Assembly (NCBI RefSeq): GCF_016793485.1
Contig: NZ_JAEULZ010000031.1
Location: forward strand, 61,871-125,870
Source: Mesorhizobium sp.
GTDB taxonomy: Bacteria > Pseudomonadota > Alphaproteobacteria > Rhizobiales > Rhizobiaceae
Length of the DNA: 64,000 nt
Direction of reading: 5' to 3'
The position numbers were made by a program, and so were the translations under genes. This document shows, piece after piece, positions 1-64,000 of the stretch (position 1 is its first letter; every line of letters begins with the position of its first letter). The notes beneath the pieces were generated by a model. That model ran no database searches, was not told the origin of the DNA, and saw only the letters and a list, made by a program, of their open reading frames with translations.

Positions 1-1541
1 TCCTCGTACCAGGAATAGCCCTTGTCCTTACCTCCGCGCACATGGGCGATGGAGTAGATGAATCCACGATCGACCAGCGAAAGGAGATTGGTGTTGAAGG
101 ATGCGGGGATTGCGGTGCCGTACGAGCCGTAGCCATAGAGCAGCGCCGGAGCCGAACCGTCGAGCGGGGTGCCCTTGTGATGGATCAGGGAAACAGGCAC
201 GAGTTCGCCGTCATGCGAAGTCGCCATCAGGCGGCGTGTCACGTAGTGTTCGGGATCGTGACCGGATGGGACCTCCTGTGTCTTCAGCAGCGTCCGCTCG
301 CGCGTGCGCATGTCATAGTCAAAGACCTCTGTTGGCGTGGTCATCGACGAATAGGAAAAGCGGACGACCTCCGTATCGTATTCATAGGAACCCATCAGGC
401 CGAGCGAATAGGCTTCCTCTTCGAACGAAATGACATGTTCCTCGCCTGACGATCGCTCGCGGACGACGATTCTAGGCAGCCCTTCCTTGCGTTCGAGGCG
501 CACCAGGAAATCGCGGAAGGCGAGCACTGAAAGGATCAGTCGCCCGGGTTCATGCGGTACGAGTTCTTTCCAGTTGGGACGCGTAGGGTCGGCGACAGGC
601 GCAACCATGATCTTGAAGTCCTTGGCGCCGTCGGCATTCGTCAGGACGAAGAAGACGTGGCCGCCTTCCTCGAGATCATATTGAAGGCCCATTTCGCGCG
701 CGGCCACGAGCAGCGGCGTGCCCATTGGGTCGTCAGTGCGCAGCAGACGAAATTCAGAGGTTTCGTGATCGTTGATCGAGATAAATATCCAGTCGTTGTT
801 GCGCGAGCCGCCGACACCCATGAAGTATCCCGGGTCGGTTTCTTCAAAAACCAGCCGATCATCTGCGGGATTGGTGCCTAGCTTGTGGAAGAAAAGCTTA
901 GAAGGACGGTGGTTTTCATCGAGGCGCGTGTAGACGAAGCCGTCGTTGCCCGCGTTCCAAACTCCGTCACCGCCCGTATCCGGGATGAGGTCGTCGAGAT
1001 CCGTACCGCTCTCGAGATCGCGAACGCGCAACGTGAAAAACTCCGACCCCTTGTCGTCGTAGGACCAAAGCAATCCGCGATGATTGCTTGAGTGATCGGC
1101 GCCTCCGATGCGGAAATAGGCCTTGCCGTCTGCTTCGAGGTCTCCGTCCAGCAGGATTTCCTGCTGGCCACCGTCGCGGGGAATGCGGAAAAAGCGAGGT
1201 TGCTGGCCACCAATCTTGTAGGAAGAGCCGTAGGCATAGGACCCATCTTTGGCGGGAACGCTGGAGTCATCCTCCTTGATACGGCCCTTCATTTCCTGGA
1301 AGAGCCTGGTGCGCAAACCGGCGAGGTCGGCAAGCATCTCGGCCTGATATGCATTCTCAGCTTCGAGATGGACCCGGATTGCGGGGTCAAGCGCCGAGGG
1401 GTCCCGGAACACTTCTTGCCAGTTTTCGGCCCTTAGCCATGCGAATTCGTCCGTGCGGGTGATGCCGTGACGCGTATCGGGTACGGGGCACTCCTTGGTT
1501 CCGGGCGGTTGAAGTGCGGGAAATCTGGAATTGAGGGTCAT
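1..1541 (-). CDS. ptrB: Oligopeptidase B (S9A), 3' end cut by window edge
   Basis: Serine oligopeptidase of the prolyl-oligopeptidase clan that cleaves short peptides after basic residues, normally in the cytosol. About 513 N-terminal residues are visible, reading MTLNSRFPALQPPGTKE and then the seven-bladed propeller region (roughly residues 70-420). The characteristic LLYGYGSYG segment that opens the catalytic domain lies near residue 467. The catalytic Ser, Asp and His would lie beyond base 1, so activity cannot be judged. The ATG at 1541 is the only good start before an unrelated divergent gene. Oligopeptidase B is preferred over prolyl oligopeptidase because of the alphaproteobacterial setting and the YGYGSYG segment; this is a family-level call. 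Confidence 0.88.
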   Translation of the reverse strand, partial: MTLNSRFPALQPPGTKECPVPDTRHGITRTDEFAWLRAENWQEVFRDPSALDPAIRVHLEAENAYQAEMLADLAGLRTRLFQEMKGRIKEDDSSVPAKDGSYAYGSSYKIGGQQPRFFRIPRDGGQQEILLDGDLEADGKAYFRIGGADHSSNHRGLLWSYDDKGSEFFTLRVRDLESGTDLDDLIPDTGGDGVWNAGNDGFVYTRLDENHRPSKLFFHKLGTNPADDRLVFEETDPGYFMGVGGSRNNDWIFISINDHETSEFRLLRTDDPMGTPLLVAAREMGLQYDLEEGGHVFFVLTNADGAKDFKIMVAPVADPTRPNWKELVPHEPGRLILSVLAFRDFLVRLERKEGLPRIVVRERSSGEEHVISFEEEAYSLGLMGSYEYDTEVVRFSYSSMTTPTEVFDYDMRTRERTLLKTQEVPSGHDPEHYVTRRLMATSHDGELVPVSLIHHKGTPLDGSAPALLYGYGSYGTAIPASFNTNLLSLVDRGFIYSIAHVRGGKDKGYSWYE

Positions 1542-1655
1542 TGCGCCTTGCCGTGGAAAATTCTTGAATGACGAATGAACGCATCGATCAGGACGAGTTC
1601 AAGGCCGGGTCGATAAGTGCTGAATACAGGCATAGTGAAACGTGGAGACAGTCCG

Positions 1656-2021
1656 ATGATTTCCAGCGTCAGAACAGTATCGATTTCTATGGTCATGCTT
1701 CTCGCCTTCATGGCGGTCCCGGTCAAGGCCGCAGCGTTCGTCGCGTGGCAGGTTTCCGGCGTTCCGTTCGGCGATACGCTGAACGTTCGCAAGTTTCCGT
1801 CGGGAACTTCGCAGAAGCAGTCTGCTTATCCGAACGGCGCCGTGCTTCAGATGACCGGAAAATGTACGGGAGGCGTGAACCTTTTCGATATCTCCGGACA
1901 ATCCAAGGGGAAACAAAAGCAGGCCGTACGCTACCTTTGGTGTCAAATCTGGCATGATCCGGCGCAGAACGGCAACTTCGTGACCGGCTGGGTCTACGGC
2001 CGATATATAGCACCTTACTGA
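1656..2021 (+). CDS. Secreted SH3-like domain protein
   Basis: A 121-residue protein with an N-terminal signal peptide (hydrophobic core MVMLLAFMAV, likely cleaved near residue 25). It is followed by a bacterial SH3-like fold containing the typical DTLNVRKFPSG stretch around residues 44-54. Such domains often bind cell-wall peptides or other periplasmic ligands; the ligand here is unknown. The ATG at 1656 is preferred to in-frame upstream codons because a GGAG lies just upstream and it places the signal peptide at the N-terminus. It is divergent from the oligopeptidase gene and has no obvious operon partner. Confidence 0.7.
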   Translation: MISSVRTVSISMVMLLAFMAVPVKAAAFVAWQVSGVPFGDTLNVRKFPSGTSQKQSAYPNGAVLQMTGKCTGGVNLFDISGQSKGKQKQAVRYLWCQIWHDPAQNGNFVTGWVYGRYIAPY

Positions 2022-2404
2022 CCTGAAGCGGGCGTGGCGCAAAGCATACTGCTCACGCGGCCCGTTCTTCCATGCAGACAACATTTTTATGGAACAAAAG
2101 CCACGCAAAGGAGTTTTTACGCGCTTACAGAAATTCTGCCGGCGCCGCTATGTGAAAGTATCGTCTTTTCAAAGAACTCTCCCAAAAGATTCAGTAAGAA
2201 AGAAGAGGAATGCGTTCCTATACAGAAAAGACGCGAGTCTCATTACAATATTGTCGATGATATCAATTGACGGGGAACTGCCGTCCGTTTCATAAGTGCG
2301 AGCGATACGAATCATAACGCGGTGCCTTTGCAAATCGGCATCGCAGCCTTGGCGTTCAACACCAAGGAAAGAAGAGAAACTTACTAAGTTGGGGCCTGAA
2401 AGAT
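2022..2404. other. Gene-free region upstream of mucR
   Basis: About 380 bases between the SH3-like gene and mucR, more AT-rich than its surroundings. It can be translated in short stretches (for example a basic 68-codon frame from 2089), but none has a ribosome binding site or recognisable family. It probably holds the mucR promoter and leader. MucR homologues are often autoregulated through AT-rich upstream DNA; that would be an inference here. Confidence 0.5.
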
Positions 2405-2830
2405 ATGGGAACTGCAGAACATCCCGCGAAGAATGGCGACACGCTTATCGGACTAACAGCCGACGTTGTCGCAGCATATGTAAGTAACAACCCGGTTCCT
2501 GCCGGGGACCTGCCGAGGCTGATAGCCGATGTGCACATGGCTCTTGGTCGAGTAGGTGGAGGTGCTGAACCAGCGTCGGCCGAAAAGCAGAAACCCGCTG
2601 TGAATCCAAAGAGATCCGTTCACGACGACTACATCGTCTGTCTTGAGGATGGAAAGAAGTTCAAGTCGCTGAAGCGCCACCTGATGACGCACTACGAGCT
2701 GACCCCCGAGCAGTATCGTGAGAAGTGGGGCCTCGATCCGAGCTATCCGATGGTCGCGCCCAATTATGCGGCAGCCCGCTCGCAACTTGCGAAGAAGATG
2801 GGCTTGGGCCGAAAGAAGCGTTCACGTTAA
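2405..2830 (+). CDS. mucR: MucR/Ros-family transcriptional regulator
   Basis: A 141-residue regulator of the Ros/MucR family, which controls exopolysaccharide, motility and symbiosis or virulence genes in rhizobia and relatives by binding AT-rich DNA. The zinc-finger-like region carries C79, H92 and H96 within [18 protein letters not shown], then the conserved [10 protein letters not shown] segment. The second zinc-ligand position is Asp rather than Cys, as in many MucR proteins. The N-terminal 60 residues match the oligomerisation part of the family, and the basic tail ends [10 protein letters not shown] strong hairpin terminator follows 35 bases downstream, so it is probably monocistronic. 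Confidence 0.93.
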
Positions 2831-3224
2831 GGAGCGCTTTTTCCGTTTTATTGTAGAATAGCGAAGCGGCGTCTGTTGGCGCCGCTTTTTTGTTTGGAAA
2901 TGCTCTGCAACGGTTGAATTTTTTCTTTCCGGCGAAATATCTCAGTGGGTCCTCAGGCAGTGTAAGCCTTTCCAGTGCCTGCTTGAGGGCGATGTGACGA
3001 TTGATGTCATAGCTCCAGTGTCCTCTGGTTCCCCGCAGGCGTTCGCGCTCTATCTTTCGTCTGAGATCGACCACGATGCGTGCCCGCGTCGCCGCGTCGG
3101 ACTCCAGGGCCATCGACAGGTCGATATGGCAGGCAATCTGCAACGCCGCGATCTGGCTGGATTCTATGGTTCGGTTGTCCTTTGCAGCCAGGTAGGCCGC
3201 CACTTCTCCCTTGAGCCGATGCAT
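2661..3224 (-). CDS. Conserved rhizobial hypothetical protein with antisense tail over mucR
   Basis: The ATG at 3224 has a good AGAGGTG ribosome binding site upstream. The first ~95 residues ([15 protein letters not shown] ..., with [12 protein letters not shown] and [19 protein letters not shown]) look like a small alpha-helical rhizobial protein of unknown function. I recognise this only as a conserved hypothetical type. The frame then stays open for another ~90 residues through the mucR terminator and antisense to the mucR 3' end, giving a low-complexity Ser/Pro/Arg tail. The overlap with mucR is 170 bases, tail to tail. The head is probably real; the tail is either spurious read-through after loss of the normal stop or a recent extension. 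Confidence 0.55.
2864..2891 (+). terminator. Rho-independent terminator of mucR
   Basis: Stem AAGCGGCGTC (2864-2873) pairs with GGCGCCGCTT (2878-2887) around a 4-base TGTT loop, with one G.T pair, and is followed by a run of T. It lies 34 bases after the mucR stop. Confidence 0.8.
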
Positions 3225-3295
3225 CCGATTTCACCTCTGGATTTGATGTCCAAAGGACTATGAAACCAACACGGCCTAGGGGGAGAAAAGTCGGC

Positions 3296-3307
3296 ACAAA
3301 TATTTGT
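3296..3307. promoter_or_regulatory. Perfect 12-bp palindrome, possible operator
   Basis: ACAAATATTTGT lies between the divergent genes starting at 3224 (minus) and about 3440 (plus), in AT-rich DNA. It has the position and symmetry of an operator for a dimeric regulator. No factor can be assigned from sequence alone. Confidence 0.35.
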
Positions 3308-3439
3308 CTGAAAACTTTTACGCTAGGGATTTCATAAAGTTAGCCTGATCATCGGGATTTTTTTGTTCGTTTTTTGTTCACACATGCAGCTGTTCCGGAT
3401 ATAAGAAAACATTCCTATATTTCGAGGGAGTGGGCTCAG

Positions 3440-3865
3440 GTGCAGCATCGGCTATCCATCAGGACATATGACGAGTTTGAGTGGGCGGACACCCGCCTCC
3501 GGGAGCCGACGGGTTCGTGTTTCGCCGTGAAGTCTGTCAGGCGCGAAGAGCAAGCAATGGAACTCTGCGAGGCGATGATTGACCTGTCCGCCGCGCTGTT
3601 CAACGTATCCAGCAGGGATATCCGCAAGCCCGGACGGTCGAGCCTCAGCATTTCACGGGTGAGGCAGGTGGCGATGTATGTCGCGCATGTCGTCCTGAAG
3701 ATCAGCATGGCCGACGTTGGCAAGGCGTTTGGCAAGGATCGCACAACAGTGCTTTACGCCTGCCATCTGATCGAGGACCTGCGCGACGACGGCGACTTCG
3801 ACAGGATCATTGCGATGACGGAACGCGTCGCGGCGGCGGCTTTTGGTGGTCGGGAACAGCGTTGA
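3440..3865 (+). CDS. DnaA domain IV-like helix-turn-helix protein
   Basis: A 141-residue protein (GTG start at 3440, preceded by GAGGGAG; a TTG at 3374 is the longest alternative). Residues ~71-111 contain RVRQVAMYVAHVVL, then a gap and GKAFGKDRTTVLYAC. This corresponds to the DNA-binding domain IV of DnaA (helix, basic loop, then the DHTTV-type signature, here DRTTV). The AAA+ ATPase domain III of DnaA is absent, so it cannot act as an initiator by itself. It could bind DnaA boxes or similar sites as a regulator. The downstream DUF6456 gene starts immediately after its stop, so the two are probably cotranscribed. Confidence 0.72.
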   Translation: MQHRLSIRTYDEFEWADTRLREPTGSCFAVKSVRREEQAMELCEAMIDLSAALFNVSSRDIRKPGRSSLSISRVRQVAMYVAHVVLKISMADVGKAFGKDRTTVLYACHLIEDLRDDGDFDRIIAMTERVAAAAFGGREQR

Positions 3866-3866
3866 T

Positions 3867-4613
3867 ATGATGGAAGCGGATAGAGCACGTATCCTGAGGT
3901 TCCTGTCGCGAGGAACGGCGAAACCGGTCAAGGCCAAGACCGCGGACAAGATGTTGCTCGATGGAGGGGAGCGAGGGACGATTTCGGTCAGCAGGAACCT
4001 GCTCGCGCAGATCATCAAGGAGGGGCAACTGAGACTAGATAGTGGGGAGCTGGTTCTTGCAGCAGAGGATCTGGCATCAGAAAACCATCGCGACATCGAT
4101 GTCGCCACCCTTGAGACAGCTTCAGGGCCCGGCACAGTCGCCATCAACTGGTCGGAATCGCCCCTTGGCCAGCTCATGCGGCGAAAGGGACGAGACGGAA
4201 AGCCGTTCCTCAGTTCGGATGAGTTCCAGGCCGGCGAGCGTTTGCGGAGCGACTACACCCGCGGGCAGATCATGCCGAGGCTCGGTGCAAACTGGGAGGC
4301 CAGCGTTTCTTCGAGGCGCAGGGCCGGCGGCATTGCCGACCTGACGGACTCTGCGCTAGCGGCTCGTACGCGCGTTGACATGGCGATGCGATCGGTGGGG
4401 CCGGAACTATCCGGCGTGCTGATCGACGTCTGCTGCTTCCTGAAAGGAATGGAGACCGTCGAAATGGAGCGTGGCTGGCCTGTGCGGTCGGCAAAGGTCG
4501 TGCTGAAGGCTGGCCTTGGAATGTTAAGCCGTCACTACAATCCAAAAGCTGTGACGAATGGGCCGAAAGTCTTGCACTGGGGGACTGAAAACTTTCGGCC
4601 GACGATCACGTGA
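3867..4613 (+). CDS. DUF6456 domain-containing protein
   Basis: A 248-residue protein with an ATG two bases after the stop of the DnaA-domain gene. The C-terminal half contains the family signature region SPLGQLMRRKGRDGKPFLS, then EFQAGERLRSDYTRGQIMPRLG and a helical region ending in VLKAGLGMLSRHY. Proteins of this type are found next to DnaA-domain-IV or helix-turn-helix genes in Rhizobiales and are annotated only by domain number; the function is unknown. The N-terminal ~90 residues are less typical and may form a small winged-helix-like region (ISVSRNLLAQIIKEGQL). It converges on sufE with a 10-base gap. Confidence 0.65.
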   Translation: MMEADRARILRFLSRGTAKPVKAKTADKMLLDGGERGTISVSRNLLAQIIKEGQLRLDSGELVLAAEDLASENHRDIDVATLETASGPGTVAINWSESPLGQLMRRKGRDGKPFLSSDEFQAGERLRSDYTRGQIMPRLGANWEASVSSRRRAGGIADLTDSALAARTRVDMAMRSVGPELSGVLIDVCCFLKGMETVEMERGWPVRSAKVVLKAGLGMLSRHYNPKAVTNGPKVLHWGTENFRPTIT

Positions 4614-4623
4614 AATCCGGTGT

Positions 4624-5049
4624 TCAAGCCGGGTGTTTCAACGCCGCCTCTGCATCGCGCCTGATGCGCTTGACCATGGACCGCAGGCCGTTCGCGCGCT
4701 GCGGCGAAAGATGTTCGTCCAAGCCAAGTTCCCTCAGAACGGCTTCTGCATCGATGCCCATGATTTCGCTCGCCTTCCGGCCGGAAAAGAGCGCAAGCAT
4801 GATTGCGACAAGACCGCGAACGATGTGGGCGTCGGAGTCACCCTGAAGCTCGATGACGGGGTCCACTCCTTTACCGACCTTCGTCACCAGCCAGACCTGA
4901 CTGACGCAACCCGGCACCTTGTAGACATCGAGGCGTGCCTCGCCCGGAAAGGCAGGTAGTGCCGCCCCGAGGTCGATGACATAGCGATATCGGTCCTCCC
5001 ATTCGTCGAGGAAGGCAAAATCGTCCCGAATGGCCTGGATGGTCGTCAT
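4624..5049 (-). CDS. sufE: SufE family Fe-S cluster assembly sulfur acceptor
   Basis: A 141-residue SufE homologue that accepts persulfide sulfur from the cysteine desulfurase SufS and passes it to the SUF scaffold during iron-sulfur cluster assembly in the cytosol. The active-site cysteine is C48 in YKVPGCVSQVW, and the N-terminus MTTIQAIRDDFAFLDEWEDR is typical. The ATG at 5049 is chosen over 5058 because family members begin at this Met. No other suf gene is nearby, so it is likely a stand-alone copy, as in many rhizobia. Confidence 0.93.
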   Translation of the reverse strand: MTTIQAIRDDFAFLDEWEDRYRYVIDLGAALPAFPGEARLDVYKVPGCVSQVWLVTKVGKGVDPVIELQGDSDAHIVRGLVAIMLALFSGRKASEIMGIDAEAVLRELGLDEHLSPQRANGLRSMVKRIRRDAEAALKHPA

Positions 5050-5096
5050 GGGGCGCATATAGTCGCGACGACAGTCGGCGTCATCAAAAAAGCAAA

Positions 5097-5465
5097 TCAG
5101 TCCGACGCGGGTACACTTCCCGTCGCCGACTTGTCCATCTGTGCAGGAGAAAGAGCCTCGGCATTGATCAGTGCTCCCACGCCGTCATCGGACAGGTCTT
5201 CGGCAGTTCCGTTGGCCTCAAGCATTTCATAGGCTAGACGGGCGCTTTCCTTTGCCCGCGTGCCGATGGTGTGCATCGCGGCCTTGCCGACATCGCAGAC
5301 ATCCGGCTTTCGTTCGCAGATTGCGGCCATATCGTCGACGGCTTCCTTGGCCGCGAAAAATGCCTGGATCGGATTGACGCCGGGTCCGTTGTCGCCAGCC
5401 GGATCGAGTGGCAGAACCAGCAGCACAACCGAAAACCAGAATGCCATACGGATCAGGAAGCCCAT
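5097..5465 (-). CDS. DUF5330 membrane-anchored small protein
   Basis: A 122-residue protein starting MGFLIRMAFWFSVVLLVLPL, a single N-terminal membrane segment or uncleaved signal. A periplasmic domain follows with two cysteines (ICERKPDVCDVG) that could form a disulfide. The pattern matches the rhizobial DUF5330 family of unknown function. The ATG at 5465 is preferred to the longer frame because it puts the hydrophobic segment at the N-terminus. It is transcribed divergently from the DivJ-like kinase and precedes sufE on the same strand, with 47 bases between them. Confidence 0.65.
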   Translation of the reverse strand: MGFLIRMAFWFSVVLLVLPLDPAGDNGPGVNPIQAFFAAKEAVDDMAAICERKPDVCDVGKAAMHTIGTRAKESARLAYEMLEANGTAEDLSDDGVGALINAEALSPAQMDKSATGSVPASD

Positions 5466-5902
5466 CGTCCGTCCCTTTGTCGGGCGCCAGCTCCCGGCGC
5501 CGCAGTCCTCACTCAACGAGCCATTTTTCTACCACGGCGAAACCAACAACGGCTTGCAGGCTAGATTATCATTCAAGGCAAATTTGATTCAAATTTTAGC
5601 GATTCGAATTTGTGGCAAGTTCGAGGCAATCGCTCTTACCTTGTCGAGCCCGTGGAAAATCTACTAAGTTTTTGTTTATATTGCTATTTTGTGCGTCACA
5701 GGTTCATTTCTGGAAAGATCGATCTGGAAGGTTCTGTTTACCATAGAGCCAATCGCCGGACGGCGTTGGCGCTCCAGGGGCCATATACCGGCAACGGCTT
5801 GCGTCGATGGCCCCACTTTTATTCATTCTTTAAAGCCTCCGATGCGAAGGTCGGTTTCAACTAAAAACGGCTCGCGAAGCGGGCGATTACGGGTACGTTG
5901 CG
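5466..5902. promoter_or_regulatory. Divergent intergenic region with inverted repeat and paired GANTC sites
   Basis: About 435 bases without a credible gene between DUF5330 and the DivJ-like kinase. It is AT-rich around 5575-5700. An imperfect inverted repeat, CAAATTTGATTC (5579-5590) and GATTCGAATTTG (5601-5612), matches in 10 of 12 positions. Each arm includes GATTC, a GANTC site of the CcrM cell-cycle methyltransferase in alphaproteobacteria. Promoters are likely here, but I cannot place start sites. Confidence 0.45.
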
Positions 5903-7687
5903 TTGCGTTTATCTGGGACCAGGACCGGGGATCTGCTTGATGCCGTCGCCGCGTACTGCGAGCGTCTGGTCAAGACGACCGTTCGCGATCAGTCCGAACG
6001 GCAGCGACAGAGACGCTTGATCGGATTGGCGCTTCTCGCGCCTTTCTTAATTGCAGGCCCGGCCGCCAATCTATTGCCATCCATGGTCGGCGTTTCCAAA
6101 ACATTGCTTGTCGTAGCGGCGATTTTCGGGGCTTCGTTCGCCACGGCGGCCGGAGTCATCGCCACTGGCCGTTCGACCCTTGCTCAGGCAATTCTGCTGA
6201 TGTGCGGCGTCCCCGCCGTGGCGGCAATGGTTGCGCTGTCAGGTGGGGCCGCTGCACCCGCAGCATTTGTACTTGTCGCGCTCGTATTTGAAGCGTGGTG
6301 GGTAGGAAGGACACGCAACGCGCTCGCAACTGGCGTAGGAGCCATGTTCGTCGCCATGGGGTTGCAGGTGTTTTTGTCCAGCCGGTTCATGGTCGACATG
6401 CCCAACGTTTCGGCTGCGAACTGGCTCATACCTGTCTGCTACCTTGCTCTGGTCGTGCCGCGCTTCGCTGCTTGGCTTGAAGAGCGGAGACAGGGTGATG
6501 AGGGAGGCGAATCCCTGGAAGATATCATCGAAGCGGTGGTGATACGCCTGGACCGCTCAGGCGAGGTCAGGGACGTTTCACCGCAGGCTCGTCGCATGCT
6601 TGGCCTTGCGCCGGAATTGCTTCTTTCGACGGGCCTCCTGGATCGCCTGCATGTTGCCGACAGGGTCACCTACCTCTGCGCATTGGCGGATCTGAAAGAG
6701 AAGGAAGGCTTCCGCCAAATCGATGTGCGGATGAGGGTTCCGGGATCGGCGGGAAGCTCGATCGCCGACTATCGCTGGTTTGCAATCGAGATGATGCGCC
6801 CGACGACTGCCGGCACCACGATCACCGTCCTGCTGCGACAAGGAGAAGCGCGCGCGGCCAAGCGACTATCTGACGTAGGGGACGCAACCGAAAAGATAGG
6901 CATCGCAAGCAAGCGTGTGCTCGCCGCAGTCAGCCACGAACTGCGAACACCATTGAATTCGATCATTGGCTTCTCCGACATGATGCTTCACGGCATGGTG
7001 GGTCGCTTCGCCGACCCCCGTCAGAGGGAATATGTCAGCCTCGTTCGCGAGTCCGGCAACCATCTGCTTTCCGTGGTGAACTCCATTCTCGACATGTCCA
7101 GAATAGAGGCTGGAGGCTACGTGACCGATCCTGAGCCGTTCCGCTTCGCCCAGGCTGTCGACATGTGCCAGTCCATGCTCGCCCAGCAGGCGCTCGCGAA
7201 GAGGCTTGACCTGACGACCGACGTGGCCGCCGAGATTGGCGAGATCTACGCTGACAAGCGGGCGGTGAAACAGATTCTCATCAACCTGGTTTCGAATGCG
7301 ATCAAGTTCACGCCCGAGGGCGGCAAAGTGTCGATCGGGGCGAAACGCGTCGGTTCGCGCGTGCATTTCTGGGTATCGGATACAGGCATCGGGATCGGCG
7401 CGGGCGACCTTGCGCGGATCGGCGAACCGTTCGTCCAGATCCGCAGCGACCTGACTCGGTATTGCGAAGGCGCAGGGCTTGGGCTTTCCCTCGTCAAAGG
7501 TCTGGTTGCCCTTCACAGTGGCACTATGTCGATCGAGAGCGAGCCGGGGCGGGGGACCCGGGTGACGGTAAGCCTGCCGGTATCCAGACCAAGGCAGGAA
7601 GCGGCTCCTGATCCGGCCGAAATTCATGCCGAGAATGCGAACAGACCTGAAAAGGCTTATGATGGCTCACTCCGCAAGAGCGCCTGA
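5903..7687 (+). CDS. DivJ-like PAS sensor histidine kinase
   Basis: A 594-residue membrane histidine kinase. Residues ~40-190 form about six transmembrane helices, followed by a PAS-like region (~205-315), a HisKA domain with the phosphoacceptor H345 in VSHELRTPLNSIIGFSD, and a HATPase_c domain with N, G1 (DTGIGI) and G2 (GAGLGLS) boxes. A multi-pass N-terminus plus PAS resembles DivJ, which phosphorylates DivK in the CtrA cell-cycle pathway. The HisKA segment (FSDMMLHGMVGRF, then ILDMSRIEAG) is of the DivJ/PleC/PdhS type. The only in-frame start is a TTG at 5903 with no clear ribosome binding site; a nearby stop excludes a longer protein. It overlaps the next gene. Confidence 0.8.
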   Translation: MRLSGTRTGDLLDAVAAYCERLVKTTVRDQSERQRQRRLIGLALLAPFLIAGPAANLLPSMVGVSKTLLVVAAIFGASFATAAGVIATGRSTLAQAILLMCGVPAVAAMVALSGGAAAPAAFVLVALVFEAWWVGRTRNALATGVGAMFVAMGLQVFLSSRFMVDMPNVSAANWLIPVCYLALVVPRFAAWLEERRQGDEGGESLEDIIEAVVIRLDRSGEVRDVSPQARRMLGLAPELLLSTGLLDRLHVADRVTYLCALADLKEKEGFRQIDVRMRVPGSAGSSIADYRWFAIEMMRPTTAGTTITVLLRQGEARAAKRLSDVGDATEKIGIASKRVLAAVSHELRTPLNSIIGFSDMMLHGMVGRFADPRQREYVSLVRESGNHLLSVVNSILDMSRIEAGGYVTDPEPFRFAQAVDMCQSMLAQQALAKRLDLTTDVAAEIGEIYADKRAVKQILINLVSNAIKFTPEGGKVSIGAKRVGSRVHFWVSDTGIGIGAGDLARIGEPFVQIRSDLTRYCEGAGLGLSLVKGLVALHSGTMSIESEPGRGTRVTVSLPVSRPRQEAAPDPAEIHAENANRPEKAYDGSLRKSA

Positions 7688-8426
7688 AGAGGCAGCGCAG
7701 TTTACCTTTGGCGACGCGGTAGGGGCATTGCTGGGAGTCATTGCGCGAAACCCCACGCTCGTCGGCGGCTCGACGGCATTTCTCGTGGCCCTGAGCTTCG
7801 TTTCGGCCAACGCGCTTTGGTACCAACCGTATGCACATTCCGGAGCTTTCTTTGCCACCCGCGATTTCGTGCGTTCGGATAAGATGGTACCCTTGGATGA
7901 GACTACGATCAGGATCGAGCGGCAAGATGAGATCGAAAGCCCGCAAATCGAACTGAATCGGGTTGAAGGCGACGCCACAGTGAAAAGCGTCCAGAAAATA
8001 CTGGGCGAGCTTCGGTATTACGACGGTGACATTGATGGTGTTTACGGCCCCAACACCAAGATGGCCATTGAGGCCTATCAGGACAAGATGGGCCTTGACG
8101 TGACCGGGGCCGTGGACGAAACGCTTCTCGATCAACTGGGCATCGGCTCGGTGACGCATCTGCCGTCGCCGGCACCGCGCCAGATTCCGACCGACGAACG
8201 TGCCGCCCCCGCCACAAGCGGTGCCGCCGAACGTGACGAGCGCGTTGCCAGTATCCAGTCTGGGCTCAGAGAATTCGGCAATGAATCGATACAGGTCGAT
8301 GGCCGCGTCGGCGCGAAGACAAAGGCCGCCATTCTGGAGTTTCAATCGCTGTTCGGATTGCCGGAAACGGGCGAGGCCGATGCAGCGGTGCTTGCCAAAA
8401 TGAAGGAAATCGGCCTGATCGAGTAA
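7626..8426 (+). CDS. Membrane-anchored protein with two peptidoglycan-binding domains
   Basis: A 266-residue protein with one membrane helix at about residues 37-57 (STAFLVALSFVSANALWY). It is followed by two PG_binding_1 repeats: residues ~117-176 (YDGDIDGVYGPNTKMAIEAY) and ~200-264 (IQVDGRVGAKTKAAILEFQ). It probably anchors to cell wall from the inner membrane; no catalytic domain is visible. The ATG at 7626 lies inside the 3' end of the kinase gene (62-base overlap), suggesting translational coupling and a shared role at the envelope or division site, which is an inference. A downstream ATG at 7662 is an alternative start. Confidence 0.8.
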   Translation: MPRMRTDLKRLMMAHSARAPEEAAQFTFGDAVGALLGVIARNPTLVGGSTAFLVALSFVSANALWYQPYAHSGAFFATRDFVRSDKMVPLDETTIRIERQDEIESPQIELNRVEGDATVKSVQKILGELRYYDGDIDGVYGPNTKMAIEAYQDKMGLDVTGAVDETLLDQLGIGSVTHLPSPAPRQIPTDERAAPATSGAAERDERVASIQSGLREFGNESIQVDGRVGAKTKAAILEFQSLFGLPETGEADAAVLAKMKEIGLIE

Positions 8427-8472
8427 GGCGATACTGCCCGGAGATGTTTCGGCACGCCGATAGGATCTGGCC

Positions 8473-8817
8473 ATGCGCGTTACTACGGACTTCTGGGTTT
8501 CTGCGCTTGTTCGGCGAATCTTCGCGGACGGTGGCTTTGCCGCGATTGTCAAGCGAGGAGCAACCGAAGCCGGCGCCGTCTTCTTGATCGTTCGCGACCG
8601 GTTGGGTGGCGTGACGCTCTTTGGTCCTGCCCCGCAGACCAGTTACGATGCCGCAAAGCCCGACGAACGGTTTTTCTTACGCCACGACCTGGATGGCGAT
8701 ACCGCTCTCGAGAATTTCCTCGAAAAGGAGGGGCGTTTCGATCGGGACATCTGGGTCGTTGAGGTGGAACCCGGGCAGACACGCATTGAAAGCATGATTG
8801 TCCTTTCGGACAAATAA
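8473..8817 (+). CDS. DUF1491 family protein
   Basis: A 114-residue cytosolic protein with the full DUF1491 pattern: N-terminal FWVSALVRRIFADGGFA, the central GAVFLIVRDRLGGVTLFGPAPQ, and C-terminal RDIWVVEVE. The function of the family is unknown. It lies 46 bases downstream of the peptidoglycan-binding gene on the same strand and ends 4 bases before the convergent DUF2336 gene. Confidence 0.85.
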   Translation: MRVTTDFWVSALVRRIFADGGFAAIVKRGATEAGAVFLIVRDRLGGVTLFGPAPQTSYDAAKPDERFFLRHDLDGDTALENFLEKEGRFDRDIWVVEVEPGQTRIESMIVLSDK

Positions 8818-8821
8818 GAAC

Positions 8822-9826
8822 TCAGCCTGCGGCCCGGTGGTCGTGCGAGGATGAACCAGGCCGATCGCCTGATCGCCATTTCTCTATCCTGTCCTTTGCC
8901 TCAGCACGGCTGATTGCTGCGTAACGCAATAGAAACAGCCGTATGGACTGCAGATTTCCAAACAGCGCTGGATAGATAGCCGCTGTGACGAGAAATGCCT
9001 TTTCGTCGCTGATGTCCAGAAGGCGAAGTGCGTCGAGTAGCCAAGCGTATGAGGGGTCTTCACCAACCTGGCGAACCGATGTGGCATCCGTGCTGAGCGC
9101 TTCCGCCAATGTTGCCTGGAAAGTCGCGGCATGGCCTTTCAGCGCGGCCTCTCGCAAGCGCGCGTACATGGCGGCCCCGGCCGGAGTTGCGAGCGAGATT
9201 GCGGAGGTGGCCGGGCGCATGACTGAGCGCAGGTACCGACGTGCGTCTTCCGCCGCCTGGCCGGGCGCGGGATCTGCCGATATCTTTTCGGTCACTTCTG
9301 TTGGGCCAGCAATGACCTGCTGCATGGAGTGCGGCTCGGCAGCTAGCTCGGGCGGGCGAACAACCTTGCGCTCCAATACGGAGACGAGCCTGGCAATGAC
9401 TGGATTGAGGTTCCGGCGACGGCTGATGGCATGGGCGTGACCCAGGCCGTGACGGCTGATCAAGGCGAGAAGATCGATGTCGCCGAGAGCGGACGAACGG
9501 ATGAGCAATGGCGCCGCGATATCGACGCTCTCTTCTGACAAATGTCTGACTAGCGCCGCAGGCGGATATGTGCATTCGGAAAGGGCGGCGGCAACATAGC
9601 GCTTCGACTCTACCGATACCTGATCGAAGAGCGAGAGAGCGAGGTCCTCGAGCTGGGCAATTTCCCGCCGCGATGGACGCGGAAGCGAGCAGAATGCGGA
9701 AACCGCTGCGCGAAGCAGCCTGTCGGCCCTGTTCGCTTCGTTCTTGGTTGTGATCTGTAGGAAGTCGAAAGAGGACACTCGAGAACGCCTGACACTTACG
9801 CCACCGAACGGACTCTGTTCGATCAA
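8822..9826 (-). CDS. DUF2336 domain-containing protein
   Basis: A 334-residue helical-repeat protein. The N-terminal half reads as HEAT-like helices (LPRPSRREIAQLEDLALSL, YPPAALVRHL), matching DUF2336, a family frequent in Rhizobiales and of unknown function. The start is a TTG at 9826 (TTGATCGAACAG); no ATG is available in frame nearby. A perfect CtrA recognition sequence lies 23 bases upstream at 9849-9864, so cell-cycle control of this gene or of the divergent small gene is likely. Confidence 0.75.
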   Translation of the reverse strand: MIEQSPFGGVSVRRSRVSSFDFLQITTKNEANRADRLLRAAVSAFCSLPRPSRREIAQLEDLALSLFDQVSVESKRYVAAALSECTYPPAALVRHLSEESVDIAAPLLIRSSALGDIDLLALISRHGLGHAHAISRRRNLNPVIARLVSVLERKVVRPPELAAEPHSMQQVIAGPTEVTEKISADPAPGQAAEDARRYLRSVMRPATSAISLATPAGAAMYARLREAALKGHAATFQATLAEALSTDATSVRQVGEDPSYAWLLDALRLLDISDEKAFLVTAAIYPALFGNLQSIRLFLLRYAAISRAEAKDRIEKWRSGDRPGSSSHDHRAAG

Positions 9827-9848
9827 AATTCAAAATAGCGGCGATGCG

Positions 9849-9864
9849 TTAAAGTCCTGTTAAC
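9849..9864. promoter_or_regulatory. Perfect CtrA-type binding box TTAA-N7-TTAAC
   Basis: TTAA at 9849-9852, seven bases, TTAA at 9860-9863, then C. This equals the full CtrA consensus known from Caulobacter and rhizobia. It lies between DUF2336 (start 9826, minus) and a small plus-strand gene (start 9936). Confidence 0.65.
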
Positions 9865-9935
9865 CGTCTGCTGGCCTTATGAAGTCGGAGGCGTTGCGTG
9901 GTTGCTCCGGGTTAATCCGAGAGGGAATCGCAGTT

Positions 9936-10115
9936 ATGGGCAGCGTGCTGTCATTCGCGCCGCGAGATGTGGCGATCGTCAGAAAACCTCCGATGGCGGC
10001 CGGCGCCACCGCTTCAATCGTCATATTTCCAGGTGTTCGCTATGAACGACGCGAACCGCGCGCTGACGCGAGCAAGACCAAGGGCGCCGAAAAGTCCGAC
10101 AAGCCCAGGCACTAA
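9936..10115 (+). CDS. Small conserved rhizobial protein
   Basis: A 59-residue basic protein reading MGSVLSFAPRDVAIVRKPP, then GATASIVIFPGVRYERR and a charged tail. Short proteins with the ASIVIFPGVRYER stretch recur in Rhizobiales; no function is known to me. The ATG at 9936 is chosen because the N-terminus LSFAPR is the typical beginning; an in-frame start at 9879 would add 19 atypical residues. Its promoter region contains the CtrA box. Confidence 0.6.
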   Translation: MGSVLSFAPRDVAIVRKPPMAAGATASIVIFPGVRYERREPRADASKTKGAEKSDKPRH

Positions 10116-10193
10116 GACTGCACAACACTCGCCAGGAATTCTGGCCTTGTCAGCGCACCAGCGGCACTTGATTGGTCTCTGCGGACGTTCTCA

Positions 10194-10736
10194 TTACTCT
10201 TTCGAGCAAGCCATCTTGGCGAGGAATTCCGATGTCGTGTCTTCCCATGTCGGGTCCGGCACGAAGCTGCGCACCACCACAATGCCTTCGCCGATCGGAA
10301 CCTGCACGAAGATCGAGCGCTGATAGGAATCAGGCGGCGCTTTACGAACTTCGATCATTTGCGATGGGGTCAGCACGACGAAATCAAGCGTGCCGCGCTC
10401 GGTGGCACGGTCGTTGAAGGAATAAACGTTCTGGCCGGCTCGGTTATATATCGAAACTGACCAGAAGGGCACGTTGCCCGGCGCGCGGATCTGTACCGGC
10501 CCCTCCTCAAGATCAAAGCGGCAGGCAGATGCGCGAAACAATGGGTCGAGGGCGCCGACGAGCGGAGCCTGATCGTCGCTCCCGTCAACGCGGACAGACT
10601 TGTAGAAGTCGGAAGCCGCTGCAAGGCTTGACCATGCGTCCCGTTCAGAGAACCTCGGCAACAACAGTAGAACTGCTATGTGGACGATACCTATGCCGAC
10701 AAGACTGACCAGCAGCGCGTAGAAAAACCTAAGCAT
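10194..10736 (-). CDS. DUF1254 domain-containing membrane-anchored protein
   Basis: A 180-residue protein with an N-terminal membrane helix (LLVSLVGIGIVHIAVLLLL, residues ~7-27). The following periplasmic domain is of the short DUF1254 type seen in rhizobia (FWSVSIYNRAGQNVYSFND, then IFVQVPIGEGIVVVRSF). It overlaps the upstream DUF1214 gene by 8 bases, an operon arrangement repeated across rhizobia; in longer relatives the two domains occur in one protein. The function is unknown. The ATG at 10736 is preferred to the longer frame because it gives the N-terminal helix. Confidence 0.75.
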   Translation of the reverse strand: MLRFFYALLVSLVGIGIVHIAVLLLLPRFSERDAWSSLAAASDFYKSVRVDGSDDQAPLVGALDPLFRASACRFDLEEGPVQIRAPGNVPFWSVSIYNRAGQNVYSFNDRATERGTLDFVVLTPSQMIEVRKAPPDSYQRSIFVQVPIGEGIVVVRSFVPDPTWEDTTSEFLAKMACSKE

Positions 10737-11313
10737 CGCAACCCACCTTTGCGATTTGGGGAAGCACGACGTCCGCGGCGCCGGTCCCCGATGCAATGGG
10801 TGTGTCGAACAGATTGAGCACGAAGGTCACGGGGCCGCTTCCGGAAAGGGCAAGCCAATTTCCTGGAGATGGGTGTCTGCCAGCCGAGATTGCGATCGAA
10901 TTGTCGGAAAGTCGAGTAAGTTGATACGAGTGAAGCGACGCAGGACGATACTCGCTGCCTTTCACGACGGCGCCCGACGGATCAGTAACGTAAAGTGTCC
11001 AGAACCTGGCCGGGGGAACGGGGCCTTCGACAAGATACGTGCACTCCCGCCTAAGCAAGTCGCCGCCGATATCCCGTGTCGCCGAGAACGACAAGCCTTC
11101 GGCGCGTCCGAGTGCAAGCGTTCCCTCGCGCGCGACGCGCGCCCTCGAATACGGATCGGCCTCGGTGGTACCCAAATTGGGGAAAGCGGTCCACTGTCCG
11201 ACCACAACCGCACCAATGCCCTCATTTGCCTTGAGGGCGTACCAGACGCTTGCGCTGCCAGCCACGATGGAGATCGATAGCACCAGCAATGTGATGAAGG
11301 CCGATTTCAGCAT
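10729..11313 (-). CDS. DUF1214 domain-containing protein
   Basis: A 194-residue protein with an N-terminal membrane or signal segment (ITLLVLSISIVAGSASVWYAL) and a DUF1214 domain. The domain includes YSRARVAREGTLALGRAEG, RFWTLYVTD and GNWLALSGSGPVTFVLNLF. DUF1214 and DUF1254 are paired domains of unknown function, probably periplasmic here. It is the first gene of a two-gene operon with the overlapping DUF1254 gene. Confidence 0.82.
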   Translation of the reverse strand: MLKSAFITLLVLSISIVAGSASVWYALKANEGIGAVVVGQWTAFPNLGTTEADPYSRARVAREGTLALGRAEGLSFSATRDIGGDLLRRECTYLVEGPVPPARFWTLYVTDPSGAVVKGSEYRPASLHSYQLTRLSDNSIAISAGRHPSPGNWLALSGSGPVTFVLNLFDTPIASGTGAADVVLPQIAKVGCDA

Positions 11314-11401
11314 TACGCGCCGGTGGATTTAAGCCACTTCGGATATCCTGTCAGGCAGGTGAAGCGCAAGGCTTCAGAGAAAGCTTGCGACACCGAAAGA
11401 T

Positions 11402-13561
11402 CTAGAGCGACGAAAGCGTTTCCGGTTCGTGCGGCGCCTCGATCGCTGCCTGGTTGCTAAAAATCTCGGCGATGGCGCGGAGCGTGCGCGTTGTCGCGCC
11501 CGAGAGGACCGGCCGGCGCTCGATATCGCTGTAGTCGGCCTCCTGCTTCTCCTTTTCCTTCTTCTTCTCGAACTTGGCAATGACCTGTTCGTCGACGAAA
11601 GGCTGGTCGAGACCCGGAATAGGTTTGAGTTCCACGTTTTTGTGCGCGTAGGCCATCAGACGGCGCCAAACCATCGCAGGAAGGGAACCACCGCTCATGT
11701 TGCGTGTTGCGGAATAGTCATCGTTGCCCAGCCAGACAGCGGCAAGGTAATTGCCGGTGAAGCCGACATACCAGGCGTCCCGGTAGGACTGGGTGGTGCC
11801 TGTCTTACCAGCCGAGCGGATCGTGGGCAGAGCCGCCTTTCGCGCGGTGCCGCGTTCCGGCACCTCGGCCATCATGGAGTTCATGTACTTGACGGAAAGC
11901 GGCGACAGGACGCGCCTGGGCTTGTCGCCATTCTTCTCCCAGTCATAGAGCACCTTGCCGTCGCGCGACTGGATCTGCGTGATGCCGTGGCGCAGTCCAG
12001 CCATGCCGTCGTTCTGGAACACGCTGTAGCCGGTTGCCTGATCCATGACTGTCATGCTGGAGGTGCCCAACACCATCGTCTTGTGCGCGGATATTGGCGA
12101 CTCCACGCCCATGGCCTCGGCTAGCGCCTTGATAGGCGGAATGGTGATGTAATCCTTGGCGAGCCGCACAGGCACGGTGTTGATGGATTTAGCGAAGGCG
12201 GTGGCGAGGTCCATGCCGCCGCCGTAGCTGCGGGTGTAGTTCTTTGGAGACCAGCCCCCCCAGTTTATGGGCCCGTCGGAGACGACCGACTGTGGGGTGA
12301 ACTGGCCTGTCTCCATCGCCGCCGCATAGACGTAGGGTTTGAATGATGAGCCAGTCTGGCGCAGCGCGCGAGTGGCCCGGTTGAACTGGGACTCGCCGTA
12401 ATCGCGGCCACCGACCATTGCGCGGACCGCCCCTCCGGCTTCCATTACGACCACGGCGCCTTCGGTCACGCCATACTCGCTGCCGTACAGACGCAGATTG
12501 TATTCAACGGCATCTTCGGCTGCACGCTGGAGGTTCATGTCGATGGTGGTGCGCGCCACCATCGAACGCACGCCCGACCGGGCCGTCAGGCGGACCACTT
12601 CGTCGAACGCCCAGTCCAGAAAATAGTCGGGTGTCTGGCGCCGTCCCCTGTCGACGACCTCGGCGGGGTGCAGGCGAGCCTGCAGCACCTGACCATCGGT
12701 CATGAAGCCGCCCTGCACGAGATTGGCCAGGACCACGTTGGCGCGGGCGCGGGCTGCCGGCAGGTTCACGTGAGGCGCGTATTTCGCCGGCGCCTTGAAG
12801 AGGCCAGCCAGCATGGCGGCCTCTGCGAGGTTCAAATCCTTGACCGATTTCCCGAAATAGAAGTCCGCGGCGGCGGTGATGCCGAAGGTGCCGCCGCCCA
12901 TATACGCCCGGTCGAGGTAGAGCTGAAGAATTTCCTTCTTGGTCAGGTTTGCCTCCAGCCAGATGGCGAGGAAGGCTTCCTTGACCTTGCGTTCGAAGGT
13001 GCGCTCATTGGAAAGAAAAAGGTTCTTCGCGAGCTGTTGCGTCAGGCTGGAGCCACCCTGCACGACGCCGTTGGCTCGCATGTTCTCCGACAAGGCGCGT
13101 CCAAGGCCTATGAAGTCTATGCCGTAGTGCTCGAAGAAGCGCCTGTCCTCGGTGGCGAGGACAGCCTTGATGACGTGATCGGGCATTTCATCGACCGGGA
13201 TGGATTCGCGCTGAATGATGCCGCGCTGGCCAATCTCGTTACCCTGCCGATCAAGGAAGGTGACTGCGAAATCGTCCTGTGCCCGCCAGTTGCCCTCGGT
13301 TTCCTCGAAGGCCGGCATGGCGAGCGCCAACATGACGATGGAGCCGGCCGCGCCCATGGTGAACCCTTCACCGGCAAGCTCGAAAAACCAGCGTTTCCAG
13401 CCGGTTACGCGAAAACGGCGGAAAAAGATGGTGAGGTTTTCCCAGATCTCGCTGGCCTTGAACCCGGCCTCGTACAGCGTCGAATCGATCCACGAATCGA
13501 TCGCCATCAGGAGCGTGGCTTTCGGGCCTCTGGTCTTGCGCGGCGGTACCGGGCGGTTCAT
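11402..13561 (-). CDS. Penicillin-binding protein 1A (bifunctional transglycosylase/transpeptidase)
   Basis: A 719-residue class A PBP that polymerises and cross-links peptidoglycan at the inner membrane. One transmembrane helix lies near residues 67-85. The GT51 glycosyltransferase domain has its catalytic Glu at 138 in ATEDRRFFEHYGID and the GGSSLTQQLAKNLFL motif. The transpeptidase domain has S405-x-x-K (TGSSFKPYVY), S459-I-N461 and KTGTT at 586-590, so both activities look intact. The cytosolic N-terminus is long and basic (PPRKTRGPK). It is monocistronic by layout. Confidence 0.94.
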   Translation of the reverse strand: MNRPVPPRKTRGPKATLLMAIDSWIDSTLYEAGFKASEIWENLTIFFRRFRVTGWKRWFFELAGEGFTMGAAGSIVMLALAMPAFEETEGNWRAQDDFAVTFLDRQGNEIGQRGIIQRESIPVDEMPDHVIKAVLATEDRRFFEHYGIDFIGLGRALSENMRANGVVQGGSSLTQQLAKNLFLSNERTFERKVKEAFLAIWLEANLTKKEILQLYLDRAYMGGGTFGITAAADFYFGKSVKDLNLAEAAMLAGLFKAPAKYAPHVNLPAARARANVVLANLVQGGFMTDGQVLQARLHPAEVVDRGRRQTPDYFLDWAFDEVVRLTARSGVRSMVARTTIDMNLQRAAEDAVEYNLRLYGSEYGVTEGAVVVMEAGGAVRAMVGGRDYGESQFNRATRALRQTGSSFKPYVYAAAMETGQFTPQSVVSDGPINWGGWSPKNYTRSYGGGMDLATAFAKSINTVPVRLAKDYITIPPIKALAEAMGVESPISAHKTMVLGTSSMTVMDQATGYSVFQNDGMAGLRHGITQIQSRDGKVLYDWEKNGDKPRRVLSPLSVKYMNSMMAEVPERGTARKAALPTIRSAGKTGTTQSYRDAWYVGFTGNYLAAVWLGNDDYSATRNMSGGSLPAMVWRRLMAYAHKNVELKPIPGLDQPFVDEQVIAKFEKKKEKEKQEADYSDIERRPVLSGATTRTLRAIAEIFSNQAAIEAPHEPETLSSL

Positions 13562-13853
13562 GCGGATGTCCAGCGTGGCTTGCTTTTCCGACCCAATGGC
13601 GAAAGGCAGCTTTCAGGCGTCGGCGGCAAGCAATATGCGATGGTCTTGGCCGATTTTTGACGCAGGGACAAGAGATTTGAGGCCCGGTGCCGAACTAGTG
13701 ACCGGATTTCGGCGGGTTATGGCATTTTAGGCACTAAGGGACATCGTGCGGTCGGCCCAAAAGCCCACCGTCCATTGTCTGCCGGGCGGCCTACAAACAG
13801 CGGATGTGGCCCGGCATCGCCGCTCGAAACCCAGCGAACATTGCTGGCCGAAA

Positions 13854-14657
13854 TTATCCGGTGAAGACTCTTCGAAACTTGCGGGCCCATTTCTGAAGTC
13901 GCCGTTCAGGGGCCGGCGCTTTCTCGGAGACTTCGGTCCAGAATTTGTCGTCCCGACTCACATACTGCAGAGCGGCGGGTTGCGCCCTGTCTTCCATGAT
14001 GGCTGCCGCGACTTCCGAGATCGTGTCTATTTTGCCCTCCCGGCCGAAGTAATTGTGGAAGAAGCCACCCTCATATTCTGTCCCGATTCCAAAATGCCCG
14101 TAGTTGCCCAGCCGCCAGGGCGTGCCGTGGGGCGGCATTTCGCGAAAGCCTATCGGATATAGCGTTCGATAGGGAAAGCCGGTGGCGTCCGCACGCGTGC
14201 TCAGTTCCTGCGCAACGTCTCCGAATTTCGTAGGCATCATGCTCGGACGCCCCAGGGCGTCGAAAGCATGCTTCGAGATCACCAGAAAACAGGGGGCGGC
14301 GAAAATCCGCATCCGTGTCTGGAGGTGATTGGAGGATTGGGCGAGCCCGAGGAACGACTTCGTCTGCTCGACATAGCGAAATGTGTTTTCGACGGCGGCC
14401 CGAGAGTAGGCGAGGGCGTCGATATCGACAAAAGCCACTATGCCATCGCGATCCATCCGCTCGGCGATGACCCGGTCCATCCACCTGCCATGCCGGATGC
14501 GTTTCTCGGTATATTTTACCGGTACACCGATATGCTGAAAGCATGCACGGTGGATGCGCGGCACTTCAGGATTTGTGCCCGGCCAGTAGAGGCTGTTCAG
14601 TTCGATCTGCATGCGGGGTTCACTATAGGCCCGGTCGGTAACCGTCCAGAGGGGCAT
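13854..14657 (-). CDS. Unrecognised protein, possible glycosyltransferase-like fold
   Basis: A 267-residue protein with ATG at 14657 (MPLWTVTDRAYSEPRMQIE). An ATG at 14612 is an alternative, and the open frame upstream of 14657 looks non-coding. The stretch GIVAFVDIDALAYSRAA resembles the DxD-containing strand of GT-A glycosyltransferases that hold a metal and a sugar nucleotide. The surroundings (RVHR-like IHRACFQHIGVPVKY, later GFREMPPHGTPWRLGNYGHF) fit a small globular enzyme. I do not recognise the family. It has no signal peptide or membrane helix. It lies just upstream of, and divergent from, the gene transfer agent cluster and may share its promoter region. Confidence 0.5.
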   Translation of the reverse strand: MPLWTVTDRAYSEPRMQIELNSLYWPGTNPEVPRIHRACFQHIGVPVKYTEKRIRHGRWMDRVIAERMDRDGIVAFVDIDALAYSRAAVENTFRYVEQTKSFLGLAQSSNHLQTRMRIFAAPCFLVISKHAFDALGRPSMMPTKFGDVAQELSTRADATGFPYRTLYPIGFREMPPHGTPWRLGNYGHFGIGTEYEGGFFHNYFGREGKIDTISEVAAAIMEDRAQPAALQYVSRDDKFWTEVSEKAPAPERRLQKWARKFRRVFTG

Positions 14658-14692
14658 TCGGGCGACAGTCGTTAAAAATAGGAAAATAGTCC

Positions 14693-14721
14693 TTGACGGC
14701 GTGACGGTCCTTTGGTAGTGT
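14693..14721 (+). promoter_or_regulatory. Candidate sigma-70 promoter for the GTA cluster
   Basis: TTGACG (14693-14698), a 17-base spacer and TAGTGT (14716-14721) form a -35/-10-like pair about 160 bases before the TerS start. The -35 is good and the -10 weak. No full CtrA box is visible nearby. Confidence 0.35.
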
Positions 14722-14881
14722 TTCGCTATCGTCGGAAAAGTGCGGGTGGTTGATGGGGCGCGGCAGATGCTGCGGTCCTTAAACCGGCATTCGTGTCGGC
14801 GCTTTCGGGCCGTATCACTTTTCCCGCATGGGAGAAGGGACGATTCCACGCGAAGGCATAAACAGGACATCGGAGGACTTC

Positions 14882-15454
14882 ATGCATCCGCCCCTCACCG
14901 AGGAGCAGTGGGATGGCATGCGCGAGCTGCGCAGCCTTTTGCCGCCGAACTTTCAGCGGATCGCCAAGATCGCCGACTGCCATGTCACGACGGTGCGCGA
15001 GCGGGCGAGCCGCGAAAACTGGCCGAAGCTGCACGTGCCGAAGGGATCAATGATGCGCGTCGTAACGCAGAAGGACCTGCGTGACGAAGCCTCGCTCCGC
15101 GCCGAGGTGAACGCGCTGGCGGCAACAGGCGACTCCGTAGCGAGGGAAGTGGCCACGATGGAGCTGGCGGCCAACCTTTCGCCCGGCGACATGACCGCGC
15201 AGTTGGTCGGGGAACTGCGCAAGATACTGTCGGAATTGCGGATCGGCCATGTCGACAAGGCACGCATTGACGACCTGCTGTCCGTGGCGCGGCTCGCGGA
15301 ACGGCTGGACGGACTGATGGTCCATGCGATTCAACCAGAACAAAAAAGAAGCGATGACGAACTCGCCGAAATCCTTGCACTCATCGACCGACGCATTGTC
15401 GAACTGGCTCGAGACTACGCAGAGAGACTGGTCGCGCGAGAATATAAGGCGTGA
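14882..15454 (+). CDS. GTA small terminase-like protein (gp1)
   Basis: A 190-residue protein with a strong GGAGG before the ATG at 14882. The N-terminal region has a helix-turn-helix look (LPPNFQRIAKIADCHVTTVRE), as expected for a DNA-recognising small terminase. A long helical C-terminus follows (LAEILALIDRRIVELARDY). In Rhodobacter GTA the gene before the large terminase is the small terminase; the identification here rests on that position plus the helix-turn-helix. Its 3' end overlaps terL by 101 bases. Confidence 0.65.
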   Translation: MHPPLTEEQWDGMRELRSLLPPNFQRIAKIADCHVTTVRERASRENWPKLHVPKGSMMRVVTQKDLRDEASLRAEVNALAATGDSVAREVATMELAANLSPGDMTAQLVGELRKILSELRIGHVDKARIDDLLSVARLAERLDGLMVHAIQPEQKRSDDELAEILALIDRRIVELARDYAERLVAREYKA

Positions 15455-16712
15455 ACTTGGTCCAACCGTTGCGGCCGAATGGATCGGGCATGCGCGTGGA
15501 CAACAATATCCCGCAGGCGGCGCACCAACCTGCTGGCTGGTGACGGGCGGGCGCGGCTCCGGCAAGACACGGCTCGGCGCCGAGTGGGTAAACGGCCTGG
15601 CGCGCGGACTGCCGCCTTTTTCGCCGGATAGGTACACGTATGGGAACATCGCGCTGGTGGGCGAAACGCTCTCCGACGTGCGCGAGGTGATGATCGAGGG
15701 GCCGTCGGGCATCCTTGCCACGGCGCGCGGCGACAGGCCGCGCTATGAACCTTCGCGCAAGCGGCTCGTCTGGCCGGACGGGCGGGTGGCGCACGTGTTC
15801 TCATCGGAGGATCCCGAAAGCCTGCGCGGGCCGCAGTTCGATGCGGCCTGGTGCGATGAGCTGGGCAAATGGAAGAATGCGGAGGCGACGTTCGACATGC
15901 TGCAGTTCGGACTGCGACTTGGGCCGAAGCTGATGCAGATCATCACAACCACCCCGAGGCCGACGCGGCTGATGAAGCGGCTTCTGGCCGATGCGGGCGT
16001 GGAGAAACGAAAACTCGCCACCGCTGATAATGCCGGCAATCTCGCAGCCGGTTTTCTTGAGGCGATGGCGAGGCGCTATGGCGGCACGAAGCTCGGACGG
16101 CAGGAACTGGACGGCGAACTGATCGACGATCGCGAAGACGCACTGTGGTCGCGCGACATGCTGGCGGCGGCTTTTGTGAGTGATGCAGGCGAATTGCGAC
16201 GCATCGTGGTGGCGGTCGATCCACCGGCGAGCTCGCGCAAGACGTCGGATGCCTGCGGCATCGTTGCTGCCGGGTTGGACGCGGAGGGCAGGGCTGTGGT
16301 GCTGGCCGACGCGACCGTCAGGGGAGCGAAGCCGACCGAATGGGCGCGGGTGGCTGTGGGCCTGTTCCATCGGCTGGAGGCCGACGCGATCGTAGCGGAG
16401 GTCAACCAGGGCGGCGACATGGTGACAGCGGTGATCCGTACCGTGGACAAGGATGTACCGGTGAAGGCGGTGCGTGCCAATCGCGGGAAATGGCTGCGTG
16501 CCGAGCCTGTGGCCGCACTCTATGCGCAGGGCCGGGTGAGGCACGCAGGGCGGTTTGCCGAGCTGGAAGACGAGATGTGCGACTTCGGACCCGACGGGCT
16601 TTCGGGCGGCCGCTCGCCGGACCGCGTCGATGCGCTGGTCTGGGCGATCGGCGAGTTGATGCCGGGCGAGGGCGGGGCGCCGAGGATCAGGGATTTCCAA
16701 GGGAGTAGGTGA
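15354..16712 (+). CDS. GTA large terminase / DNA-packaging ATPase (gp2)
   Basis: A 452-residue motor that packages host DNA into the GTA head. The ATPase domain has Walker A at residues 65-72 (GGRGSGKT) and Walker B FDAAWCDE near residue 165. The nuclease half carries VAVDPPAS and later acidic residues (VAEVNQGGD; SPDRVDALVWA), as in RNase H-like terminase nucleases. The start at 15354 (MTNSPKSL) is inside the small terminase gene. The length matches RcGTA-type TerL. The stop codon falls inside one arm of an inverted repeat (16706-16781). Confidence 0.93.
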   Translation: MTNSPKSLHSSTDALSNWLETTQRDWSRENIRRELGPTVAAEWIGHARGQQYPAGGAPTCWLVTGGRGSGKTRLGAEWVNGLARGLPPFSPDRYTYGNIALVGETLSDVREVMIEGPSGILATARGDRPRYEPSRKRLVWPDGRVAHVFSSEDPESLRGPQFDAAWCDELGKWKNAEATFDMLQFGLRLGPKLMQIITTTPRPTRLMKRLLADAGVEKRKLATADNAGNLAAGFLEAMARRYGGTKLGRQELDGELIDDREDALWSRDMLAAAFVSDAGELRRIVVAVDPPASSRKTSDACGIVAAGLDAEGRAVVLADATVRGAKPTEWARVAVGLFHRLEADAIVAEVNQGGDMVTAVIRTVDKDVPVKAVRANRGKWLRAEPVAALYAQGRVRHAGRFAELEDEMCDFGPDGLSGGRSPDRVDALVWAIGELMPGEGGAPRIRDFQGSR

Positions 16713-16781
16713 GTAGGGGAGAAAAGGGATTAGGCAACCAGCTCCGATCTTCTCCTATTCACCTGTTCCCCTACTTACCTA
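16706..16781. repeat. Long-loop inverted repeat between terL and portal
   Basis: Arms TAGGTGAGTAGGGGA (16706-16720) and TCCCCTACTTACCTA (16767-16781) pair in 14 of 15 positions plus one G.T, around a 46-base loop. The left arm overlaps the terL stop codon. It resembles the short palindromic intergenic elements scattered in Mesorhizobium-type genomes. The portal ATG follows 23 bases later. Confidence 0.6.
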
Positions 16782-16804
16782 GTCCCTTCAATCAAGGAAC
16801 AAAA

Positions 16805-17968
16805 ATGGCTTGGAACTGGCCCTGGAAGAGGGACGGCGGGACCGTCGTGCCCGAAAGGAAGAGCGGTACGGGCTTCGTCGCGCTGCATGCGGCGGGCGAG
16901 GCGCACTGGACGCGACGCGACTACGCCGCGCTGGCGCGCGAGGGGTTCATGAGGAACCCGGTCGTGCATCGCTCAGTGCGGCTCATCACCGAGGCGGCCG
17001 CGACGGTTCCGTGGCTGCTCTATGAGGCCGGCGAGGAACTCGACGCGCATCCGCTGCTTGACCTCCTGGAGAGGCCTAACCAAAGGCAGGGCGGCGCGAG
17101 TTTCCTGGAGGCGCTCTATGGGCATCTGCTGCTTTCCGGCAACGCCTATATCGAGCGCGTAGAGGCGGGTGAGACGGCGCGAGAACTACACCTGCTGCGA
17201 CCCGACCGGGTGATGGTCGTGACCGATGCGGCGGGTTGGCCGAGCGCGCTGGAGCATCGAGAGGGCAGTGCGAAGCGCAGGATTGCTCTCGGGTCCCCGA
17301 CGGGTGCCGGCTCCGCGCTGCACCTGTCGCTCTTCCATCCGCTCGACGACCACTATGGCTTCGCCCCGCTGGAGGCGGCGCTGATGGCGCTCGACATCCA
17401 CAACGCCGCCGGCCGCTGGAACAAGGCGCTGCTCGACAATTCTGCGCGGCCTTCGGGTGCGCTGGTCTATGCACCAAAGGAAGGCGGCAATCTTTCCGAC
17501 GAGCAGTTTGACCGGCTGAAGGCCGAACTTGAGGACGGCTATTCGGGCGCGGCGCGCGCCGGCAGGCCTCTACTGCTGGAAGGCGGGCTCGATTGGAAGG
17601 CGATGGGCCTGACGCCCAAGGACATGGACTTCATGGAGGCGAAGAACGGTGCGGCGCGCGACATCGCGCTCGCCTTCGGCGTTCCGCCCATGCTGCTCGG
17701 CATTCCCGGCGACAACACCTATGCCAACTACCGGGAAGCAAACCGCGCCTTCTATCGCATGACCGTGCTGCCGCTGGTGGCGCGCACGGCCAAGGAGCTT
17801 TCCGCCTGGCTTTCGCCGGCCTTCGGCGAAGGGTTGCAGCTCTGGTACGACGCCGATCAGATCGAGGGGCTGGCGGCGGATCGGGATGCGCTCTGGGCGC
17901 GGGTTGGCGCTGCGGGGTTCCTCACGGACGACGAGAAGCGTGAGGCGGTCGGGTATGGGGTAAGCTGA
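16805..17968 (+). CDS. GTA portal protein, HK97 family (gp3)
   Basis: A 387-residue portal that forms the DNA gateway at one head vertex. HK97-type features include the N-terminal MAWNWPWKRDGG, EGFMRNPVVHRSVRLITEAAA, the SGNAYIERVE segment and FGVPPMLLGIPGDNTYANY with the following REANRAFYRMTVLPLV. The ATG is 16805, after the inverted repeat. The C-terminus is abrupt (EAVGYGVS) and overlaps by 47 bases the 3' end of the opposite-strand SecY-like gene, so a few C-terminal residues may have been replaced by that insertion. Confidence 0.92.
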   Translation: MAWNWPWKRDGGTVVPERKSGTGFVALHAAGEAHWTRRDYAALAREGFMRNPVVHRSVRLITEAAATVPWLLYEAGEELDAHPLLDLLERPNQRQGGASFLEALYGHLLLSGNAYIERVEAGETARELHLLRPDRVMVVTDAAGWPSALEHREGSAKRRIALGSPTGAGSALHLSLFHPLDDHYGFAPLEAALMALDIHNAAGRWNKALLDNSARPSGALVYAPKEGGNLSDEQFDRLKAELEDGYSGAARAGRPLLLEGGLDWKAMGLTPKDMDFMEAKNGAARDIALAFGVPPMLLGIPGDNTYANYREANRAFYRMTVLPLVARTAKELSAWLSPAFGEGLQLWYDADQIEGLAADRDALWARVGAAGFLTDDEKREAVGYGVS

Positions 17969-19007
17969 CGAACAACACGAGCATGACGGTACCAACCACC
18001 ATCAGCTCGCCACCGCTTGTCATTGGAGGGATTCCGAGGCCGATGGGCAGCAGCCAAGCACCAGCAAACAGAACCGTCTGAACGCCGGAGACCGTCAGCA
18101 GAATAGGAAGCGGCCACCGTTCCGATCCATTGACCTTAGACCATTGAAAACTGCCAGCATAAGCAAAAACGAAGACGGGGATGAGAAGCGTGACGAGGAC
18201 GACGTACGCAGTCTCGATGAAGGACACGGCGACGAACGGCCAGTCCTGCATCTCCGGCAGAAAGTAGGTGATGTGTCCGGCTAGCACGCCGGAAAGATAA
18301 GGCGGCCAGAGCAAGATCGAGGTTTTCGCCACACCGCTGGCAGGCACATTGCAGGACAGGAGTTTGTTGACGAAGACGACAAGGGCCAACCCAGCTACCA
18401 GCGCCAGGACGACAACCAGCAACTGCCTTACCGAGTTTTGGCCGACCTGGCCGACTTCGACTAGATAGGAAATCTTTTCGGGAAAACCGGCAACAACCAT
18501 CAAGGCCATCAACAGCCAGAAACCGCCACCGAGGTCTGGTGACCCGAAATTATCCGCCAACCAGATCATCAAGGCGGTGCTGCCGACAAAGGTAGCCAGG
18601 CCGACGGGTACAAACGCGATTGCGTGGTTCCTGACGATTGTGCTGCTGCTGAGGGCATCGAGTACGCCGAAGCCTTGCCATGCGGCGACCACGAGAGACA
18701 GGGCGAAAACGATGATGGCCAGGCGCCCCGCATTCTGGGTCGAGGCGTTCCGCCACTTGTCCAGACCTGGAATCGCCAGCTTGGCGATCTCCAAATAAGC
18801 CAAGACTGTAAAAAGAGGGATCAGGTCGAGCGCGAAGATTGAGAAAAGGGACGTGATGCTATCCAGCGCAGAATCGGGCCGAGGAATATGGTCGAGGTCG
18901 AGGCCGGGGAGCGGGATATTCCAGCCAACAGCCAATACGACGGACAACGCCGCCACCTGGATCGCATTGCGTCCTTCGGGAATGAGCTGGAAAGCCAAGT
19001 ATCTCAA
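17922..19007 (-). CDS. Divergent shortened SecY-like translocon protein inserted in the GTA cluster
   Basis: A 361-residue polytopic protein with about ten hydrophobic segments. Segments align by eye with SecY in order: VGWNIPLPGLDLDHI (end of TM1), FSIFALDLIPLFTVLAYLE (TM2), IPGLDKW then GRLAIIVF and QGFG (TM3), GSTALMIWLADNF then GGGFWLLMALMVVAGFP (TM4-5), VVLVTLLIPVFVFAYAGSF (TM8), and TSGGELMVVGTVMLVLFVS (TM10). The protein is ~80 residues shorter than ordinary SecY; the large cytosolic loops that bind SecA and ribosomes are reduced. The start is TTG 19007 (or CTG 19019); a stop at 19041-19043 limits extension. It lies antisense between portal and DUF6107. Base composition looks less GC-rich than its neighbours. 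SecY homology is confident; a functional role is unknown. Confidence 0.7.
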   Translation of the reverse strand: MRYLAFQLIPEGRNAIQVAALSVVLAVGWNIPLPGLDLDHIPRPDSALDSITSLFSIFALDLIPLFTVLAYLEIAKLAIPGLDKWRNASTQNAGRLAIIVFALSLVVAAWQGFGVLDALSSSTIVRNHAIAFVPVGLATFVGSTALMIWLADNFGSPDLGGGFWLLMALMVVAGFPEKISYLVEVGQVGQNSVRQLLVVVLALVAGLALVVFVNKLLSCNVPASGVAKTSILLWPPYLSGVLAGHITYFLPEMQDWPFVAVSFIETAYVVLVTLLIPVFVFAYAGSFQWSKVNGSERWPLPILLTVSGVQTVLFAGAWLLPIGLGIPPMTSGGELMVVGTVMLVLFVSLPHTRPPHASRRP

Positions 19008-19136
19008 TCGTTCAACCAGGCTCCTGCCCCCATCGAATATTCAAAACCTGTGTATTTGATGCCCGATCACAAGTGAAGCCTAGTAACCGTTCGGTCGACC
19101 AAATGGACTGGCGGCTTGCGGAAGGAAACCAACAAC

Positions 19137-19481
19137 ATGTCCGAAGTTTCGCAGGACGCCTGGCTGTGGGCGGCCAAAGGGGCTGGTGCGGTCGCGGGGT
19201 CGGCCGTGTCGGTCGCATACATCCTGCCGCAGGGACGGCGCGAGGCGGCGGTGCGGTTTGCGGTCGGCGTAGTGTGCGGGCTGGTCTTCGGTGGCACGGC
19301 CGGGCTGAAGATCGCGGTCGAGCTTGGCGTCGAGAAGCTGATCGGGCCGGTCGAGACCATGCTGATGGGATCGGCTGCTGCGAGCCTGTGCGCCTGGTGG
19401 GCGCTGGGTCCGCTGCTGCGCGGCTTCGAGCGATGGAGCGGCATTTTCCGGAACAGACGGAGGCAGGTGCATGAGGACTGA
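19137..19481 (+). CDS. DUF6107 family GTA-associated membrane protein
   Basis: A 114-residue protein with ATG at 19137 after GAAGGAAA. It has about three hydrophobic segments (WLWAAKGAGAVAGSAVSVAY; FAVGVVCGLVFGGTAGLKIA; LMGSAAASLCAWWALGPLL). This matches the small DUF6107 proteins found between portal and protease genes in rhizobial GTA clusters, a position equivalent to RcGTA g3.5. The function is unknown; a membrane role in assembly or release is possible. It overlaps the protease gene by 11 bases. Confidence 0.75.
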   Translation: MSEVSQDAWLWAAKGAGAVAGSAVSVAYILPQGRREAAVRFAVGVVCGLVFGGTAGLKIAVELGVEKLIGPVETMLMGSAAASLCAWWALGPLLRGFERWSGIFRNRRRQVHED

Positions 19482-20169
19482 ACGCGCGGCACAGGCGAGC
19501 GAACGGAAGTTCGTTGGGCTGCGGCTGGACGAGGTAGAGGCGGACGGCGTGTTCTCGGGCTATGCCAGCCTGTTCGGGCACGTCGATCTCGGCAAGGATG
19601 TGGTGGAGAAGGGCGCGTTCGCGGCATCGCTGAAGGCGCGCGGAGCGGCGGGCATACGCATGCTCTTCCAGCACGACCCGGCCGAGCCGATCGGCGCCTG
19701 GACCGAGATCCGCGAGGATGAGCGCGGGCTGTTCGTGCGCGGACGGCTGACGAAGGATGTGGCGCGGGCGCGCGAGGTGCTGAGCCTGATGCGTGGCGGC
19801 GCGCTCGACGGGCTGTCGATCGGCTTTCGCGCGGTGAAGGCACGCAAGGAGGCAGCCGGCGGCGTGCGCCGGATCATCGAGGCGGACCTGTGGGAAATCT
19901 CGGTCGTAACCTTCCCGATGCTGCCCGAGGCGCGCATCGACAGCGTGAAGGGCAGGCGGCGGCTGCCGACCGTCAGGGAATTCGAAAGCTGGCTCACGCG
20001 GGATGCGGGGCTGACGAGAGGCGAGGCCCGCGCAGTGATCGCGAAGGGTTTCGCAAGCCTGGCGCGCGGGCGGGATGCCGCGCCGGAAGAGAGCCTTGCG
20101 GGCCGAATCCGCGAGGCGACACGCATGATGGCGACATCCAATTTCAGAAGATGGGAAACCACAAGATGA
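19471..20169 (+). CDS. GTA prohead protease, HK97 family (gp4)
   Basis: A 232-residue serine protease of the HK97 prohead type that trims the capsid protein during maturation. The core reads FSGYASLFGHVDLGKDVVEKGAF, then MLFQHDPAEPIGAWTEI (catalytic His region), GALDGLSIGFR (catalytic Ser region) and the LWEISVVTFPM strand that ends the domain. The C-terminal ~70 residues are a charged helical tail. Its stop overlaps the capsid start as ATGA. Confidence 0.92.
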   Translation: MRTERAAQASERKFVGLRLDEVEADGVFSGYASLFGHVDLGKDVVEKGAFAASLKARGAAGIRMLFQHDPAEPIGAWTEIREDERGLFVRGRLTKDVARAREVLSLMRGGALDGLSIGFRAVKARKEAAGGVRRIIEADLWEISVVTFPMLPEARIDSVKGRRRLPTVREFESWLTRDAGLTRGEARAVIAKGFASLARGRDAAPEESLAGRIREATRMMATSNFRRWETTR

Positions 20170-21416
20170 CGGAACAGAACCTTGCCCGCGCGCCCGAGGC
20201 GAAATCGGCGGGTGGCCATGTCGAGCTCGCCGACGCGTTCGACGAGTTCATGACGACTTTCGAAACCTTCAAGGACAGCAACGACCGCCGTCTGGCGGAA
20301 CTGGAGACGCGCGGCGCCGACGTGCTGACGGTCGAGAAGGTCGACCGCATCTCGCGGGCGCTGGACGAGCAGAAGCGGGCGATCGACAATCTGTCGCTGA
20401 AGCGCATGCGGCCGGCGCTCGAGAATGGCGGACGCGCTCTGCCTTCCGAGCACAAGCAGGCCTTCGACGCCTATATGCGCTCCGGCGACGAGCGGGCGAT
20501 CCGTTCGCTGGATAGCAAGGCTATGTCCTACGGCTCCGGCCCGGACGGCGGTTATCTGGTGCCGAACGAGACCGAGACGGAAATCAGCAAGCGGCTGGCG
20601 GAACTGTCGCCGATCCGCTCGATCGCGACGGTCCGGCAGGTGTCCGGGGCGGTGCTGAAGAAGCCGTTTTCGGTGACCGGACCGGCGGTCGGCTGGGTAG
20701 CCGAAACGGCGTCGCGCACGCAGACGACGACGGCGACGCTGGCCGAACTCTCATTCCCGACGACGGAACTGTACGCCATGCCGGCGGCGACCGCCTCGCT
20801 GCTGGAGGACACGGTGGTAGATCTCGACCAGTGGATCGCGTCCGAGGTTGAGGCGGCGTTTGCCGAACAGGAGGGCGAGGCCTTCGTGACCGGCAACGGC
20901 ACCAACAAGCCGAAGGGTTTTCTCGACTATACCAAGGTCGCGGAATCCAGCTGGGTGTGGGGCCAGATCGGTTACGTGGCGACGGGCGAGGCAGGCGCGC
21001 TGCCGGACGACGATCCTTCGGACATCCTGATTGATCTCGTCTATGCGCTGAAGTCCGGCTACCGGCAGAACGCAAGCTGGGTCATGAACCGCAAGACGCA
21101 GGCCTCGATTCGCAAGCTGAAGGACGCCGACGGCAACTATCTCTGGCAGCCGCCGGCGGCGCCTGGCAGCCGCGCCATGCTGATGGGCTTCCCGCTGGTG
21201 GAGGCGGAGGACATGCCCGACGCGGCCACCAACGCCACGCCGATCGCCTTCGGCGATTTCGCGCGCGGCTATCTGGTGGTCGATCGGACCGGCGTGCGCG
21301 TGCTGCGCGATCCGTATTCCGCCAAGCCCTACGTGCTGTTCTATACGACCAAGCGCGTCGGCGGCGGTGTGCAGGACTTCGATGCGATCAAGCTGCTGAA
21401 GTACGGCGAATCCTGA
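20166..21416 (+). CDS. GTA major capsid protein, HK97 family (gp5)
   Basis: A 416-residue HK97-fold capsid protein. The N-terminal ~110 residues form a helical delta/scaffold region (AFDEFMTTFETFKDSNDRRL ...) normally removed by gp4. Mature-domain markers include MSYGSGPDGGYLVPNETE, then PTTELYAMPAATASLLEDT, GNGTNKPKGFLDY, ASWVMNRKTQASIRKLKD and the C-terminal YVLFYTTKRVGGGVQD. The ATG at 20166 overlaps the protease stop. The next GTA gene is separated by a 176-base gap holding palindromic repeats, unlike the tight spacing elsewhere. Confidence 0.95.
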   Translation: MTEQNLARAPEAKSAGGHVELADAFDEFMTTFETFKDSNDRRLAELETRGADVLTVEKVDRISRALDEQKRAIDNLSLKRMRPALENGGRALPSEHKQAFDAYMRSGDERAIRSLDSKAMSYGSGPDGGYLVPNETETEISKRLAELSPIRSIATVRQVSGAVLKKPFSVTGPAVGWVAETASRTQTTTATLAELSFPTTELYAMPAATASLLEDTVVDLDQWIASEVEAAFAEQEGEAFVTGNGTNKPKGFLDYTKVAESSWVWGQIGYVATGEAGALPDDDPSDILIDLVYALKSGYRQNASWVMNRKTQASIRKLKDADGNYLWQPPAAPGSRAMLMGFPLVEAEDMPDAATNATPIAFGDFARGYLVVDRTGVRVLRDPYSAKPYVLFYTTKRVGGGVQDFDAIKLLKYGES

Positions 21417-21474
21417 TTGAGCGTGAGAAAGGAGAAGGGGCACGCCAACATCGGGTAGCACCCCCCTATTCGTC

Positions 21475-21519
21475 TCGGTCCTTTGGACCGATCCACCTCT
21501 CCCCCTGCCCGGGGAGAGG
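21475..21519. repeat. Two palindromic elements between capsid and gp6
   Basis: TCGGTCC-TTT-GGACCGA (21475-21491) and CCTCTCCCC-CTGCCC-GGGGAGAGG (21496-21519) are perfect hairpins. The second resembles the hairpins at the right end of this window. They look like a mosaic intergenic repeat inserted in the GTA operon. Confidence 0.65.
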
Positions 21520-21592
21520 ATGGGCCAATCGCGACTGTTGCGGGTCGTTGCCCAAGCAGCCCGCACTCTTCTTCCAGCGTTGAGAGAAAAAC

Positions 21593-22162
21593 ATGACGCT
21601 CTATCGAACCGTCGAACCGGCGGCCGAACCGGTGACGCTTGCCGAGGTGAAGGCGCATTTAAGGATCGCGCATGGCAGCGAGGACACGCTGCTGGCCGGG
21701 CTTATACGCGCGGCGCGCGAGGATCTGGAGCGCGCGACGGGCATTGCGCTGATCGACCAAAGCTGGCGGCTGGCGCTGGACGCCTGGCCGAGCCAGGGTT
21801 GCGCACTGATCATGATCCACCCGGTGCGCGAGGTGCTGTCGGTGACAGCCTATGGTACCGCGGGTGAGGCCTCACTGGTCGATCCGGCTGACTACCAACT
21901 CGACACGCTGTCGCGGCCAGCGCGGCTGCATTTCGAGAAAAGGCCGGAGCCGTTGCGCGTTTTCAACGGCATCGAGATCGACTTTGCGGCGGGGTATGGC
22001 GAGGCCGGGACGGATGTGCCGGACCTCTTGAAGCGCGGGATCCTTCTGTTGGTCGGGCACTGGTATGAGTTCAGGGCGCATTTCGGGCCTGCCGACCAGC
22101 CGGTTTCCTATCCGGCCACCTATGAGCGGATCGTCGCATCCCATCGCTCGAGGAGGCTCTGA
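21593..22162 (+). CDS. GTA head-tail connector (gp6)
   Basis: A 189-residue adaptor that binds the portal ring. N-terminal MTLYRTVEPAAEPVTLAEVKAH and LIRAAREDLERATGIALIDQSW are typical of the gp6-like connector family, with the later IDFAAGYGEAGTDVPDLLKRG segment. It is followed directly by gp7, whose ATG shares bases with this stop (TGATG). Confidence 0.9.
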   Translation: MTLYRTVEPAAEPVTLAEVKAHLRIAHGSEDTLLAGLIRAAREDLERATGIALIDQSWRLALDAWPSQGCALIMIHPVREVLSVTAYGTAGEASLVDPADYQLDTLSRPARLHFEKRPEPLRVFNGIEIDFAAGYGEAGTDVPDLLKRGILLLVGHWYEFRAHFGPADQPVSYPATYERIVASHRSRRL

Positions 22163-22497
22163 TGCGGACGCTGTTCGTCGATCCGGGCTCGCTGCGCCGC
22201 GAGCTTTCGCTGCAGGCCTGCACGACGGTGTCGGACGGGCTGGGCGGGCACACGGAAAGCTGGGCGGAGGTCGCGACGGTGTTCGCGCAGATCGAGCCGG
22301 TCTCGACGTCCAGCGTGTTCGGATCCGACCAGACAATCGAAACAGTGACGCACAGGATCACGATGAGATGGCGAAGCGACGTGTCGAGCGGAATGCGTCT
22401 GCGCAGGCAAGACAGGATTTTCGACATAGTGACGGTGCACGATCCCGACGATTCCCGTCGCTATGTCGTGTGCCGCGTTCGGGAGGCGGGCCTTTGA
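22162..22497 (+). CDS. GTA head-tail adaptor / stopper (gp7)
   Basis: A 111-residue head-closure protein of the SPP1 gp16 type. It shows LRRELSLQACTTVSDGLGGHTESW and HRITMRWRSDVSSGMRLRR, then the C-terminal RRYVVCRVRE. It seals the connector after packaging and joins the tail. The start overlaps the gp6 stop, and the stop overlaps the next small gene. Confidence 0.88.
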   Translation: MRTLFVDPGSLRRELSLQACTTVSDGLGGHTESWAEVATVFAQIEPVSTSSVFGSDQTIETVTHRITMRWRSDVSSGMRLRRQDRIFDIVTVHDPDDSRRYVVCRVREAGL

Positions 22498-22505
22498 AGC
22501 TGACG

Positions 22506-22682
22506 ATGCAGATGACCCTGGACGGCATGGTCCGCGCGCTTCGCATACGGGCGCATCAGCTTGGCGAAGACGAGGACGATGTGCGTCGGCATAGGGCGCG
22601 GCGCAACGAGACGACGCTGGCACTGCTTTCGGAAGAATCGCGGCGGCACGTACTGGAGGCTGGCGATGAGTTCGGCGGCTGA
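22506..22682 (+). CDS. Small GTA-cluster protein between gp7 and gp8
   Basis: A 58-residue charged helical protein (MQMTLDGMVRALRIRAHQL, then HRARRNETTLALLSEESRR). An in-frame TTG at 22494 overlapping the gp7 stop could add four residues. It bridges gp7 and gp8 with overlaps at both ends, which supports translation. I do not recognise a family; rhizobial GTA clusters often carry a small gene here. Confidence 0.5.
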   Translation: MQMTLDGMVRALRIRAHQLGEDEDDVRRHRARRNETTLALLSEESRRHVLEAGDEFGG

Positions 22683-23067
22683 ACTGCAGAAGGCGATCTT
22701 CGCGGCACTTGGCGCGAACGGTGCGCTGGCGGCGCTTGTGGGGACACGCATCCTCGATCATGCGCCCGCCAATGTAGCCTTTCCCTATATCATTTTCGGC
22801 CGCACCAGCGTCTATGACTGGAGCACCGGAACAGAGAGCGGCACGGAGCAGACCTTCACGCTGCATGTCTGGTCGAGGGGCAAGGGCAAAAAGGAAGCCC
22901 TGGCGATCATGGATCTGGTGCGCGAGACGCTGCATGACGGCGCGCTTGCGCTGGAAGGTCATGTGCTGGTGAACCTGCGCCTGGAGTTTTCGGAAGCGCG
23001 CTACGACGAGCGCAACGAGGCGCATCATGGAGCGATGCGTTTCCGTGCTGTGACGGAACCGGCCTGA
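22666..23067 (+). CDS. GTA tail terminator, DUF3168 (gp8)
   Basis: A 133-residue DUF3168 protein that caps the tail tube. Typical features are AELQKAIFAALGANGALAALVG, then IFGRTSVYDWSTGTESGTEQ and FTLHVWSRGKGKKEALAIMD. The ATG at 22666 lies inside the preceding small gene. It is followed by 60 bases containing the AAGGAG ribosome binding site of gp9. Confidence 0.9.
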   Translation: MSSAAELQKAIFAALGANGALAALVGTRILDHAPANVAFPYIIFGRTSVYDWSTGTESGTEQTFTLHVWSRGKGKKEALAIMDLVRETLHDGALALEGHVLVNLRLEFSEARYDERNEAHHGAMRFRAVTEPA

Positions 23068-23127
23068 CATCCGGATCAGGCAGCCGACCCGAAGAAAAAT
23101 CTGAAAATTCAGTCAAGGAGACCGGAT

Positions 23128-23544
23128 ATGGTCGCACAGAAGGGCAAGGACCTCTTGCTCAAGATCGACAGCGATGGCGAAGGAAGTTTCGTGACAGTCG
23201 CCGGGCTGCGCACCAAGCGCATCGCCTTCAACAGCCAGACTGTGGACATCACAGACGCAGACTCGGCGGGACGATGGCGCGAACTGCTTGCCGGCAGCGG
23301 CGTACAGCGTGCGTCCGTCAGCGGATCCGGCATCTTCAAGGATGCGGAATCCGATGCGCTGATTCGTGCCCGCTTTTTCGCCGGCGCGATCGGCGACTGG
23401 CAGTTTGCTGTGCCGGATTTCGGCACTGTGGAAGGTGCGTTCCAGATCACCGCGCTCGAATACACCGGCAGCCACGACGGCGAAGTGACCTTCGAGGTGG
23501 CGCTGGAATCGGCGGGACCGGTGAGCTTCGTGGTGGCCGCATGA
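23128..23544 (+). CDS. GTA major tail protein, TP901-1 type (gp9)
   Basis: A 138-residue tail-tube subunit with the family pattern: QKGKDLLLKIDSDGEGSF, KRIAFNSQTVDITDADS, GIFKDAESDALIR and the C-terminal GSHDGEVTFEVALESAG. A strong AAGGAG precedes the ATG. The stop overlaps the start of the tail chaperone (ATGA). Confidence 0.92.
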   Translation: MVAQKGKDLLLKIDSDGEGSFVTVAGLRTKRIAFNSQTVDITDADSAGRWRELLAGSGVQRASVSGSGIFKDAESDALIRARFFAGAIGDWQFAVPDFGTVEGAFQITALEYTGSHDGEVTFEVALESAGPVSFVVAA

Positions 23545-23879
23545 GCGCGAACAGGCGGCGCGGCGAAATCGACGCCATCCTCGATGGACGGACCTATCGG
23601 CTCTGCCTGACGCTCGGCGCGCTGGCGGAACTCGAGGCTGCCTATGCGGCCGATGATCTCGGGGCGCTGGTCGAGCGCTTTTCGCGCGGGCGGCTGTCGT
23701 CGCTCGACATGATCCGCATCATCGGCGCGGGCTTACGCGGCGCGGGGCAGGACATATCGGACGACGACGTTGGTGCGATCCATTCCGACGACGGCGTTGC
23801 CGGCTTCGCGGCGATCGTCACCGAACTGCTGACGACGACGTTTGGCGCAGCGCCAGAGGCCGCACCGCCAAACCCCTGA
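23541..23879 (+). CDS. GTA tail assembly chaperone (gp10)
   Basis: A 112-residue 'gene transfer agent family' chaperone that loads onto the tape measure during tail assembly. It reads RRGEIDAILDGRTYRLCLT, then LGALAELEAAYAADDLGALV, and ends in a Pro/Ala-rich linker APEAAPPNP. The gene ends A AAC CCC TGA, a slippery heptamer placed exactly before the stop, so some ribosomes could shift -1 into the second chaperone frame to make a ~190-residue fusion (see separate entry). Confidence 0.9.
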   Translation: MSANRRRGEIDAILDGRTYRLCLTLGALAELEAAYAADDLGALVERFSRGRLSSLDMIRIIGAGLRGAGQDISDDDVGAIHSDDGVAGFAAIVTELLTTTFGAAPEAAPPNP

Positions 23880-23896
23880 ATGCCGCAGCGGGCGGC
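23870..23896 (+). promoter_or_regulatory. Candidate programmed -1 frameshift signal
   Basis: Heptamer A AAC CCC at 23870-23876 in the gp10 frame fits the X XXY YYZ rule; UGA follows at 23877-23879. After a 5-base spacer, GCCGC (23882-23886) and GCGGC (23892-23896) can form a 5-bp hairpin with loop AGCGG. The -1 frame continues without stop to 24112 as KPLNAAAGGTTEFPWDAVM and onward. Confidence 0.6.
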
Positions 23897-23920
23897 ACAA
23901 CCGAATTTCCGTGGGACGCC

Positions 23921-24112
23921 GTGATGGCCGCGGCGTTCGGCCTGCTGCGGCTTTCTCCAAGGGATTTCTGGTCGATGACGCCGCGCGAGATGGAGCGAGC
24001 AATGAGCGTGCTGGGCGGCGATCGGCGCGCGGCACCCGCGCGCGGCGATCTGAGCGATTTGATGAGGCGGTTCCCGGATATGGGAGGAAAGGAAGGCAGG
24101 CGCGATGGCTGA
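23921..24112 (+). CDS. Second GTA tail chaperone, rcc01693-like (gp10.1)
   Basis: The -1 frame relative to gp10 encodes GLLRLSPRDFWSMTPREMERAM, then RGDLSDLMRRFPD, the pattern of the second GTA tail chaperone. The conserved segment FPWDAVMAAAF begins before the first usable start codons (GTG 23921, ATG 23924). No ATG, GTG or TTG lies in this frame back through the gp10 end, only a CTG at 23876. A stand-alone 63-residue product would therefore lack part of the conserved head. The likelier product is a gp10-gp10.1 frameshift fusion. The stop overlaps the tape-measure start. Confidence 0.75.
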   Translation: MMAAAFGLLRLSPRDFWSMTPREMERAMSVLGGDRRAAPARGDLSDLMRRFPDMGGKEGRRDG

Positions 24113-24680
24113 GGATGTGACGGTCCGGATCAATGCCGACACGCAACCGTTCCAGGATGCGCTGCAGAACCTAGAAAAACTGTCCGCGAGCTTCGGGTCG
24201 CAACTGACTGGCGCGCTGAAAAGCGCGGCGTTCAGCGGCAAGGAGCTGGACGACATCCTGCGACGAATCGGGCTGAACCTCGCAGGGATGGCGCTGGAAC
24301 AAGGCCTGAAACAGCTGCAGTCCCTGGCCGGATCGCTGTTCTCCAATTTGCTTGGCGGACTGACGGGGCTGATGCCGTTCGCCAAGGGTGGCGTGCCGGG
24401 ACACGTCGTGCCGTTCGCCTCGGGCGGCGTGGTTTCCGCACCGAGCTATTTTCCGCTCGGCCGCAACATTGGCGTGATGGGCGAGGCAGGGCCGGAGGCC
24501 ATCCTGCCATTGCAGCGTTCCGCTGATGGCCGGCTCGGCGTCGCGTCGGCGGGAGGCGGCGGGAACGTCAACGTCGTCTTCAACGTGACGACGCCGGATG
24601 CGTCTTCGTTCCGCAAGTCGGAGGCGCAGGTGACAGGGATGCTGGCCAGAGCCGTGTCGCGCGGCGCGCGGACATTTTAG
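24105..24680 (+). CDS. GTA tail tape measure protein (gp11)
   Basis: A 191-residue very short tape measure protein, as expected for the stubby RcGTA-type tail. An N-terminal helical part (RINADTQPFQDALQNLEKLSAS) is followed by the amphipathic LAGSLFSNLLGGLTGLMPFA. The Gly-rich FASGGVVSAPSYFPLG and GVMGEAGPEAILPL segments are hallmarks of the C-terminal part of tape measure proteins. It starts inside the end of the second chaperone. Confidence 0.88.
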   Translation: MAEDVTVRINADTQPFQDALQNLEKLSASFGSQLTGALKSAAFSGKELDDILRRIGLNLAGMALEQGLKQLQSLAGSLFSNLLGGLTGLMPFAKGGVPGHVVPFASGGVVSAPSYFPLGRNIGVMGEAGPEAILPLQRSADGRLGVASAGGGGNVNVVFNVTTPDASSFRKSEAQVTGMLARAVSRGARTF

Positions 24681-24695
24681 CAATGGAGATGACGC

Positions 24696-25343
24696 TTGCC
24701 TGAGCTTTCAAGCTTTCATGACGTGCGATTTCCGCCCGGCGTGGCGTTCGGGGCGACCGGCGGACCGGAGAGGCGCAACGAGATCGTATCGCTCACATCA
24801 GGGCGGGAGAAACGCAACGCGCGCTTCTCGCAGTCGCGCCGGCATTTCGATGCGGGGACGGGCGTGCGTTCGCTGTCGGATCTGCATGATGTGCTGGCCT
24901 TTTTTGAGGCGCGGCGTGGCTCACTGCATGCGTTCCGCTTTCGCGATCCCTTCGACATGAAATCGTGCCGACCGGACGAAACGGTGTCGGCTACGGACCA
25001 GGCGTTGGGAACCGGGGATGGTGTGCGGACGCGGTTTGCGCTGGTCAAGAGATACGGAGAGGGAGACGATGCGTACGAGCGCTTCATTGCTCGGCCGGTA
25101 GTCGAGACACTTACAGTGGCAGTCGATGGCGAGGAAATCTCGTCCGGCGGCTGGAGTTTCGATTTCGAGACCGGCGACGTGGTGTTCGAGGCGGGAAGCG
25201 TTCCAGGCGCCGGCGGCACCTTGACGGCCGGGTACGAGTTCGACGTTCCTGTGCGCTTCGACACGGAGCGGCTGGCCGTGAGCCTTACTGCCTTCAAGGC
25301 GGGGCAGATCCCTTCCATCCCGCTCATCGAGGTGCAGGCATGA
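24696..25343 (+). CDS. GTA distal tail protein, DUF2460 (gp12)
   Basis: A 215-residue DUF2460 protein that forms the distal tail ring. Signature stretches are FHDVRFPPGVAFGATGGPER, RHFDAGTGVRSLSDLHDVL, FFEARRGSLHAFRFRDPFD and the C-terminal FDVPVRFDTERL. The start is TTG at 24696 (MPELSSF), 15 bases after the tape-measure stop. The stop overlaps gp13 as ATGA. Confidence 0.92.
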   Translation: MPELSSFHDVRFPPGVAFGATGGPERRNEIVSLTSGREKRNARFSQSRRHFDAGTGVRSLSDLHDVLAFFEARRGSLHAFRFRDPFDMKSCRPDETVSATDQALGTGDGVRTRFALVKRYGEGDDAYERFIARPVVETLTVAVDGEEISSGGWSFDFETGDVVFEAGSVPGAGGTLTAGYEFDVPVRFDTERLAVSLTAFKAGQIPSIPLIEVQA

Positions 25344-26230
25344 GCGTCTATCCAGAAGAGCTCGCGGCGCATCTTGGACGCACCGTCACGACTGTCTGCC
25401 ACTGCTGGCGGCTGACACGGACGGACGGGCACGTGACGGGCTATACGGACCACGATCGACCACTGACGGCTGGCGCAACGCTTTTTGCGCCGCAGACGGG
25501 CCTGGCAGCGAGCGAGGCGCGCGACACGCTGGGGCTGGCAGTGGACACGGTCGATGTCGAGGGCGCGCTGTCATCTGACGATATCAGAGACGAGGACATC
25601 GCGGCCGGCCTTTATGACGGAGCAACGGTCGAAACGCTTCTGGTCAACTGGAGGCAACCGGAGGATTTCGTGCTTCTGCGCAAGGCGACGGTGGGCAGGA
25701 TCACGCGCACCGATGGGCGGTTCGTTGCGGAACTGGAAAGCCTGGCGCATTCGCTGGATCGGCCCTCCGGCCGCTTCGTGAGCCGGATATGCGACGCGGA
25801 GCTTGGCGATTCGCGCTGCGGCGTCGATCTCGGCGATCCGGCCTTCATGGGAGCGGGGGAGATCGAGACGGTAGAGACACCGTTGACGCTGGTCGCGACA
25901 GGGCTGGAGACATTTGCAGCCGGATGGTTCACGCTTGGCGTGCTGACATGGACGTCCGGGGCGCGCGAAGGACGCCGCGAACGGGTGGAGATGCATCGCA
26001 AGGACGCGACGGGCACGACGCTAGTGCTGCAGCCGGGCGCCAGCGCTCAAGTGGCAGAGGGCAATACGTTCACCATAGTCGCTGGATGCGACAAGAGGTT
26101 CGCGACCTGCAAGTCGAAGTTCGCCAACGCGCTGAACTTCCGTGGCTTTCCGCATCTGCCCGGAAACGACGCGGCCTATGGCTATGTCGTGGATGGAGGG
26201 CGGTTCGACGGCGGACCGCTGGTGCCATGA
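25340..26230 (+). CDS. GTA tail hub protein, DUF2163 (gp13)
   Basis: A 296-residue protein of the DUF2163/BR0599 type forming the tail hub. Features are TVCHCWRLTRTDGHVTGYTDHD at the N-terminus, a middle domain with LVNWRQPEDFVLLRKATVG, and Cys-rich C-terminal pieces (CDAELGDSRCGVDL; GCDKRFATCKSKFAN), which in relatives bind an iron-sulfur cluster. The next gene overlaps by 4 bases. Confidence 0.92.
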   Translation: MSVYPEELAAHLGRTVTTVCHCWRLTRTDGHVTGYTDHDRPLTAGATLFAPQTGLAASEARDTLGLAVDTVDVEGALSSDDIRDEDIAAGLYDGATVETLLVNWRQPEDFVLLRKATVGRITRTDGRFVAELESLAHSLDRPSGRFVSRICDAELGDSRCGVDLGDPAFMGAGEIETVETPLTLVATGLETFAAGWFTLGVLTWTSGAREGRRERVEMHRKDATGTTLVLQPGASAQVAEGNTFTIVAGCDKRFATCKSKFANALNFRGFPHLPGNDAAYGYVVDGGRFDGGPLVP

Positions 26231-26655
26231 ACGTAGCGGATAGGGTGGTAACGGAAGCGCTGTCCTGGATCGGTACGCCATACAGGCATCAGGGTTCTCG
26301 CAAAGGCGTAGGTTGCGATTGCATCGGACTGGTCATGGGGGTCTGGCGGTCGGTCCATGGCGGTCCGCCGGAGTTGCCCGGTCCCTATGCGCCGGACTGG
26401 GCGGAGGCGTCAGGCGAGGAGCGACTTCTCGACGCCGCGAGGCGGCATTTTCAGGAAAAGCCGCGTGCGTGGCTCGGAGCCGGCAACCTCCTGCTCTTTC
26501 GCTGGCGTTCGCACCTGCCGGCCAAGCATGCGGGCATCCTGATCGGGCCGGATCGCTTCGTGCATGCCTATGAGGGTACGGCGGTGACGGCGTCGGCGCT
26601 GGTGCCGCAGTGGCGGCAGCGCATCGCCGGCGTGTTCGCCTTTCCAGACATTTGA
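26227..26655 (+). CDS. GTA NlpC/P60 peptidoglycan hydrolase (gp14)
   Basis: A 142-residue cell-wall peptidase at the tail tip that helps the particle penetrate the recipient envelope. The NlpC/P60 catalytic Cys is in GVGCDCIGLVMGVW (Cys after Asp) and the His in LPAKHAGILIG. The N-terminus VVTEALSWIGTPYRHQG is typical. Catalytic residues look intact. Confidence 0.93.
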   Translation: MNVADRVVTEALSWIGTPYRHQGSRKGVGCDCIGLVMGVWRSVHGGPPELPGPYAPDWAEASGEERLLDAARRHFQEKPRAWLGAGNLLLFRWRSHLPAKHAGILIGPDRFVHAYEGTAVTASALVPQWRQRIAGVFAFPDI

Positions 26656-26671
26656 AATCGAGGGAGCCAAA

Positions 26672-29600
26672 ATGGCAACCATCCTGCTTCAGGTCGCGGG
26701 CGCTGCGATCGGCAGCCTGTTCGGGCCTGTCGGCACGGCGATCGGCGCGGCCGCCGGCGCGATGGCCGGCTATTCGATCGACCAGGCGCTGATCAACGGC
26801 ACGCGTCGCATCGATGGGCCGAAGTTGTCGGGAGCACGGCCCTTCACCGCGGAAGAGGGTGCTGCGATCCCGCGTATCTACGGTACGGCGCGTGTAGGCG
26901 GGACGATGATCTGGGCGACCCATTTCGAGGAGCGAAGCTCTACCAGCCGGCAGGGCAAGAACGGGCCGAAAATCACCGAATACAGCTACTTCGCAAGCGT
27001 CGCCTTCGCGCTATGCGAGGGCGAGATCGCCGGTATCAGGCGGGTGTGGGCGGATGGCCGGGAGGTAGACAGGAACACGCTCGAACTGCGCGTACATTCC
27101 GGCGGCGAGGCGCAATCGATCGATCCGCTGATCGGCGCGAAGCAGGGTGCCGACAACGCGCCCGCCTATCGCGGGACCGCCTATGTGGTCATCGAGCGCA
27201 TGGGGCTAGCCGATTACGGCAACCGCATCCCACAGTTCCAGTTCGAAGTGCTGCGACCGGTCGGCGAATTGCCGAAGATGATCCGGGCGGTGTCGCTAAT
27301 TCCCGGCGCGACTGAATACGGCCTCTCGCCATCGCTCGTGACGCGGCAGCACAGGCGGGGCGAAACCGAGGCGGTCAATCGCCATGTGCTTCATGCCGCA
27401 AGCGATATCGAGGCGTCGCTAGACGAATTGCAGATGCTTTGCCCGAATCTCGAACACGTCGCGCTGGTCCTGGCTTGGTTCGGCAATGATCTCCGCGCCG
27501 GTCATTGCAGGATCAGGCCGGCGGTGACGACGTCGAACGGATCAGGCTTTTCGCAGGCGTGGCAGGTCTCGGGAGCCACTCGTTTCGGCGCGATGGTCGT
27601 CTCGACCCATGACGGCGGAGCGGCTTATGGCGGAACGCCATCAGACCAGAGTGTGATCGCGGCGATTGCAGAGATCAAGTCGCGAGGCCTGAAGGTAACG
27701 CTCTATCCGTTCGTCATGATGGATATTCCGGCAGACAACGAACTGCCTGACCCCCATGGCAACGACAGCCAGCCGGCCTATCCTTGGCGAGGACGCATCA
27801 CCTGCGATCCCGCGCCGCTTATGCCGGCTACAGTCGACCGTACAGCTACCGCGCGAGAGCAGATCGAGGAACTTTGCGGCAGCGCGCTTCCCGGTCAATT
27901 CTTAAACTTCGGAGGCGCGATCTACTTCTCTGGCTCACCCGGAGACTGGGGCTACCGGCGTTTCATCCTCCACCATGCGAAGCTGGCGCAGGCGGCAGGC
28001 GGCGTCGACGCCTTCCTGCTCGGCAGCGAAATGCGCGGCCTGACGACGCTTCGCGACGAGGATGACGCGTTTCCCTTCGTGGAGGCCCTCTGCACTCTTG
28101 CTGGCGAGGCGCGGACCATGCTTGGGAGCTCGACCAAGATCACCTACGGCGCTGACTGGAGCGAGTATTTCGGCTACCATCCGCAGGACGGTTCGGGCGA
28201 CGTCTGGTTCCATCTCGATCCGCTCTGGGCGCATGACGCCATCAATGCCATCGGCATCGACAATTACATGCCGCTCTCCGACTGGCGCGACGCAGATTAC
28301 TCGGGCGGCAATCCTGACGGGTTTTCAGGCCCTTATGACCCGGTGGGACTACGCGAAAGCATTTCCGGCGGCGAGGGTTTCGACTGGTATTATCCAAGCT
28401 TTGCCGATCGGCGGGCGCGTGAGCGTGTGACGATTACCGACGGCGCTTACGGCAAGCCCTGGGTTTACCGCTACAAGGATCTGAAAAGCTGGTGGTCGCA
28501 GCCGCACTACAACCGCGTCGGCGGTGTGGAGGCCGACCAAGCGACCGACTGGGTACCACAAGGCAAACCATTCATGTTCACCGAGGTGGGTGGACCTGCG
28601 AGCGACAAGGGGCCGAACCAGCCGAACGTCTTCAGTGATCCGAAATCGGCGGAAGGTGGGCTGCCGCACTTCTCCGATGGCGGACGAAGCGATTTGGCCC
28701 AGCAGCGCCTGCTGGCCGCGCATCACAGGCATTGGAACCCCGATGGTGACGATTTCGAGGAGACGGACAATCCGATTTCGGCGGTCGACGGCAGACGCAT
28801 GGTTGATCCGGAGCGATTGTATGTCTGGGCCTGGGATGCGCGGCCCTATCCGGCATTTCCGCTTCAGTCTGGAGTCTGGGCCGACCACGGCAACTGGCAC
28901 TACGGCCACTGGCTGAACGGCAGGCTTGGCAACCCGACCGTTGGCGAAACCATCAACGCCATCCTCCGCGACCACGGCTTGCCGTTGGCAGATATGACGA
29001 GCGCGGACGGAACCCTGCACGGCTATGTCATAGACGAATCCGGTTCCGCACGTGGCGCGTTGGAACCGCTGGTCGATCTGTTCGGCCTTTCGGTTCAGGA
29101 AACGGCGTCGGGACTTGTTTTCGAGGGACGGGCAGGTCGCGTTTCTATAGAAATCGGAGAGATGGTGTCAGACGGCCGCGACACGGTTATCGAGCGCGTG
29201 CGATCGCCCGATAATCAATTGCCATCCAAGGCAGTCCTGAGTTTCCGGGAGCCGCTGCTGGACTATCAGGTCGTTTCGGTCAGCAATGCTTGGCATGGCG
29301 CGCCAGTCGGTAGCCAGCATGCCACCGGCTTTGCCGGGATCATTGAGGCCGGGCAGGGCAGAGCGTTGGCAGCCGACTGGCTGCGCCGGGCCTGGAGCGA
29401 GCGCGAGCGGGTGATCTTTGCCATAGCCCAGCCCAACGCCGACATCCTGCCGGGTGCGCTGATGCGGCTGCCCGGATTGGATACTAACTATCTCGTCACT
29501 GAGATCGAAGATGGGCTGGTGCGCCGCGTCGTGGCGCGTCAGGTTGTGCAAACGGCGCCGACGGCCTGGCTTTCAGCCAATCCCGGTGCGGCCGTCGAAC

Positions 29601-30556
29601 TTCCGATGATCGTCGGCCAACCGCTGGCCGTTTTCGCGGACCTGCCCTTGGGAATTGGGACAGGAGGCGCCGAAGAGCATTTCCGCGTGGCGGCATGGCA
29701 ACGGCCCTGGAAAAGCCAGGTAGTCCTCGCCTCGCCGGAAGACAGTGGATTCGTGCAGCGGGCGACGCTCGCCCGGCCAGCGGACATAGGCACGCTTGTC
29801 GAGGCACTGGCGCCGGGCGTGGTGGGCCGGCTCGACCATTCGATAGCAGTTTCGGTCGAGCTCAATTCGGGCGCCTTCTCGAGTGTCAGTAGCGCTCTCC
29901 TGCTGAACGGAGCAAACACGATTGCGGTGCGAGCGGCGAATGGCGTTTGGGAGATAGTGCAGTTCGAGACTGCCGATGAGATCGCCGCCGATACTTGGCG
30001 GCTGAGTGGATTACTTCGCGGCCAACTGGGAACAGACGACGCAACGGCCGCCGGTGCCGAGATCGGCACGCATCTTCTCGTACTCGACGACAAGGTGCAA
30101 GCTGCTGGGCTGCTGCCAGGCGAGGCCGGACTTTCGCTTAAATGGCGCGTCGGTCCGGCGGGCGCTGACCTGTCTGATTCAAGTTTTTCGGCTCATTCCG
30201 AGATCGGAGGCAGGCGTGCCCTGCTGCCGCTTGCGCCTGTGCATCTTCGAGCCCGAAGCGATGACGAGGGCGTCACGCTTTCCTGGATCCGGCGCGGCCG
30301 CATCGACGCCGACAACTGGATCGCCAGCGACATCCCGCTCGGAGAGGAGCACGAGGAATATCAGGTCGAGATCGCACATGCCGGCGGTGCGATCGTGCGT
30401 AGCGCGACGGCGGCGACCCCGAGCTTTCTCTACGGCAGTGCCGAGATAGCCGCCGATTTCGGCACCCCGCCAATCGAGATCGATGTCACCGTGCGCCAAC
30501 TGAGCCTGTCCGCAGGCTTGGGCCTCCCGGCCACGCGACGCCTTTCTCTTTCATGA
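26672..30556 (+). CDS. GTA baseplate multidomain protein 'megatron' (gp15)
   Basis: A 1294-residue tail-tip protein for host recognition and injection. The N-terminus is a Gly/Ala-rich membrane-like stretch (IGSLFGPVGTAIGAAAGAMAG), as in the RcGTA homologue. Residues ~430-760 form a glycoside-hydrolase-like TIM barrel (FLLGSEMRGLTTLRD, KITYGADWSEYFGYHP, FMFTEVGGPASDKGPNQPNV). Beta-rich phage tail domains follow (LRGQLGTDDATAAGAEIG near residue 1115) and a C-terminal fibronectin-like segment. Length and order match the family, with no internal stop or frameshift. Confidence 0.94.
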   Translation: MATILLQVAGAAIGSLFGPVGTAIGAAAGAMAGYSIDQALINGTRRIDGPKLSGARPFTAEEGAAIPRIYGTARVGGTMIWATHFEERSSTSRQGKNGPKITEYSYFASVAFALCEGEIAGIRRVWADGREVDRNTLELRVHSGGEAQSIDPLIGAKQGADNAPAYRGTAYVVIERMGLADYGNRIPQFQFEVLRPVGELPKMIRAVSLIPGATEYGLSPSLVTRQHRRGETEAVNRHVLHAASDIEASLDELQMLCPNLEHVALVLAWFGNDLRAGHCRIRPAVTTSNGSGFSQAWQVSGATRFGAMVVSTHDGGAAYGGTPSDQSVIAAIAEIKSRGLKVTLYPFVMMDIPADNELPDPHGNDSQPAYPWRGRITCDPAPLMPATVDRTATAREQIEELCGSALPGQFLNFGGAIYFSGSPGDWGYRRFILHHAKLAQAAGGVDAFLLGSEMRGLTTLRDEDDAFPFVEALCTLAGEARTMLGSSTKITYGADWSEYFGYHPQDGSGDVWFHLDPLWAHDAINAIGIDNYMPLSDWRDADYSGGNPDGFSGPYDPVGLRESISGGEGFDWYYPSFADRRARERVTITDGAYGKPWVYRYKDLKSWWSQPHYNRVGGVEADQATDWVPQGKPFMFTEVGGPASDKGPNQPNVFSDPKSAEGGLPHFSDGGRSDLAQQRLLAAHHRHWNPDGDDFEETDNPISAVDGRRMVDPERLYVWAWDARPYPAFPLQSGVWADHGNWHYGHWLNGRLGNPTVGETINAILRDHGLPLADMTSADGTLHGYVIDESGSARGALEPLVDLFGLSVQETASGLVFEGRAGRVSIEIGEMVSDGRDTVIERVRSPDNQLPSKAVLSFREPLLDYQVVSVSNAWHGAPVGSQHATGFAGIIEAGQGRALAADWLRRAWSERERVIFAIAQPNADILPGALMRLPGLDTNYLVTEIEDGLVRRVVARQVVQTAPTAWLSANPGAAVELPMIVGQPLAVFADLPLGIGTGGAEEHFRVAAWQRPWKSQVVLASPEDSGFVQRATLARPADIGTLVEALAPGVVGRLDHSIAVSVELNSGAFSSVSSALLLNGANTIAVRAANGVWEIVQFETADEIAADTWRLSGLLRGQLGTDDATAAGAEIGTHLLVLDDKVQAAGLLPGEAGLSLKWRVGPAGADLSDSSFSAHSEIGGRRALLPLAPVHLRARSDDEGVTLSWIRRGRIDADNWIASDIPLGEEHEEYQVEIAHAGGAIVRSATAATPSFLYGSAEIAADFGTPPIEIDVTVRQLSLSAGLGLPATRRLSLS

Positions 30557-30580
30557 AACTCCAACGACGAGGTTGAAAAA

Positions 30581-30787
30581 ATGACCGAAAGCAAACCGTG
30601 GTATCTTTCGCGCACCATCTGGGCTTCCCTGGTCACGATCGTGATGGCGGCGGCGGGCATCGTCGGATTGCCGGTAGCCGGCATCGACAACACCGCCCTG
30701 ACCGAGACGCTGCTCCAAGCGATCACTGCCATCAGCGGTCTGGTCGCGATTTTTGGCAGGCTGAGCGCAAACAGCAGGATTGGGTAG
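30581..30787 (+). CDS. Small holin-like membrane protein after gp15
   Basis: A 68-residue protein starting MTESKPWYLSRTIWASLVT with two hydrophobic segments (ASLVTIVMAAAGIVGLPVAG; LLQAITAISGLVAIFGRLS) and a short polar tail NSRIG. The KPWYLSRTIWASLV opening and the closing GLVAIFGRLSANSRIG resemble small phage membrane proteins annotated as holins or as unknown phage proteins. It lies 24 bases downstream of gp15 and may be the last gene of the GTA operon, possibly helping release. A holin function is inferred from size and topology only. Confidence 0.6.
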   Translation: MTESKPWYLSRTIWASLVTIVMAAAGIVGLPVAGIDNTALTETLLQAITAISGLVAIFGRLSANSRIG

Positions 30788-30815
30788 CTCCGGAACCGGC
30801 GGAACATGTATGAAT

Positions 30816-30832
30816 CGTTCATTCCCCGTTCA
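30816..30832 (+). promoter_or_regulatory. Direct repeat CGTTCA with 11-bp period, candidate FeuP site
   Basis: CGTTCA at 30816-30821 and again at 30827-30832, one helical turn apart, 26 bases upstream of the FeuN-like gene. OmpR/PhoP-family regulators bind such tandem half-sites, so autoregulation by the FeuP-like protein is plausible. Confidence 0.4.
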
Positions 30833-30857
30833 GCGGTGATGCGCTAGAAAGCGTGTC

Positions 30858-31118
30858 ATGATGACGTTTCGCCACATATTCCGCTTTGGGGCGGCCGGGG
30901 TGTTCGCGCTTGCGATACTGGGCTTCGACGCCGGGCCAAGCAACGCCGCCGACTGCTATGCGATCGGACAGCAGATCGCCGCGCAGAACGGCGGCCAACT
31001 CGCCAACGTCTCACAGACCGAGCAGGGTGGCCAGCCGGCTTGCGTGATCGTCGTGCTCATCCCTGGAAAGGACGGCGGCCGGCCGCGCCGCGAGGAGTTC
31101 GTCGTGCCCGCCAACTAG
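30858..31118 (+). CDS. feuN: FeuN-like small periplasmic protein
   Basis: An 86-residue protein with a signal peptide (HIFRFGAAGVFALAILGF, cleavage likely after SNA near residue 30). The mature part is ~55 residues with two cysteines (ADCYAIGQQIAAQNGG; GGQPACVIVVLIPG), resembling a PepSY-like half-domain. In Sinorhizobium a small periplasmic protein, FeuN, is encoded next to feuP-feuQ and restrains FeuQ signalling. Size, export signal and position match that arrangement, so the FeuN assignment rests mainly on synteny. The response regulator starts 73 bases downstream. Confidence 0.6.
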   Translation: MMTFRHIFRFGAAGVFALAILGFDAGPSNAADCYAIGQQIAAQNGGQLANVSQTEQGGQPACVIVVLIPGKDGGRPRREEFVVPAN

Positions 31119-31191
31119 GCGGGCATGATAAATATATACGTTTCGCCCCAAGCATCGCCAACAAGCGCATCCAGACAGCAAGGGTTCATAA

Positions 31192-31857
31192 ATGCGGATA
31201 CTCGTCGTCGAGGATGACAAGGATCTCAACCGTCAGCTTGCAGAGGCTTTGACGGATGCTGGCTACGTGGTCGACAAGGCCTTTGACGGCGAGGAAGGGC
31301 ACTATCTTGGCGACACCGAACCTTATGACGCGGTGGTGCTGGACATCGGCCTGCCGCAGATGGACGGCATCAGCGTGGTCGAGCGCTGGCGACGCGACGG
31401 CAAGAAGATGCCGGTGCTGATCCTGACGGCCCGCGATCGCTGGAGCGACAAGGTCGCCGGCATTGATGCCGGCGCCGACGACTATGTGACGAAGCCGTTC
31501 CATATAGAGGAGGTGCTTGCCCGCGTGCGTGCGCTCATCCGGCGTGCGGCCGGCCATGCCTCGTCCGAACTGACCTGCGGTCCGCTTCGGCTGGACACCA
31601 AAGCCTCCAAGGCGGATGTCAACGGGACGCCGCTGAAGCTGACCTCGCACGAGTTCCGCCTGCTCGCCTATCTGATGCACCATATGGGCGAGGTCGTGTC
31701 GCGCACGGAACTGGTGGAACATCTATACGATCAGGATTTCGACCGCGATTCCAATACGATCGAAGTGTTTGTCGGGCGTCTCCGAAAGAAGATGGGCATC
31801 GACATGATCGAGACGGTTCGCGGCATGGGTTATCGCATGCGCGAGCCCGAGGCCTGA
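31192..31857 (+). CDS. feuP: OmpR/PhoP-family response regulator, FeuP-like
   Basis: A 221-residue response regulator: receiver domain with phosphoacceptor D51 (AVVLDIGLPQMDG), TARDRW and the TKPFHIEEVLARV lysine region. A winged-helix output domain follows (LTSHEFRLLAYLMHHMGEVVSRTELVEH, ending IETVRGMGYRMR). In rhizobia FeuP with FeuQ senses low osmolarity and drives cyclic glucan export (ndvA). It is placed between feuN and feuQ homologues, with the kinase 10 bases downstream. Confidence 0.85.
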   Translation: MRILVVEDDKDLNRQLAEALTDAGYVVDKAFDGEEGHYLGDTEPYDAVVLDIGLPQMDGISVVERWRRDGKKMPVLILTARDRWSDKVAGIDAGADDYVTKPFHIEEVLARVRALIRRAAGHASSELTCGPLRLDTKASKADVNGTPLKLTSHEFRLLAYLMHHMGEVVSRTELVEHLYDQDFDRDSNTIEVFVGRLRKKMGIDMIETVRGMGYRMREPEA

Positions 31858-31867
31858 CCGGGACGTC

Positions 31868-33262
31868 ATGGAAGAGCGCACGTCAGGCACGATATTCAGC
31901 CCGCGCTCGCTCGCCTTCCGCGTCATCGCCTTTTCGACCGGCTGGGCGATCCTGGCGCTGATCGTCATCTCGACGGTGATTTCGACGCTCTATAGACAAG
32001 CGAGCGAGCGCGGCTTCGACAGCCTGCTCTCGGCGCATCTGTTCAACCTGATTGGGTCCGTGGGCGTGTCGCCCAGCGGACTGTTGACCGGAAGCCCGAA
32101 CTTGGGCGATCTGCGCTTTTCCGAACCAAGCTCCGGCTGGTATTATTCCGTCGAGCCGGTGTCGGGCGATCTGACCGGGCAGGTGCGGTCGGCTTCGATG
32201 ACGCAGCCGATTCCGTCACCGCCTATCTCCGAAGTTCCGTTCAATGCGCAATTCCAGCGCAGCTATCAAATCGATGGACTGGCGGGCGAGGAACTGACGG
32301 TTATTGAAAGCGAGTTCGTGCTCGATTCGGAAAATCGGATCGCCCGGTTTCGGGTCATGGGCAACAGGACGGAACTGGAGAACGAAATCTCCGCTTTCGA
32401 GCGACAGCTCTTCACCTACCTGGTGATCTTCGGCCTAGGCATGGTGGCGATCAACGCGCTTGCGATCCTGCTGGGACTCAGGCCGCTCAACCGTGTGCGC
32501 AATGCGCTTGCGATGGTGCGCGAGGGGCATGCGCAGCGGCTGGACGGGCATTTTCCCGCGGAAATCGAACCGCTGGCAAACGAGACCAATGCGCTGATCG
32601 AGAACAACCGCCGGATCGTCGAGCGTTCGCGCACGCAGGTTGGTAATCTCGCCCATTCGCTAAAAACCCCACTGGCCGTGCTGACCAATGAGGGGAGGGC
32701 GCTCGGTGGCTCGAGAGGTACGCTGATTGCGGAACAGGCCACTGCCATGCGCGACCAACTCGACCACTATCTGCGGCGCGCCCGCATGGCGGCGCAGCGC
32801 GACAGCGTCGTTTACCGAACGCCGGTGAGGCCGCTCGTGGAGCGGCTGGTGCGAGTGATCGAAAAGCTGGGACGCATGAAGATCGCGCTAAATCTGCCCG
32901 CGGAGGAGATCGTATTTGCCGGAGAGCGGGAGGATCTTGAAGAGATCATTGGCAACCTGCTCGAAAACGCGATGAAATGGGCGAAAGGACAGGTCGCCGT
33001 GACCACAGCACTTGCGCCCCCGGGAGCCGACGGGCAGCGACGGTTTACGATTGCCATCGAAGACGATGGTCCCGGAATCCCCGAAGACAAAGCGCGCGAG
33101 GCGCTGAAGCGCGGGAAGAGGCTGGACGAAACGAAACCCGGGACCGGGCTTGGTCTCGCCATCGTCGCCGAACTGGTCAACGAGTATGGCGGCAATCTAA
33201 GCCTCCAGGGCTCGGAACTCGGCGGCCTGCGGGCCGTTGTCGAACTGCGAAGCGTGCAATGA
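31868..33262 (+). CDS. feuQ: Sensor histidine kinase, FeuQ-like
   Basis: A 464-residue kinase with two membrane helices (~18-41 and ~182-203) enclosing a ~140-residue periplasmic sensor. It continues with HAMP-like RPLNRVRNALAMVREGHA, a HisKA region with H263 in GNLAHSLKTPLAVL, and a HATPase_c domain with N box LENAMKWAKG, G1 EDDGPGI and G2 GTGLGLAIV. The LAHSLKTPL type is shared with PhoQ and FeuQ. It is the partner of the adjacent FeuP-like regulator. Confidence 0.85.
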   Translation: MEERTSGTIFSPRSLAFRVIAFSTGWAILALIVISTVISTLYRQASERGFDSLLSAHLFNLIGSVGVSPSGLLTGSPNLGDLRFSEPSSGWYYSVEPVSGDLTGQVRSASMTQPIPSPPISEVPFNAQFQRSYQIDGLAGEELTVIESEFVLDSENRIARFRVMGNRTELENEISAFERQLFTYLVIFGLGMVAINALAILLGLRPLNRVRNALAMVREGHAQRLDGHFPAEIEPLANETNALIENNRRIVERSRTQVGNLAHSLKTPLAVLTNEGRALGGSRGTLIAEQATAMRDQLDHYLRRARMAAQRDSVVYRTPVRPLVERLVRVIEKLGRMKIALNLPAEEIVFAGEREDLEEIIGNLLENAMKWAKGQVAVTTALAPPGADGQRRFTIAIEDDGPGIPEDKAREALKRGKRLDETKPGTGLGLAIVAELVNEYGGNLSLQGSELGGLRAVVELRSVQ

Positions 33263-33359
33263 TGACGCGATCTGGTAAACGGGCCAAATTTCTGCCAAAT
33301 ATCCTCCATAACGCCTGAGTCTCATTGTCTTTCGGCGTCGTCGGAACCGGGTAGCTTGC

Positions 33360-33782
33360 ATGAGAATTCAGGTGACCATTGTCGCCATTGGCTTGGCTTT
33401 GTCTGGTTGCTCGACCGTTGGCGGCATCCCGCGCGGAGCCGGGCCTGCGGTCTCGCAAGGCGGCCCTGCTGCACCCGAAACGATTATCTCGGCGATGGAC
33501 GGTGGCCTGATCGGTGGTTCCGTGGGCGCAGGCCTCAGCGAAAACGATCGCAGACTTGCCCTGCAGGCGGAATACCGGGCTCTGGAACATACTGCGGCCG
33601 GCAAGGCCGTGGACTGGCAGGGCTCGCGAGGCAGCGGTGCAGTGACGGCATCGCAGCCTTATCGGGTTGGCTCCCAGGACTGCCGGCAATATACCCAGGC
33701 TGTGAATGTGGGCGGCCAGACTCGCAATGCGCGCGGCACAGCCTGCCGTAACCCGGACGGCAGTTGGACGCCCCTGACCTGA
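33360..33782 (+). CDS. Outer-membrane lipoprotein, 17-kDa antigen-like
   Basis: A 140-residue protein with a lipobox LALSGC (Cys17 lipidated). A Gly-rich zipper stretch (GGLIGGSVGAGLSENDRR) and a C-terminal domain (YRVGSQDCRQYTQAVNVGG, then GTACRNPDGSWTPL) resemble the Rickettsia 17-kDa surface antigen family common in alphaproteobacteria. It is likely anchored in the outer membrane; its role is structural or unknown. The ATG at 33360 is the natural start. It stands alone between feuQ and the ccm genes. Confidence 0.75.
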   Translation: MRIQVTIVAIGLALSGCSTVGGIPRGAGPAVSQGGPAAPETIISAMDGGLIGGSVGAGLSENDRRLALQAEYRALEHTAAGKAVDWQGSRGSGAVTASQPYRVGSQDCRQYTQAVNVGGQTRNARGTACRNPDGSWTPLT

Positions 33783-33900
33783 GACAATCAGCCGACACCG
33801 CCTCGACCTAACGATTTGTTGAAGGCTTACGGGCAGTTTCGACAATAGGCCGCATGGACGCGATATTGGCAGTCAACCCGGTGAGGGGTATGTGGACGCC

Positions 33901-35043
33901 ATGTTGTTCTGGGTGATAGCGGCCTTTCTGACCTTGGGCGCCAGCTTGGCTGTGCTTCTGCCGCTTTCCGGCCGCAAGCCGGTCGGCGAGGCAGATGGAT
34001 CGCACGAGATAGAGGTCTATCGCGATCAGCTCTCCGAGCTTGAGCGCGATACGGAGCGCGGTTTGATCAAGCCGGCCGAGGCCGAGCAGGCACGTGCCGA
34101 AATCGCACGACGCATCCTGAAGGCCGACAAGGCGGATAGCCGCAGTGGATCAAATGCGTTGTCGGATAGCAAGGCCATGGGTGTATTCCGCATGGCCGCA
34201 GTACTGGTGGTTCCGCTGCTGAGTTGGGGCATTTATGCATTCGTCGGGTCGCCCGCGCTGCCCTCGCAGCCCTTGTCTGCACGCCTGGAAAAGAACCCGG
34301 CTGACAGTACGGTTGATGAACTTGTTGCGCGGGCCGAAGCACATCTTGCAGCGAACCCCGATGACGCAAGGGGTTGGGATGTCCTGGCTCCTATCTATTC
34401 GCGGATGGGTCGCTACCAGGAGGCAGTGACGGCCTATCGCAACGCGATCCGCCTCGATGGTGCGAGCGCTGCGAGGGAATCTGGCGTTGGCGAGGCAATC
34501 GCCGCGGCAGCTGGCGGTATGATCACCGCAGACGCGCAGGCAGCGTTCGCGCGCGCCTTGGAGTTGGAGCCGGGTCAGCCGAAGGCTGGTTTCTTCCTGG
34601 CTTCGGCTCTCGCGCAGGAAGGGAAGATCGAAGAGGCGATCGCCGCCTGGCAGGCGATGATGATGACGTTGCCGCCGGACTCGGCGTGGCGAAATGCGGT
34701 GGCAGACGCCATTACAGAAGGCAGGACGCGACTTGCCGACGTGGCCAAGGAGCCAGCACCCGGCCCCACGCAACAGGATATCGACGCCGCCTCTGCGATG
34801 TCGCCAGAGGATCGCGCCGCCATGATCGAAACCATGGTGGCGAGTCTTGACGACAAGCTCAGGCAAAACCCTCGCGACTTGGAAGGCTGGACGCGCCTCG
34901 TCAAATCCTATCAGATCCTCGGACGGACCGACGCAGCCCGCGACGCGCTGAAGCGCGGCATTGATGTTTTCGGAAAGGACAGCGCCGAAGCACGCCAGCT
35001 TGCCCAGCTCTCAAATGCGCTAGGCGTCAAAGCGACGGAATGA
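33901..35043 (+). CDS. ccmI: Cytochrome c maturation protein CcmI (CycH)
   Basis: A 380-residue inner-membrane chaperone that presents apocytochrome c to the CcmF/CcmH heme ligase. The N-terminus [22 protein letters not shown] is the first helix and a second helix lies near residues 97-115. Between them is the cytosolic loop with [21 protein letters not shown], a CcmI hallmark, followed by a periplasmic TPR region ([41 protein letters not shown]). The ATG at 33901 suits the upstream GAGGGG better than the GTG at 33892. First gene of ccmIEFH. Confidence 0.93.
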
Positions 35044-35048
35044 CATCC

Positions 35049-35489
35049 ATGACGCGCAAGCAGAAAAGGCTTTCCATCATCGGCGGCGCGCTCGGCTTCC
35101 TCGGGTTTGCTGCTGCGCTTACGTTTTACGCGCTTGGCCAGAAGGCGTCCTATTTCTACATGCCCGCCGACCTGGCGTCCGCAACGCTGGAGCCGGGGCA
35201 GCGTATCCGGCTTGGTGGGCTCGTCGAGAAAGGCAGCATCGTGCGCGACGGCGGAACCGAAGTCGCGTTCTCCGTTACCGATACGGAGAATTCGGTCAAA
35301 GTTGCCTACACGGGCATCCTGCCCGACCTGTTCCGGGAGGAACAGGGGGTCATCACGGAAGGAAGCTTCGGTGCGGATGGCGTGTTCCGCGCCGATAGCG
35401 TGCTCGCCAAGCACGATGAGACCTACATGCCAAGGGAAGTTGCGGACGGACTGAAGGAAAAGGGGCTGTGGCAGCAAGAAACGCAGTGA
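35049..35489 (+). CDS. ccmE: Heme chaperone CcmE (CycJ)
   Basis: A 146-residue periplasmic heme carrier with one N-terminal membrane anchor ([20 protein letters not shown]). The beta-barrel domain ends with the covalent heme-binding His122 in [24 protein letters not shown] is the usual start; an ATG at 35040 would add three residues. It follows ccmI closely and precedes ccmF by 28 bases. Confidence 0.95.
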
Positions 35490-35517
35490 ACCTAGGCGCC
35501 CGGATCTCGAGGCGCTG

Positions 35518-37509
35518 ATGGTCGAGGTCGGACATTTCGCGCTTGTGCTGGCCTTTGCGCTGGCGCTTGTCCAGTCGATTGTACCGCTCGTCGGCGCCAG
35601 GGTCGGCGACGAGCGCATGATGGCGGTCGCGGGTCCCGTCACAATGGCAGGCTTTGCACTTGTTGCGCTTGCCTTTGTAGTGCTCATGATCTCCTACGCC
35701 CGCTCCGATTTCTCGTTGGTCAATGTCTGGGAGAACTCCCACTCGCTGAAACCGATGCTCTACAAGATCACCGGCACCTGGGGTAACCACGAGGGCTCCA
35801 TGTTGCTCTGGGCGCTGATCCTCACTCTGTTCGGCAGCCTGGTTGCCGTCTTCGGTGCGAACCTGCCGGCCAGCCTGCGCGCCACCGTTCTTGCGGTGCA
35901 GGGGTGGATCGGCACGGCGTTTCTACTTTTCATCCTTGTGACGTCGAACCCGTTCGTGCGGCTTTCGCCGGCACCGATAGAAGGCCGGGACCTAAACCCG
36001 ATCCTGCAGGACATCGGGCTCGCCATCCATCCGCCGCTGCTCTATCTTGGCTATGTCGGCTTCTCGGTCTGCTTCTCCTTCGCGGTCGCGGCGCTGATTG
36101 ATGGTCGCATCGACGCGTCATGGGCACGATGGGTGCGGCCCTGGACGCTCGCCGCCTGGGCTTTCCTGACGGGCGGCGTCGCCATGGGCTCCTACTGGGC
36201 GTATTACGAACTTGGCTGGGGTGGATTCTGGTTCTGGGATCCGGTCGAGAACGCATCCTTCATGCCGTGGCTGGCTGGAACGGCGCTGCTGCATTCGGCG
36301 ATCGTGATGGAAAAGCGTTCTGCGTTGAAAATATGGACACTGCTGCTGGCGATCCTGACCTTTTCGCTTTCGCTACTCGGAACCTTCCTGGTCCGCTCCG
36401 GAGTGCTGACTTCGGTGCACGCCTTTGCGACCGATCCGAGCCGCGGCATCTTCATCCTCTGCATCCTCGTGGTTTTCATCGGCGGTTCGCTTGCGCTTTT
36501 TGCACTGCGTTCCTCCACGCTTACCGCAGGCGGGATATTCCATCCCATCTCGCGGGAAGGTGCGCTTGTCCTGAATAATCTTTTCCTCACCACGGCGACG
36601 GCCACGGTGTTTGTCGGCACTCTTTACCCTCTCGCCGTCGAGGCGCTTTGGGGGGAGAAGATTTCCGTCGGTGAGCCGTTCTTCAACCTGACCTTCGGGC
36701 CGGTGATGGTCCCGCTGCTCTTGGCGGTTCCGTTTGGACCTCTCCTCGCCTGGAAGCGTGGCGATGCCTTCGCAGCTGCGCAGCGGTTGATGACCGCCTT
36801 TGCCGGCGCGTTCCTGGCGGTGCTGGTTACACTGCTTTTCGTGGACAGGACGGCGGTGCTTGCATCGTTGGGGGTAGGGCTGTCGGCCTGGCTGGTTCTC
36901 GGTGCGCTGACCGACCTTGCCCTTAAAGCAGGATTCGGCAGCGTACCTTTCTCGACAATGCTTCGCCGGCTGGTTGGCCTGCCCCGGTCGATGTTCGGTA
37001 CGGCGCTTGCACATCTTGGACTCGGGCTAACGACACTTGGCATTGTTGGCGTTATGGCCTTCGAAACCGAAAATATTCTCGCGATGAAGCCGGGCCAGAC
37101 CGCTGAGATATCCGGCCACGTGCTACGGTTTGACGGGATACAGCCCGTGCAGGGACCAAACTATACGGAAAGCCGGGCGCGTTTTGCTCTGCTCGGCGCG
37201 GGTGGGCAGGTTGCAGGCGAGATCGTTTCGTCAAAGCGTTTCTATCCCGTCAGGCAGATGCCGACGACTGAAGCGGGCATTAGGACGATGGGGCTGAGCC
37301 AGCTTTACGTTTCGATCGGGGATGAGACTTCGGACGGTTCTCTTGTCGTACGAATCTGGTGGAAGCCGCTGGTGACCCTGATCTGGGGTGGCGCACTGGC
37401 GATGATGCTTGGTGGCGTAGTGTCGCTGTTCGACAGACGCCTGAGGGTAGGCGCCCCGTCCAGACGCCAGCGAGGACTCCCGAGAGGAACGGAGACCGTT
37501 ACGTCGTGA
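35518..37509 (+). CDS. ccmF: Heme lyase subunit CcmF (CycK)
   Basis: A 663-residue polytopic protein that attaches heme to apocytochrome c. It has many transmembrane helices, a TWGNHEGSMLLWALIL segment and the tryptophan-rich WWD-type motif GWGGFWFWDPVENASFMPW, plus conserved histidines (for example AIHPPLLYLGYVG). The C-terminal periplasmic region and last helix are complete. The stop overlaps the ccmH start as GTGA. Confidence 0.96.
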   Translation: MVEVGHFALVLAFALALVQSIVPLVGARVGDERMMAVAGPVTMAGFALVALAFVVLMISYARSDFSLVNVWENSHSLKPMLYKITGTWGNHEGSMLLWALILTLFGSLVAVFGANLPASLRATVLAVQGWIGTAFLLFILVTSNPFVRLSPAPIEGRDLNPILQDIGLAIHPPLLYLGYVGFSVCFSFAVAALIDGRIDASWARWVRPWTLAAWAFLTGGVAMGSYWAYYELGWGGFWFWDPVENASFMPWLAGTALLHSAIVMEKRSALKIWTLLLAILTFSLSLLGTFLVRSGVLTSVHAFATDPSRGIFILCILVVFIGGSLALFALRSSTLTAGGIFHPISREGALVLNNLFLTTATATVFVGTLYPLAVEALWGEKISVGEPFFNLTFGPVMVPLLLAVPFGPLLAWKRGDAFAAAQRLMTAFAGAFLAVLVTLLFVDRTAVLASLGVGLSAWLVLGALTDLALKAGFGSVPFSTMLRRLVGLPRSMFGTALAHLGLGLTTLGIVGVMAFETENILAMKPGQTAEISGHVLRFDGIQPVQGPNYTESRARFALLGAGGQVAGEIVSSKRFYPVRQMPTTEAGIRTMGLSQLYVSIGDETSDGSLVVRIWWKPLVTLIWGGALAMMLGGVVSLFDRRLRVGAPSRRQRGLPRGTETVTS

Positions 37510-37976
37510 AGAGGAAGGGTCTGCTCGCCACCCTGCTATTTGTGCTATTGGTACTCATGGTCTGGAACGGGCCGGCCTTCGCGCTGCTGCCAGGCGAGGC
37601 GTTGCCCGATCCGGCGCTGGAGGCGCGTGCCCGCACACTCTCGGCCGAACTGCGCTGCATGGTCTGCCAGAATCAGTCGATCGATGTCTCTGACGCCGAA
37701 CTTGCTCGTGATCTGCGTATTCTCGTGCGCGAGAGACTGAAAGCAGGCGACAGCGACGAACAGGTTTTAGACTACGTTGTTTCACGGTATGGCGAATTTG
37801 TCCTGCTGAAACCGCGATTCAGCGTTCGCAATGCTCTTTTGTGGAGCACTCCTGCTGTGGTTTTGCTGACGGGAGGATTTTTTGTCGCATTGATGGCGTC
37901 GCGTCGGCGAAAGGCATTGCCAGAGGCGTTGACCCCCAGGGAATCCGCCGCATTGGACGAAATTTTGCGGCGCTGA
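37506..37976 (+). CDS. ccmH: Cytochrome c maturation thioredox protein CcmH (CycL)
   Basis: A 156-residue protein with a signal segment, the redox motif C51-M-V-C54 in ELRCMVCQNQSIDVSDAELA that reduces apocytochrome cysteines, and a C-terminal membrane helix (STPAVVLLTGGFFVALMAS). The start is GTG at 37506, inside the ccmF stop; no other start fits. It ends the ccmIEFH operon; ccmABCDG is elsewhere. Confidence 0.95.
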   Translation: MKRKGLLATLLFVLLVLMVWNGPAFALLPGEALPDPALEARARTLSAELRCMVCQNQSIDVSDAELARDLRILVRERLKAGDSDEQVLDYVVSRYGEFVLLKPRFSVRNALLWSTPAVVLLTGGFFVALMASRRRKALPEALTPRESAALDEILRR

Positions 37977-37997
37977 GCACGACGACAGTACCCTCAA

Positions 37998-38037
37998 CAT
38001 TACGAAAATTTCACTCCGCGGAAATAGCGCCGTAATG
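37998..38037. promoter_or_regulatory. Inverted repeat upstream of degP
   Basis: CATTACG (37998-38004) and CGTAATG (38031-38037) form a 7-bp inverted repeat spaced by 26 bases, 64 bases before the degP start. It may be a regulator site or chance. Confidence 0.25.
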
Positions 38038-38100
38038 TGATGGTTTCTATCTCTGTTCGTGAGGATGCGGCCAAGCGTCCCGAGAAGAGGATAGAATCAC

Positions 38101-39639
38101 ATGAACAGCTCCCCCAAGCTCCTTTCCGGTAGCCGCAAGCGTCTGCTTGCCGCCGCCGCTTCGGTTGCAATCATCGGCGCCGCCGGCCTGAGCGCAATCA
38201 CCTCCGGCACTCTCCCGGTTCAGGCCGAGGCAGTCCGCGTCGAAGCTCCCCAAGCGCCCGGCTTCGCCGACGTCGTCGAGCGCGTGTCGCCGGCCGTTGT
38301 CAGCGTACGCGTGAAGGCCAAGATCGAGCCCGCGTCGGACAATGGCTCCGAGATGTTTGGCCAGGGCTTCGACAATCTGCCCGAAGATCACCCGATGAAG
38401 CGTTTCTTCAAGGAATTCCGCGGCTGGGGTGGCGACCAGGACGGTCAGCGTTCCGAGCGCCGTCCGCGCCGTGAAGAAGGTCCGCGCCCGGTTTCGCAGG
38501 GCTCCGGCTTCTTCATTTCCGATGACGGCTATGTCGTCACCAACAACCACGTCGTCGAGGGCGGCGCAGTGTTCACCATCGTCACCGATAGCGGCAAGGA
38601 ACTCGATGCGAAGCTGGTCGGTACCGACCCGCGTACCGATCTTGCCGTGCTGAAGGTTGACCCGAACGGCCAGAAGTTCACCTATGTGAATTTTGCCGAC
38701 GATGCTAAGGTTCGCGTCGGCGACTGGGTTGTTGCGGTCGGCAACCCCTTTGGCCTTGGCGGCACCGTGACCGCCGGCATCGTCTCGGCTCGTGGCCGCG
38801 ACATCGGCTCGGGCCCCTATGACGACTTCCTGCAGATCGACGCTGCCGTCAACCGCGGCAACTCCGGCGGCCCGGCCTTCAACCTGAACGGCGAAGTCGT
38901 GGGCATCAACACAGCGATCTTCTCGCCGTCGGGCGGTAATGTAGGCATCGCCTTCGCGATCCCTGCCTCGACCGCGCGTCAGGTGACGCAGGATCTCATT
39001 CGTAACGGCATGGTGCAGCGCGGCTGGCTCGGCGTCGAAATCCAGCCGGTTACGCCTGAGATTGCCGAATCGCTTGGCCTCAGCAGCGAAAAGGGTGCGC
39101 TGGTTTCCAACGCCCAGGACGAGAGCCCGGCCAAGAAGGCGGGCATCGTGGCGGGTGACGTGATCGTCGCGATTGACGGTAGCGATGTCGCCTCTCCGAA
39201 GGAACTTGCCCGCGTGATCGGATCCGTCGCCCCCGGCAAGTCCGTCGACGTCACACTGTGGCGCAACGGCAAGTCCGAAAACGTCAAGGTCGACCTCGGC
39301 GAACTGCCTGCGCCTGAAAAGCAGGCTTCGCTGCAGGGCGATGAGCAGGCGCCCGCTCAGGCCGACCAGTTGGCCGACCTTGGCCTGACGATCACGCCTG
39401 CCGAGGACGGCAAGGGGGTCGTTGTGACCGATGTCGATCCCGACAGCGACGCAGCGGACCGCGGCCTCCAGGCCGGTGACGTGATCACCACCATCAACTC
39501 GAAGGAGATTGCCGGCGGCAGCGACATCGAGAAGGCCATGGAAGATGCCGCGAAGGCCGGCCGCAAGGCAGTGCTGGTGCAGGTGACCCGCGACAATGCG
39601 AGCCGCTTCGTAACCCTTCCGGTCACCGCCAAGGGTTGA
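38101..39639 (+). CDS. degP: Periplasmic serine protease/chaperone DegP (Do family)
   Basis: A 512-residue HtrA/Do protease for envelope protein quality control. It has a signal peptide (residues ~1-42), and the catalytic triad His150 (VVTNNHVVEGG), Asp180 (DPRTDLAVLKV) and Ser255 (NRGNSGGPAF). An acidic/basic LA-loop insertion (QDGQRSERRPRREEG) precedes the His. Two PDZ domains follow (from ~residues 290 and 410). It is followed by a hairpin (39654-39686) and then an OmpR-type two-component pair, the order seen in other rhizobia. Confidence 0.95.
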   Translation: MNSSPKLLSGSRKRLLAAAASVAIIGAAGLSAITSGTLPVQAEAVRVEAPQAPGFADVVERVSPAVVSVRVKAKIEPASDNGSEMFGQGFDNLPEDHPMKRFFKEFRGWGGDQDGQRSERRPRREEGPRPVSQGSGFFISDDGYVVTNNHVVEGGAVFTIVTDSGKELDAKLVGTDPRTDLAVLKVDPNGQKFTYVNFADDAKVRVGDWVVAVGNPFGLGGTVTAGIVSARGRDIGSGPYDDFLQIDAAVNRGNSGGPAFNLNGEVVGINTAIFSPSGGNVGIAFAIPASTARQVTQDLIRNGMVQRGWLGVEIQPVTPEIAESLGLSSEKGALVSNAQDESPAKKAGIVAGDVIVAIDGSDVASPKELARVIGSVAPGKSVDVTLWRNGKSENVKVDLGELPAPEKQASLQGDEQAPAQADQLADLGLTITPAEDGKGVVVTDVDPDSDAADRGLQAGDVITTINSKEIAGGSDIEKAMEDAAKAGRKAVLVQVTRDNASRFVTLPVTAKG

Positions 39640-39653
39640 TTAAGGGCGGGGTG

Positions 39654-39686
39654 GGCGGAGGGCCGTTCTCGGAATGGCCTTCCGCC
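39654..39686 (+). terminator. Hairpin after degP
   Basis: GGCGGAGGGCC (39654-39664) pairs with GGCCTTCCGCC (39676-39686) with one G.T, around an 11-base loop, 15 bases after the degP stop. The following bases are CCTCTATA, not a T run, so termination may be weak. Confidence 0.5.
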
Positions 39687-39913
39687 CCTCTATACAGGCA
39701 GCCATGGTCAAAGGGATGCTCCATGCATTGGGGATCATGCCCAAGCCCTTCCAGCGTACAGGCTCACAACCCCCGAGCCCCATTGCTGGAACCGCTCCTT
39801 CCGCGGTGAGTCAGTCTTACGGGGAAGGTTCGGCGGCAGCAGGCGTCCGCCGCCTGCTGCCGGAACGGGCTTCTCCGTATCCGATACCTGACATTTTAGC
39901 GTATAGAGCGCCC

Positions 39914-40588
39914 ATGAAGATTCTCATCATCGAGGACGACCGCGAGGCTGCCGACTATCTTGAGAAGGCACTCTCCGAGGCGGGGCACACCGCCCATGTT
40001 GCGCGTGACGGCGAGGCTGGGTTTACCCTGGCCGATTCCGGTGACTACGACGTCATGGTGGTGGACCGCATGCTGCCGCGGCGCGATGGGCTGTCCGTTA
40101 TTGCAGGCCTGCGTTCTCGGGGCAATACGACCCCGGTTCTGATTCTCTCCGCACTTGGCGAGGTCGACGATCGAGTCACCGGCCTGCGTGCCGGCGGCGA
40201 CGACTACCTGACCAAGCCCTACGCTTTTTCTGAATTACTCGCGCGCATCGAGGTGCTGAACCGAAGGGCTACATCGAAGGAAGTCGAAACCGTCTACCGC
40301 GTCGGCGATCTTGAGCTCGACCGCCTTTCCCACACGGTCAAGCGTGCGGGCCGCGAGATCACGCTGCAGCCGCGCGAGTTCCGCCTGCTCGAATATCTCA
40401 TGCGTCATGCCGGCCAGGTCGTGACGCGCACCATGTTGCTCGAAAATGTGTGGGACTACCACTTCGACCCGCAAACCAACGTGATCGACGTCCATGTGTC
40501 GCGCTTGAGAAGCAAGATCGAGAAAGGCTTCGACAGCCCGATCCTGCACACCGTTCGCGGCGCGGGCTATATGCTCAAGGCGGCCTGA
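39914..40588 (+). CDS. OmpR-family response regulator downstream of degP
   Basis: A 224-residue response regulator with D51 (VMVVDRMLPRRDG), LSALGEVDDRV and TKPYAFSELLARI, and a winged-helix domain (LQPREFRLLEYLMRHAGQVVTRTMLLENVWDY, ending HTVRGAGYMLK). The sequence is of the CusR/TctD-like branch. The ATG at 39914 (MKILIIEDD) is certain; the frame upstream is open but not coding. The stop overlaps the kinase start (TGATG). Its signal is unknown; the degP neighbourhood suggests envelope stress. Confidence 0.9.
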   Translation: MKILIIEDDREAADYLEKALSEAGHTAHVARDGEAGFTLADSGDYDVMVVDRMLPRRDGLSVIAGLRSRGNTTPVLILSALGEVDDRVTGLRAGGDDYLTKPYAFSELLARIEVLNRRATSKEVETVYRVGDLELDRLSHTVKRAGREITLQPREFRLLEYLMRHAGQVVTRTMLLENVWDYHFDPQTNVIDVHVSRLRSKIEKGFDSPILHTVRGAGYMLKAA

Positions 40589-42045
40589 TGGCGTCCCGTC
40601 TGCCGGCGATCATGCGCACTACCGCCGCGCGGTTGTCGGCGCTCTACTTCGTCCTTTTCGCGCTTTGCGCAGTCGTTCTCGTTTTCTACATGACCTCGCT
40701 GTCGGCGAGCATGTTGACGGCGCAGACGATGGAGACCATCAACGAGGAGGTGCAGGGTCTCGACCGCGCCTACCGCCGCGGCGGCCTGCCGTTCCTCGTG
40801 CGTGTCGTTGAACAGCGCTCTCGCCAACCCGGAGCCAACCTCTATCTCATCGCCGACGCGAACGGCCGCATCCTCACCGGGAATGTCGAAAGTCTGGAGC
40901 CGGGCGTCCTCGAGACGGAAGGCTGGACCGAACGACCCTTCATGTACCAGCGTTACGGCGAAGGGTCCGATGAACGACGCCAGCCCAATATCAGCGAATT
41001 GGAAGCGCCGACTGCTGCGCCCACCGAAACGCGCCATGCGGCCATTGCGCTGATCTCGCGTCTGCCTAACCAGATGATCGTCCTGGTCGGGCGTGATCTC
41101 GGCGAACCCGAGCGCTTCCAGAAGGTAGTCAAGCGCGCCTTGACGTTTGCGCTTGGGATCATGGCGCTGGGCGGCCTGTTGATCTGGTATTTCGTAGGTC
41201 GCAGGGCCTTGAAGCGCATCGACAGCGTGTCGGAGGCCGGTAAGCGCATTATGGGCGGCGACCTGAGCGGCCGCCTGCCGGTGACGGGCGCGGGTGACGA
41301 ATTCGATCGCCTTTCCGAAAACCTCAACACCATGCTGACCAGGATCGCCGGCCTGAACGAGGGGCTGAAGCAGGTCTCGGACAACATTGCCCACGACTTG
41401 AAGACGCCGCTGACAAGGCTGCGCAACCGCGCCGAGGCGGCTCTGGCGGGCGACCCCGGCGAAGCCGGCTATCGCGAGGCGCTGGAGGCGACGATCGCGG
41501 AATCGGATCGCCTGATCAAGACTTTCAACGCCATCCTGATGATCTCCCGGCTTGAGGCGGGCTATTCCGCTGAAGCACTGGCGAAGGTCGATCTTGCGGC
41601 CACGGTCCATGATGTCGTTGAGCTTTACGAGCCGGCCGCCGAGGAAGTCGGCGTAACGCTGGAAGCGCCGGCCATAGGCAGCATTGTCGTCGACGGCAAC
41701 CGCGAACTGATCGGGCAGGCGCTGTCCAATATTGTCGACAACGCCATCAAATATTCGGCGTCGTCGTCCGAAAAACCCAAGGTCGATGTGACGATCGACG
41801 AAAAGGATGGCGAGATCAGCGTCAAGGTCGCCGACAACGGCCCGGGCATTCCGGATGAGAACGACCGCGCCCGCGCCACCGAACGCTTCGTGAGGCTGGA
41901 ACGAAGCCGGACACAGCCCGGCTCCGGACTCGGGCTCAGCCTTGCCAAAGCAGTCATGAAGTTTCATGGAGGACGCCTTGAATTGCTGCCTGGGAATCCG
42001 GGTTTGACGGTGACGATGACTTTCCCGAAGCGGAGGAGCGAATAG
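40588..42045 (+). CDS. Sensor histidine kinase partner of the degP-linked regulator
   Basis: A 485-residue kinase with membrane helices at ~17-40 and ~186-204, a periplasmic sensor of ~145 residues, and a HAMP domain (FVGRRALKRIDSVSEAGKRI). A HisKA domain follows with H269 in SDNIAHDLKTPLTRLRNR and a HATPase domain with DNAIKYS, DNGPGIP and GSGLGLSLAK. The IAHDLKTPLTRLR type matches heavy-metal/CusS-like kinases. It forms a unit with the preceding response regulator. Confidence 0.9.
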   Translation: MASRLPAIMRTTAARLSALYFVLFALCAVVLVFYMTSLSASMLTAQTMETINEEVQGLDRAYRRGGLPFLVRVVEQRSRQPGANLYLIADANGRILTGNVESLEPGVLETEGWTERPFMYQRYGEGSDERRQPNISELEAPTAAPTETRHAAIALISRLPNQMIVLVGRDLGEPERFQKVVKRALTFALGIMALGGLLIWYFVGRRALKRIDSVSEAGKRIMGGDLSGRLPVTGAGDEFDRLSENLNTMLTRIAGLNEGLKQVSDNIAHDLKTPLTRLRNRAEAALAGDPGEAGYREALEATIAESDRLIKTFNAILMISRLEAGYSAEALAKVDLAATVHDVVELYEPAAEEVGVTLEAPAIGSIVVDGNRELIGQALSNIVDNAIKYSASSSEKPKVDVTIDEKDGEISVKVADNGPGIPDENDRARATERFVRLERSRTQPGSGLGLSLAKAVMKFHGGRLELLPGNPGLTVTMTFPKRRSE

Positions 42046-42115
42046 GAAAGTCGCGGCGGCACGGACGGAGGAGGTCGAACTGCTGCTCAAGCCCAGGAAG
42101 ATCGAGCCGCTGGAT

Positions 42116-45001
42116 GTGGAGGCGGCACGCGAAGCGCTTGCCGAGGTTGCTTCGGCAGCGGAGGAGCAGGGAATTGCCCGCTTAACGCGCTACCTGACGC
42201 AGGATGGCGCGACACAGGATTTTCTGGCCGCCGCGTTCCACCTCTCGAGCTTCCTCCACGACTGCGCACGTCGTTACCCTGAGATACTCGACAGGTTGTT
42301 TGAGCAGAGCATCGAACAACGGCTCGCAGAGTTGCTGCAAGAAATCGCGACGCGGGGCAGAGCTGACGATACAAGCGAAACCGGTCTGATGTCTGCCTTG
42401 CGCATGCTGAAGCTGGAAGCGCATTTCCTGATCGCGCTCGCTGATCTGTCAGGTGAGGCGGACACGGCGACGACCGTCGGACGTTCAAGCGACTTGGCCG
42501 ATGCCTGCGTAAACGCCGCGATCGATTTTCTACTCCTCGATGCACACCGGCAGCAAAAGCTGAAACTGCCCGATCCCCACAGCCCGGGAAAATGCTCGGG
42601 CTTGATCGTTCTCGGCATGGGAAAGCTCGGCGCGCATGAGCTGAACTTCTCGTCCGATATCGACCTCATCCTGTTCTTCGATCCGCACGCCAAGGCGATT
42701 ACCGATCCGTACGAGGCAAACGACCTGTTTGTCCGGTTGGCGCGGCGTCTGGTTCGCATTCTGCAGGACCGCACATCGGACGGTTATGTCTTCAGGACCG
42801 ACCTGAGGCTGCGTCCTGATCCCGGTGCGACCCCACTCGCCATTCCTGTCGAGGCGGCGCTCAACTACTACGAGGGACGTGGTCAGAACTGGGAACGCGC
42901 CGCGATGATCAAGGCGCGTCCGGTCGCGGGCGATCTGCAGGCGGGCCAGGCGTTCCTGAAGGAACTGCAGCCTTACGTATGGCGCAAATATCTAGACTAC
43001 GCTGCCATCGCCGACGTGCATTCGATCAAGCGCCAGATCCACGCGCATCGCGGACATGGCGAGATCGCGGTCAACGGCCACAACGTCAAGCTGGGGCGAG
43101 GCGGCATACGAGAGATCGAGTTCTTCGTTCAGACCCAGCAATTGATCGCCGGAGGGCGGTTTCCGGAATTGCGGGGCAAGGCCACGGTGCCGATGCTGGC
43201 CGAGCTTGCTGGCCGAAGCTGGATCACGCCGGAAGCATGCGAAGCGCTGACGCGGCAATACTGGTTCCTGCGTAAGGTCGAGAACGCCATCCAGATGGTG
43301 GCCGACGAGCAGACTCATGTGCTGCCCGAAGATGATGAAGGGCTGGAGCGGATCGCCCGGATGACCGGCTTTGTCGACAGGGATACGTTCGCCGCCGCGC
43401 TTCGCGAGTGCCTTCAAGACGTCGAAGCTCATTACGCGGCCCTGTTCGAAACTGCCCCGGAATTGTCGGCCGGGGTCGGCAACCTGGTCTTCACTGGCGA
43501 CGTCGATGACCCCGATACGCTGGAGACCCTGTCGCGGCTAGGCTTCAAGCGGCCGAGCGACATCTGCCGTGTGATCCGTACCTGGCATTTCGGTCGCTAC
43601 CGCGCGACGCAGTCGGCCGAGGCGCGAGAACGCTTGACCGAGCTGACGCCGGCACTGCTGGAGGCGTTCGGAAAGACGAGCAAGGCGGACAAGGCGCTGA
43701 TGCGCTTCGACCAGTTCCTTGCCGGCCTGCCGGCCGGCATCCAGCTCTTTTCGCTGCTTCAATCCAACCCCGGCCTGCTGCGATTGCTCGCCACCATCAT
43801 GAGTGCTGCGCCAAGGCTAGCCGGGATCATCACGCGCCATCCGCATGTCTTCGACGGACTGCTCGATCCGGCGATGCTTACGGAACTGCCGGATCGCGCC
43901 TATCTGTCGGGTCGCCTCTACGCCTTCATCGATGCGTCGGCACAATATGAAGAGGTGCTCGACCGCCTGCGGATATTCGGAGCCGAACAGAAGTTCCTGA
44001 TCGGCGTGCGGTTGCTGGCTGGAACGATTGACGCAGCCCGAGCCGGCAAGGCTTTCTCCGATCTTGCTGACCTGACGATCGGTGCGACCCTCCATGCCGT
44101 GGAGAAGGAATTCGCGTCGAGGCACGGCCTGGTCAACGGCGGACGTGTCGTGATCCTCGGCATGGGAAAGCTGGGCAGCAGGGAACTGACGGCCGGTTCT
44201 GACGTCGATCTCATCTTGCTCTACGATCACGCTGAGGATGCCGACGAATCCGACGGGGAAAAGCCGCTCGCACCATCCCACTACTACACGAGGATGACGC
44301 AGCGCCTGATCGCTGCTGTTTCCGCTCCGACGGCTGAGGGCGTGCTCTACGAACTCGATCTGCGCCTGCGCCCCTCGGGCAACAAGGGCCCGGTCGCTAC
44401 CCACGTCGACGCTTTCAGGAAGTACCAACGCAACGAGGCCTGGACGTGGGAACACATGGCGCTGACCCGCGCACGCGTCATTGCCGGCGACGTGGAACTG
44501 GCCTCCAAGATCGAGGCCGAAGTCACCGCGGTTCTCGAGCTTCCTCGCGATACGGCCAAGGCCGCAGCAGAGGCGAACGAAATGCGCGCGCTGATTGAAG
44601 CGGAAAAGCCGCCAAGGGATGTCTGGGACATCAAGCTTTTTCCGGGTGGTTTGATCGATCTGGAATTCATTGCACAGGTGGCGACTCTGACCGGGAAGGT
44701 GGACAGCGAGCGCAGGCTGACCGGTACCGGCGCAGCGCTGGCGCATCTTTCCTCGGACTTCGCGGACAGGCAGGCGCAGGAGGAACTTGTCGCCGCCTGG
44801 ACGCTCTATATGTCGCTGACGCAGATGATCCGCCTCTGCCTGACGGGATCGTTCGAGAAGGACGACAGCCCGCCCGGCCTGATAGATCTTCTCCTCTCCG
44901 CGACCGGCCTTCCCGATATCGACGTTCTGGAAGCGCATCTGAAGGATACGTCAAGGGCGGTCAGAAGCCACTTCGACGGGCTTCTCCCCGGAAACTCCTG
45001 A
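42116..45001 (+). CDS. glnE: Bifunctional glutamine synthetase adenylyltransferase/deadenylase
   Basis: A 961-residue enzyme that adds AMP to, or removes it from, glutamine synthetase in response to PII and glutamine. It contains two nucleotidyltransferase halves: GLIVLGMGKLGAHELNFSSDIDLILFFD begins the deadenylase half (~residues 160-190) and VVILGMGKLGSRELTAGSDVDLILLYD the adenylylase half (~residues 677-703); both keep the GSDxD-type Asp pair. The start is GTG at 42116. The frame is open upstream to about 42020 without ATG/GTG/TTG, although KPRKIEPLD looks coding, so the true N-terminus may use a rarer codon. Confidence 0.93.
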   Translation: MEAAREALAEVASAAEEQGIARLTRYLTQDGATQDFLAAAFHLSSFLHDCARRYPEILDRLFEQSIEQRLAELLQEIATRGRADDTSETGLMSALRMLKLEAHFLIALADLSGEADTATTVGRSSDLADACVNAAIDFLLLDAHRQQKLKLPDPHSPGKCSGLIVLGMGKLGAHELNFSSDIDLILFFDPHAKAITDPYEANDLFVRLARRLVRILQDRTSDGYVFRTDLRLRPDPGATPLAIPVEAALNYYEGRGQNWERAAMIKARPVAGDLQAGQAFLKELQPYVWRKYLDYAAIADVHSIKRQIHAHRGHGEIAVNGHNVKLGRGGIREIEFFVQTQQLIAGGRFPELRGKATVPMLAELAGRSWITPEACEALTRQYWFLRKVENAIQMVADEQTHVLPEDDEGLERIARMTGFVDRDTFAAALRECLQDVEAHYAALFETAPELSAGVGNLVFTGDVDDPDTLETLSRLGFKRPSDICRVIRTWHFGRYRATQSAEARERLTELTPALLEAFGKTSKADKALMRFDQFLAGLPAGIQLFSLLQSNPGLLRLLATIMSAAPRLAGIITRHPHVFDGLLDPAMLTELPDRAYLSGRLYAFIDASAQYEEVLDRLRIFGAEQKFLIGVRLLAGTIDAARAGKAFSDLADLTIGATLHAVEKEFASRHGLVNGGRVVILGMGKLGSRELTAGSDVDLILLYDHAEDADESDGEKPLAPSHYYTRMTQRLIAAVSAPTAEGVLYELDLRLRPSGNKGPVATHVDAFRKYQRNEAWTWEHMALTRARVIAGDVELASKIEAEVTAVLELPRDTAKAAAEANEMRALIEAEKPPRDVWDIKLFPGGLIDLEFIAQVATLTGKVDSERRLTGTGAALAHLSSDFADRQAQEELVAAWTLYMSLTQMIRLCLTGSFEKDDSPPGLIDLLLSATGLPDIDVLEAHLKDTSRAVRSHFDGLLPGNS

Positions 45002-45006
45002 CAGAC

Positions 45007-47340
45007 TCAGGCGGCCGCCTTCCTCGGCGGGTGTTCGCTGCGTCGCGTCGGGATGCGCACGGAAACGATCGTGCCGACCCCTTCGGTGGAGCGGATTTTC
45101 AGCGCACCGCCGTGGAGTTGCGCCAGAGATCGCGAGATCGCCAGCCCGAGCCCGGATCCAGTGTGGTTTTTCGAGAACTGGTTCTGCACCTGCTCGAAGG
45201 GCCGGCCTAGCTTTCCCAGCGCCATTTTCGGGATGCCGCAGCCGTTGTCCTCGATGGTAAGCATCAGCGCCCCGCCGACATTGCGCGCACGTACGGAGAT
45301 ACGACCGCCTTCGCCGGTGAATTTCACCGCGTTTGACAGGAGGTTGATGGCGATCTGCTTGATAGCCCTGCGGTCGGCGTCGACCCGCAGCGTATCCGCG
45401 ATCTGCGTCTCGATCGTGATGTCCTTCTTGGCGGCCTGCAGCGAGATCACCTTCACTGTCTCGTGGATCAGCGGGCAGAGGTCGATCTCTTCCCGATCGA
45501 CTGAGAACTGGCCTGCCTCGATCTTCGACATGTCGAGGATGTCGTTGATGACGCCGAGCAGATAGGTGCCGCTTGCCTGGATATCGCGCGCATATTCTTC
45601 GTAGCGGTCCGAGCCGAGCGGGCCGAACAGTTTCGATTCCATCACCTCGGAGAACCCGATGATGGCGTTGAGCGGCGTACGCAACTCGTGCGACATGTTG
45701 GCGAGGAATTCGGATTTGGCGCGGTTGGCGGCTTCGGCCCGCTCCGTTTCGCGCATGTATTTGCGGTTCAGCTCGACGAGCTCGCCCGAACGCTCCTGCT
45801 CGGAACGCCGCGCGAGGCTGAGGTCGTGGATCGTCGCCATCAGGCGCCGTTCGCTGTCGACCAGCTTTTCCTGGTGCTGCTTGATCTGGGTGATGTCGGA
45901 GCCGACGGACACCGTGCCACCGTCGCGCGTCCGCAATTCGTTGACCTGCAGCCAGCGCCCGTCGGCAAGCTGGCGCTCGAAGCTGAGCCCGCCCTTCGCC
46001 CCATTCGCATTTGCAAGGCGTCGCTCGGAGGCGAAGGCGAGCATTTTCGTTTCCACGTCGCCACGCGTCGTCCCCGGCATGATGTCTCGGTCGGAGAGAC
46101 CGTTATCCTGCTGGTACTTCGAATTGCACATGACCAAACGCTGCATGGAATCCCAGAGGACGAATGATTCATTGATGCTTTCGATGGCGGTTCTGAGCCG
46201 CATGTCGGCTGCTTCGGACCGGAGCGCCAGATGCCTTTGCTCGGTGACATCGACCGCGATGCCGATCAGCTGGATTTCGGGCGCTTCCGGATCAATCACA
46301 TGGGCGCGGGCGCGAACCCAGACCCAATGTCCCTCGGCATGGCGCATGCGGAAGACCTCGTCGATATGGTCGATCTCGCGCGCCACGATCTTTTTCGCCA
46401 GTTCGAAAAGGTCGCCGTCGTCCTTGTGGATGATCTCGGAAACGTCCCCGAACGAGAGCATGGTCTCCGATGAGCGGTAGCCGAGCATATCGTACATAGA
46501 GCGCGACCAGTACATCTTGCCGCGCACCATGTCCCAGTCCCACAACCCGCAGCGGCCGCGTACGAGGGCGAGGTCGATGCGTTGGTGCGCTTCGATATAG
46601 ATGCGGTCGGCCGCCTGGGCGCGCGCAGCCTGGCTGAAATAGGCGTAGAGGATGACCAGCAGCACGCCTGCTGTCACAACGAAAAGCGTGACGTTCATCG
46701 AGACGGCCCTGCGCCACTCGGCAAGGACGCTGTCCTGCGGCACCATCGCAACCGCTGCGCCGGAACGGCTGTCAGTCAGATCGACGGCTGCCAGCCACAC
46801 GCGGTCGCCGATCAGAACCTCCATCACGCCGGCCCGTTCGCCGAACATGAAAAGCGGTTGGCCGCCGACGACGAGGCTGTCGAGGTTCCGTCCCCGCCAT
46901 TCAGACGCGGTCGCCGTGGTCGCCACGATTTTGAAGGAGCGATCGGTCACGGCCAGCACATGGCCGCGCGCAAGCATTCCGCTCTGTATCGATTTCTGGA
47001 TCAGGCGCTGCGATTCCGCATCCGATGCATTGCGGCTGGCTTCGGCCAGCATAAGCGCATTGGCGAGTTCTCCGACGGCCAGGGTGAGGACGGCCTTGGC
47101 GTCGTGCTCGACATCGTCACGTAGTGTCATCAGCGACATCACGCGAACCGATGCAACGACAACGAGGAAAGCCAGAATCAGCAGGGGGATGGAGCGCTTC
47201 AACAGCGGCTCGGCCGCAAGCAGGCGACGATAGGCCGGCGCCGCTATGATGCGCGCATTTCCGCTGACCTTGTCCCGCGCTTCCTTGCGCCGGGCAAAAG
47301 TCGAGCTATCGGGCGCGCCCCACGCGTCCGCTCCGGCCAT
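45007..47340 (-). CDS. pleC: PleC-like PAS sensor histidine kinase
   Basis: A 777-residue kinase: two membrane helices (near residues 50-70 and 215-235) enclose a periplasmic sensor. Two PAS domains follow (one starting near GRCGLWDWDMVRGKMYWSRS, one near FVLWDSMQRLVMCNSKYQ), a short coiled coil, a HisKA domain with His ~549 in FLANMSHELRTPLNAIIGFSE, and HATPase_c. The HisKA is of the PleC/DivJ/PdhS type, and the position next to glnE matches the rhizobial pleC locus. PleC acts as DivK phosphatase/kinase. ATG 47340 with GGGGGA upstream is preferred to 47400. Convergent with glnE, 5 bases apart. Confidence 0.78.
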   Translation of the reverse strand: MAGADAWGAPDSSTFARRKEARDKVSGNARIIAAPAYRRLLAAEPLLKRSIPLLILAFLVVVASVRVMSLMTLRDDVEHDAKAVLTLAVGELANALMLAEASRNASDAESQRLIQKSIQSGMLARGHVLAVTDRSFKIVATTATASEWRGRNLDSLVVGGQPLFMFGERAGVMEVLIGDRVWLAAVDLTDSRSGAAVAMVPQDSVLAEWRRAVSMNVTLFVVTAGVLLVILYAYFSQAARAQAADRIYIEAHQRIDLALVRGRCGLWDWDMVRGKMYWSRSMYDMLGYRSSETMLSFGDVSEIIHKDDGDLFELAKKIVAREIDHIDEVFRMRHAEGHWVWVRARAHVIDPEAPEIQLIGIAVDVTEQRHLALRSEAADMRLRTAIESINESFVLWDSMQRLVMCNSKYQQDNGLSDRDIMPGTTRGDVETKMLAFASERRLANANGAKGGLSFERQLADGRWLQVNELRTRDGGTVSVGSDITQIKQHQEKLVDSERRLMATIHDLSLARRSEQERSGELVELNRKYMRETERAEAANRAKSEFLANMSHELRTPLNAIIGFSEVMESKLFGPLGSDRYEEYARDIQASGTYLLGVINDILDMSKIEAGQFSVDREEIDLCPLIHETVKVISLQAAKKDITIETQIADTLRVDADRRAIKQIAINLLSNAVKFTGEGGRISVRARNVGGALMLTIEDNGCGIPKMALGKLGRPFEQVQNQFSKNHTGSGLGLAISRSLAQLHGGALKIRSTEGVGTIVSVRIPTRRSEHPPRKAAA

Positions 47341-47400
47341 GCCGATCCCCCAAACATTCCAGTTGACGATCCGGCAACACCGCACGGCCGAATCTGCCAT

Positions 47401-47467
47401 AAAGAATCAAAGGTGATTCGCCTTGTCCAGTGGCCGACGGCAAAAAGATTAAAAATTGTAGAAAATC
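47401..47467. promoter_or_regulatory. Short intergenic region with two GANTC sites upstream of the PleC-like gene
   Basis: GAATC at 47404-47408 and GATTC at 47415-47419 lie in the 67 bases between the PleC-like kinase (minus) and the pepN 3' end. Both fit the CcrM methylation target GANTC. Confidence 0.35.
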
Positions 47468-50113
47468 TTAAGCCAATGTCCGCTCGACGATGTCGCGAAG
47501 ATCGGATGAAAGCCCATCCTTGCCCGCGATCAGAAGCAATGCCTCACGCGCCTTCTCCCGCCGGCCGGGCTCCAGCGAACGCCAGGAGCGAAGCGCTGTC
47601 GCCAGCCGTGCCGCAAGCTGAGGGTTGCGCGGGTCGATTTCGAGCACGGCGCGGGCGAAGAAATCGTAGCCTGCGCCATCCGGGCGATTGAAGGCGGTCT
47701 GGTTGGCTGTAGCAAAAGCGCCAATCAGAGCCCGCACCCTGTTCGGGTTATGCATCGTGAAGCCGGCATGCCCGGTAAGCGCGCGCACCTTGTCTAGCGT
47801 GGAGGCTCCTGGAGCTGTAGCCTGGATCGTCAGCCACTTGTCCATAACGAGCTGGTCCGAGCGATAGCGCTTTTCGAAAGTCTTCAACGCGTCGATTGTT
47901 TCTCGCGCGCCCGGATATCGGTGCGCCAGCACGGCGAGGGCGGCGGCCCGATCGGTCATATTGGTCGCCTTGGCGAAATGCGCATGGGCAAGCTCGGCTC
48001 CATTGGGAAGAATGGCCAGGTAGTCGAGCAGTGTGTTTCGCAGCGCGCGTCGTCCTGCGCTGGCGGCGTCGGGGCTGAATCGTCCCTTGAACGCAAGCGA
48101 GCCATAAAGGCTGCGCAACCCGTCTTCGTTCGAACGCGCGATCGTCTCGGCCAGTGCCTGGCGGCTGGCAAAGATTACGTCGGGATCAATGTTCTTTCCG
48201 ATCTCACGGGCGATATCGGCTTCGCCGGGCAGCGCCAGCGCGAGCGCCCTGAAAGCATGTTCCAGCGTCTCGTCGCCAGCTATCGCTCCAGCGAGTTCCA
48301 CCAGCTTCTCCTGGAACTCGGGTTTCTTTCCTCCCAGTCCCTTGCGGGAAGCTGAAATGAGCGCGTCCGTCAGGAGCGTATTGTAGGCCTGCCAGCGCGA
48401 GAAGGCGTCGCTATCGTGTCGCGCCAGGAAGAAGCGATCCTCCTTGCGTTGCTCCACTGACAAAGTGATAGGCGCTGAAAATCCCCGGTTGATCGAAAGG
48501 GCAGGGCGTTGCGCAATGTTGCCGAAGCGGATGACGTGGCGGCGCTTTTTCAGATGGATGACGCCGCTCTCGACCGAAGCACCTTCCGGCTCCTCATACG
48601 CGATGTCCTTGCCGTCCCGACCGACTAGGCCGAACGCGAGCGGAATATGCATCAGCCTTTTGCGCGCTTCCGACGGCGTCGCAGGCACGGACTGCTCGAT
48701 TTCGACCACGAACTCGCGCGCTGCCGCATCATAGGACGTGGATACCGCGACATTCGGCGTTCCAGCCTGATGATACCACAGCGCGAACTGGGAGAGGTCG
48801 CGCCCAGACACGTCCTCGAATACCTTGATGAAATCCTCGATCGTCGCGGCCTCGCCATCATGGCGCTCGAAATAGAGATCCATCCCGCGACGGAAAACCT
48901 CTGCGCCGAGGATCGTCCGGATCATGCGCACGACCTCCGAGCCCTTTTCGTAGACGGTCGCCGTGTAGAAATTGTTGATCTCCCGGTAGCGGCGCGGCCG
49001 AACGGGATGCGCCAGCGGTCCCTGGTCCTCCGGAAACTGATGGGCGCGCAAGGTACGCACCTCGGCGATGCGCTTCACCGGTCGCGAACGCTGGTCGGCG
49101 GAAAATTCGTGATCGCGATAAACCGTCAGCCCTTCCTTCAGGCACAGCTGGAACCAGTCTCGACAGGTGATGCGGTTGCCCGTCCAGTTGTGGAAATACT
49201 CATGCGCGATGATCGCCTCGATATTGGCGAAATCCGCGTCGGTGGCGGTATCGTCGTCGGCAAGCACATACTTGTCGTTGAAGATGTTGAGACCCTTGTT
49301 CTCCATCGCGCCCATATTGAAGTCCGACACCGCGACGATGTTGAAGATGTCGAGGTCGTATTCCCTGCCGAACGCCTTCTCGTCCCATTTCATCGACCGC
49401 TTCAGCGCATCCATTGCGTAGGCCGCAAGCCGTTCCTTGCCATGCTCGACATAGATGCCGAGCTCGACCTTGCGCCCTGAGGCGGTGATGAACTTATCCG
49501 CCACCAAACCCAGATCGCCGGCGACGACGGCGAACAGATAGGAAGGTTTCGGGAACGGATCGTGCCAGACGGCGTAGTGCCAGCCATCCTTCAGCTTCCC
49601 GATCTCCTGCCGGTTGCCGTTCGACAGCAGAAGAGGAGCCTCGCTTTTCAAAGCCTCCAGGCGGACGGTGTAGACGGACAGGACGTCTGGCCGGTCGAGG
49701 AAATAGGTAATGCGGCGAAAGCCCTCTGCCTCGCACTGCGTGCAGTAGACACCGCTCGTCCGATAAAGGCCCATGAGCGCCGAATTGGTCGAGGGCGAGA
49801 TCAGTGTTTCCAGAACCAGGCGGAACTCGCTGCCTGCGGGCGGACGGGAAATGATAAGCCGGTCGGGTGTCGCTTCGTATTCTGAAGCGGCAAGCGTGAC
49901 GCCATTGATCTCGACACGTTGCAGGCTAAGCCCGTCCCCGTCGAGGACGAGTGGAGTACCAGGCGCGATCCTCTGACGTCGGACAATAGCCAGTTCCGCA
50001 GTTACGACCGTCGCCTCGGGATGCAACCGGAATGTCAGCTTGGTTGTCGGGATCAGGTAGTCGCTCGGGCGATAGTCCTCGAGGCGGAAAACCTGTCCAG
50101 TGTCTGTACGCAT
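47468..50113 (-). CDS. pepN: Aminopeptidase N (M1 family)
   Basis: An 881-residue zinc aminopeptidase of the gammaproteobacterial-type PepN branch that removes N-terminal residues from peptides. It has GAMEN (FNMGAMENKGLN) for N-terminus recognition, the zinc site HEYFHNWTGNRITCRDWF (~residue 303) with downstream Glu in LKEGLTVYRDHEF, and a C-terminal helical domain (DUF3458). The N-terminus MRTDTGQVFRLEDYRPSDYL is typical; a longer in-frame start at 50197 is unlikely. The enzyme looks intact. Confidence 0.95.
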   Translation of the reverse strand: MRTDTGQVFRLEDYRPSDYLIPTTKLTFRLHPEATVVTAELAIVRRQRIAPGTPLVLDGDGLSLQRVEINGVTLAASEYEATPDRLIISRPPAGSEFRLVLETLISPSTNSALMGLYRTSGVYCTQCEAEGFRRITYFLDRPDVLSVYTVRLEALKSEAPLLLSNGNRQEIGKLKDGWHYAVWHDPFPKPSYLFAVVAGDLGLVADKFITASGRKVELGIYVEHGKERLAAYAMDALKRSMKWDEKAFGREYDLDIFNIVAVSDFNMGAMENKGLNIFNDKYVLADDDTATDADFANIEAIIAHEYFHNWTGNRITCRDWFQLCLKEGLTVYRDHEFSADQRSRPVKRIAEVRTLRAHQFPEDQGPLAHPVRPRRYREINNFYTATVYEKGSEVVRMIRTILGAEVFRRGMDLYFERHDGEAATIEDFIKVFEDVSGRDLSQFALWYHQAGTPNVAVSTSYDAAAREFVVEIEQSVPATPSEARKRLMHIPLAFGLVGRDGKDIAYEEPEGASVESGVIHLKKRRHVIRFGNIAQRPALSINRGFSAPITLSVEQRKEDRFFLARHDSDAFSRWQAYNTLLTDALISASRKGLGGKKPEFQEKLVELAGAIAGDETLEHAFRALALALPGEADIAREIGKNIDPDVIFASRQALAETIARSNEDGLRSLYGSLAFKGRFSPDAASAGRRALRNTLLDYLAILPNGAELAHAHFAKATNMTDRAAALAVLAHRYPGARETIDALKTFEKRYRSDQLVMDKWLTIQATAPGASTLDKVRALTGHAGFTMHNPNRVRALIGAFATANQTAFNRPDGAGYDFFARAVLEIDPRNPQLAARLATALRSWRSLEPGRREKAREALLLIAGKDGLSSDLRDIVERTLA

Positions 50114-50338
50114 GTCTCGATCTGTCCTGCGAGCCCGCGCCCCAACAGACGCAAAGCGTATTCGTGTAAGAGGCAGCTCTTTACACGATGCGACCACTCG
50201 ACAAAACCGACACAGGGTTTATTTCAGGTCGCATCCCAGTTTAGAGCAAAGTCTGACCAGATTGAGACGGCATCGGTCATATCGAACTGCCGGCGAGCCG
50301 GCTCACACGCTGACAGTTCGCAAAATGGCGTCCAGACA

Positions 50339-51280
50339 TTGAACGCGCTGCACGGCCATGCGAACCCGCTTGTGGGTATCGGGCTGAAGATCGCGTCCGT
50401 CTCGGTCTTCGTCGGCATGTCGGCCTTTCTCAAGGCTGCCGGCCAATTGCCTGCGGGTCAGCTCGTCTTTTTTCGCTCGTTCTTCGCGATCCTGCCTGTT
50501 CTCATCTACCTTGCATATCGCGGCGATCTCCGGATGGCGGTGTATACCAAGCGTCCGATGGGCCACGTGATGCGCGGCGTGATCGGCGTCTCGGCCATGG
50601 GGCTGTCCTTCTTCGCACTGACGCGCCTGCCATTGCCCGAAGCGGTGACCATCAACTATGCGCAACCGCTATTCGTAGTGATGTTCAGCGCGCTCTTCCT
50701 CGGCGAAGCCGTGCGCTTCTATCGATGGAGCGCCGTCGTGGTGGGGCTCATCGGCGTCGTCATTGTCTCCTGGCCGAACCTTTCGATGCTTGGCAGCGGG
50801 AGCGGCATGGAAAGCGGAGAGCTGGCCGGCGTTGTTGCTGCCTTCTGCGCCGCCGCGATGGCTGCGGTGGCGATGCTTCAGGTCCGCAGCCTGGTGCAGA
50901 CCGAAAAGAGCGCCGTCATCGTCATCTGGTTTTCGATCACTGCGAGCGTCTTTGGACTGCTCACCTTGCCGTTCGGCTGGCGGGCGATCGACACCTGGCA
51001 GACCATTTTCCTGGTTTCAGCAGGCTTCTGCGGTGGCATCGCTCAGATTCTGATGACGGAGGCCTATCGCCACGCCGAGGCATCAACCGTCGCGCCGTTC
51101 GAATACACCTCGATCATCCTGGCGATCGCCGTCGGCTACGTCGCATTCGGAGAGCCGCCTACGCCCTATGTTATCCTTGGCGGAGCGATCGTGGTCGCCG
51201 CAGGCATCTTCATCGTCTGGCGGGAGCGGCAGCTGGGCATCGAGCGGCGCAGGGCGAAGAACAACGTTCCGCCGCAATAG
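50339..51280 (+). CDS. EamA/DMT family transporter
   Basis: A 313-residue inner-membrane protein with about ten transmembrane helices in two EamA repeats (GQLVFFRSFFAILPVLIYLA; TINYAQPLFVVMFSALFLGE; and the second APFEYTSIILAIAVGYVAFGE). The sequence resembles RhaT/YdcZ-like exporters in rhizobia; the substrate is unknown. The start is uncertain: TTG 50339 gives LNALHGHANPLVGIG, and no ATG precedes the first helix in this frame. It converges on the uracil-DNA glycosylase gene. Confidence 0.82.
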   Translation: MNALHGHANPLVGIGLKIASVSVFVGMSAFLKAAGQLPAGQLVFFRSFFAILPVLIYLAYRGDLRMAVYTKRPMGHVMRGVIGVSAMGLSFFALTRLPLPEAVTINYAQPLFVVMFSALFLGEAVRFYRWSAVVVGLIGVVIVSWPNLSMLGSGSGMESGELAGVVAAFCAAAMAAVAMLQVRSLVQTEKSAVIVIWFSITASVFGLLTLPFGWRAIDTWQTIFLVSAGFCGGIAQILMTEAYRHAEASTVAPFEYTSIILAIAVGYVAFGEPPTPYVILGGAIVVAAGIFIVWRERQLGIERRRAKNNVPPQ

Positions 51281-51289
51281 CGTCCAAGA

Positions 51290-52168
51290 TCACCCGTCGA
51301 CGAGTGACCGCAGCCTTGCCTTGACTTCGAGAAAGTCCCGCCAGGCGAATTTCTTGTGGGCCGGGTTTCGCAGCAAATAGGCCGGGTGGAGCGTCGGCAT
51401 GGCGGGAATGGCCAGGCCTGACGCCGTGACATGCTCCTTCCAGTTGCCGCGCAGCCTCATGACCCCCTCGGTCGTGTTGAGGAGGGTCTTTGCCGAGGGG
51501 CCGCCCAGCGTCACCAGGACTTTTGGGTTCGCCAATTCGATCTGCCGCTCGATGAACGGCCGGCAAATTTCGGTTTCCTGTGGCGTCGGCGTGCGGTTGC
51601 CGGGCGGACGCCACGGGATGACATTGGCGATGTAGACGGATTGCCTGTCCAACCCGATCGCTGCGAGGATGCGGTCAAGCAACTGGCCGGAGCGCCCGAC
51701 GAAGGGCAGCCCCTCCAGATCCTCGTCCCGGCCCGGGGCCTCGCCAACGAGCATGATGTCGGCCTGCGGATTGCCGTCAGCAAAAACCAAAGTCTTGGCC
51801 GTGAATTTGAGGTTGCAGCCTTCGAACGCCGCCATGTGCTCGCGCAATTCGTCCAGCGTAGCGGAGGCTGCGGCTTGCTGCCGCGCCAGCGCGACCTGAC
51901 CCTCATCCGGCACGGCAACCTGTGCTGCCGGTGCACTGCCCGACGCCTTGATGGGCTGCCGGCCGGCATTTTGGTCGCGCGCAGCATCGGCCTGTGACGG
52001 CTGTATCCGTTCCGCCATCCGGGTCGCAGGCGCAGCTGAAGCCCTGGTTTCGAAGGCGGCGAACCGATCCGTCGCCTCATCGGTCAGCGCCTCGTCCACG
52101 CCCGCTTCAGCGTAGAACGCCAGCAACTCGCGCAGACCGACATTGTCTTTTTCGGTCGGGAAATTCAT
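51290..52168 (-). CDS. Uracil-DNA glycosylase, family 4/5-like, apparently without Fe-S cluster
   Basis: A 292-residue base-excision repair enzyme that removes uracil from DNA. The catalytic domain starts near residue 120: motif GEAPGRDEDLEGLPFVGRSG, RPPGNRTPTPQETEIC and the HPAYLL motif. Family 4 enzymes hold a 4Fe-4S cluster with four Cys; here only the first (EGCNLK) and last (EICRPF) remain, the second being replaced in CNLKF and the third in VIPWRPPG. An N-terminal ~115-residue Ala/Gln-rich extension is present, as in other rhizobial copies. ATG 52168 (MNFPTEKDNVG) is chosen over 52216. Confidence 0.85.
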   Translation of the reverse strand: MNFPTEKDNVGLRELLAFYAEAGVDEALTDEATDRFAAFETRASAAPATRMAERIQPSQADAARDQNAGRQPIKASGSAPAAQVAVPDEGQVALARQQAAASATLDELREHMAAFEGCNLKFTAKTLVFADGNPQADIMLVGEAPGRDEDLEGLPFVGRSGQLLDRILAAIGLDRQSVYIANVIPWRPPGNRTPTPQETEICRPFIERQIELANPKVLVTLGGPSAKTLLNTTEGVMRLRGNWKEHVTASGLAIPAMPTLHPAYLLRNPAHKKFAWRDFLEVKARLRSLVDG

Positions 52169-52395
52169 GGCAGGACCATCGTCTGCCGATGCCGCGTTGA
52201 CAACCCCCACCGGCACTGCTGTGCCAATTACTGTGGGTAGAACTGCAACCTATGGCCGAGTCCGCCGAGCGGAAGCGGTGGCGAGAAATCGGCGGCAGAC
52301 GGTTTCACGTCGCAGTTGGATAGGCTAAGGAGCCGCTAAGCCAGCAAAATGGCCGTACCCAAGCCAGCCATAGCAAGCCGATTGCGGGGAGAGTA

Positions 52396-54075
52396 ATGGA
52401 AGAAATCGAACGCGAGAGCATGGAGTTCGACGTCGTCATCGTCGGTGCCGGGCCAGCGGGCCTTTCCGCCGCGATTAGACTGAAGCAGGTGAACCCCGAA
52501 CTTTCCGTGGTGGTGCTCGAGAAGGGTGGTGAGGTTGGCGCACATATCCTTTCCGGCGCCGTAGTCGATCCGATCGGCGTGGACCGTCTGCTTCCCGGCT
52601 GGCGCGAGGAGGACGATCACCCCTTCAAGACGCCCGTGACGGCGGACCATTTCCTCGTGCTGGGACATAGCGGCGGGATCCGGCTGCCCAATTTCCTCAT
52701 GCCGCCGCTGATGAACAATCACGGCAACTACATCGTGTCTCTCGGCAACGTCTGCCGCTGGCTGGCCGGCAAGGCCGAAGCGCTGGGCGTCGAAATCTAT
52801 CCGGGTTTTGCCGCGGCCGGCCTGCTTTACAACGAAGCTGGCGCTGTGACCGGCGTCTACACCGGCGACATGGGCGTCGAGCGTGATGGTTCGCACGGTC
52901 CGGCCTATGCGCCGGGCATGGCCTTGATGGGCAAGTACGTCCTCATCGCCGAAGGCGCGCGGGGCTCCCTTGCCAAGCAACTGATCTCGAAATTCAAACT
53001 CTCCGAAGGCCGGGAACCCGGCAAGTTCGGCATTGGCCTCAAGGAATTGTGGCAGGTCGCGCCCGAGAAACACAAGCCGGGCCTCGTTCAGCACTCCTTC
53101 GGCTGGCCGCTGGGCATCAAGACCGGCGGCGGTTCGTTCCTCTACCACCTCGAGGACAATCAGGTGGCGGTCGGCTTCGTCGTGCACCTGAACTACAAGA
53201 ACCCGTGGCTGTCTCCCTTCGAGGAATTCCAGCGCTTCAAGACGCATCCGTCGATTCGCGAGATCTTTGAGGGCGGCAAGCGCATTTCCTATGGCGCGCG
53301 CGCCATCACGGAAGGCGGCTGGCAGTCGGTGCCAAAGCTCTGCTTCCCCGGCGGCGCGCTGATCGGCTGCTCGGCCGGCTTCGTCAACCTTCCGCGTATC
53401 AAGGGCTCGCACAACGCCGTCCTGTCGGGGATGCTCGCGGCCGATCACGTCGCCGCGGCGCTTGGCGAGGGCCGCGCCAACGACGAACTGACGGCCTACG
53501 AGGACGCCTGGCGCGACAGCGATATCGGCAAGGACCTCAAGAAGGTGCGCAACGTCAAGCCGCTGTGGTCGCGCTTCGGCACGGTCCTGGGCATCGGGCT
53601 CGGCGCTCTCGACATGTGGCTGAACACGCTGTTCGGCGTCTCGCCCTTCGGCACGCTGAAGCACGGCAAGGCCGACTATGCGACGCTTGATCCAGCATCG
53701 AAGCACAAGAAGATCGACTATCCCAAGGCGGATGGCGTCCTGACCTTCGACAAGCTTTCCTCGGTGTTCCTGTCGAACACCAATCACGAGGAAGACCAGC
53801 CGATACACCTGCAGGTCAAGGACATGGCGTTGCAGGAGCGCTCCGAGCACGATGTCTTCGCAGGACCCTCGACGCGCTATTGTCCGGCCGGCGTCTACGA
53901 GTGGGTGGATGCCGACGGCAATTCGGCAGCGGACCCGTCGATCAAGGACGTGCGCTTCGTCATCAACGCGCAGAACTGCGTCCACTGCAAGACCTGCGAC
54001 ATCAAGGATCCGAACCAGAACATCAACTGGGTACCGCCACAAGGCGGCGAAGGGCCGGTCTATCCGAACATGTAG
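52396..54075 (+). CDS. Electron-transfer flavoprotein:ubiquinone oxidoreductase
   Basis: A 559-residue membrane-associated enzyme passing electrons from ETF (fatty acid and amino acid oxidation) to ubiquinone. The N-terminal FAD Rossmann motif is VVIVGAGPAGLSAAI; the middle carries the quinone-binding membrane surface region. The C-terminal ferredoxin-like 4Fe-4S site has Cys in YCPAGVYEW and NCVHCKTCDIKDP, ending NWVPPQGGEGPVYPNM. All four cluster cysteines are present. The 568-codon antisense frame here is a GC artefact. Confidence 0.95.
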   Translation: MEEIERESMEFDVVIVGAGPAGLSAAIRLKQVNPELSVVVLEKGGEVGAHILSGAVVDPIGVDRLLPGWREEDDHPFKTPVTADHFLVLGHSGGIRLPNFLMPPLMNNHGNYIVSLGNVCRWLAGKAEALGVEIYPGFAAAGLLYNEAGAVTGVYTGDMGVERDGSHGPAYAPGMALMGKYVLIAEGARGSLAKQLISKFKLSEGREPGKFGIGLKELWQVAPEKHKPGLVQHSFGWPLGIKTGGGSFLYHLEDNQVAVGFVVHLNYKNPWLSPFEEFQRFKTHPSIREIFEGGKRISYGARAITEGGWQSVPKLCFPGGALIGCSAGFVNLPRIKGSHNAVLSGMLAADHVAAALGEGRANDELTAYEDAWRDSDIGKDLKKVRNVKPLWSRFGTVLGIGLGALDMWLNTLFGVSPFGTLKHGKADYATLDPASKHKKIDYPKADGVLTFDKLSSVFLSNTNHEEDQPIHLQVKDMALQERSEHDVFAGPSTRYCPAGVYEWVDADGNSAADPSIKDVRFVINAQNCVHCKTCDIKDPNQNINWVPPQGGEGPVYPNM

Positions 54076-54084
54076 GGGCCGACC

Positions 54085-54702
54085 GTGTCCGTCTTCGCGG
54101 GATGGGGTATGCGCGCCACTGTGTGGGCAAGCATCGTCTGTGTCGGCCTGGCTCTCTGCGCAACCTCGGCCGATGCCGGCACCCGGGTTTCAGCTCGTAC
54201 GCAAAGCTATGAGATCTCAGGCAAGACCGGCGCGGCCCTTCTTGACGATATGGACCGTCGCGGGCCGAGGCAGGGCTTTCTGACACGCGCCATCGCTCAG
54301 ACGAGCTACTCGCTTTCATGGACCATCGAATGGGCCGAAACGCGGTCGGCCTGCCGTGTGAGTAGCGTCGATGGCGTTGTGGACATAACTTATACCTATC
54401 CCGCTGCGAAGGGCCTTTCACCGGCTCTCGAACGACGCTGGAACCGGTTCCTGTCCGGCGTCAGGCGTCACGAGCGGGTGCACGGCGATATCGCGCGGCA
54501 GATGGCCAGGGCGATAGAGAAATCCGTCTCCCGGGTGTACGTTGGCGACGATCGGGGTTGCCGCAAAGCGCGCGCGCAGACAAAGCGGATCATGGCCGAA
54601 ATCACGGATGACCATGAAGCACGGCAGCGTCGCTACGATCTGCGCGAACATCGCGAAGGCGGCGCGGTCGAGCGCCTGATCGACCAGCTTATCAAAGACT
54701 GA
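54085..54702 (+). CDS. DUF922 secreted Zn-dependent protease-like protein
   Basis: A 205-residue protein with a signal peptide (VWASIVCVGLALCATSADAG). The DUF922 domain has a zinc-protease-like VRRHERVHGDIARQMA near residue 130 (HExxH type) and conserved Cys (RSACRVSS; RGCRKAR) suited to the periplasm. The function is unknown. The start is GTG at 54085, 10 bases after the ETF-QO stop; an ATG at 54109 would still leave a signal peptide. It converges on the endonuclease/phosphatase gene. Confidence 0.78.
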   Translation: MSVFAGWGMRATVWASIVCVGLALCATSADAGTRVSARTQSYEISGKTGAALLDDMDRRGPRQGFLTRAIAQTSYSLSWTIEWAETRSACRVSSVDGVVDITYTYPAAKGLSPALERRWNRFLSGVRRHERVHGDIARQMARAIEKSVSRVYVGDDRGCRKARAQTKRIMAEITDDHEARQRRYDLREHREGGAVERLIDQLIKD

Positions 54703-54705
54703 GGT

Positions 54706-55731
54706 TCACGGAGTCACCAGCGCCAGCGACGTCGCCAGCGGATCGTCCTCGACCTCGGGCGGTTTGGGGGAAAATTCGACCAGCACGGGCAGGTGATCCG
54801 ATCCCACCGGCTCCAGCGTCCGCACCGAATGGACGACGATCTCCCCCTTGGCGAAGATGCGGTCGATCGGCAGCCCGGCAAAGCGCAGCCATTCCGGCAG
54901 CCGCCGCCAAATCCACGTCGGGTTGGCTGGACCAAGTTGCTTCATCGCAGCGGCCTGCGCGACTTGCGCCGAAGCTTCGCTCCATGGTGTGGCATTGAGA
55001 TCACCAGCCAAAATTGCGTTGTCGCCAAGATTGGCGAGCGTGGGCGCAAGATCGGCGATCTGCTTCATCTGGCCGAACGGCCAGGGCCAGTGCAGGTGCA
55101 TTGCCGCGACATCGACCATGAAGCCGCCGAAATCCACGGTCGCCGTACCGAAAGTCCCTCCCTCGACGCACATGCCCTCGCTTCCCTCTGAAAAGGGCCG
55201 AAGTGACATGATCGCCACGCCCCCGGCGTAGCCGTCAAGCGTACAGAAGAGGCGAAAGGGATAGGCGTTTTCGAGCAGCGCCAGCTTTTCCGTCCACATC
55301 GGTGACACTTCTTCCAGTGTCACCACGTCAGGTCGCAAGCGTCCGACGAGCGAAAGGACATCGCCGGGACTCGGATTGTTAAAGCGCAGGTTGAGCTGCA
55401 GCAGCCGATACACAGGTCCGTCTTCGGGACCGGCTTTCGTGGATGCCTGAACCGGAGCCAGCCCAGGAATGAAGTATATTCCTGTAACGCTGATGATCGC
55501 CCACGCGCCGAGAACGGCAGCAAGCAGCCCGTTCCATCTAAAACCCGGCAAGATCAGCAGGAAGGGTGAAAGGCAGATAAGCGCCACCGCGAGGTGGATG
55601 CGGAAATGCGCCAGTGAATCCAGCGCCGGATGGATCGAACCAAAGAAGCCGCCCACAAGCGCAAGTGAAATGGGTATCGCCGCCAGAAAAGCGATCAGCC
55701 CGAGCCGCCGGAGTGTTCTATTGTTGCCCAT
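54706..55731 (-). CDS. Membrane endonuclease/exonuclease/phosphatase family protein
   Basis: A 341-residue protein with three N-terminal membrane helices (residues ~10-105). An EEP domain follows with the usual catalytic positions: LQLNLRFNN, LEEVSPMW, MHLHWPW, LAGDLNATPWS and GSDHLPVLVEF. EndA/phosphatase relatives act on nucleic acids or phospholipids outside the cytosol; the substrate is unknown here. ATG 55731 with GAAGAAG upstream is preferred; 55761 is the alternative. Confidence 0.85.
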   Translation of the reverse strand: MGNNRTLRRLGLIAFLAAIPISLALVGGFFGSIHPALDSLAHFRIHLAVALICLSPFLLILPGFRWNGLLAAVLGAWAIISVTGIYFIPGLAPVQASTKAGPEDGPVYRLLQLNLRFNNPSPGDVLSLVGRLRPDVVTLEEVSPMWTEKLALLENAYPFRLFCTLDGYAGGVAIMSLRPFSEGSEGMCVEGGTFGTATVDFGGFMVDVAAMHLHWPWPFGQMKQIADLAPTLANLGDNAILAGDLNATPWSEASAQVAQAAAMKQLGPANPTWIWRRLPEWLRFAGLPIDRIFAKGEIVVHSVRTLEPVGSDHLPVLVEFSPKPPEVEDDPLATSLALVTP

Positions 55732-55783
55732 GCGGTCTTCTTCGAGTGGATTGCGGCCCATTAAAGGTGCTTGTTACGCAGGC

Positions 55784-57283
55784 TCACTGGAATCCGGTCT
55801 CGGCGAAACTTCTGAGCTTGCGTGAATGGAGCCGCTCCTTCGGCATCTCGGCCAGCTTTTCCAGTGCGCGGATGCCGATGGTCAGGTGCTGTGCGACCTG
55901 CCGCTTGTAGAAATCCGACGCCATGCCTGGCAGCTTCAACTCGCCATGCAGGGGCTTGTCGGACACGCACAGCAGCGTCCCGTAGGGCACGCGGAAGCGG
56001 AAGCCATTTGCTGCGATCGTCGCCGATTCCATATCAAGCGCGATGGCGCGCGACTGCGACAGGCGCTGTACCGGCCCGCGCTGGTCGCGCAGTTCCCAGT
56101 TTCGGTTGTCGATAGTCGCGACGGTTCCCGTCCGCATAATCCTCTTGAGGTCGTAGCCGGCCAGCCCGGTCACCTCGGCGACGGCCTCTTCCAGTGCAAC
56201 CTGAACCTCGGCCAGCGCCGGGATGGGTATCCACACCGGCAGGTCGTCGTCCAGCACGTGGTCCTCACGGACATAGGCGTGGGCCAGCACATAGTCGCCG
56301 AGCGCCTGCGTATTCCTCAGCCCGGCACAGTGGCCGAGCATCAGCCATGCGTGCGGGCGAAGCACGGCGACATGGTCGGTGATGGTCTTGGCGTTGGAGG
56401 GGCCGACGCCGATGTTGACCATCGTTATGCCCTCGTGCCCCTTCTTCTTGAGATGGTAGGCCGGCATCTGGGGCAGCCTCGCCAGCGTAGGACCGTCCGC
56501 CGACGACTGCCCCGGGGCTGTCACGATGTTGCCCGGCTCGACGAAAGCTTCGTATCCGCCGCCGCCTTCGGCCATCAGCTTCCGGGCGTAGAGCGTGAAT
56601 TCGTCGATGTAGAACTGATAGTTGGTGAACAGGACGAAGTTCTGGAAATGGTCGGGGCTGGTCGCACTGTAGTGCGTCAACCGATGCAGCGAATAGTCGA
56701 TGCGTTGCGCGGTGAACGGCGCCAGCGGGCGCGGTTCGCCCGGCAGCAGTTCGAACGTGCCGTTGGCGATATGGTCGTCCGTTCCGTCAAGGTCCGGCAC
56801 GTCGAACAGGTCGCGGATCGGTCGCTGGATGCGTTCTGCGGCCGAGCCGTTGACATAAGTGCCTTCGAGGAAGGCGAAATGCAACGGGATCGGCGTTTCC
56901 GATTCCGATACGACTACCGGCACGCCATGATTGCGCATGATGAGGCGAAGCTGGTCGATCAGATACTCCCGGAACAGATCCGGCCGCGTGATAGTGGTCG
57001 AATAGTGCGCAGGTGTCGGCATGTGGCCGTAGGCCTGGCGAGAGTCGATCTGGCTGTAGGACGAGGTCGTCACACCGACTTCAGGGTAGAAGGCACGGTA
57101 TCTTCTGCTGGGATCGGCCCCTTCCGCCAGTGCTGAGAAGGAGTCACGCAGGAATTTCGTATTGCGTTCGTAAAGCGCCTGCAAGGCGGTAACGGCCTCG
57201 GCCGCGTCGGTGAAGCTTCTACGTCCCACAGGCTCTGGCGAGACGACGGATTCGATTGGTTCAGGATAGATTCGCTTTTCCAT
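55784..57283 (-). CDS. amn: AMP nucleosidase
   Basis: A 499-residue enzyme that hydrolyses AMP to adenine and ribose-5-phosphate. It has the bacterial Amn layout: an N-terminal domain (PEVGVTTSSYSQIDSRQAYG; FLEGTYVNGSAAERIQ) and a C-terminal nucleoside-phosphorylase-like domain (TMVNIGVGPSNAKTITDH, LMLGHCAGLRNTQ, ALDMESATIAANGFRF). The length equals the family norm. The ATG at 57283 has few bases of upstream leader visible before the next gene. Confidence 0.95.
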   Translation of the reverse strand: MEKRIYPEPIESVVSPEPVGRRSFTDAAEAVTALQALYERNTKFLRDSFSALAEGADPSRRYRAFYPEVGVTTSSYSQIDSRQAYGHMPTPAHYSTTITRPDLFREYLIDQLRLIMRNHGVPVVVSESETPIPLHFAFLEGTYVNGSAAERIQRPIRDLFDVPDLDGTDDHIANGTFELLPGEPRPLAPFTAQRIDYSLHRLTHYSATSPDHFQNFVLFTNYQFYIDEFTLYARKLMAEGGGGYEAFVEPGNIVTAPGQSSADGPTLARLPQMPAYHLKKKGHEGITMVNIGVGPSNAKTITDHVAVLRPHAWLMLGHCAGLRNTQALGDYVLAHAYVREDHVLDDDLPVWIPIPALAEVQVALEEAVAEVTGLAGYDLKRIMRTGTVATIDNRNWELRDQRGPVQRLSQSRAIALDMESATIAANGFRFRVPYGTLLCVSDKPLHGELKLPGMASDFYKRQVAQHLTIGIRALEKLAEMPKERLHSRKLRSFAETGFQ

Positions 57284-57349
57284 GACCCACTATAATGGGC
57301 CTTTGTGACGGTGTGGAGATGCTGCCCATAATTTCGGCAGCAGCCCATA

Positions 57350-57538
57350 TCACGAGCCGCGTTGCAGGCTGACCATCAGGACGAAGCCGGCACCGCGCTT
57401 CTTCATCGTCGGCGCCTCTATCACCGCCTCGTCAGCCGCCTGAAGGCTGGGCACGGCCAGCAGGGGAGCGGAAATGACCAGCATCACCAGCAGTGCGCGC
57501 GGGAGCAGCCGGAGGATTTCCTTGAGATGGCGGTTCAT
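57350..57538 (-). CDS. Small secreted or membrane protein
   Basis: A 62-residue reading frame starting MNRHLKEILRLLPRALLVM with a clear signal-like helix (ALLVMLVISAPLLAVPSLQA). It has a short polar tail ending RGAGFVLMVSLQRGS. I recognise no family. It sits upstream of amn on the same strand and next to another tiny membrane ORF at 57587-57745. Confidence 0.4.
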   Translation of the reverse strand: MNRHLKEILRLLPRALLVMLVISAPLLAVPSLQAADEAVIEAPTMKKRGAGFVLMVSLQRGS

Positions 57539-57586
57539 GATCGTTGTTCGCTTTAGGTTGCTGACTGTCTCGAATCCGGTTCCGGT

Positions 57587-57745
57587 TTATCGCCGGCAGA
57601 AGATCTTCTGTCCGACGAAGCAGGATGTCGCGCCGGCTGTCTGGTATGGATTTTTCGACCGGCCGGCCTCCGCGACGAGGATCGCGAACCCCATTCCGAA
57701 GAGCGTCACGAGCAGGCAGACGATGGTGAAGCGGCGGGCAAGCAT
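57587..57745 (-). CDS. Tiny single-helix membrane protein
   Basis: A 52-residue reading frame: MLARRFTIVCLLVTLFGMG, then a short tail with two cysteines (GATSCFVGQKIFCRR) and TAA at 57587-57589. A GGGAG lies 8-9 bases before the ATG. Positively charged N-terminus, one hydrophobic helix and Cys pair suggest an exported or membrane peptide. Similar small proteins occur in rhizobia; the function is unknown. Confidence 0.5.
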   Translation of the reverse strand: MLARRFTIVCLLVTLFGMGFAILVAEAGRSKNPYQTAGATSCFVGQKIFCRR

Positions 57746-57907
57746 TTCTATTTCTCCCTCAATGCTTGGGAGAATGCCTGCATGGGCCTGAACCGGCTCT
57801 GAGATGGCCGTTCATGTGACGTTCAAATTTATTGAGGGGCTTTAACGAACGGCCGGCTTGTGTTTCGGGGCCGCCGGCCTATGTCGGAAGGAAACGATGG
57901 GAGACCT

Positions 57908-58615
57908 ATGATGACCGGACAGACCGCGCCGATCGAACTTTACTACTGGCCGACGCCGAACGGCTGGAAAATCACGATCATGCTCGAGGAACTGGGCGTC
58001 CCCTACGAGGTCAAATACGTCAACATCGGCAAGGGCGAGCAGTTCGAGCCATCGTTCCTGGCGATCGCGCCGAATAACCGCATGCCGGCGATCATCGATC
58101 CCGAAGGGCCGGGCGGAAGTCCGATCTCCGTCTTCGAGTCCGGAGCCATCCTGCAATATCTCGGCCGCAAGTTCGGTCGGTTCTATCCCGAGGACGAGCG
58201 CGAGCGTGTCGAGGTCGAGCAGTGGCTGTTCTGGCAGGTCGGAGGGCTCGGGCCGATGGCCGGGCAGACGCATCACTTCAGGCAATATGCGCCGGAAAAG
58301 CTGCCCTATGCTATCGACCGCTACACCAACGAAGTGAACCGCCTCTACGGCGTCATGAACAAGCGGCTCGCCGACCGCGAATTCCTGGCCGGCGACTATT
58401 CCATCGCCGACATGGCTTCGATCGGATGGGTGAAGCCGTACAAGAACCAGGGACAGGAGATCGACGACTTCCCGAACCTCAAGCGCTGGTTCGATGCGAT
58501 CGTGGCACGCCCGGCCGTCGAACGTGCCCTTGTCGTGGGACAGGACCACCGCAACAATCTCGCAACCGACAAGGAAGCGCAGAAAGTCCTGTTCGGCCAG
58601 CGTGCCCGGGCGTAG
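57908..58615 (+). CDS. Glutathione S-transferase family protein, YfcG/YghU-like
   Basis: A 235-residue cytosolic protein. The N-terminal thioredoxin fold reads IELYYWPTPNGWKITIMLEEL, with TPNG in place of a catalytic Ser/Cys, as in the Nu-class disulfide-bond oxidoreductases YfcG and YghU. VFESGAILQYLGRK is the glutathione-binding part, followed by a helical GST_C domain (FLAGDYSIADMASIGWV). Substrates are small disulfides or peroxides in relatives. The ATG at 57908 is followed by a second ATG at 57911; either may be used. Convergent with the DUF2147 gene. Confidence 0.88.
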   Translation: MMTGQTAPIELYYWPTPNGWKITIMLEELGVPYEVKYVNIGKGEQFEPSFLAIAPNNRMPAIIDPEGPGGSPISVFESGAILQYLGRKFGRFYPEDERERVEVEQWLFWQVGGLGPMAGQTHHFRQYAPEKLPYAIDRYTNEVNRLYGVMNKRLADREFLAGDYSIADMASIGWVKPYKNQGQEIDDFPNLKRWFDAIVARPAVERALVVGQDHRNNLATDKEAQKVLFGQRARA

Positions 58616-58618
58616 CGG

Positions 58619-58963
58619 CTAAAGCTTCGTCCAGGTCTGCGACTTGCAGATCAGGCCGCCGAGCACGCAGCCGCTCATCTTGAGCGTGGCGCCCGAAAGC
58701 GCCCCCTTGCCGGAGTAGGTCTTGTCTGTCTCCGGGTCGGTTATGTTGCCGGTATAGTTGCTGTCGCCGGCGGCCTTGAACTTGCCGATGCTCTTGCCTG
58801 CGAATTTGCCAGTCTTAAGCGTGATGCAGAAGCTGCCGCCGCATGGGGCGATCTGTGCGGTTGCGCCCGCCTGCGTGCGCCAGTTGCCCTCTATTGGGTC
58901 CGCGAGTGCCGCGGCTCCGGATAAAAGTACCGCTGCGGCGACCAGTGCCAATCTGCGAAGCAT
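58619..58963 (-). CDS. DUF2147 secreted protein
   Basis: A 114-residue exported protein: signal peptide (LALVAAAVLLSGAAALA), then DUF2147 features GNWRTQAGATAQIAPCGGSFCITL, SNYTGNITDPETDKTYSGKG and SGCVLGGLICKSQTWTKL. Four cysteines could form two disulfides. Small beta-rich periplasmic proteins of this family have no assigned function. The ATG at 58963 places the signal peptide at the N-terminus. Confidence 0.85.
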   Translation of the reverse strand: MLRRLALVAAAVLLSGAAALADPIEGNWRTQAGATAQIAPCGGSFCITLKTGKFAGKSIGKFKAAGDSNYTGNITDPETDKTYSGKGALSGATLKMSGCVLGGLICKSQTWTKL

Positions 58964-59328
58964 GGTGTCCTCCCTCGAAAACCGGCCAAATCTTCCCGGT
59001 TCACCGCCGATACGGTAGTCCAGCAACGCGCGTCGCGAAAGCGGACTGAGCAACATCTTACCGAAGCGCGATCTTTTTCGTGGTTACCGAAGCCTTGAAA
59101 TCAACCCACTGCATTTTCAGCATTTTTTCTGAAAATCCGCGGGAATCCAAGGAGTCCCATCCTTAACGTTTTCCGACATTTACCGCTCGTTTGAACTTTG
59201 TTTGAGGCAAATTAAGCACACCATTTAACGGCGGATTCAAGCGTCGGCGGCCATCCTCGAAAACATCGGAAGAGCAGCCCGGGGACACAAACGGAGCGGC
59301 TCTCCACAACAGGGACAGGGGATAGAAA
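58964..59328. other. Intergenic region with hairpin, no gene
   Basis: About 365 bases between divergent genes. The only structure noted is ATTTTCAG (59113-59120) and CTGAAAAT (59129-59136), a perfect 8-bp inverted repeat with an 8-base T-rich loop, of unknown role. TTAA motifs occur near 59163, 59213 and 59225, but spaced differently from the CtrA consensus. Confidence 0.45.
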
Positions 59329-59595
59329 ATGGCACGTTTTGAAATGCTTGAGCAGGGTTTCGGCACGATGGGCGCAACGGCCCAGGCAGACATCCTTTTC
59401 GAACTGGGCATGATGTATGCCACCGGCCGCGACTGCGATGCCGACGTGGTCGCCGCCCACAAGTGGTTCAACATCGCAGCGATCAAGGGTTCGTCCCGCG
59501 CCGCCGAACTGCGCTCCGAACTGTCGGGCAACATGTCGAAGGCAGACATCGCCAAGGCGCTGCGCGACGCCCGCGAATGGATGACCGCACACTGA
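59329..59595 (+). CDS. Small Sel1-like repeat protein
   Basis: An 88-residue protein containing one Sel1-type helical repeat (FELGMMYATGRDCDADVVAAHKWFNIAA). A C-terminal helix follows (SKADIAKALRDAREWM). A GGGG-rich ribosome binding site precedes the ATG. Such single-repeat proteins are common in Rhizobiales; partner and function are unknown. It appears monocistronic, with a hairpin terminator about 130 bases downstream. Confidence 0.75.
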   Translation: MARFEMLEQGFGTMGATAQADILFELGMMYATGRDCDADVVAAHKWFNIAAIKGSSRAAELRSELSGNMSKADIAKALRDAREWMTAH

Positions 59596-59725
59596 TTAGG
59601 GGAAGACGGGGCCAAGGCCGCGAAAGACGGTCAGGTCTTCGATGATAACAAGACGCGGGAACACCGCGCTGCTGTGACGACAGGGAAAAGGCGAGGCCGG
59701 GCGTGGGGACGCGCGGACCAACCGA

Positions 59726-59762
59726 AAAGGCCGCGACCGGACAAAGATCCGGCGCGGCCTTT
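59726..59762. terminator. Bidirectional-looking hairpin terminator
   Basis: AAAGGCCGCG-A-CCGGA (59726-59741) pairs with TCCGG-CGCGGCCTTT (59748-59762) with one bulge, loop CAAAGA. It lies between the Sel1-like gene and the binding-protein gene, with A/T-rich flanks on both sides. Confidence 0.65.
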
Positions 59763-59872
59763 CTGCTTCTGCCGCTGGCATCGATTGGGCCAGCCAAGGG
59801 TTTTGCGTGGAATTTCGCTCCCATCCACGGTAGTGACGCCGTCATAATCAACAAACTGCCAGGGAGCGCCCC

Positions 59873-60994
59873 ATGAAACTCAGAACTATTCTGGCCGTTG
59901 CTGCCGGACTTGCGATCAGCACGCAGGTAGCCAGCGCGCAGGAAGACATTACCATCGCCGTTGCTGGCCCGATCACCGGACAGCTCGCCACGATCGGCGA
60001 CCAGTTCAAGATCGGTGCGCAGGCCGCTGCCGACGCGATCAACGCGGCCGGCGGCGTCGGCGGCCGGAAGGTTGTGCTCTCCATCCAGGACGACGTCTGC
60101 GACCCCAAGCAGGCCGTGTCGGTCGCCAACCGCATCGCCGCCGAAGGCATCAAGTTCGTCGACGGCCATGCCTGCTCGGGTTCCAGCATTCCGGCGTCCG
60201 CCGTCTATGCGGAAAGCGGCATCCTGATGATGTCGCCCGCGTCGTCCAACCCGCTGCTGACCGACGATGCCGCCAAGAACGGCTGGTCGACCATCATGCG
60301 CCTCTACACGCGCGACGACGCGCAGGGTGCGTTCATCGGCCCGTGGATCGCCGAAAAGTACAAGGGCAAGAACGTCGTCATCCTGCATGACAAGAGCGCC
60401 TACGGCCAGGGCGTCGCGGACGCGGTCAAGGCGACCATGAACGCCGCCGGGCTGAACGAGGTCATGTACGAGGGCCTCAATGCCGGCGAGAAGGATTACA
60501 CCGCGCTCGTCACCAAGATGAAGAGCCTGAACGCCGACGTCGTCTATTTCGGCGGCTATCACCCGGAGGCCGGCCTGATCCTGCGCCAGTCCGCGGAGCA
60601 GGGCTTCAAGTTCCAGCTCATCATGCCGGACTCCATCGCGTCGCCTGAATTCTGGCAGGTTGCAGGACCGGCTGCGGAAGGTACGCTGTTCGTCTTCCCG
60701 TCCGACCCGCAGGCAAAGCCGGAAGCCAAGGAAGCCGTCGAGAAGATCAAGGCCGGCGGCTTTGCTCCGGAAGGCTTCACGCTGTTCTCCTATGCCGTCA
60801 TCCAGGCGATCGCGCAGGGCATCGAGCGTGCCGGCACTGACGATCCGCTGAAGGTTGCCGAGGCGCTGAAGGACGGCACGCCGGTCAACACGGTCGTGGG
60901 CGAGATCACCTTCGACGAGAAGGGCGATATCAAGAACGCCACCTACGACATCAACCAGTGGCGTGATGGAGTCTACGCGCCGATCAAGCCGTAA
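59873..60994 (+). CDS. Branched-chain amino-acid ABC transporter substrate-binding protein (LivK-like)
   Basis: A 373-residue periplasmic binding protein with signal peptide (ILAVAAGLAISTQVASAQ). A type-1 periplasmic fold follows, typical of LivJ/LivK: ITIAVAGPITGQLATIGDQF, GARGVGG-like AAGGVGGRKVVLSIQDDVCDP, VDGHACSGSSIPAS, and the C-terminal GTPVNTVVGEITFDEKGDI. Likely ligands are branched-chain or other aliphatic amino acids. No permease or ATPase genes are adjacent, so it probably works with a transporter encoded elsewhere. A strong terminator follows. Confidence 0.92.
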   Translation: MKLRTILAVAAGLAISTQVASAQEDITIAVAGPITGQLATIGDQFKIGAQAAADAINAAGGVGGRKVVLSIQDDVCDPKQAVSVANRIAAEGIKFVDGHACSGSSIPASAVYAESGILMMSPASSNPLLTDDAAKNGWSTIMRLYTRDDAQGAFIGPWIAEKYKGKNVVILHDKSAYGQGVADAVKATMNAAGLNEVMYEGLNAGEKDYTALVTKMKSLNADVVYFGGYHPEAGLILRQSAEQGFKFQLIMPDSIASPEFWQVAGPAAEGTLFVFPSDPQAKPEAKEAVEKIKAGGFAPEGFTLFSYAVIQAIAQGIERAGTDDPLKVAEALKDGTPVNTVVGEITFDEKGDIKNATYDINQWRDGVYAPIKP

Positions 60995-61012
60995 GCTGGA
61001 CGCATACACGCC

Positions 61013-61046
61013 AAGAAGGCCGGGTCGTCCCGGCCTTCTTTGTTTT
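61013..61046. terminator. Terminator shared by convergent genes
   Basis: AAGAAGGCCGGG (61013-61024), loop TCGT, CCCGGCCTTCTT (61029-61040): a perfect 12-bp stem followed by TGTTTT on the plus strand. It is placed between the binding-protein gene and the convergent carboxylase gene and could serve both. Confidence 0.88.
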
Positions 61047-62995
61047 CAGGCAGGCGCTTCTTCGAAGCTGACCAGCACAGTCCCTTCCGAAATCTGCGCG
61101 CCCTCGACGGCGATTTCCGACACAACGCCGTCGCGCGGGGCGGCGATCGTATGCTCCATCTTCATGGCCTCCAGCACGATCAGCGGCTGGCCCTTGATGA
61201 CCGCATCGCCTTTCGAAGCACGCACGATCTTGACCAGCCCCGGCATCGGCGCACGCATTCCGGCGGTGCCGATAGCTGTTTCGCCGGCCCGCGCAAACGG
61301 GTCTGGAACGGCGAACGTAAAGGTGGCGCCTCCAGAAAACACGGCGAGGTGTCCGGGCCACCGGGCAGTGCGCGGCAGCCGGTCTTCATCGATGGCGCCG
61401 CCGGACGTGTCGTCGTCGATGCGCACCAGCCATCGTCCGGCAGACAGTGCTGAAACCACGGCTGAAATGTCGCTTTCGCCGGACCGAAGATGGGTGCGCT
61501 GCTCGACTGGGTGGAAGTGCGCGTAGCCTGCGAGGGACGACCACGGATCGTCATCGCGGGGCATGGCTTCCAGCCCGGATGCCGATACGAACGCTGCGGA
61601 CAGGACATCGGGGGAGGGCTGCGCTGGCACGGTCAACGACGCCTGTTTCCGGGCGATCAGCCCGGTATCCAATGCCGCGGAGGCAAAGTCGGGGTCGCGC
61701 GCGAGCCGAAGCAGGAAGGCGACATTCGTCACCGAGCCCGCGATTTCGGTCGCTTCCAGCGCGGTGGCGAGCGCCTCGAGCGCCAAAGCGCGATCGGTGC
61801 CTGCAACGACCAGCTTGGCGATCAGCGGATCGTAGAACGGCGAGATCGTGTCTCCGGCACGGACGCCGGTTTCGACGCGCAGGGCAGGCGAGGGTGGCGG
61901 GAAGGCGAGGTGATGTAGGGTGCCGGTCGCCGGCAGGAAATCGCGCGACGCATCCTCGGCATAGATGCGCGCCTCGAAGGAGTGCCCCGACAGCTTGATC
62001 TCATCCTGTGTCCTCGGCAGCTTTTCGCCGGCAGCAACGCGCAACTGCCATTCCACAAGATCGATGCCGGTCACCATCTCGGTGACGGGATGCTCGACCT
62101 GAAGGCGCGTGTTCATCTCCATGAACCAGAACCTGTCGGGGCGCAGGCCATTGGATGCATCGACGATGAATTCGATGGTTCCTGCGCCGGAATAACCGAT
62201 CGTCTTGGCGGCCTTGACGGCGGCATCCGTCATCGCCTCGCGCATGGCGCTGGTCATGCCGGGGGCAGGGGCTTCCTCGATCACCTTCTGGTGGCGGCGC
62301 TGTGCCGAGCAGTCGCGCTCGAACAGGTGGACGACATTGCCGAATCCGTCGCCGAAGACCTGCACCTCGATGTGGCGCGGGCTTTCGATGTATTTTTCGA
62401 CCAGCACGCGGTCGTCGCCGAAGGCGGCTTTCGCCTCGCGCCGGGCGGATGAGAGGGCATCGGCAAAATCGTCGGGACTGTCGACCTGGCGCATGCCACG
62501 GCCGCCGCCGCCGGCCCGCGCCTTGATCAGCACCGGATAGCCGATCTCGCGCGCCTTGCCGGCCAGCAAGACAAGTTCCTGGCCCTCGCCGTGGTAGCCC
62601 GGAACGACCGGCACGCCGGCGCGTTCCATCAGGCGCTTGGCCGCGTCCTTCATGCCCATGGCGCGGATAGCGGCGGCGGAAGGGCCGATGAAGACAAGGC
62701 CCGCCGCCGCGACCTGGTCCGCGAAATCCGGGTTTTCGGCAAGGAAACCGTAGCCGGGATGGATGGCTTCGGAGCGCGTATTGATGGCCGCGGCGACGAT
62801 GCGGTCGTCGCGCAGGTAGCTATCGCCGACGGGCGAGGAACCGATATGGACGGCCTCGTCCGCCATCTCGACATGCAGCGCGCGTGCATCCGCATCGGAA
62901 TAGACGGCTACCGTCGCCACCCCCATGCGGCGGGCGGTGCGGATGATGCGGCAGGCGATTTCGCCCCGATTGGCGATCAGGATCTTCTTGAACAT
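61046..62995 (-). CDS. Acyl-CoA carboxylase alpha subunit (biotin carboxylase plus biotin carrier), methylcrotonyl-CoA carboxylase type
   Basis: A 649-residue protein: biotin carboxylase N-domain (FKKILIANRGEIACRIIRTA), ATP-grasp (KARAGGGGRGMR; FMEMNTRLQVEHPVTEMVTG), C-domain and a C-terminal biotinyl domain with the EAMKMEH attachment lysine. It carboxylates biotin for transfer to an acyl-CoA by a separate beta subunit. Size and architecture fit methylcrotonyl-CoA or propionyl-CoA carboxylase alpha; the leucine-degradation MCC type is favoured but not proven, since no beta subunit is in the window. It starts 2 bases after the VOC gene stop. Confidence 0.93.
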   Translation of the reverse strand: MFKKILIANRGEIACRIIRTARRMGVATVAVYSDADARALHVEMADEAVHIGSSPVGDSYLRDDRIVAAAINTRSEAIHPGYGFLAENPDFADQVAAAGLVFIGPSAAAIRAMGMKDAAKRLMERAGVPVVPGYHGEGQELVLLAGKAREIGYPVLIKARAGGGGRGMRQVDSPDDFADALSSARREAKAAFGDDRVLVEKYIESPRHIEVQVFGDGFGNVVHLFERDCSAQRRHQKVIEEAPAPGMTSAMREAMTDAAVKAAKTIGYSGAGTIEFIVDASNGLRPDRFWFMEMNTRLQVEHPVTEMVTGIDLVEWQLRVAAGEKLPRTQDEIKLSGHSFEARIYAEDASRDFLPATGTLHHLAFPPPSPALRVETGVRAGDTISPFYDPLIAKLVVAGTDRALALEALATALEATEIAGSVTNVAFLLRLARDPDFASAALDTGLIARKQASLTVPAQPSPDVLSAAFVSASGLEAMPRDDDPWSSLAGYAHFHPVEQRTHLRSGESDISAVVSALSAGRWLVRIDDDTSGGAIDEDRLPRTARWPGHLAVFSGGATFTFAVPDPFARAGETAIGTAGMRAPMPGLVKIVRASKGDAVIKGQPLIVLEAMKMEHTIAAPRDGVVSEIAVEGAQISEGTVLVSFEEAPA

Positions 62996-62997
62996 TC

Positions 62998-63762
62998 CTA
63001 TTTGTTAGCAGCAACCAGCGCGAAATGCGCCCCCTGTGGGTCCTGCGCGTTGACGACCCACATTCCGCCCGGAACCTCCATCGGGCCGAAAGTGATGGTT
63101 CCGCCATTGTCGGTGATACGCTTTGCGGCCGAGGCGATGTCTGGCACAGTGAAATAGAACTGCCAGAAAGAAACCGGCATGTGCGGCGGCCTGTTCATCA
63201 TCCCGCCGTTACCTTCCGCTCCGCCGGTGTCAAAGACGAGGTACACGCCCATCTCGCCCATGTCGGTCTCGCGCACCTTCGTCCAGCCGAACTGCCTGGA
63301 ATAAAAGTCGAAGGCGATCTTGTAGTCGGATGCATAAAGCTCGTGCCAGCCAACGTGACCCGGAGTGTTGGCCGGGACGGGCGGCTGGTCAGGCCCCATC
63401 GGCGTCATCAGCATGAACGCCGCGCCCTGCGCGTCTGCCACGACCGAGAAACGGCCGACGTCGGGAATGTCGGCCGGGACGCGATGGACGGTCCCGCCCG
63501 CCTTCTCGATTTTCGCCGTGGCGGCGTCCGTGTCGGCTGCATAGATGTAGCCAATCCAGCTCGGCGGCGTGCCCATTGCTGCCGCTTCCTCGGGAAGCAG
63601 CATCAGGCCGGCCACGCCGCGATCGCCTGCGTTGAAGATGGTGTACGGCATCTCGGCATTGCCGAAGGGCTGGGACGTCCAGCCAACGACGTTGCGGTAG
63701 AATGTCTCCGCCGCGACGACATCCGAGGTCATCAGTTCGTACCAGATGAAAGGTGAAGCCAT
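62998..63762 (-). CDS. VOC family protein with two glyoxalase-like domains
   Basis: A 254-residue protein with two vicinal-oxygen-chelate domains: FIWYELMTSDVVAAETFYRNVVGW (residues ~5-28), then a second starting GHVGWHELYASDYKIAFDFYSRQFGW (~residue 132). The pattern resembles the CFP30B/27-kDa antigen-type glyoxalase-like group. Substrate unknown. The start at 63762 (MASPFIW) is preferred because GGAGGAAGAG precedes it; 63774 would read MEEEMASP. It is cotranscribed with the carboxylase alpha subunit. Confidence 0.88.
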   Translation of the reverse strand: MASPFIWYELMTSDVVAAETFYRNVVGWTSQPFGNAEMPYTIFNAGDRGVAGLMLLPEEAAAMGTPPSWIGYIYAADTDAATAKIEKAGGTVHRVPADIPDVGRFSVVADAQGAAFMLMTPMGPDQPPVPANTPGHVGWHELYASDYKIAFDFYSRQFGWTKVRETDMGEMGVYLVFDTGGAEGNGGMMNRPPHMPVSFWQFYFTVPDIASAAKRITDNGGTITFGPMEVPGGMWVVNAQDPQGAHFALVAANK

Positions 63763-63863
63763 CTCTTCCTCCATTCCCGCGCCACGGTGATTTTAGGAGT
63801 GTGGGTGGCGGTGGGCAAATCGTAGCTGACGGTTGTGACATGTCTGCTGACAGGGCTCAGTTT

Positions 63864-63985
63864 CCTCGCCCCTGCGAAGCGGGGGAGAGGTTTGGAGCGG
63901 AAGCGGACGGAGAGGGGGCTTTGGCGGCACTTAACCTCCCCCTTGAGGGGAGGTCGGCCGGATGTAGTCCGGCCGGGTGGGGTTG
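63864..63985. repeat. Intergenic palindromic repeat cluster at right edge
   Basis: Three hairpins: CCCCTGC-GAA-GCGGGGG around 63869-63885, CCTCCCC-CTTGA-GGGGAGG (63935-63953), and CGGCCGGA-TGTAG-TCCGGCCG (63955-63975). These are mosaic palindromic elements typical of Mesorhizobium-type intergenic DNA and are related in sequence to the hairpin at 21496-21519. The element may continue beyond the window. Confidence 0.65.
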
Positions 63986-64000
63986 CCTCTCGTAGGGCGG

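Follow-up and report, generated by a model that had tools for sequence, protein, structure and literature searches.

An accessory family of SecY-derived membrane proteins with a member lying antisense inside a Mesorhizobium gene transfer agent cluster

Introduction

What is a gene resembling secY doing on the opposite strand of a gene transfer agent (GTA) cluster? The question is raised by a 64,000-nucleotide stretch of Mesorhizobium sp. DNA (contig NZ_JAEULZ010000031.1; the whole stretch is referred to below as the window). An initial annotation had read a minus-strand gene located there, between the GTA portal and DUF6107 genes, as a shortened and divergent SecY homologue, and had considered that it might be an alternative translocon, a GTA-linked lysis or export factor, or simply cargo. 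Because SecY is an essential and strongly conserved protein, a SecY-derived family that is accessory, locally hypervariable and swappable is unexpected.

Results

The SecY-like gene occupies positions 17922..19007 of the minus strand and comprises 361 codons, without an internal stop, beginning with TTG. We chose this TTG as the probable start codon because similarity at the protein level among the GTA copies of the gene extends upstream of the first transmembrane segment (TM1); an AGGAG sequence (19025-19021, minus strand) is located 13 nucleotides 5' of it. The surrounding cluster, as identified by matches to Pfam families, reads terminase, portal, insert, DUF6107, protease and capsid, with all of these GTA genes on the plus strand. 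The portal gene (16799..17968, plus strand, within a listed ORF that begins at 16709; PF04860, 297.1 bits) carries no pretoxin-like tail, and its 3' end overlaps the last 47 bp of the SecY-like gene in antisense. The DUF6107 gene (19116..19481, plus strand; PF19602, 112.8 bits) is divergent from the SecY-like gene and forms the right border of the cargo site. The insert between portal and DUF6107 (17969..19115) corresponds to a measured gap of 1151 bp. These coordinates and neighbour matches agree with the antisense insertion originally described. The G+C content of the SecY-like gene is 57.4%, versus 65–68% for the terminase, portal, DUF6107, protease and capsid genes; three other GTA copies of the gene have values of 61–63%. 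A scan of positions 17800–19300 for promoters and terminators returned none (shuffled sequences averaged 0.5 and 1.8), and PADLOC found no match among six proteins scanned, including the SecY-like protein.

Profile searches bore out the proposed homology. The predicted protein matched Pfam SecY (PF00344) at 41.3 bits (E 1.6e-10, cut-off 32.2; 42 bits in the genome search), the sole Pfam family recovered at E ≤ 1, and SecY likewise accounted for all 13 distinct PDB sequences recovered under the same limit; an unrelated permease is ruled out by these matches. The single-sequence Pfam match spans profile positions 1–149 of 306, and a profile–profile alignment covers the full core, pairing residues 15–344 of the window protein with residues 27–416 of the canonical SecY from the same genome (E 3.4e-29). 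The protein scored below the cut-offs of both equivalog models examined, TIGR00967 for housekeeping SecY (38.9 versus 253.6 bits) and NF009082 for SecY2 (30 versus 353 bits). The full-length secY for which the initial annotation had suggested a search is present elsewhere in the genome (G000:C12, 393 bits in the genome search), and matching across the whole genome recovered one secE and one secA, both away from the SecY-like gene. Phage records searched with the SecY-like protein gave two weak matches only, both to contigs with an annotated secY. One annotated secY lies at CAKLQH020000003.1:43739-44287, in a record of 240 kb entitled Acinetobacter phage MD-2021a, perhaps bacterial DNA carrying a phage name.

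The window protein is a member of a distinct family of SecY-derived membrane proteins, about 350–400 residues in length, that can be aligned over nearly all of SecY and that occurs sporadically in Hyphomicrobiales. Scoring five candidates per genome at most, so that each figure is a lower bound, and using E-value limits (1e-42 and 1e-38) set so as to exclude canonical SecY, we found the gene in at least 17 of 394 genomes sampled from the taxonomic family, at least 9 of 397 from the order (six of them outside that family) and at least 1 of 385 from the class (the genome of the window itself). Within individual genera, carriers numbered two of four genomes in the window's genus, 11 of 39 in the genus of G020, and two of five in the genus of G965, where contamination is estimated at 9 and 7 for the two carriers and neither of the two quality-filtered genomes has the gene. 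The family is accessory: it is found in a minority of species, and at the same locus it can be present, absent or strongly diverged. Named carriers at 13 loci belong to Mesorhizobium, Ochrobactrum, Brucella, Tianweitania, Shinella, Rhizobium, Agrobacterium and Labrys, and further copies are located on plasmids recorded for Shinella, Sinorhizobium and Rhizobium; the three annotated plasmid copies, one of them truncated, are all labelled as hypothetical proteins. A full-length secY also occurs on a plasmid, Paraburkholderia fungorum pBIL (L042:7902-9242), with lgt next to it and a heavy-metal P-type ATPase gene close by.

A profile built from nine members, whose training rows match by construction, scored the first set of members at 184 bits or more (the lowest being the truncated copy L041), versus 94–119 bits for canonical SecYs, and scored members found later from 168 bits. 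In a phylogenetic tree the SecY-like family and canonical SecY are split by a branch with 100/100 support; the program warns of long branches in this tree. The survey of related GTA clusters and the phylogeny that the initial annotation had called for placed the insertion in five GTA loci (the window, L033, L087, L088 and L089), in the same place and orientation each time, and their five SecY-like copies form one clade (99/99). The copy at L034 adjoins this clade; GTA genes are absent from its 18-kb locus.

Outside the GTA clusters, 39 family loci, some of them near-copies, contained no match to five GTA genes and neither a pretoxin-like nor an HNH-like motif. From a reading of ORF lists, the copies at L036, L064, L065, L066, L082 and L190 lie amid ordinary genes, and no gene stood out by eye as a partner shared by every lineage. 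Five Ochrobactrum/Brucella loci (L062, L079, L081, L035 and L078) have the SecY-like gene adjoining genes for exported proteins of DUF5086 type, often with DUF2195 type as well (the Pfam scan for these neighbours covered L035); at L062, L079 and L081 a 399-residue exported protein comes next. At L067:6001-7314 the SecY-like copy adjoins an integrase-like gene. That neighbour is a presumptive integrase gene, which suggests that this copy is on a genomic island.

To place the window's insertion among other GTA clusters, we drew on two sets of loci: 28 placed genome loci (from 30 loci taken among 45 genomes with DUF6107) and 45 placed loci out of 48 from IMG/VR (of which L169 and L170 are near-copies), with L089 an additional contig beyond those 48. 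The portal–DUF6107 gap was shorter than 350 bp in 24 of the 28 genome loci, the exceptions being the window, G003, G010 and G006, and was 350 bp or longer in 14 of the 45 IMG/VR loci (L157, with a gap of 9, is not among these). The SecY-like gene was present in two loci of each set, a rarity that rules out an obligate GTA gene. The two copies within the window's genus have identical gaps of 1151 bp. An assembly artefact is ruled out, since Mesorhizobium sp. YM1C-6-2 and three IMG/VR contigs have the insertion as well. An empty site was not found within the window's genus, where the two genomes without the gene (one of them 87% complete) also yielded neither a portal nor a DUF6107 match within the limits applied.

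The site occupied by the GTA copies contains toxin-type modules in some relatives. A QPRVPAGNxDGGQW-like motif, either between portal and DUF6107 or fused to the portal, was found in 10 of the 45 placed IMG/VR loci and 1 of the 28 genome loci (L139, L141, L156, L163, L164, L165, L169, L170, L176 and L180; L112), and several of these loci also carry a CHTCGTKDPG stretch; the labels that we use for these motifs, ‘pretoxin’ and ‘HNH-like’ respectively, are presumptive. The insert of L156 contains a CdiA-CT RNase A domain (PF18431, 58.5 bits) and that of L164 an antisense ORF matching DUF4279 (50.9 bits), while eight other insert proteins gave no Pfam match in the same scan. The G010 insert has an ORF with NWASQPRVPAGNSDGGQW plus small ORFs, none of which matched Pfam. 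At L088/L163, the one SecY-like GTA locus of five with a toxin-like tail nearby, the portal is extended by QPRVPRGTRDGGRW and a short tail, followed by a 123-residue ORF and then by the antisense SecY-like gene; between the small ORFs at L088 and L092 no kinship was detectable (blastp E 0.75). A different antisense ORF, of 249 residues, occupies the same GTA site at L152:753-1502 and matched neither Pfam nor PADLOC. The L164 insert also contains a second copy of the C-terminal end of the portal (L164:2828-3031), a repeat that might reflect the route by which cargo enters this site.

We compared individual residues in an alignment of 25 SecY-like and 26 canonical SecY rows. Near-copies (L039, L043, L044, L074 and L080), incomplete copies (L041, L069/L077 and L078) and genes already represented by other rows (L075, L076, L083, L085 and L086) were excluded, and the L034 row was trimmed at residue 335; the comparison predates the members found later (L190–L193 and L195–L202; L194 and L082 are one and the same protein). 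E. coli SecY residue numbers were mapped by motif. SecY and the SecY-like proteins share the order of their landmarks, including PGxD after TM1 and FAL..P in TM2. A simple hydropathy scan found nine segments in the window protein, none of them over TM7, and eight in canonical SecY.

The loss of cytosolic loops claimed initially is borne out. Over the family rows, the span of the C4 loop between TM6 and TM7 (in the window at 18321..18368, minus strand) is 29 residues versus 44 in canonical SecY, and that of the C5 loop between TM8 and TM9 (in the window at 18105..18146, minus strand) is 27 versus 45. The C5 loop of SecY contains an Arg-Pro-x-Glu motif with a role in SecA function; all 26 canonical rows have it, and the window protein has no residue aligned to Arg357, Pro358 or Glu360. 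The plug-bearing segment between TM1 and TM2 (18837..18899, minus strand) is also shortened, with a family median of 20 residues versus 32; the place of Phe67 is unaligned and that of Gly70 is still Gly in 15 of 25 family rows. The pore isoleucines at 82, 86, 187, 191, 278 and 408 are retained in only 3, 1, 3, 2, 1 and 1 of the 25 rows, respectively. The place of Ile86 is Phe or Leu in 21 rows, that of Ile278 is Phe, Tyr or Leu in 23, and that of Ile408 is Val in 21. In TM5 the motif GFWLLM (18507..18524, minus strand) places Trp at the position of Ser188 (24/25 rows), and in TM7 the signature ILLWPPYLSG (18288..18317, minus strand) has its Trp and first Pro in every row, at the places of Ile275 and Pro276. 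At the nearby place of Ser281, 22 of the 25 rows have Gly, Ser or Ala, and not an aromatic residue. Taken together, the shortened plug and C4/C5 loops, the lost Arg motif and the altered pore argue against transport driven by SecA or ribosomes, and from these residues we infer that the protein would be incapable of ordinary service as such a translocon; its pore is probably closed.

Pairwise dN/dS for the GTA copies was 0.23–0.33 in nine of ten comparisons and 0.52 in the closest pair, so that these five copies are under constraint and not positive selection. Their SecY-like proteins are 57–75% identical, versus 85–87% for the portal and 75–90% for DUF6107 at the same loci (closest pair: 90%, 93% and 97%, respectively). 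Damage was seen in individual copies elsewhere: L041 is truncated, L034 has a frame break near its C-terminus, L078 and L077 are incomplete, and G217 has one in-frame stop.

A swap of the gene is seen at one locus in two Labrys-type genomes. Labrys sp. KNU-23 (L194) and a genome of the same genus (L195) carry it at one shared locus, at which 11 of 12 shared flanking ORFs are 85–98% identical (the twelfth 67%) and the two SecY-like proteins only 35%. In 100-base windows along L194, DNA identity is 93–99% up to position 5899, 38–69% across 5900–7199, 81% in the border window and then 91–98% past 7300. In the genus of G020, p150 and DSP are the neighbours of ten of the 11 copies, and an LMW phosphatase is that of the eleventh; there the SecY-like proteins are 30–73% identical to one another, and the neighbours (with query rows excluded) 72–91% identical to their queries. 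Such hypervariability is not general across lineages. The SecY-like proteins are about as similar to one another as their flanks are in genus g468 (91–93%), in the pairs L035/L079 and L079/L081 (both 90%) and between L038 and L039 of Shinella (93%). A conserved flank was not seen for L192/L193.

Discussion

Three features described here go beyond the initial annotation: the shortened plug, the 47-bp overlap with the portal gene, and the other cargo at the same site in relatives. Of the roles first considered for the gene, cargo is best supported, given that it occurs in just two of the 28 genome loci and two of the 45 IMG/VR loci and that 39 family loci stand without GTA genes. Two CDI toxins have been reported to use SecY as their entry route, and an S281F substitution in TM7 of SecY to protect fully against one of them and partly against the other (available text of PMC7858069). 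The patchy presence of the SecY-like gene, its swapping, its divergence under constraint and the toxin-type GTA site fit a gene engaged in biological conflict. From these traits and the CDI precedent we tentatively favor, at somewhat below even confidence, a reading in which the window gene encodes an exchangeable, non-translocating mimic of SecY with a putative role in resistance or immunity, carried as GTA cargo. Such a protein would reside in the inner membrane, where it might intercept or block a toxin or phage factor that attacks SecYEG or enters through it, either by serving as a decoy or by becoming part of SecE/SecYEG assemblies. A more sweeping version, in which a sealed copy of the universal translocon now serves as a dedicated, polymorphic protein of immunity or resistance, its alleles exchangeable as single-gene cassettes and located both elsewhere and in GTA clusters, some of them armed with portal-fused toxins, strikes us as rather unlikely as a whole.

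Several observations count against a mimic. Only one of the five GTA copies has a toxin-like tail nearby, and the small ORF in between is the likelier immunity gene there. In the 39 non-GTA loci neither the pretoxin-like nor the HNH-like motif was seen, nor any of five GTA genes, several copies lie amid ordinary genes, PADLOC was blank and Pfam returned only SecY. Some lineages are without hypervariability, dN/dS indicates constraint without positive selection, and the place of Ser281 is usually occupied by Gly, Ser or Ala.

Some of the same evidence makes it quite possible, if not our preference, that the family consists of neutral or host-physiological accessory genes with an unrelated role (in a small-molecule or ion pathway, or in envelope stress), for which the GTA junction is simply tolerant of insertion. 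Many copies appear in ORF lists as single genes in ordinary surroundings, with neither pretoxin-like motifs nor GTA genes at the 39 other loci; the single clade of GTA copies requires no more than one insertion followed by descent; and the window gene is lower in G+C than the head genes, though less markedly so in three other GTA copies. Nevertheless, conflict is a better fit for the swap seen at one locus, the 30–73% variation at another and the toxin-rich GTA site.

An alternative translocon or insertase, pairing with housekeeping SecE and handling a special substrate independently of SecA and ribosomes, is improbable. SecY can be aligned nearly end to end, and SecY2 of accessory Sec systems is a precedent for a second SecY (its model scores 30 bits here). 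This role, proposed initially, is weakened by the shortened plug, the missing C5 Arg motif and the replacement of most pore isoleucines by other hydrophobic residues, by the single SecE and SecA of the window's genome, by the exchange of the gene as a cassette, and by the lack of any lineage-wide partner noticed by eye in ORF lists.

We found no support for the GTA-linked lysis or export factor, and a GTA-specific factor of any kind, serving particle release, export or regulation through its antisense overlap with the portal, is very doubtful: its constant place and orientation in five loci would fit, but most placed GTA loci do without the gene and 39 other family loci have no GTA gene nearby. 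A decaying pseudogene of canonical SecY is just as hard to credit, since despite the broken or incomplete copies elsewhere all five GTA copies are open, their dN/dS values speak against decay, and the Trp-Pro motif is invariant in 25 rows.

The family is a candidate for translocon protection; it also offers a natural set of SecY variants without the loops that contact SecA and ribosomes. The cargo site in turn suggests antibacterial toxins in some GTAs, which may thus be armed, and this would bear on why cells retain them. A paper on the Bartonella GTA (PMC3610622) reportedly mentions toxins. Judged by titles and the beginnings of abstracts, we recognized no published description of toxins in GTAs, of a comparable SecY paralogue or of SecY within a GTA, and the SecY-like family is apparently undescribed so far.

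Among known systems, SecY/Sec61-alpha (PF00344, TIGR00967) is alike in segment order, in its PGxD and FAL..P landmarks and in aligning over nearly its full length; it differs from the SecY-like proteins in its longer plug, C4 and C5 segments, its C5 Arg motif and its lack of the Trp residues found here at Ser188 and Ile275. SecY2 of accessory Sec systems, the precedent for a second SecY, is similar in being a second SecY-related protein per genome; the window protein, however, scores far below the SecY2 cut-off, and its genome has only one SecA. The nearest known portal-adjacent toxins are the MuF polymorphic toxins of temperate phages, whose genes lie directly 3' of the portal gene and are mostly followed by small putative immunity ORFs (available text of PMC5576092); the modules seen here differ in being located in GTA clusters, some of them fused to the portal, and no Pfam match to a MuF domain was found in 14 insert proteins or in the extended L088 portal. 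Finally, SecY-dependent CDI illustrates that a change in TM7 of SecY can hamper toxin entry without an apparent export defect, with the difference that the protective change there, as the available text of PMC7858069 presents it, lies in a mutant chromosomal SecY, whereas here a separate SecY-like gene is involved.
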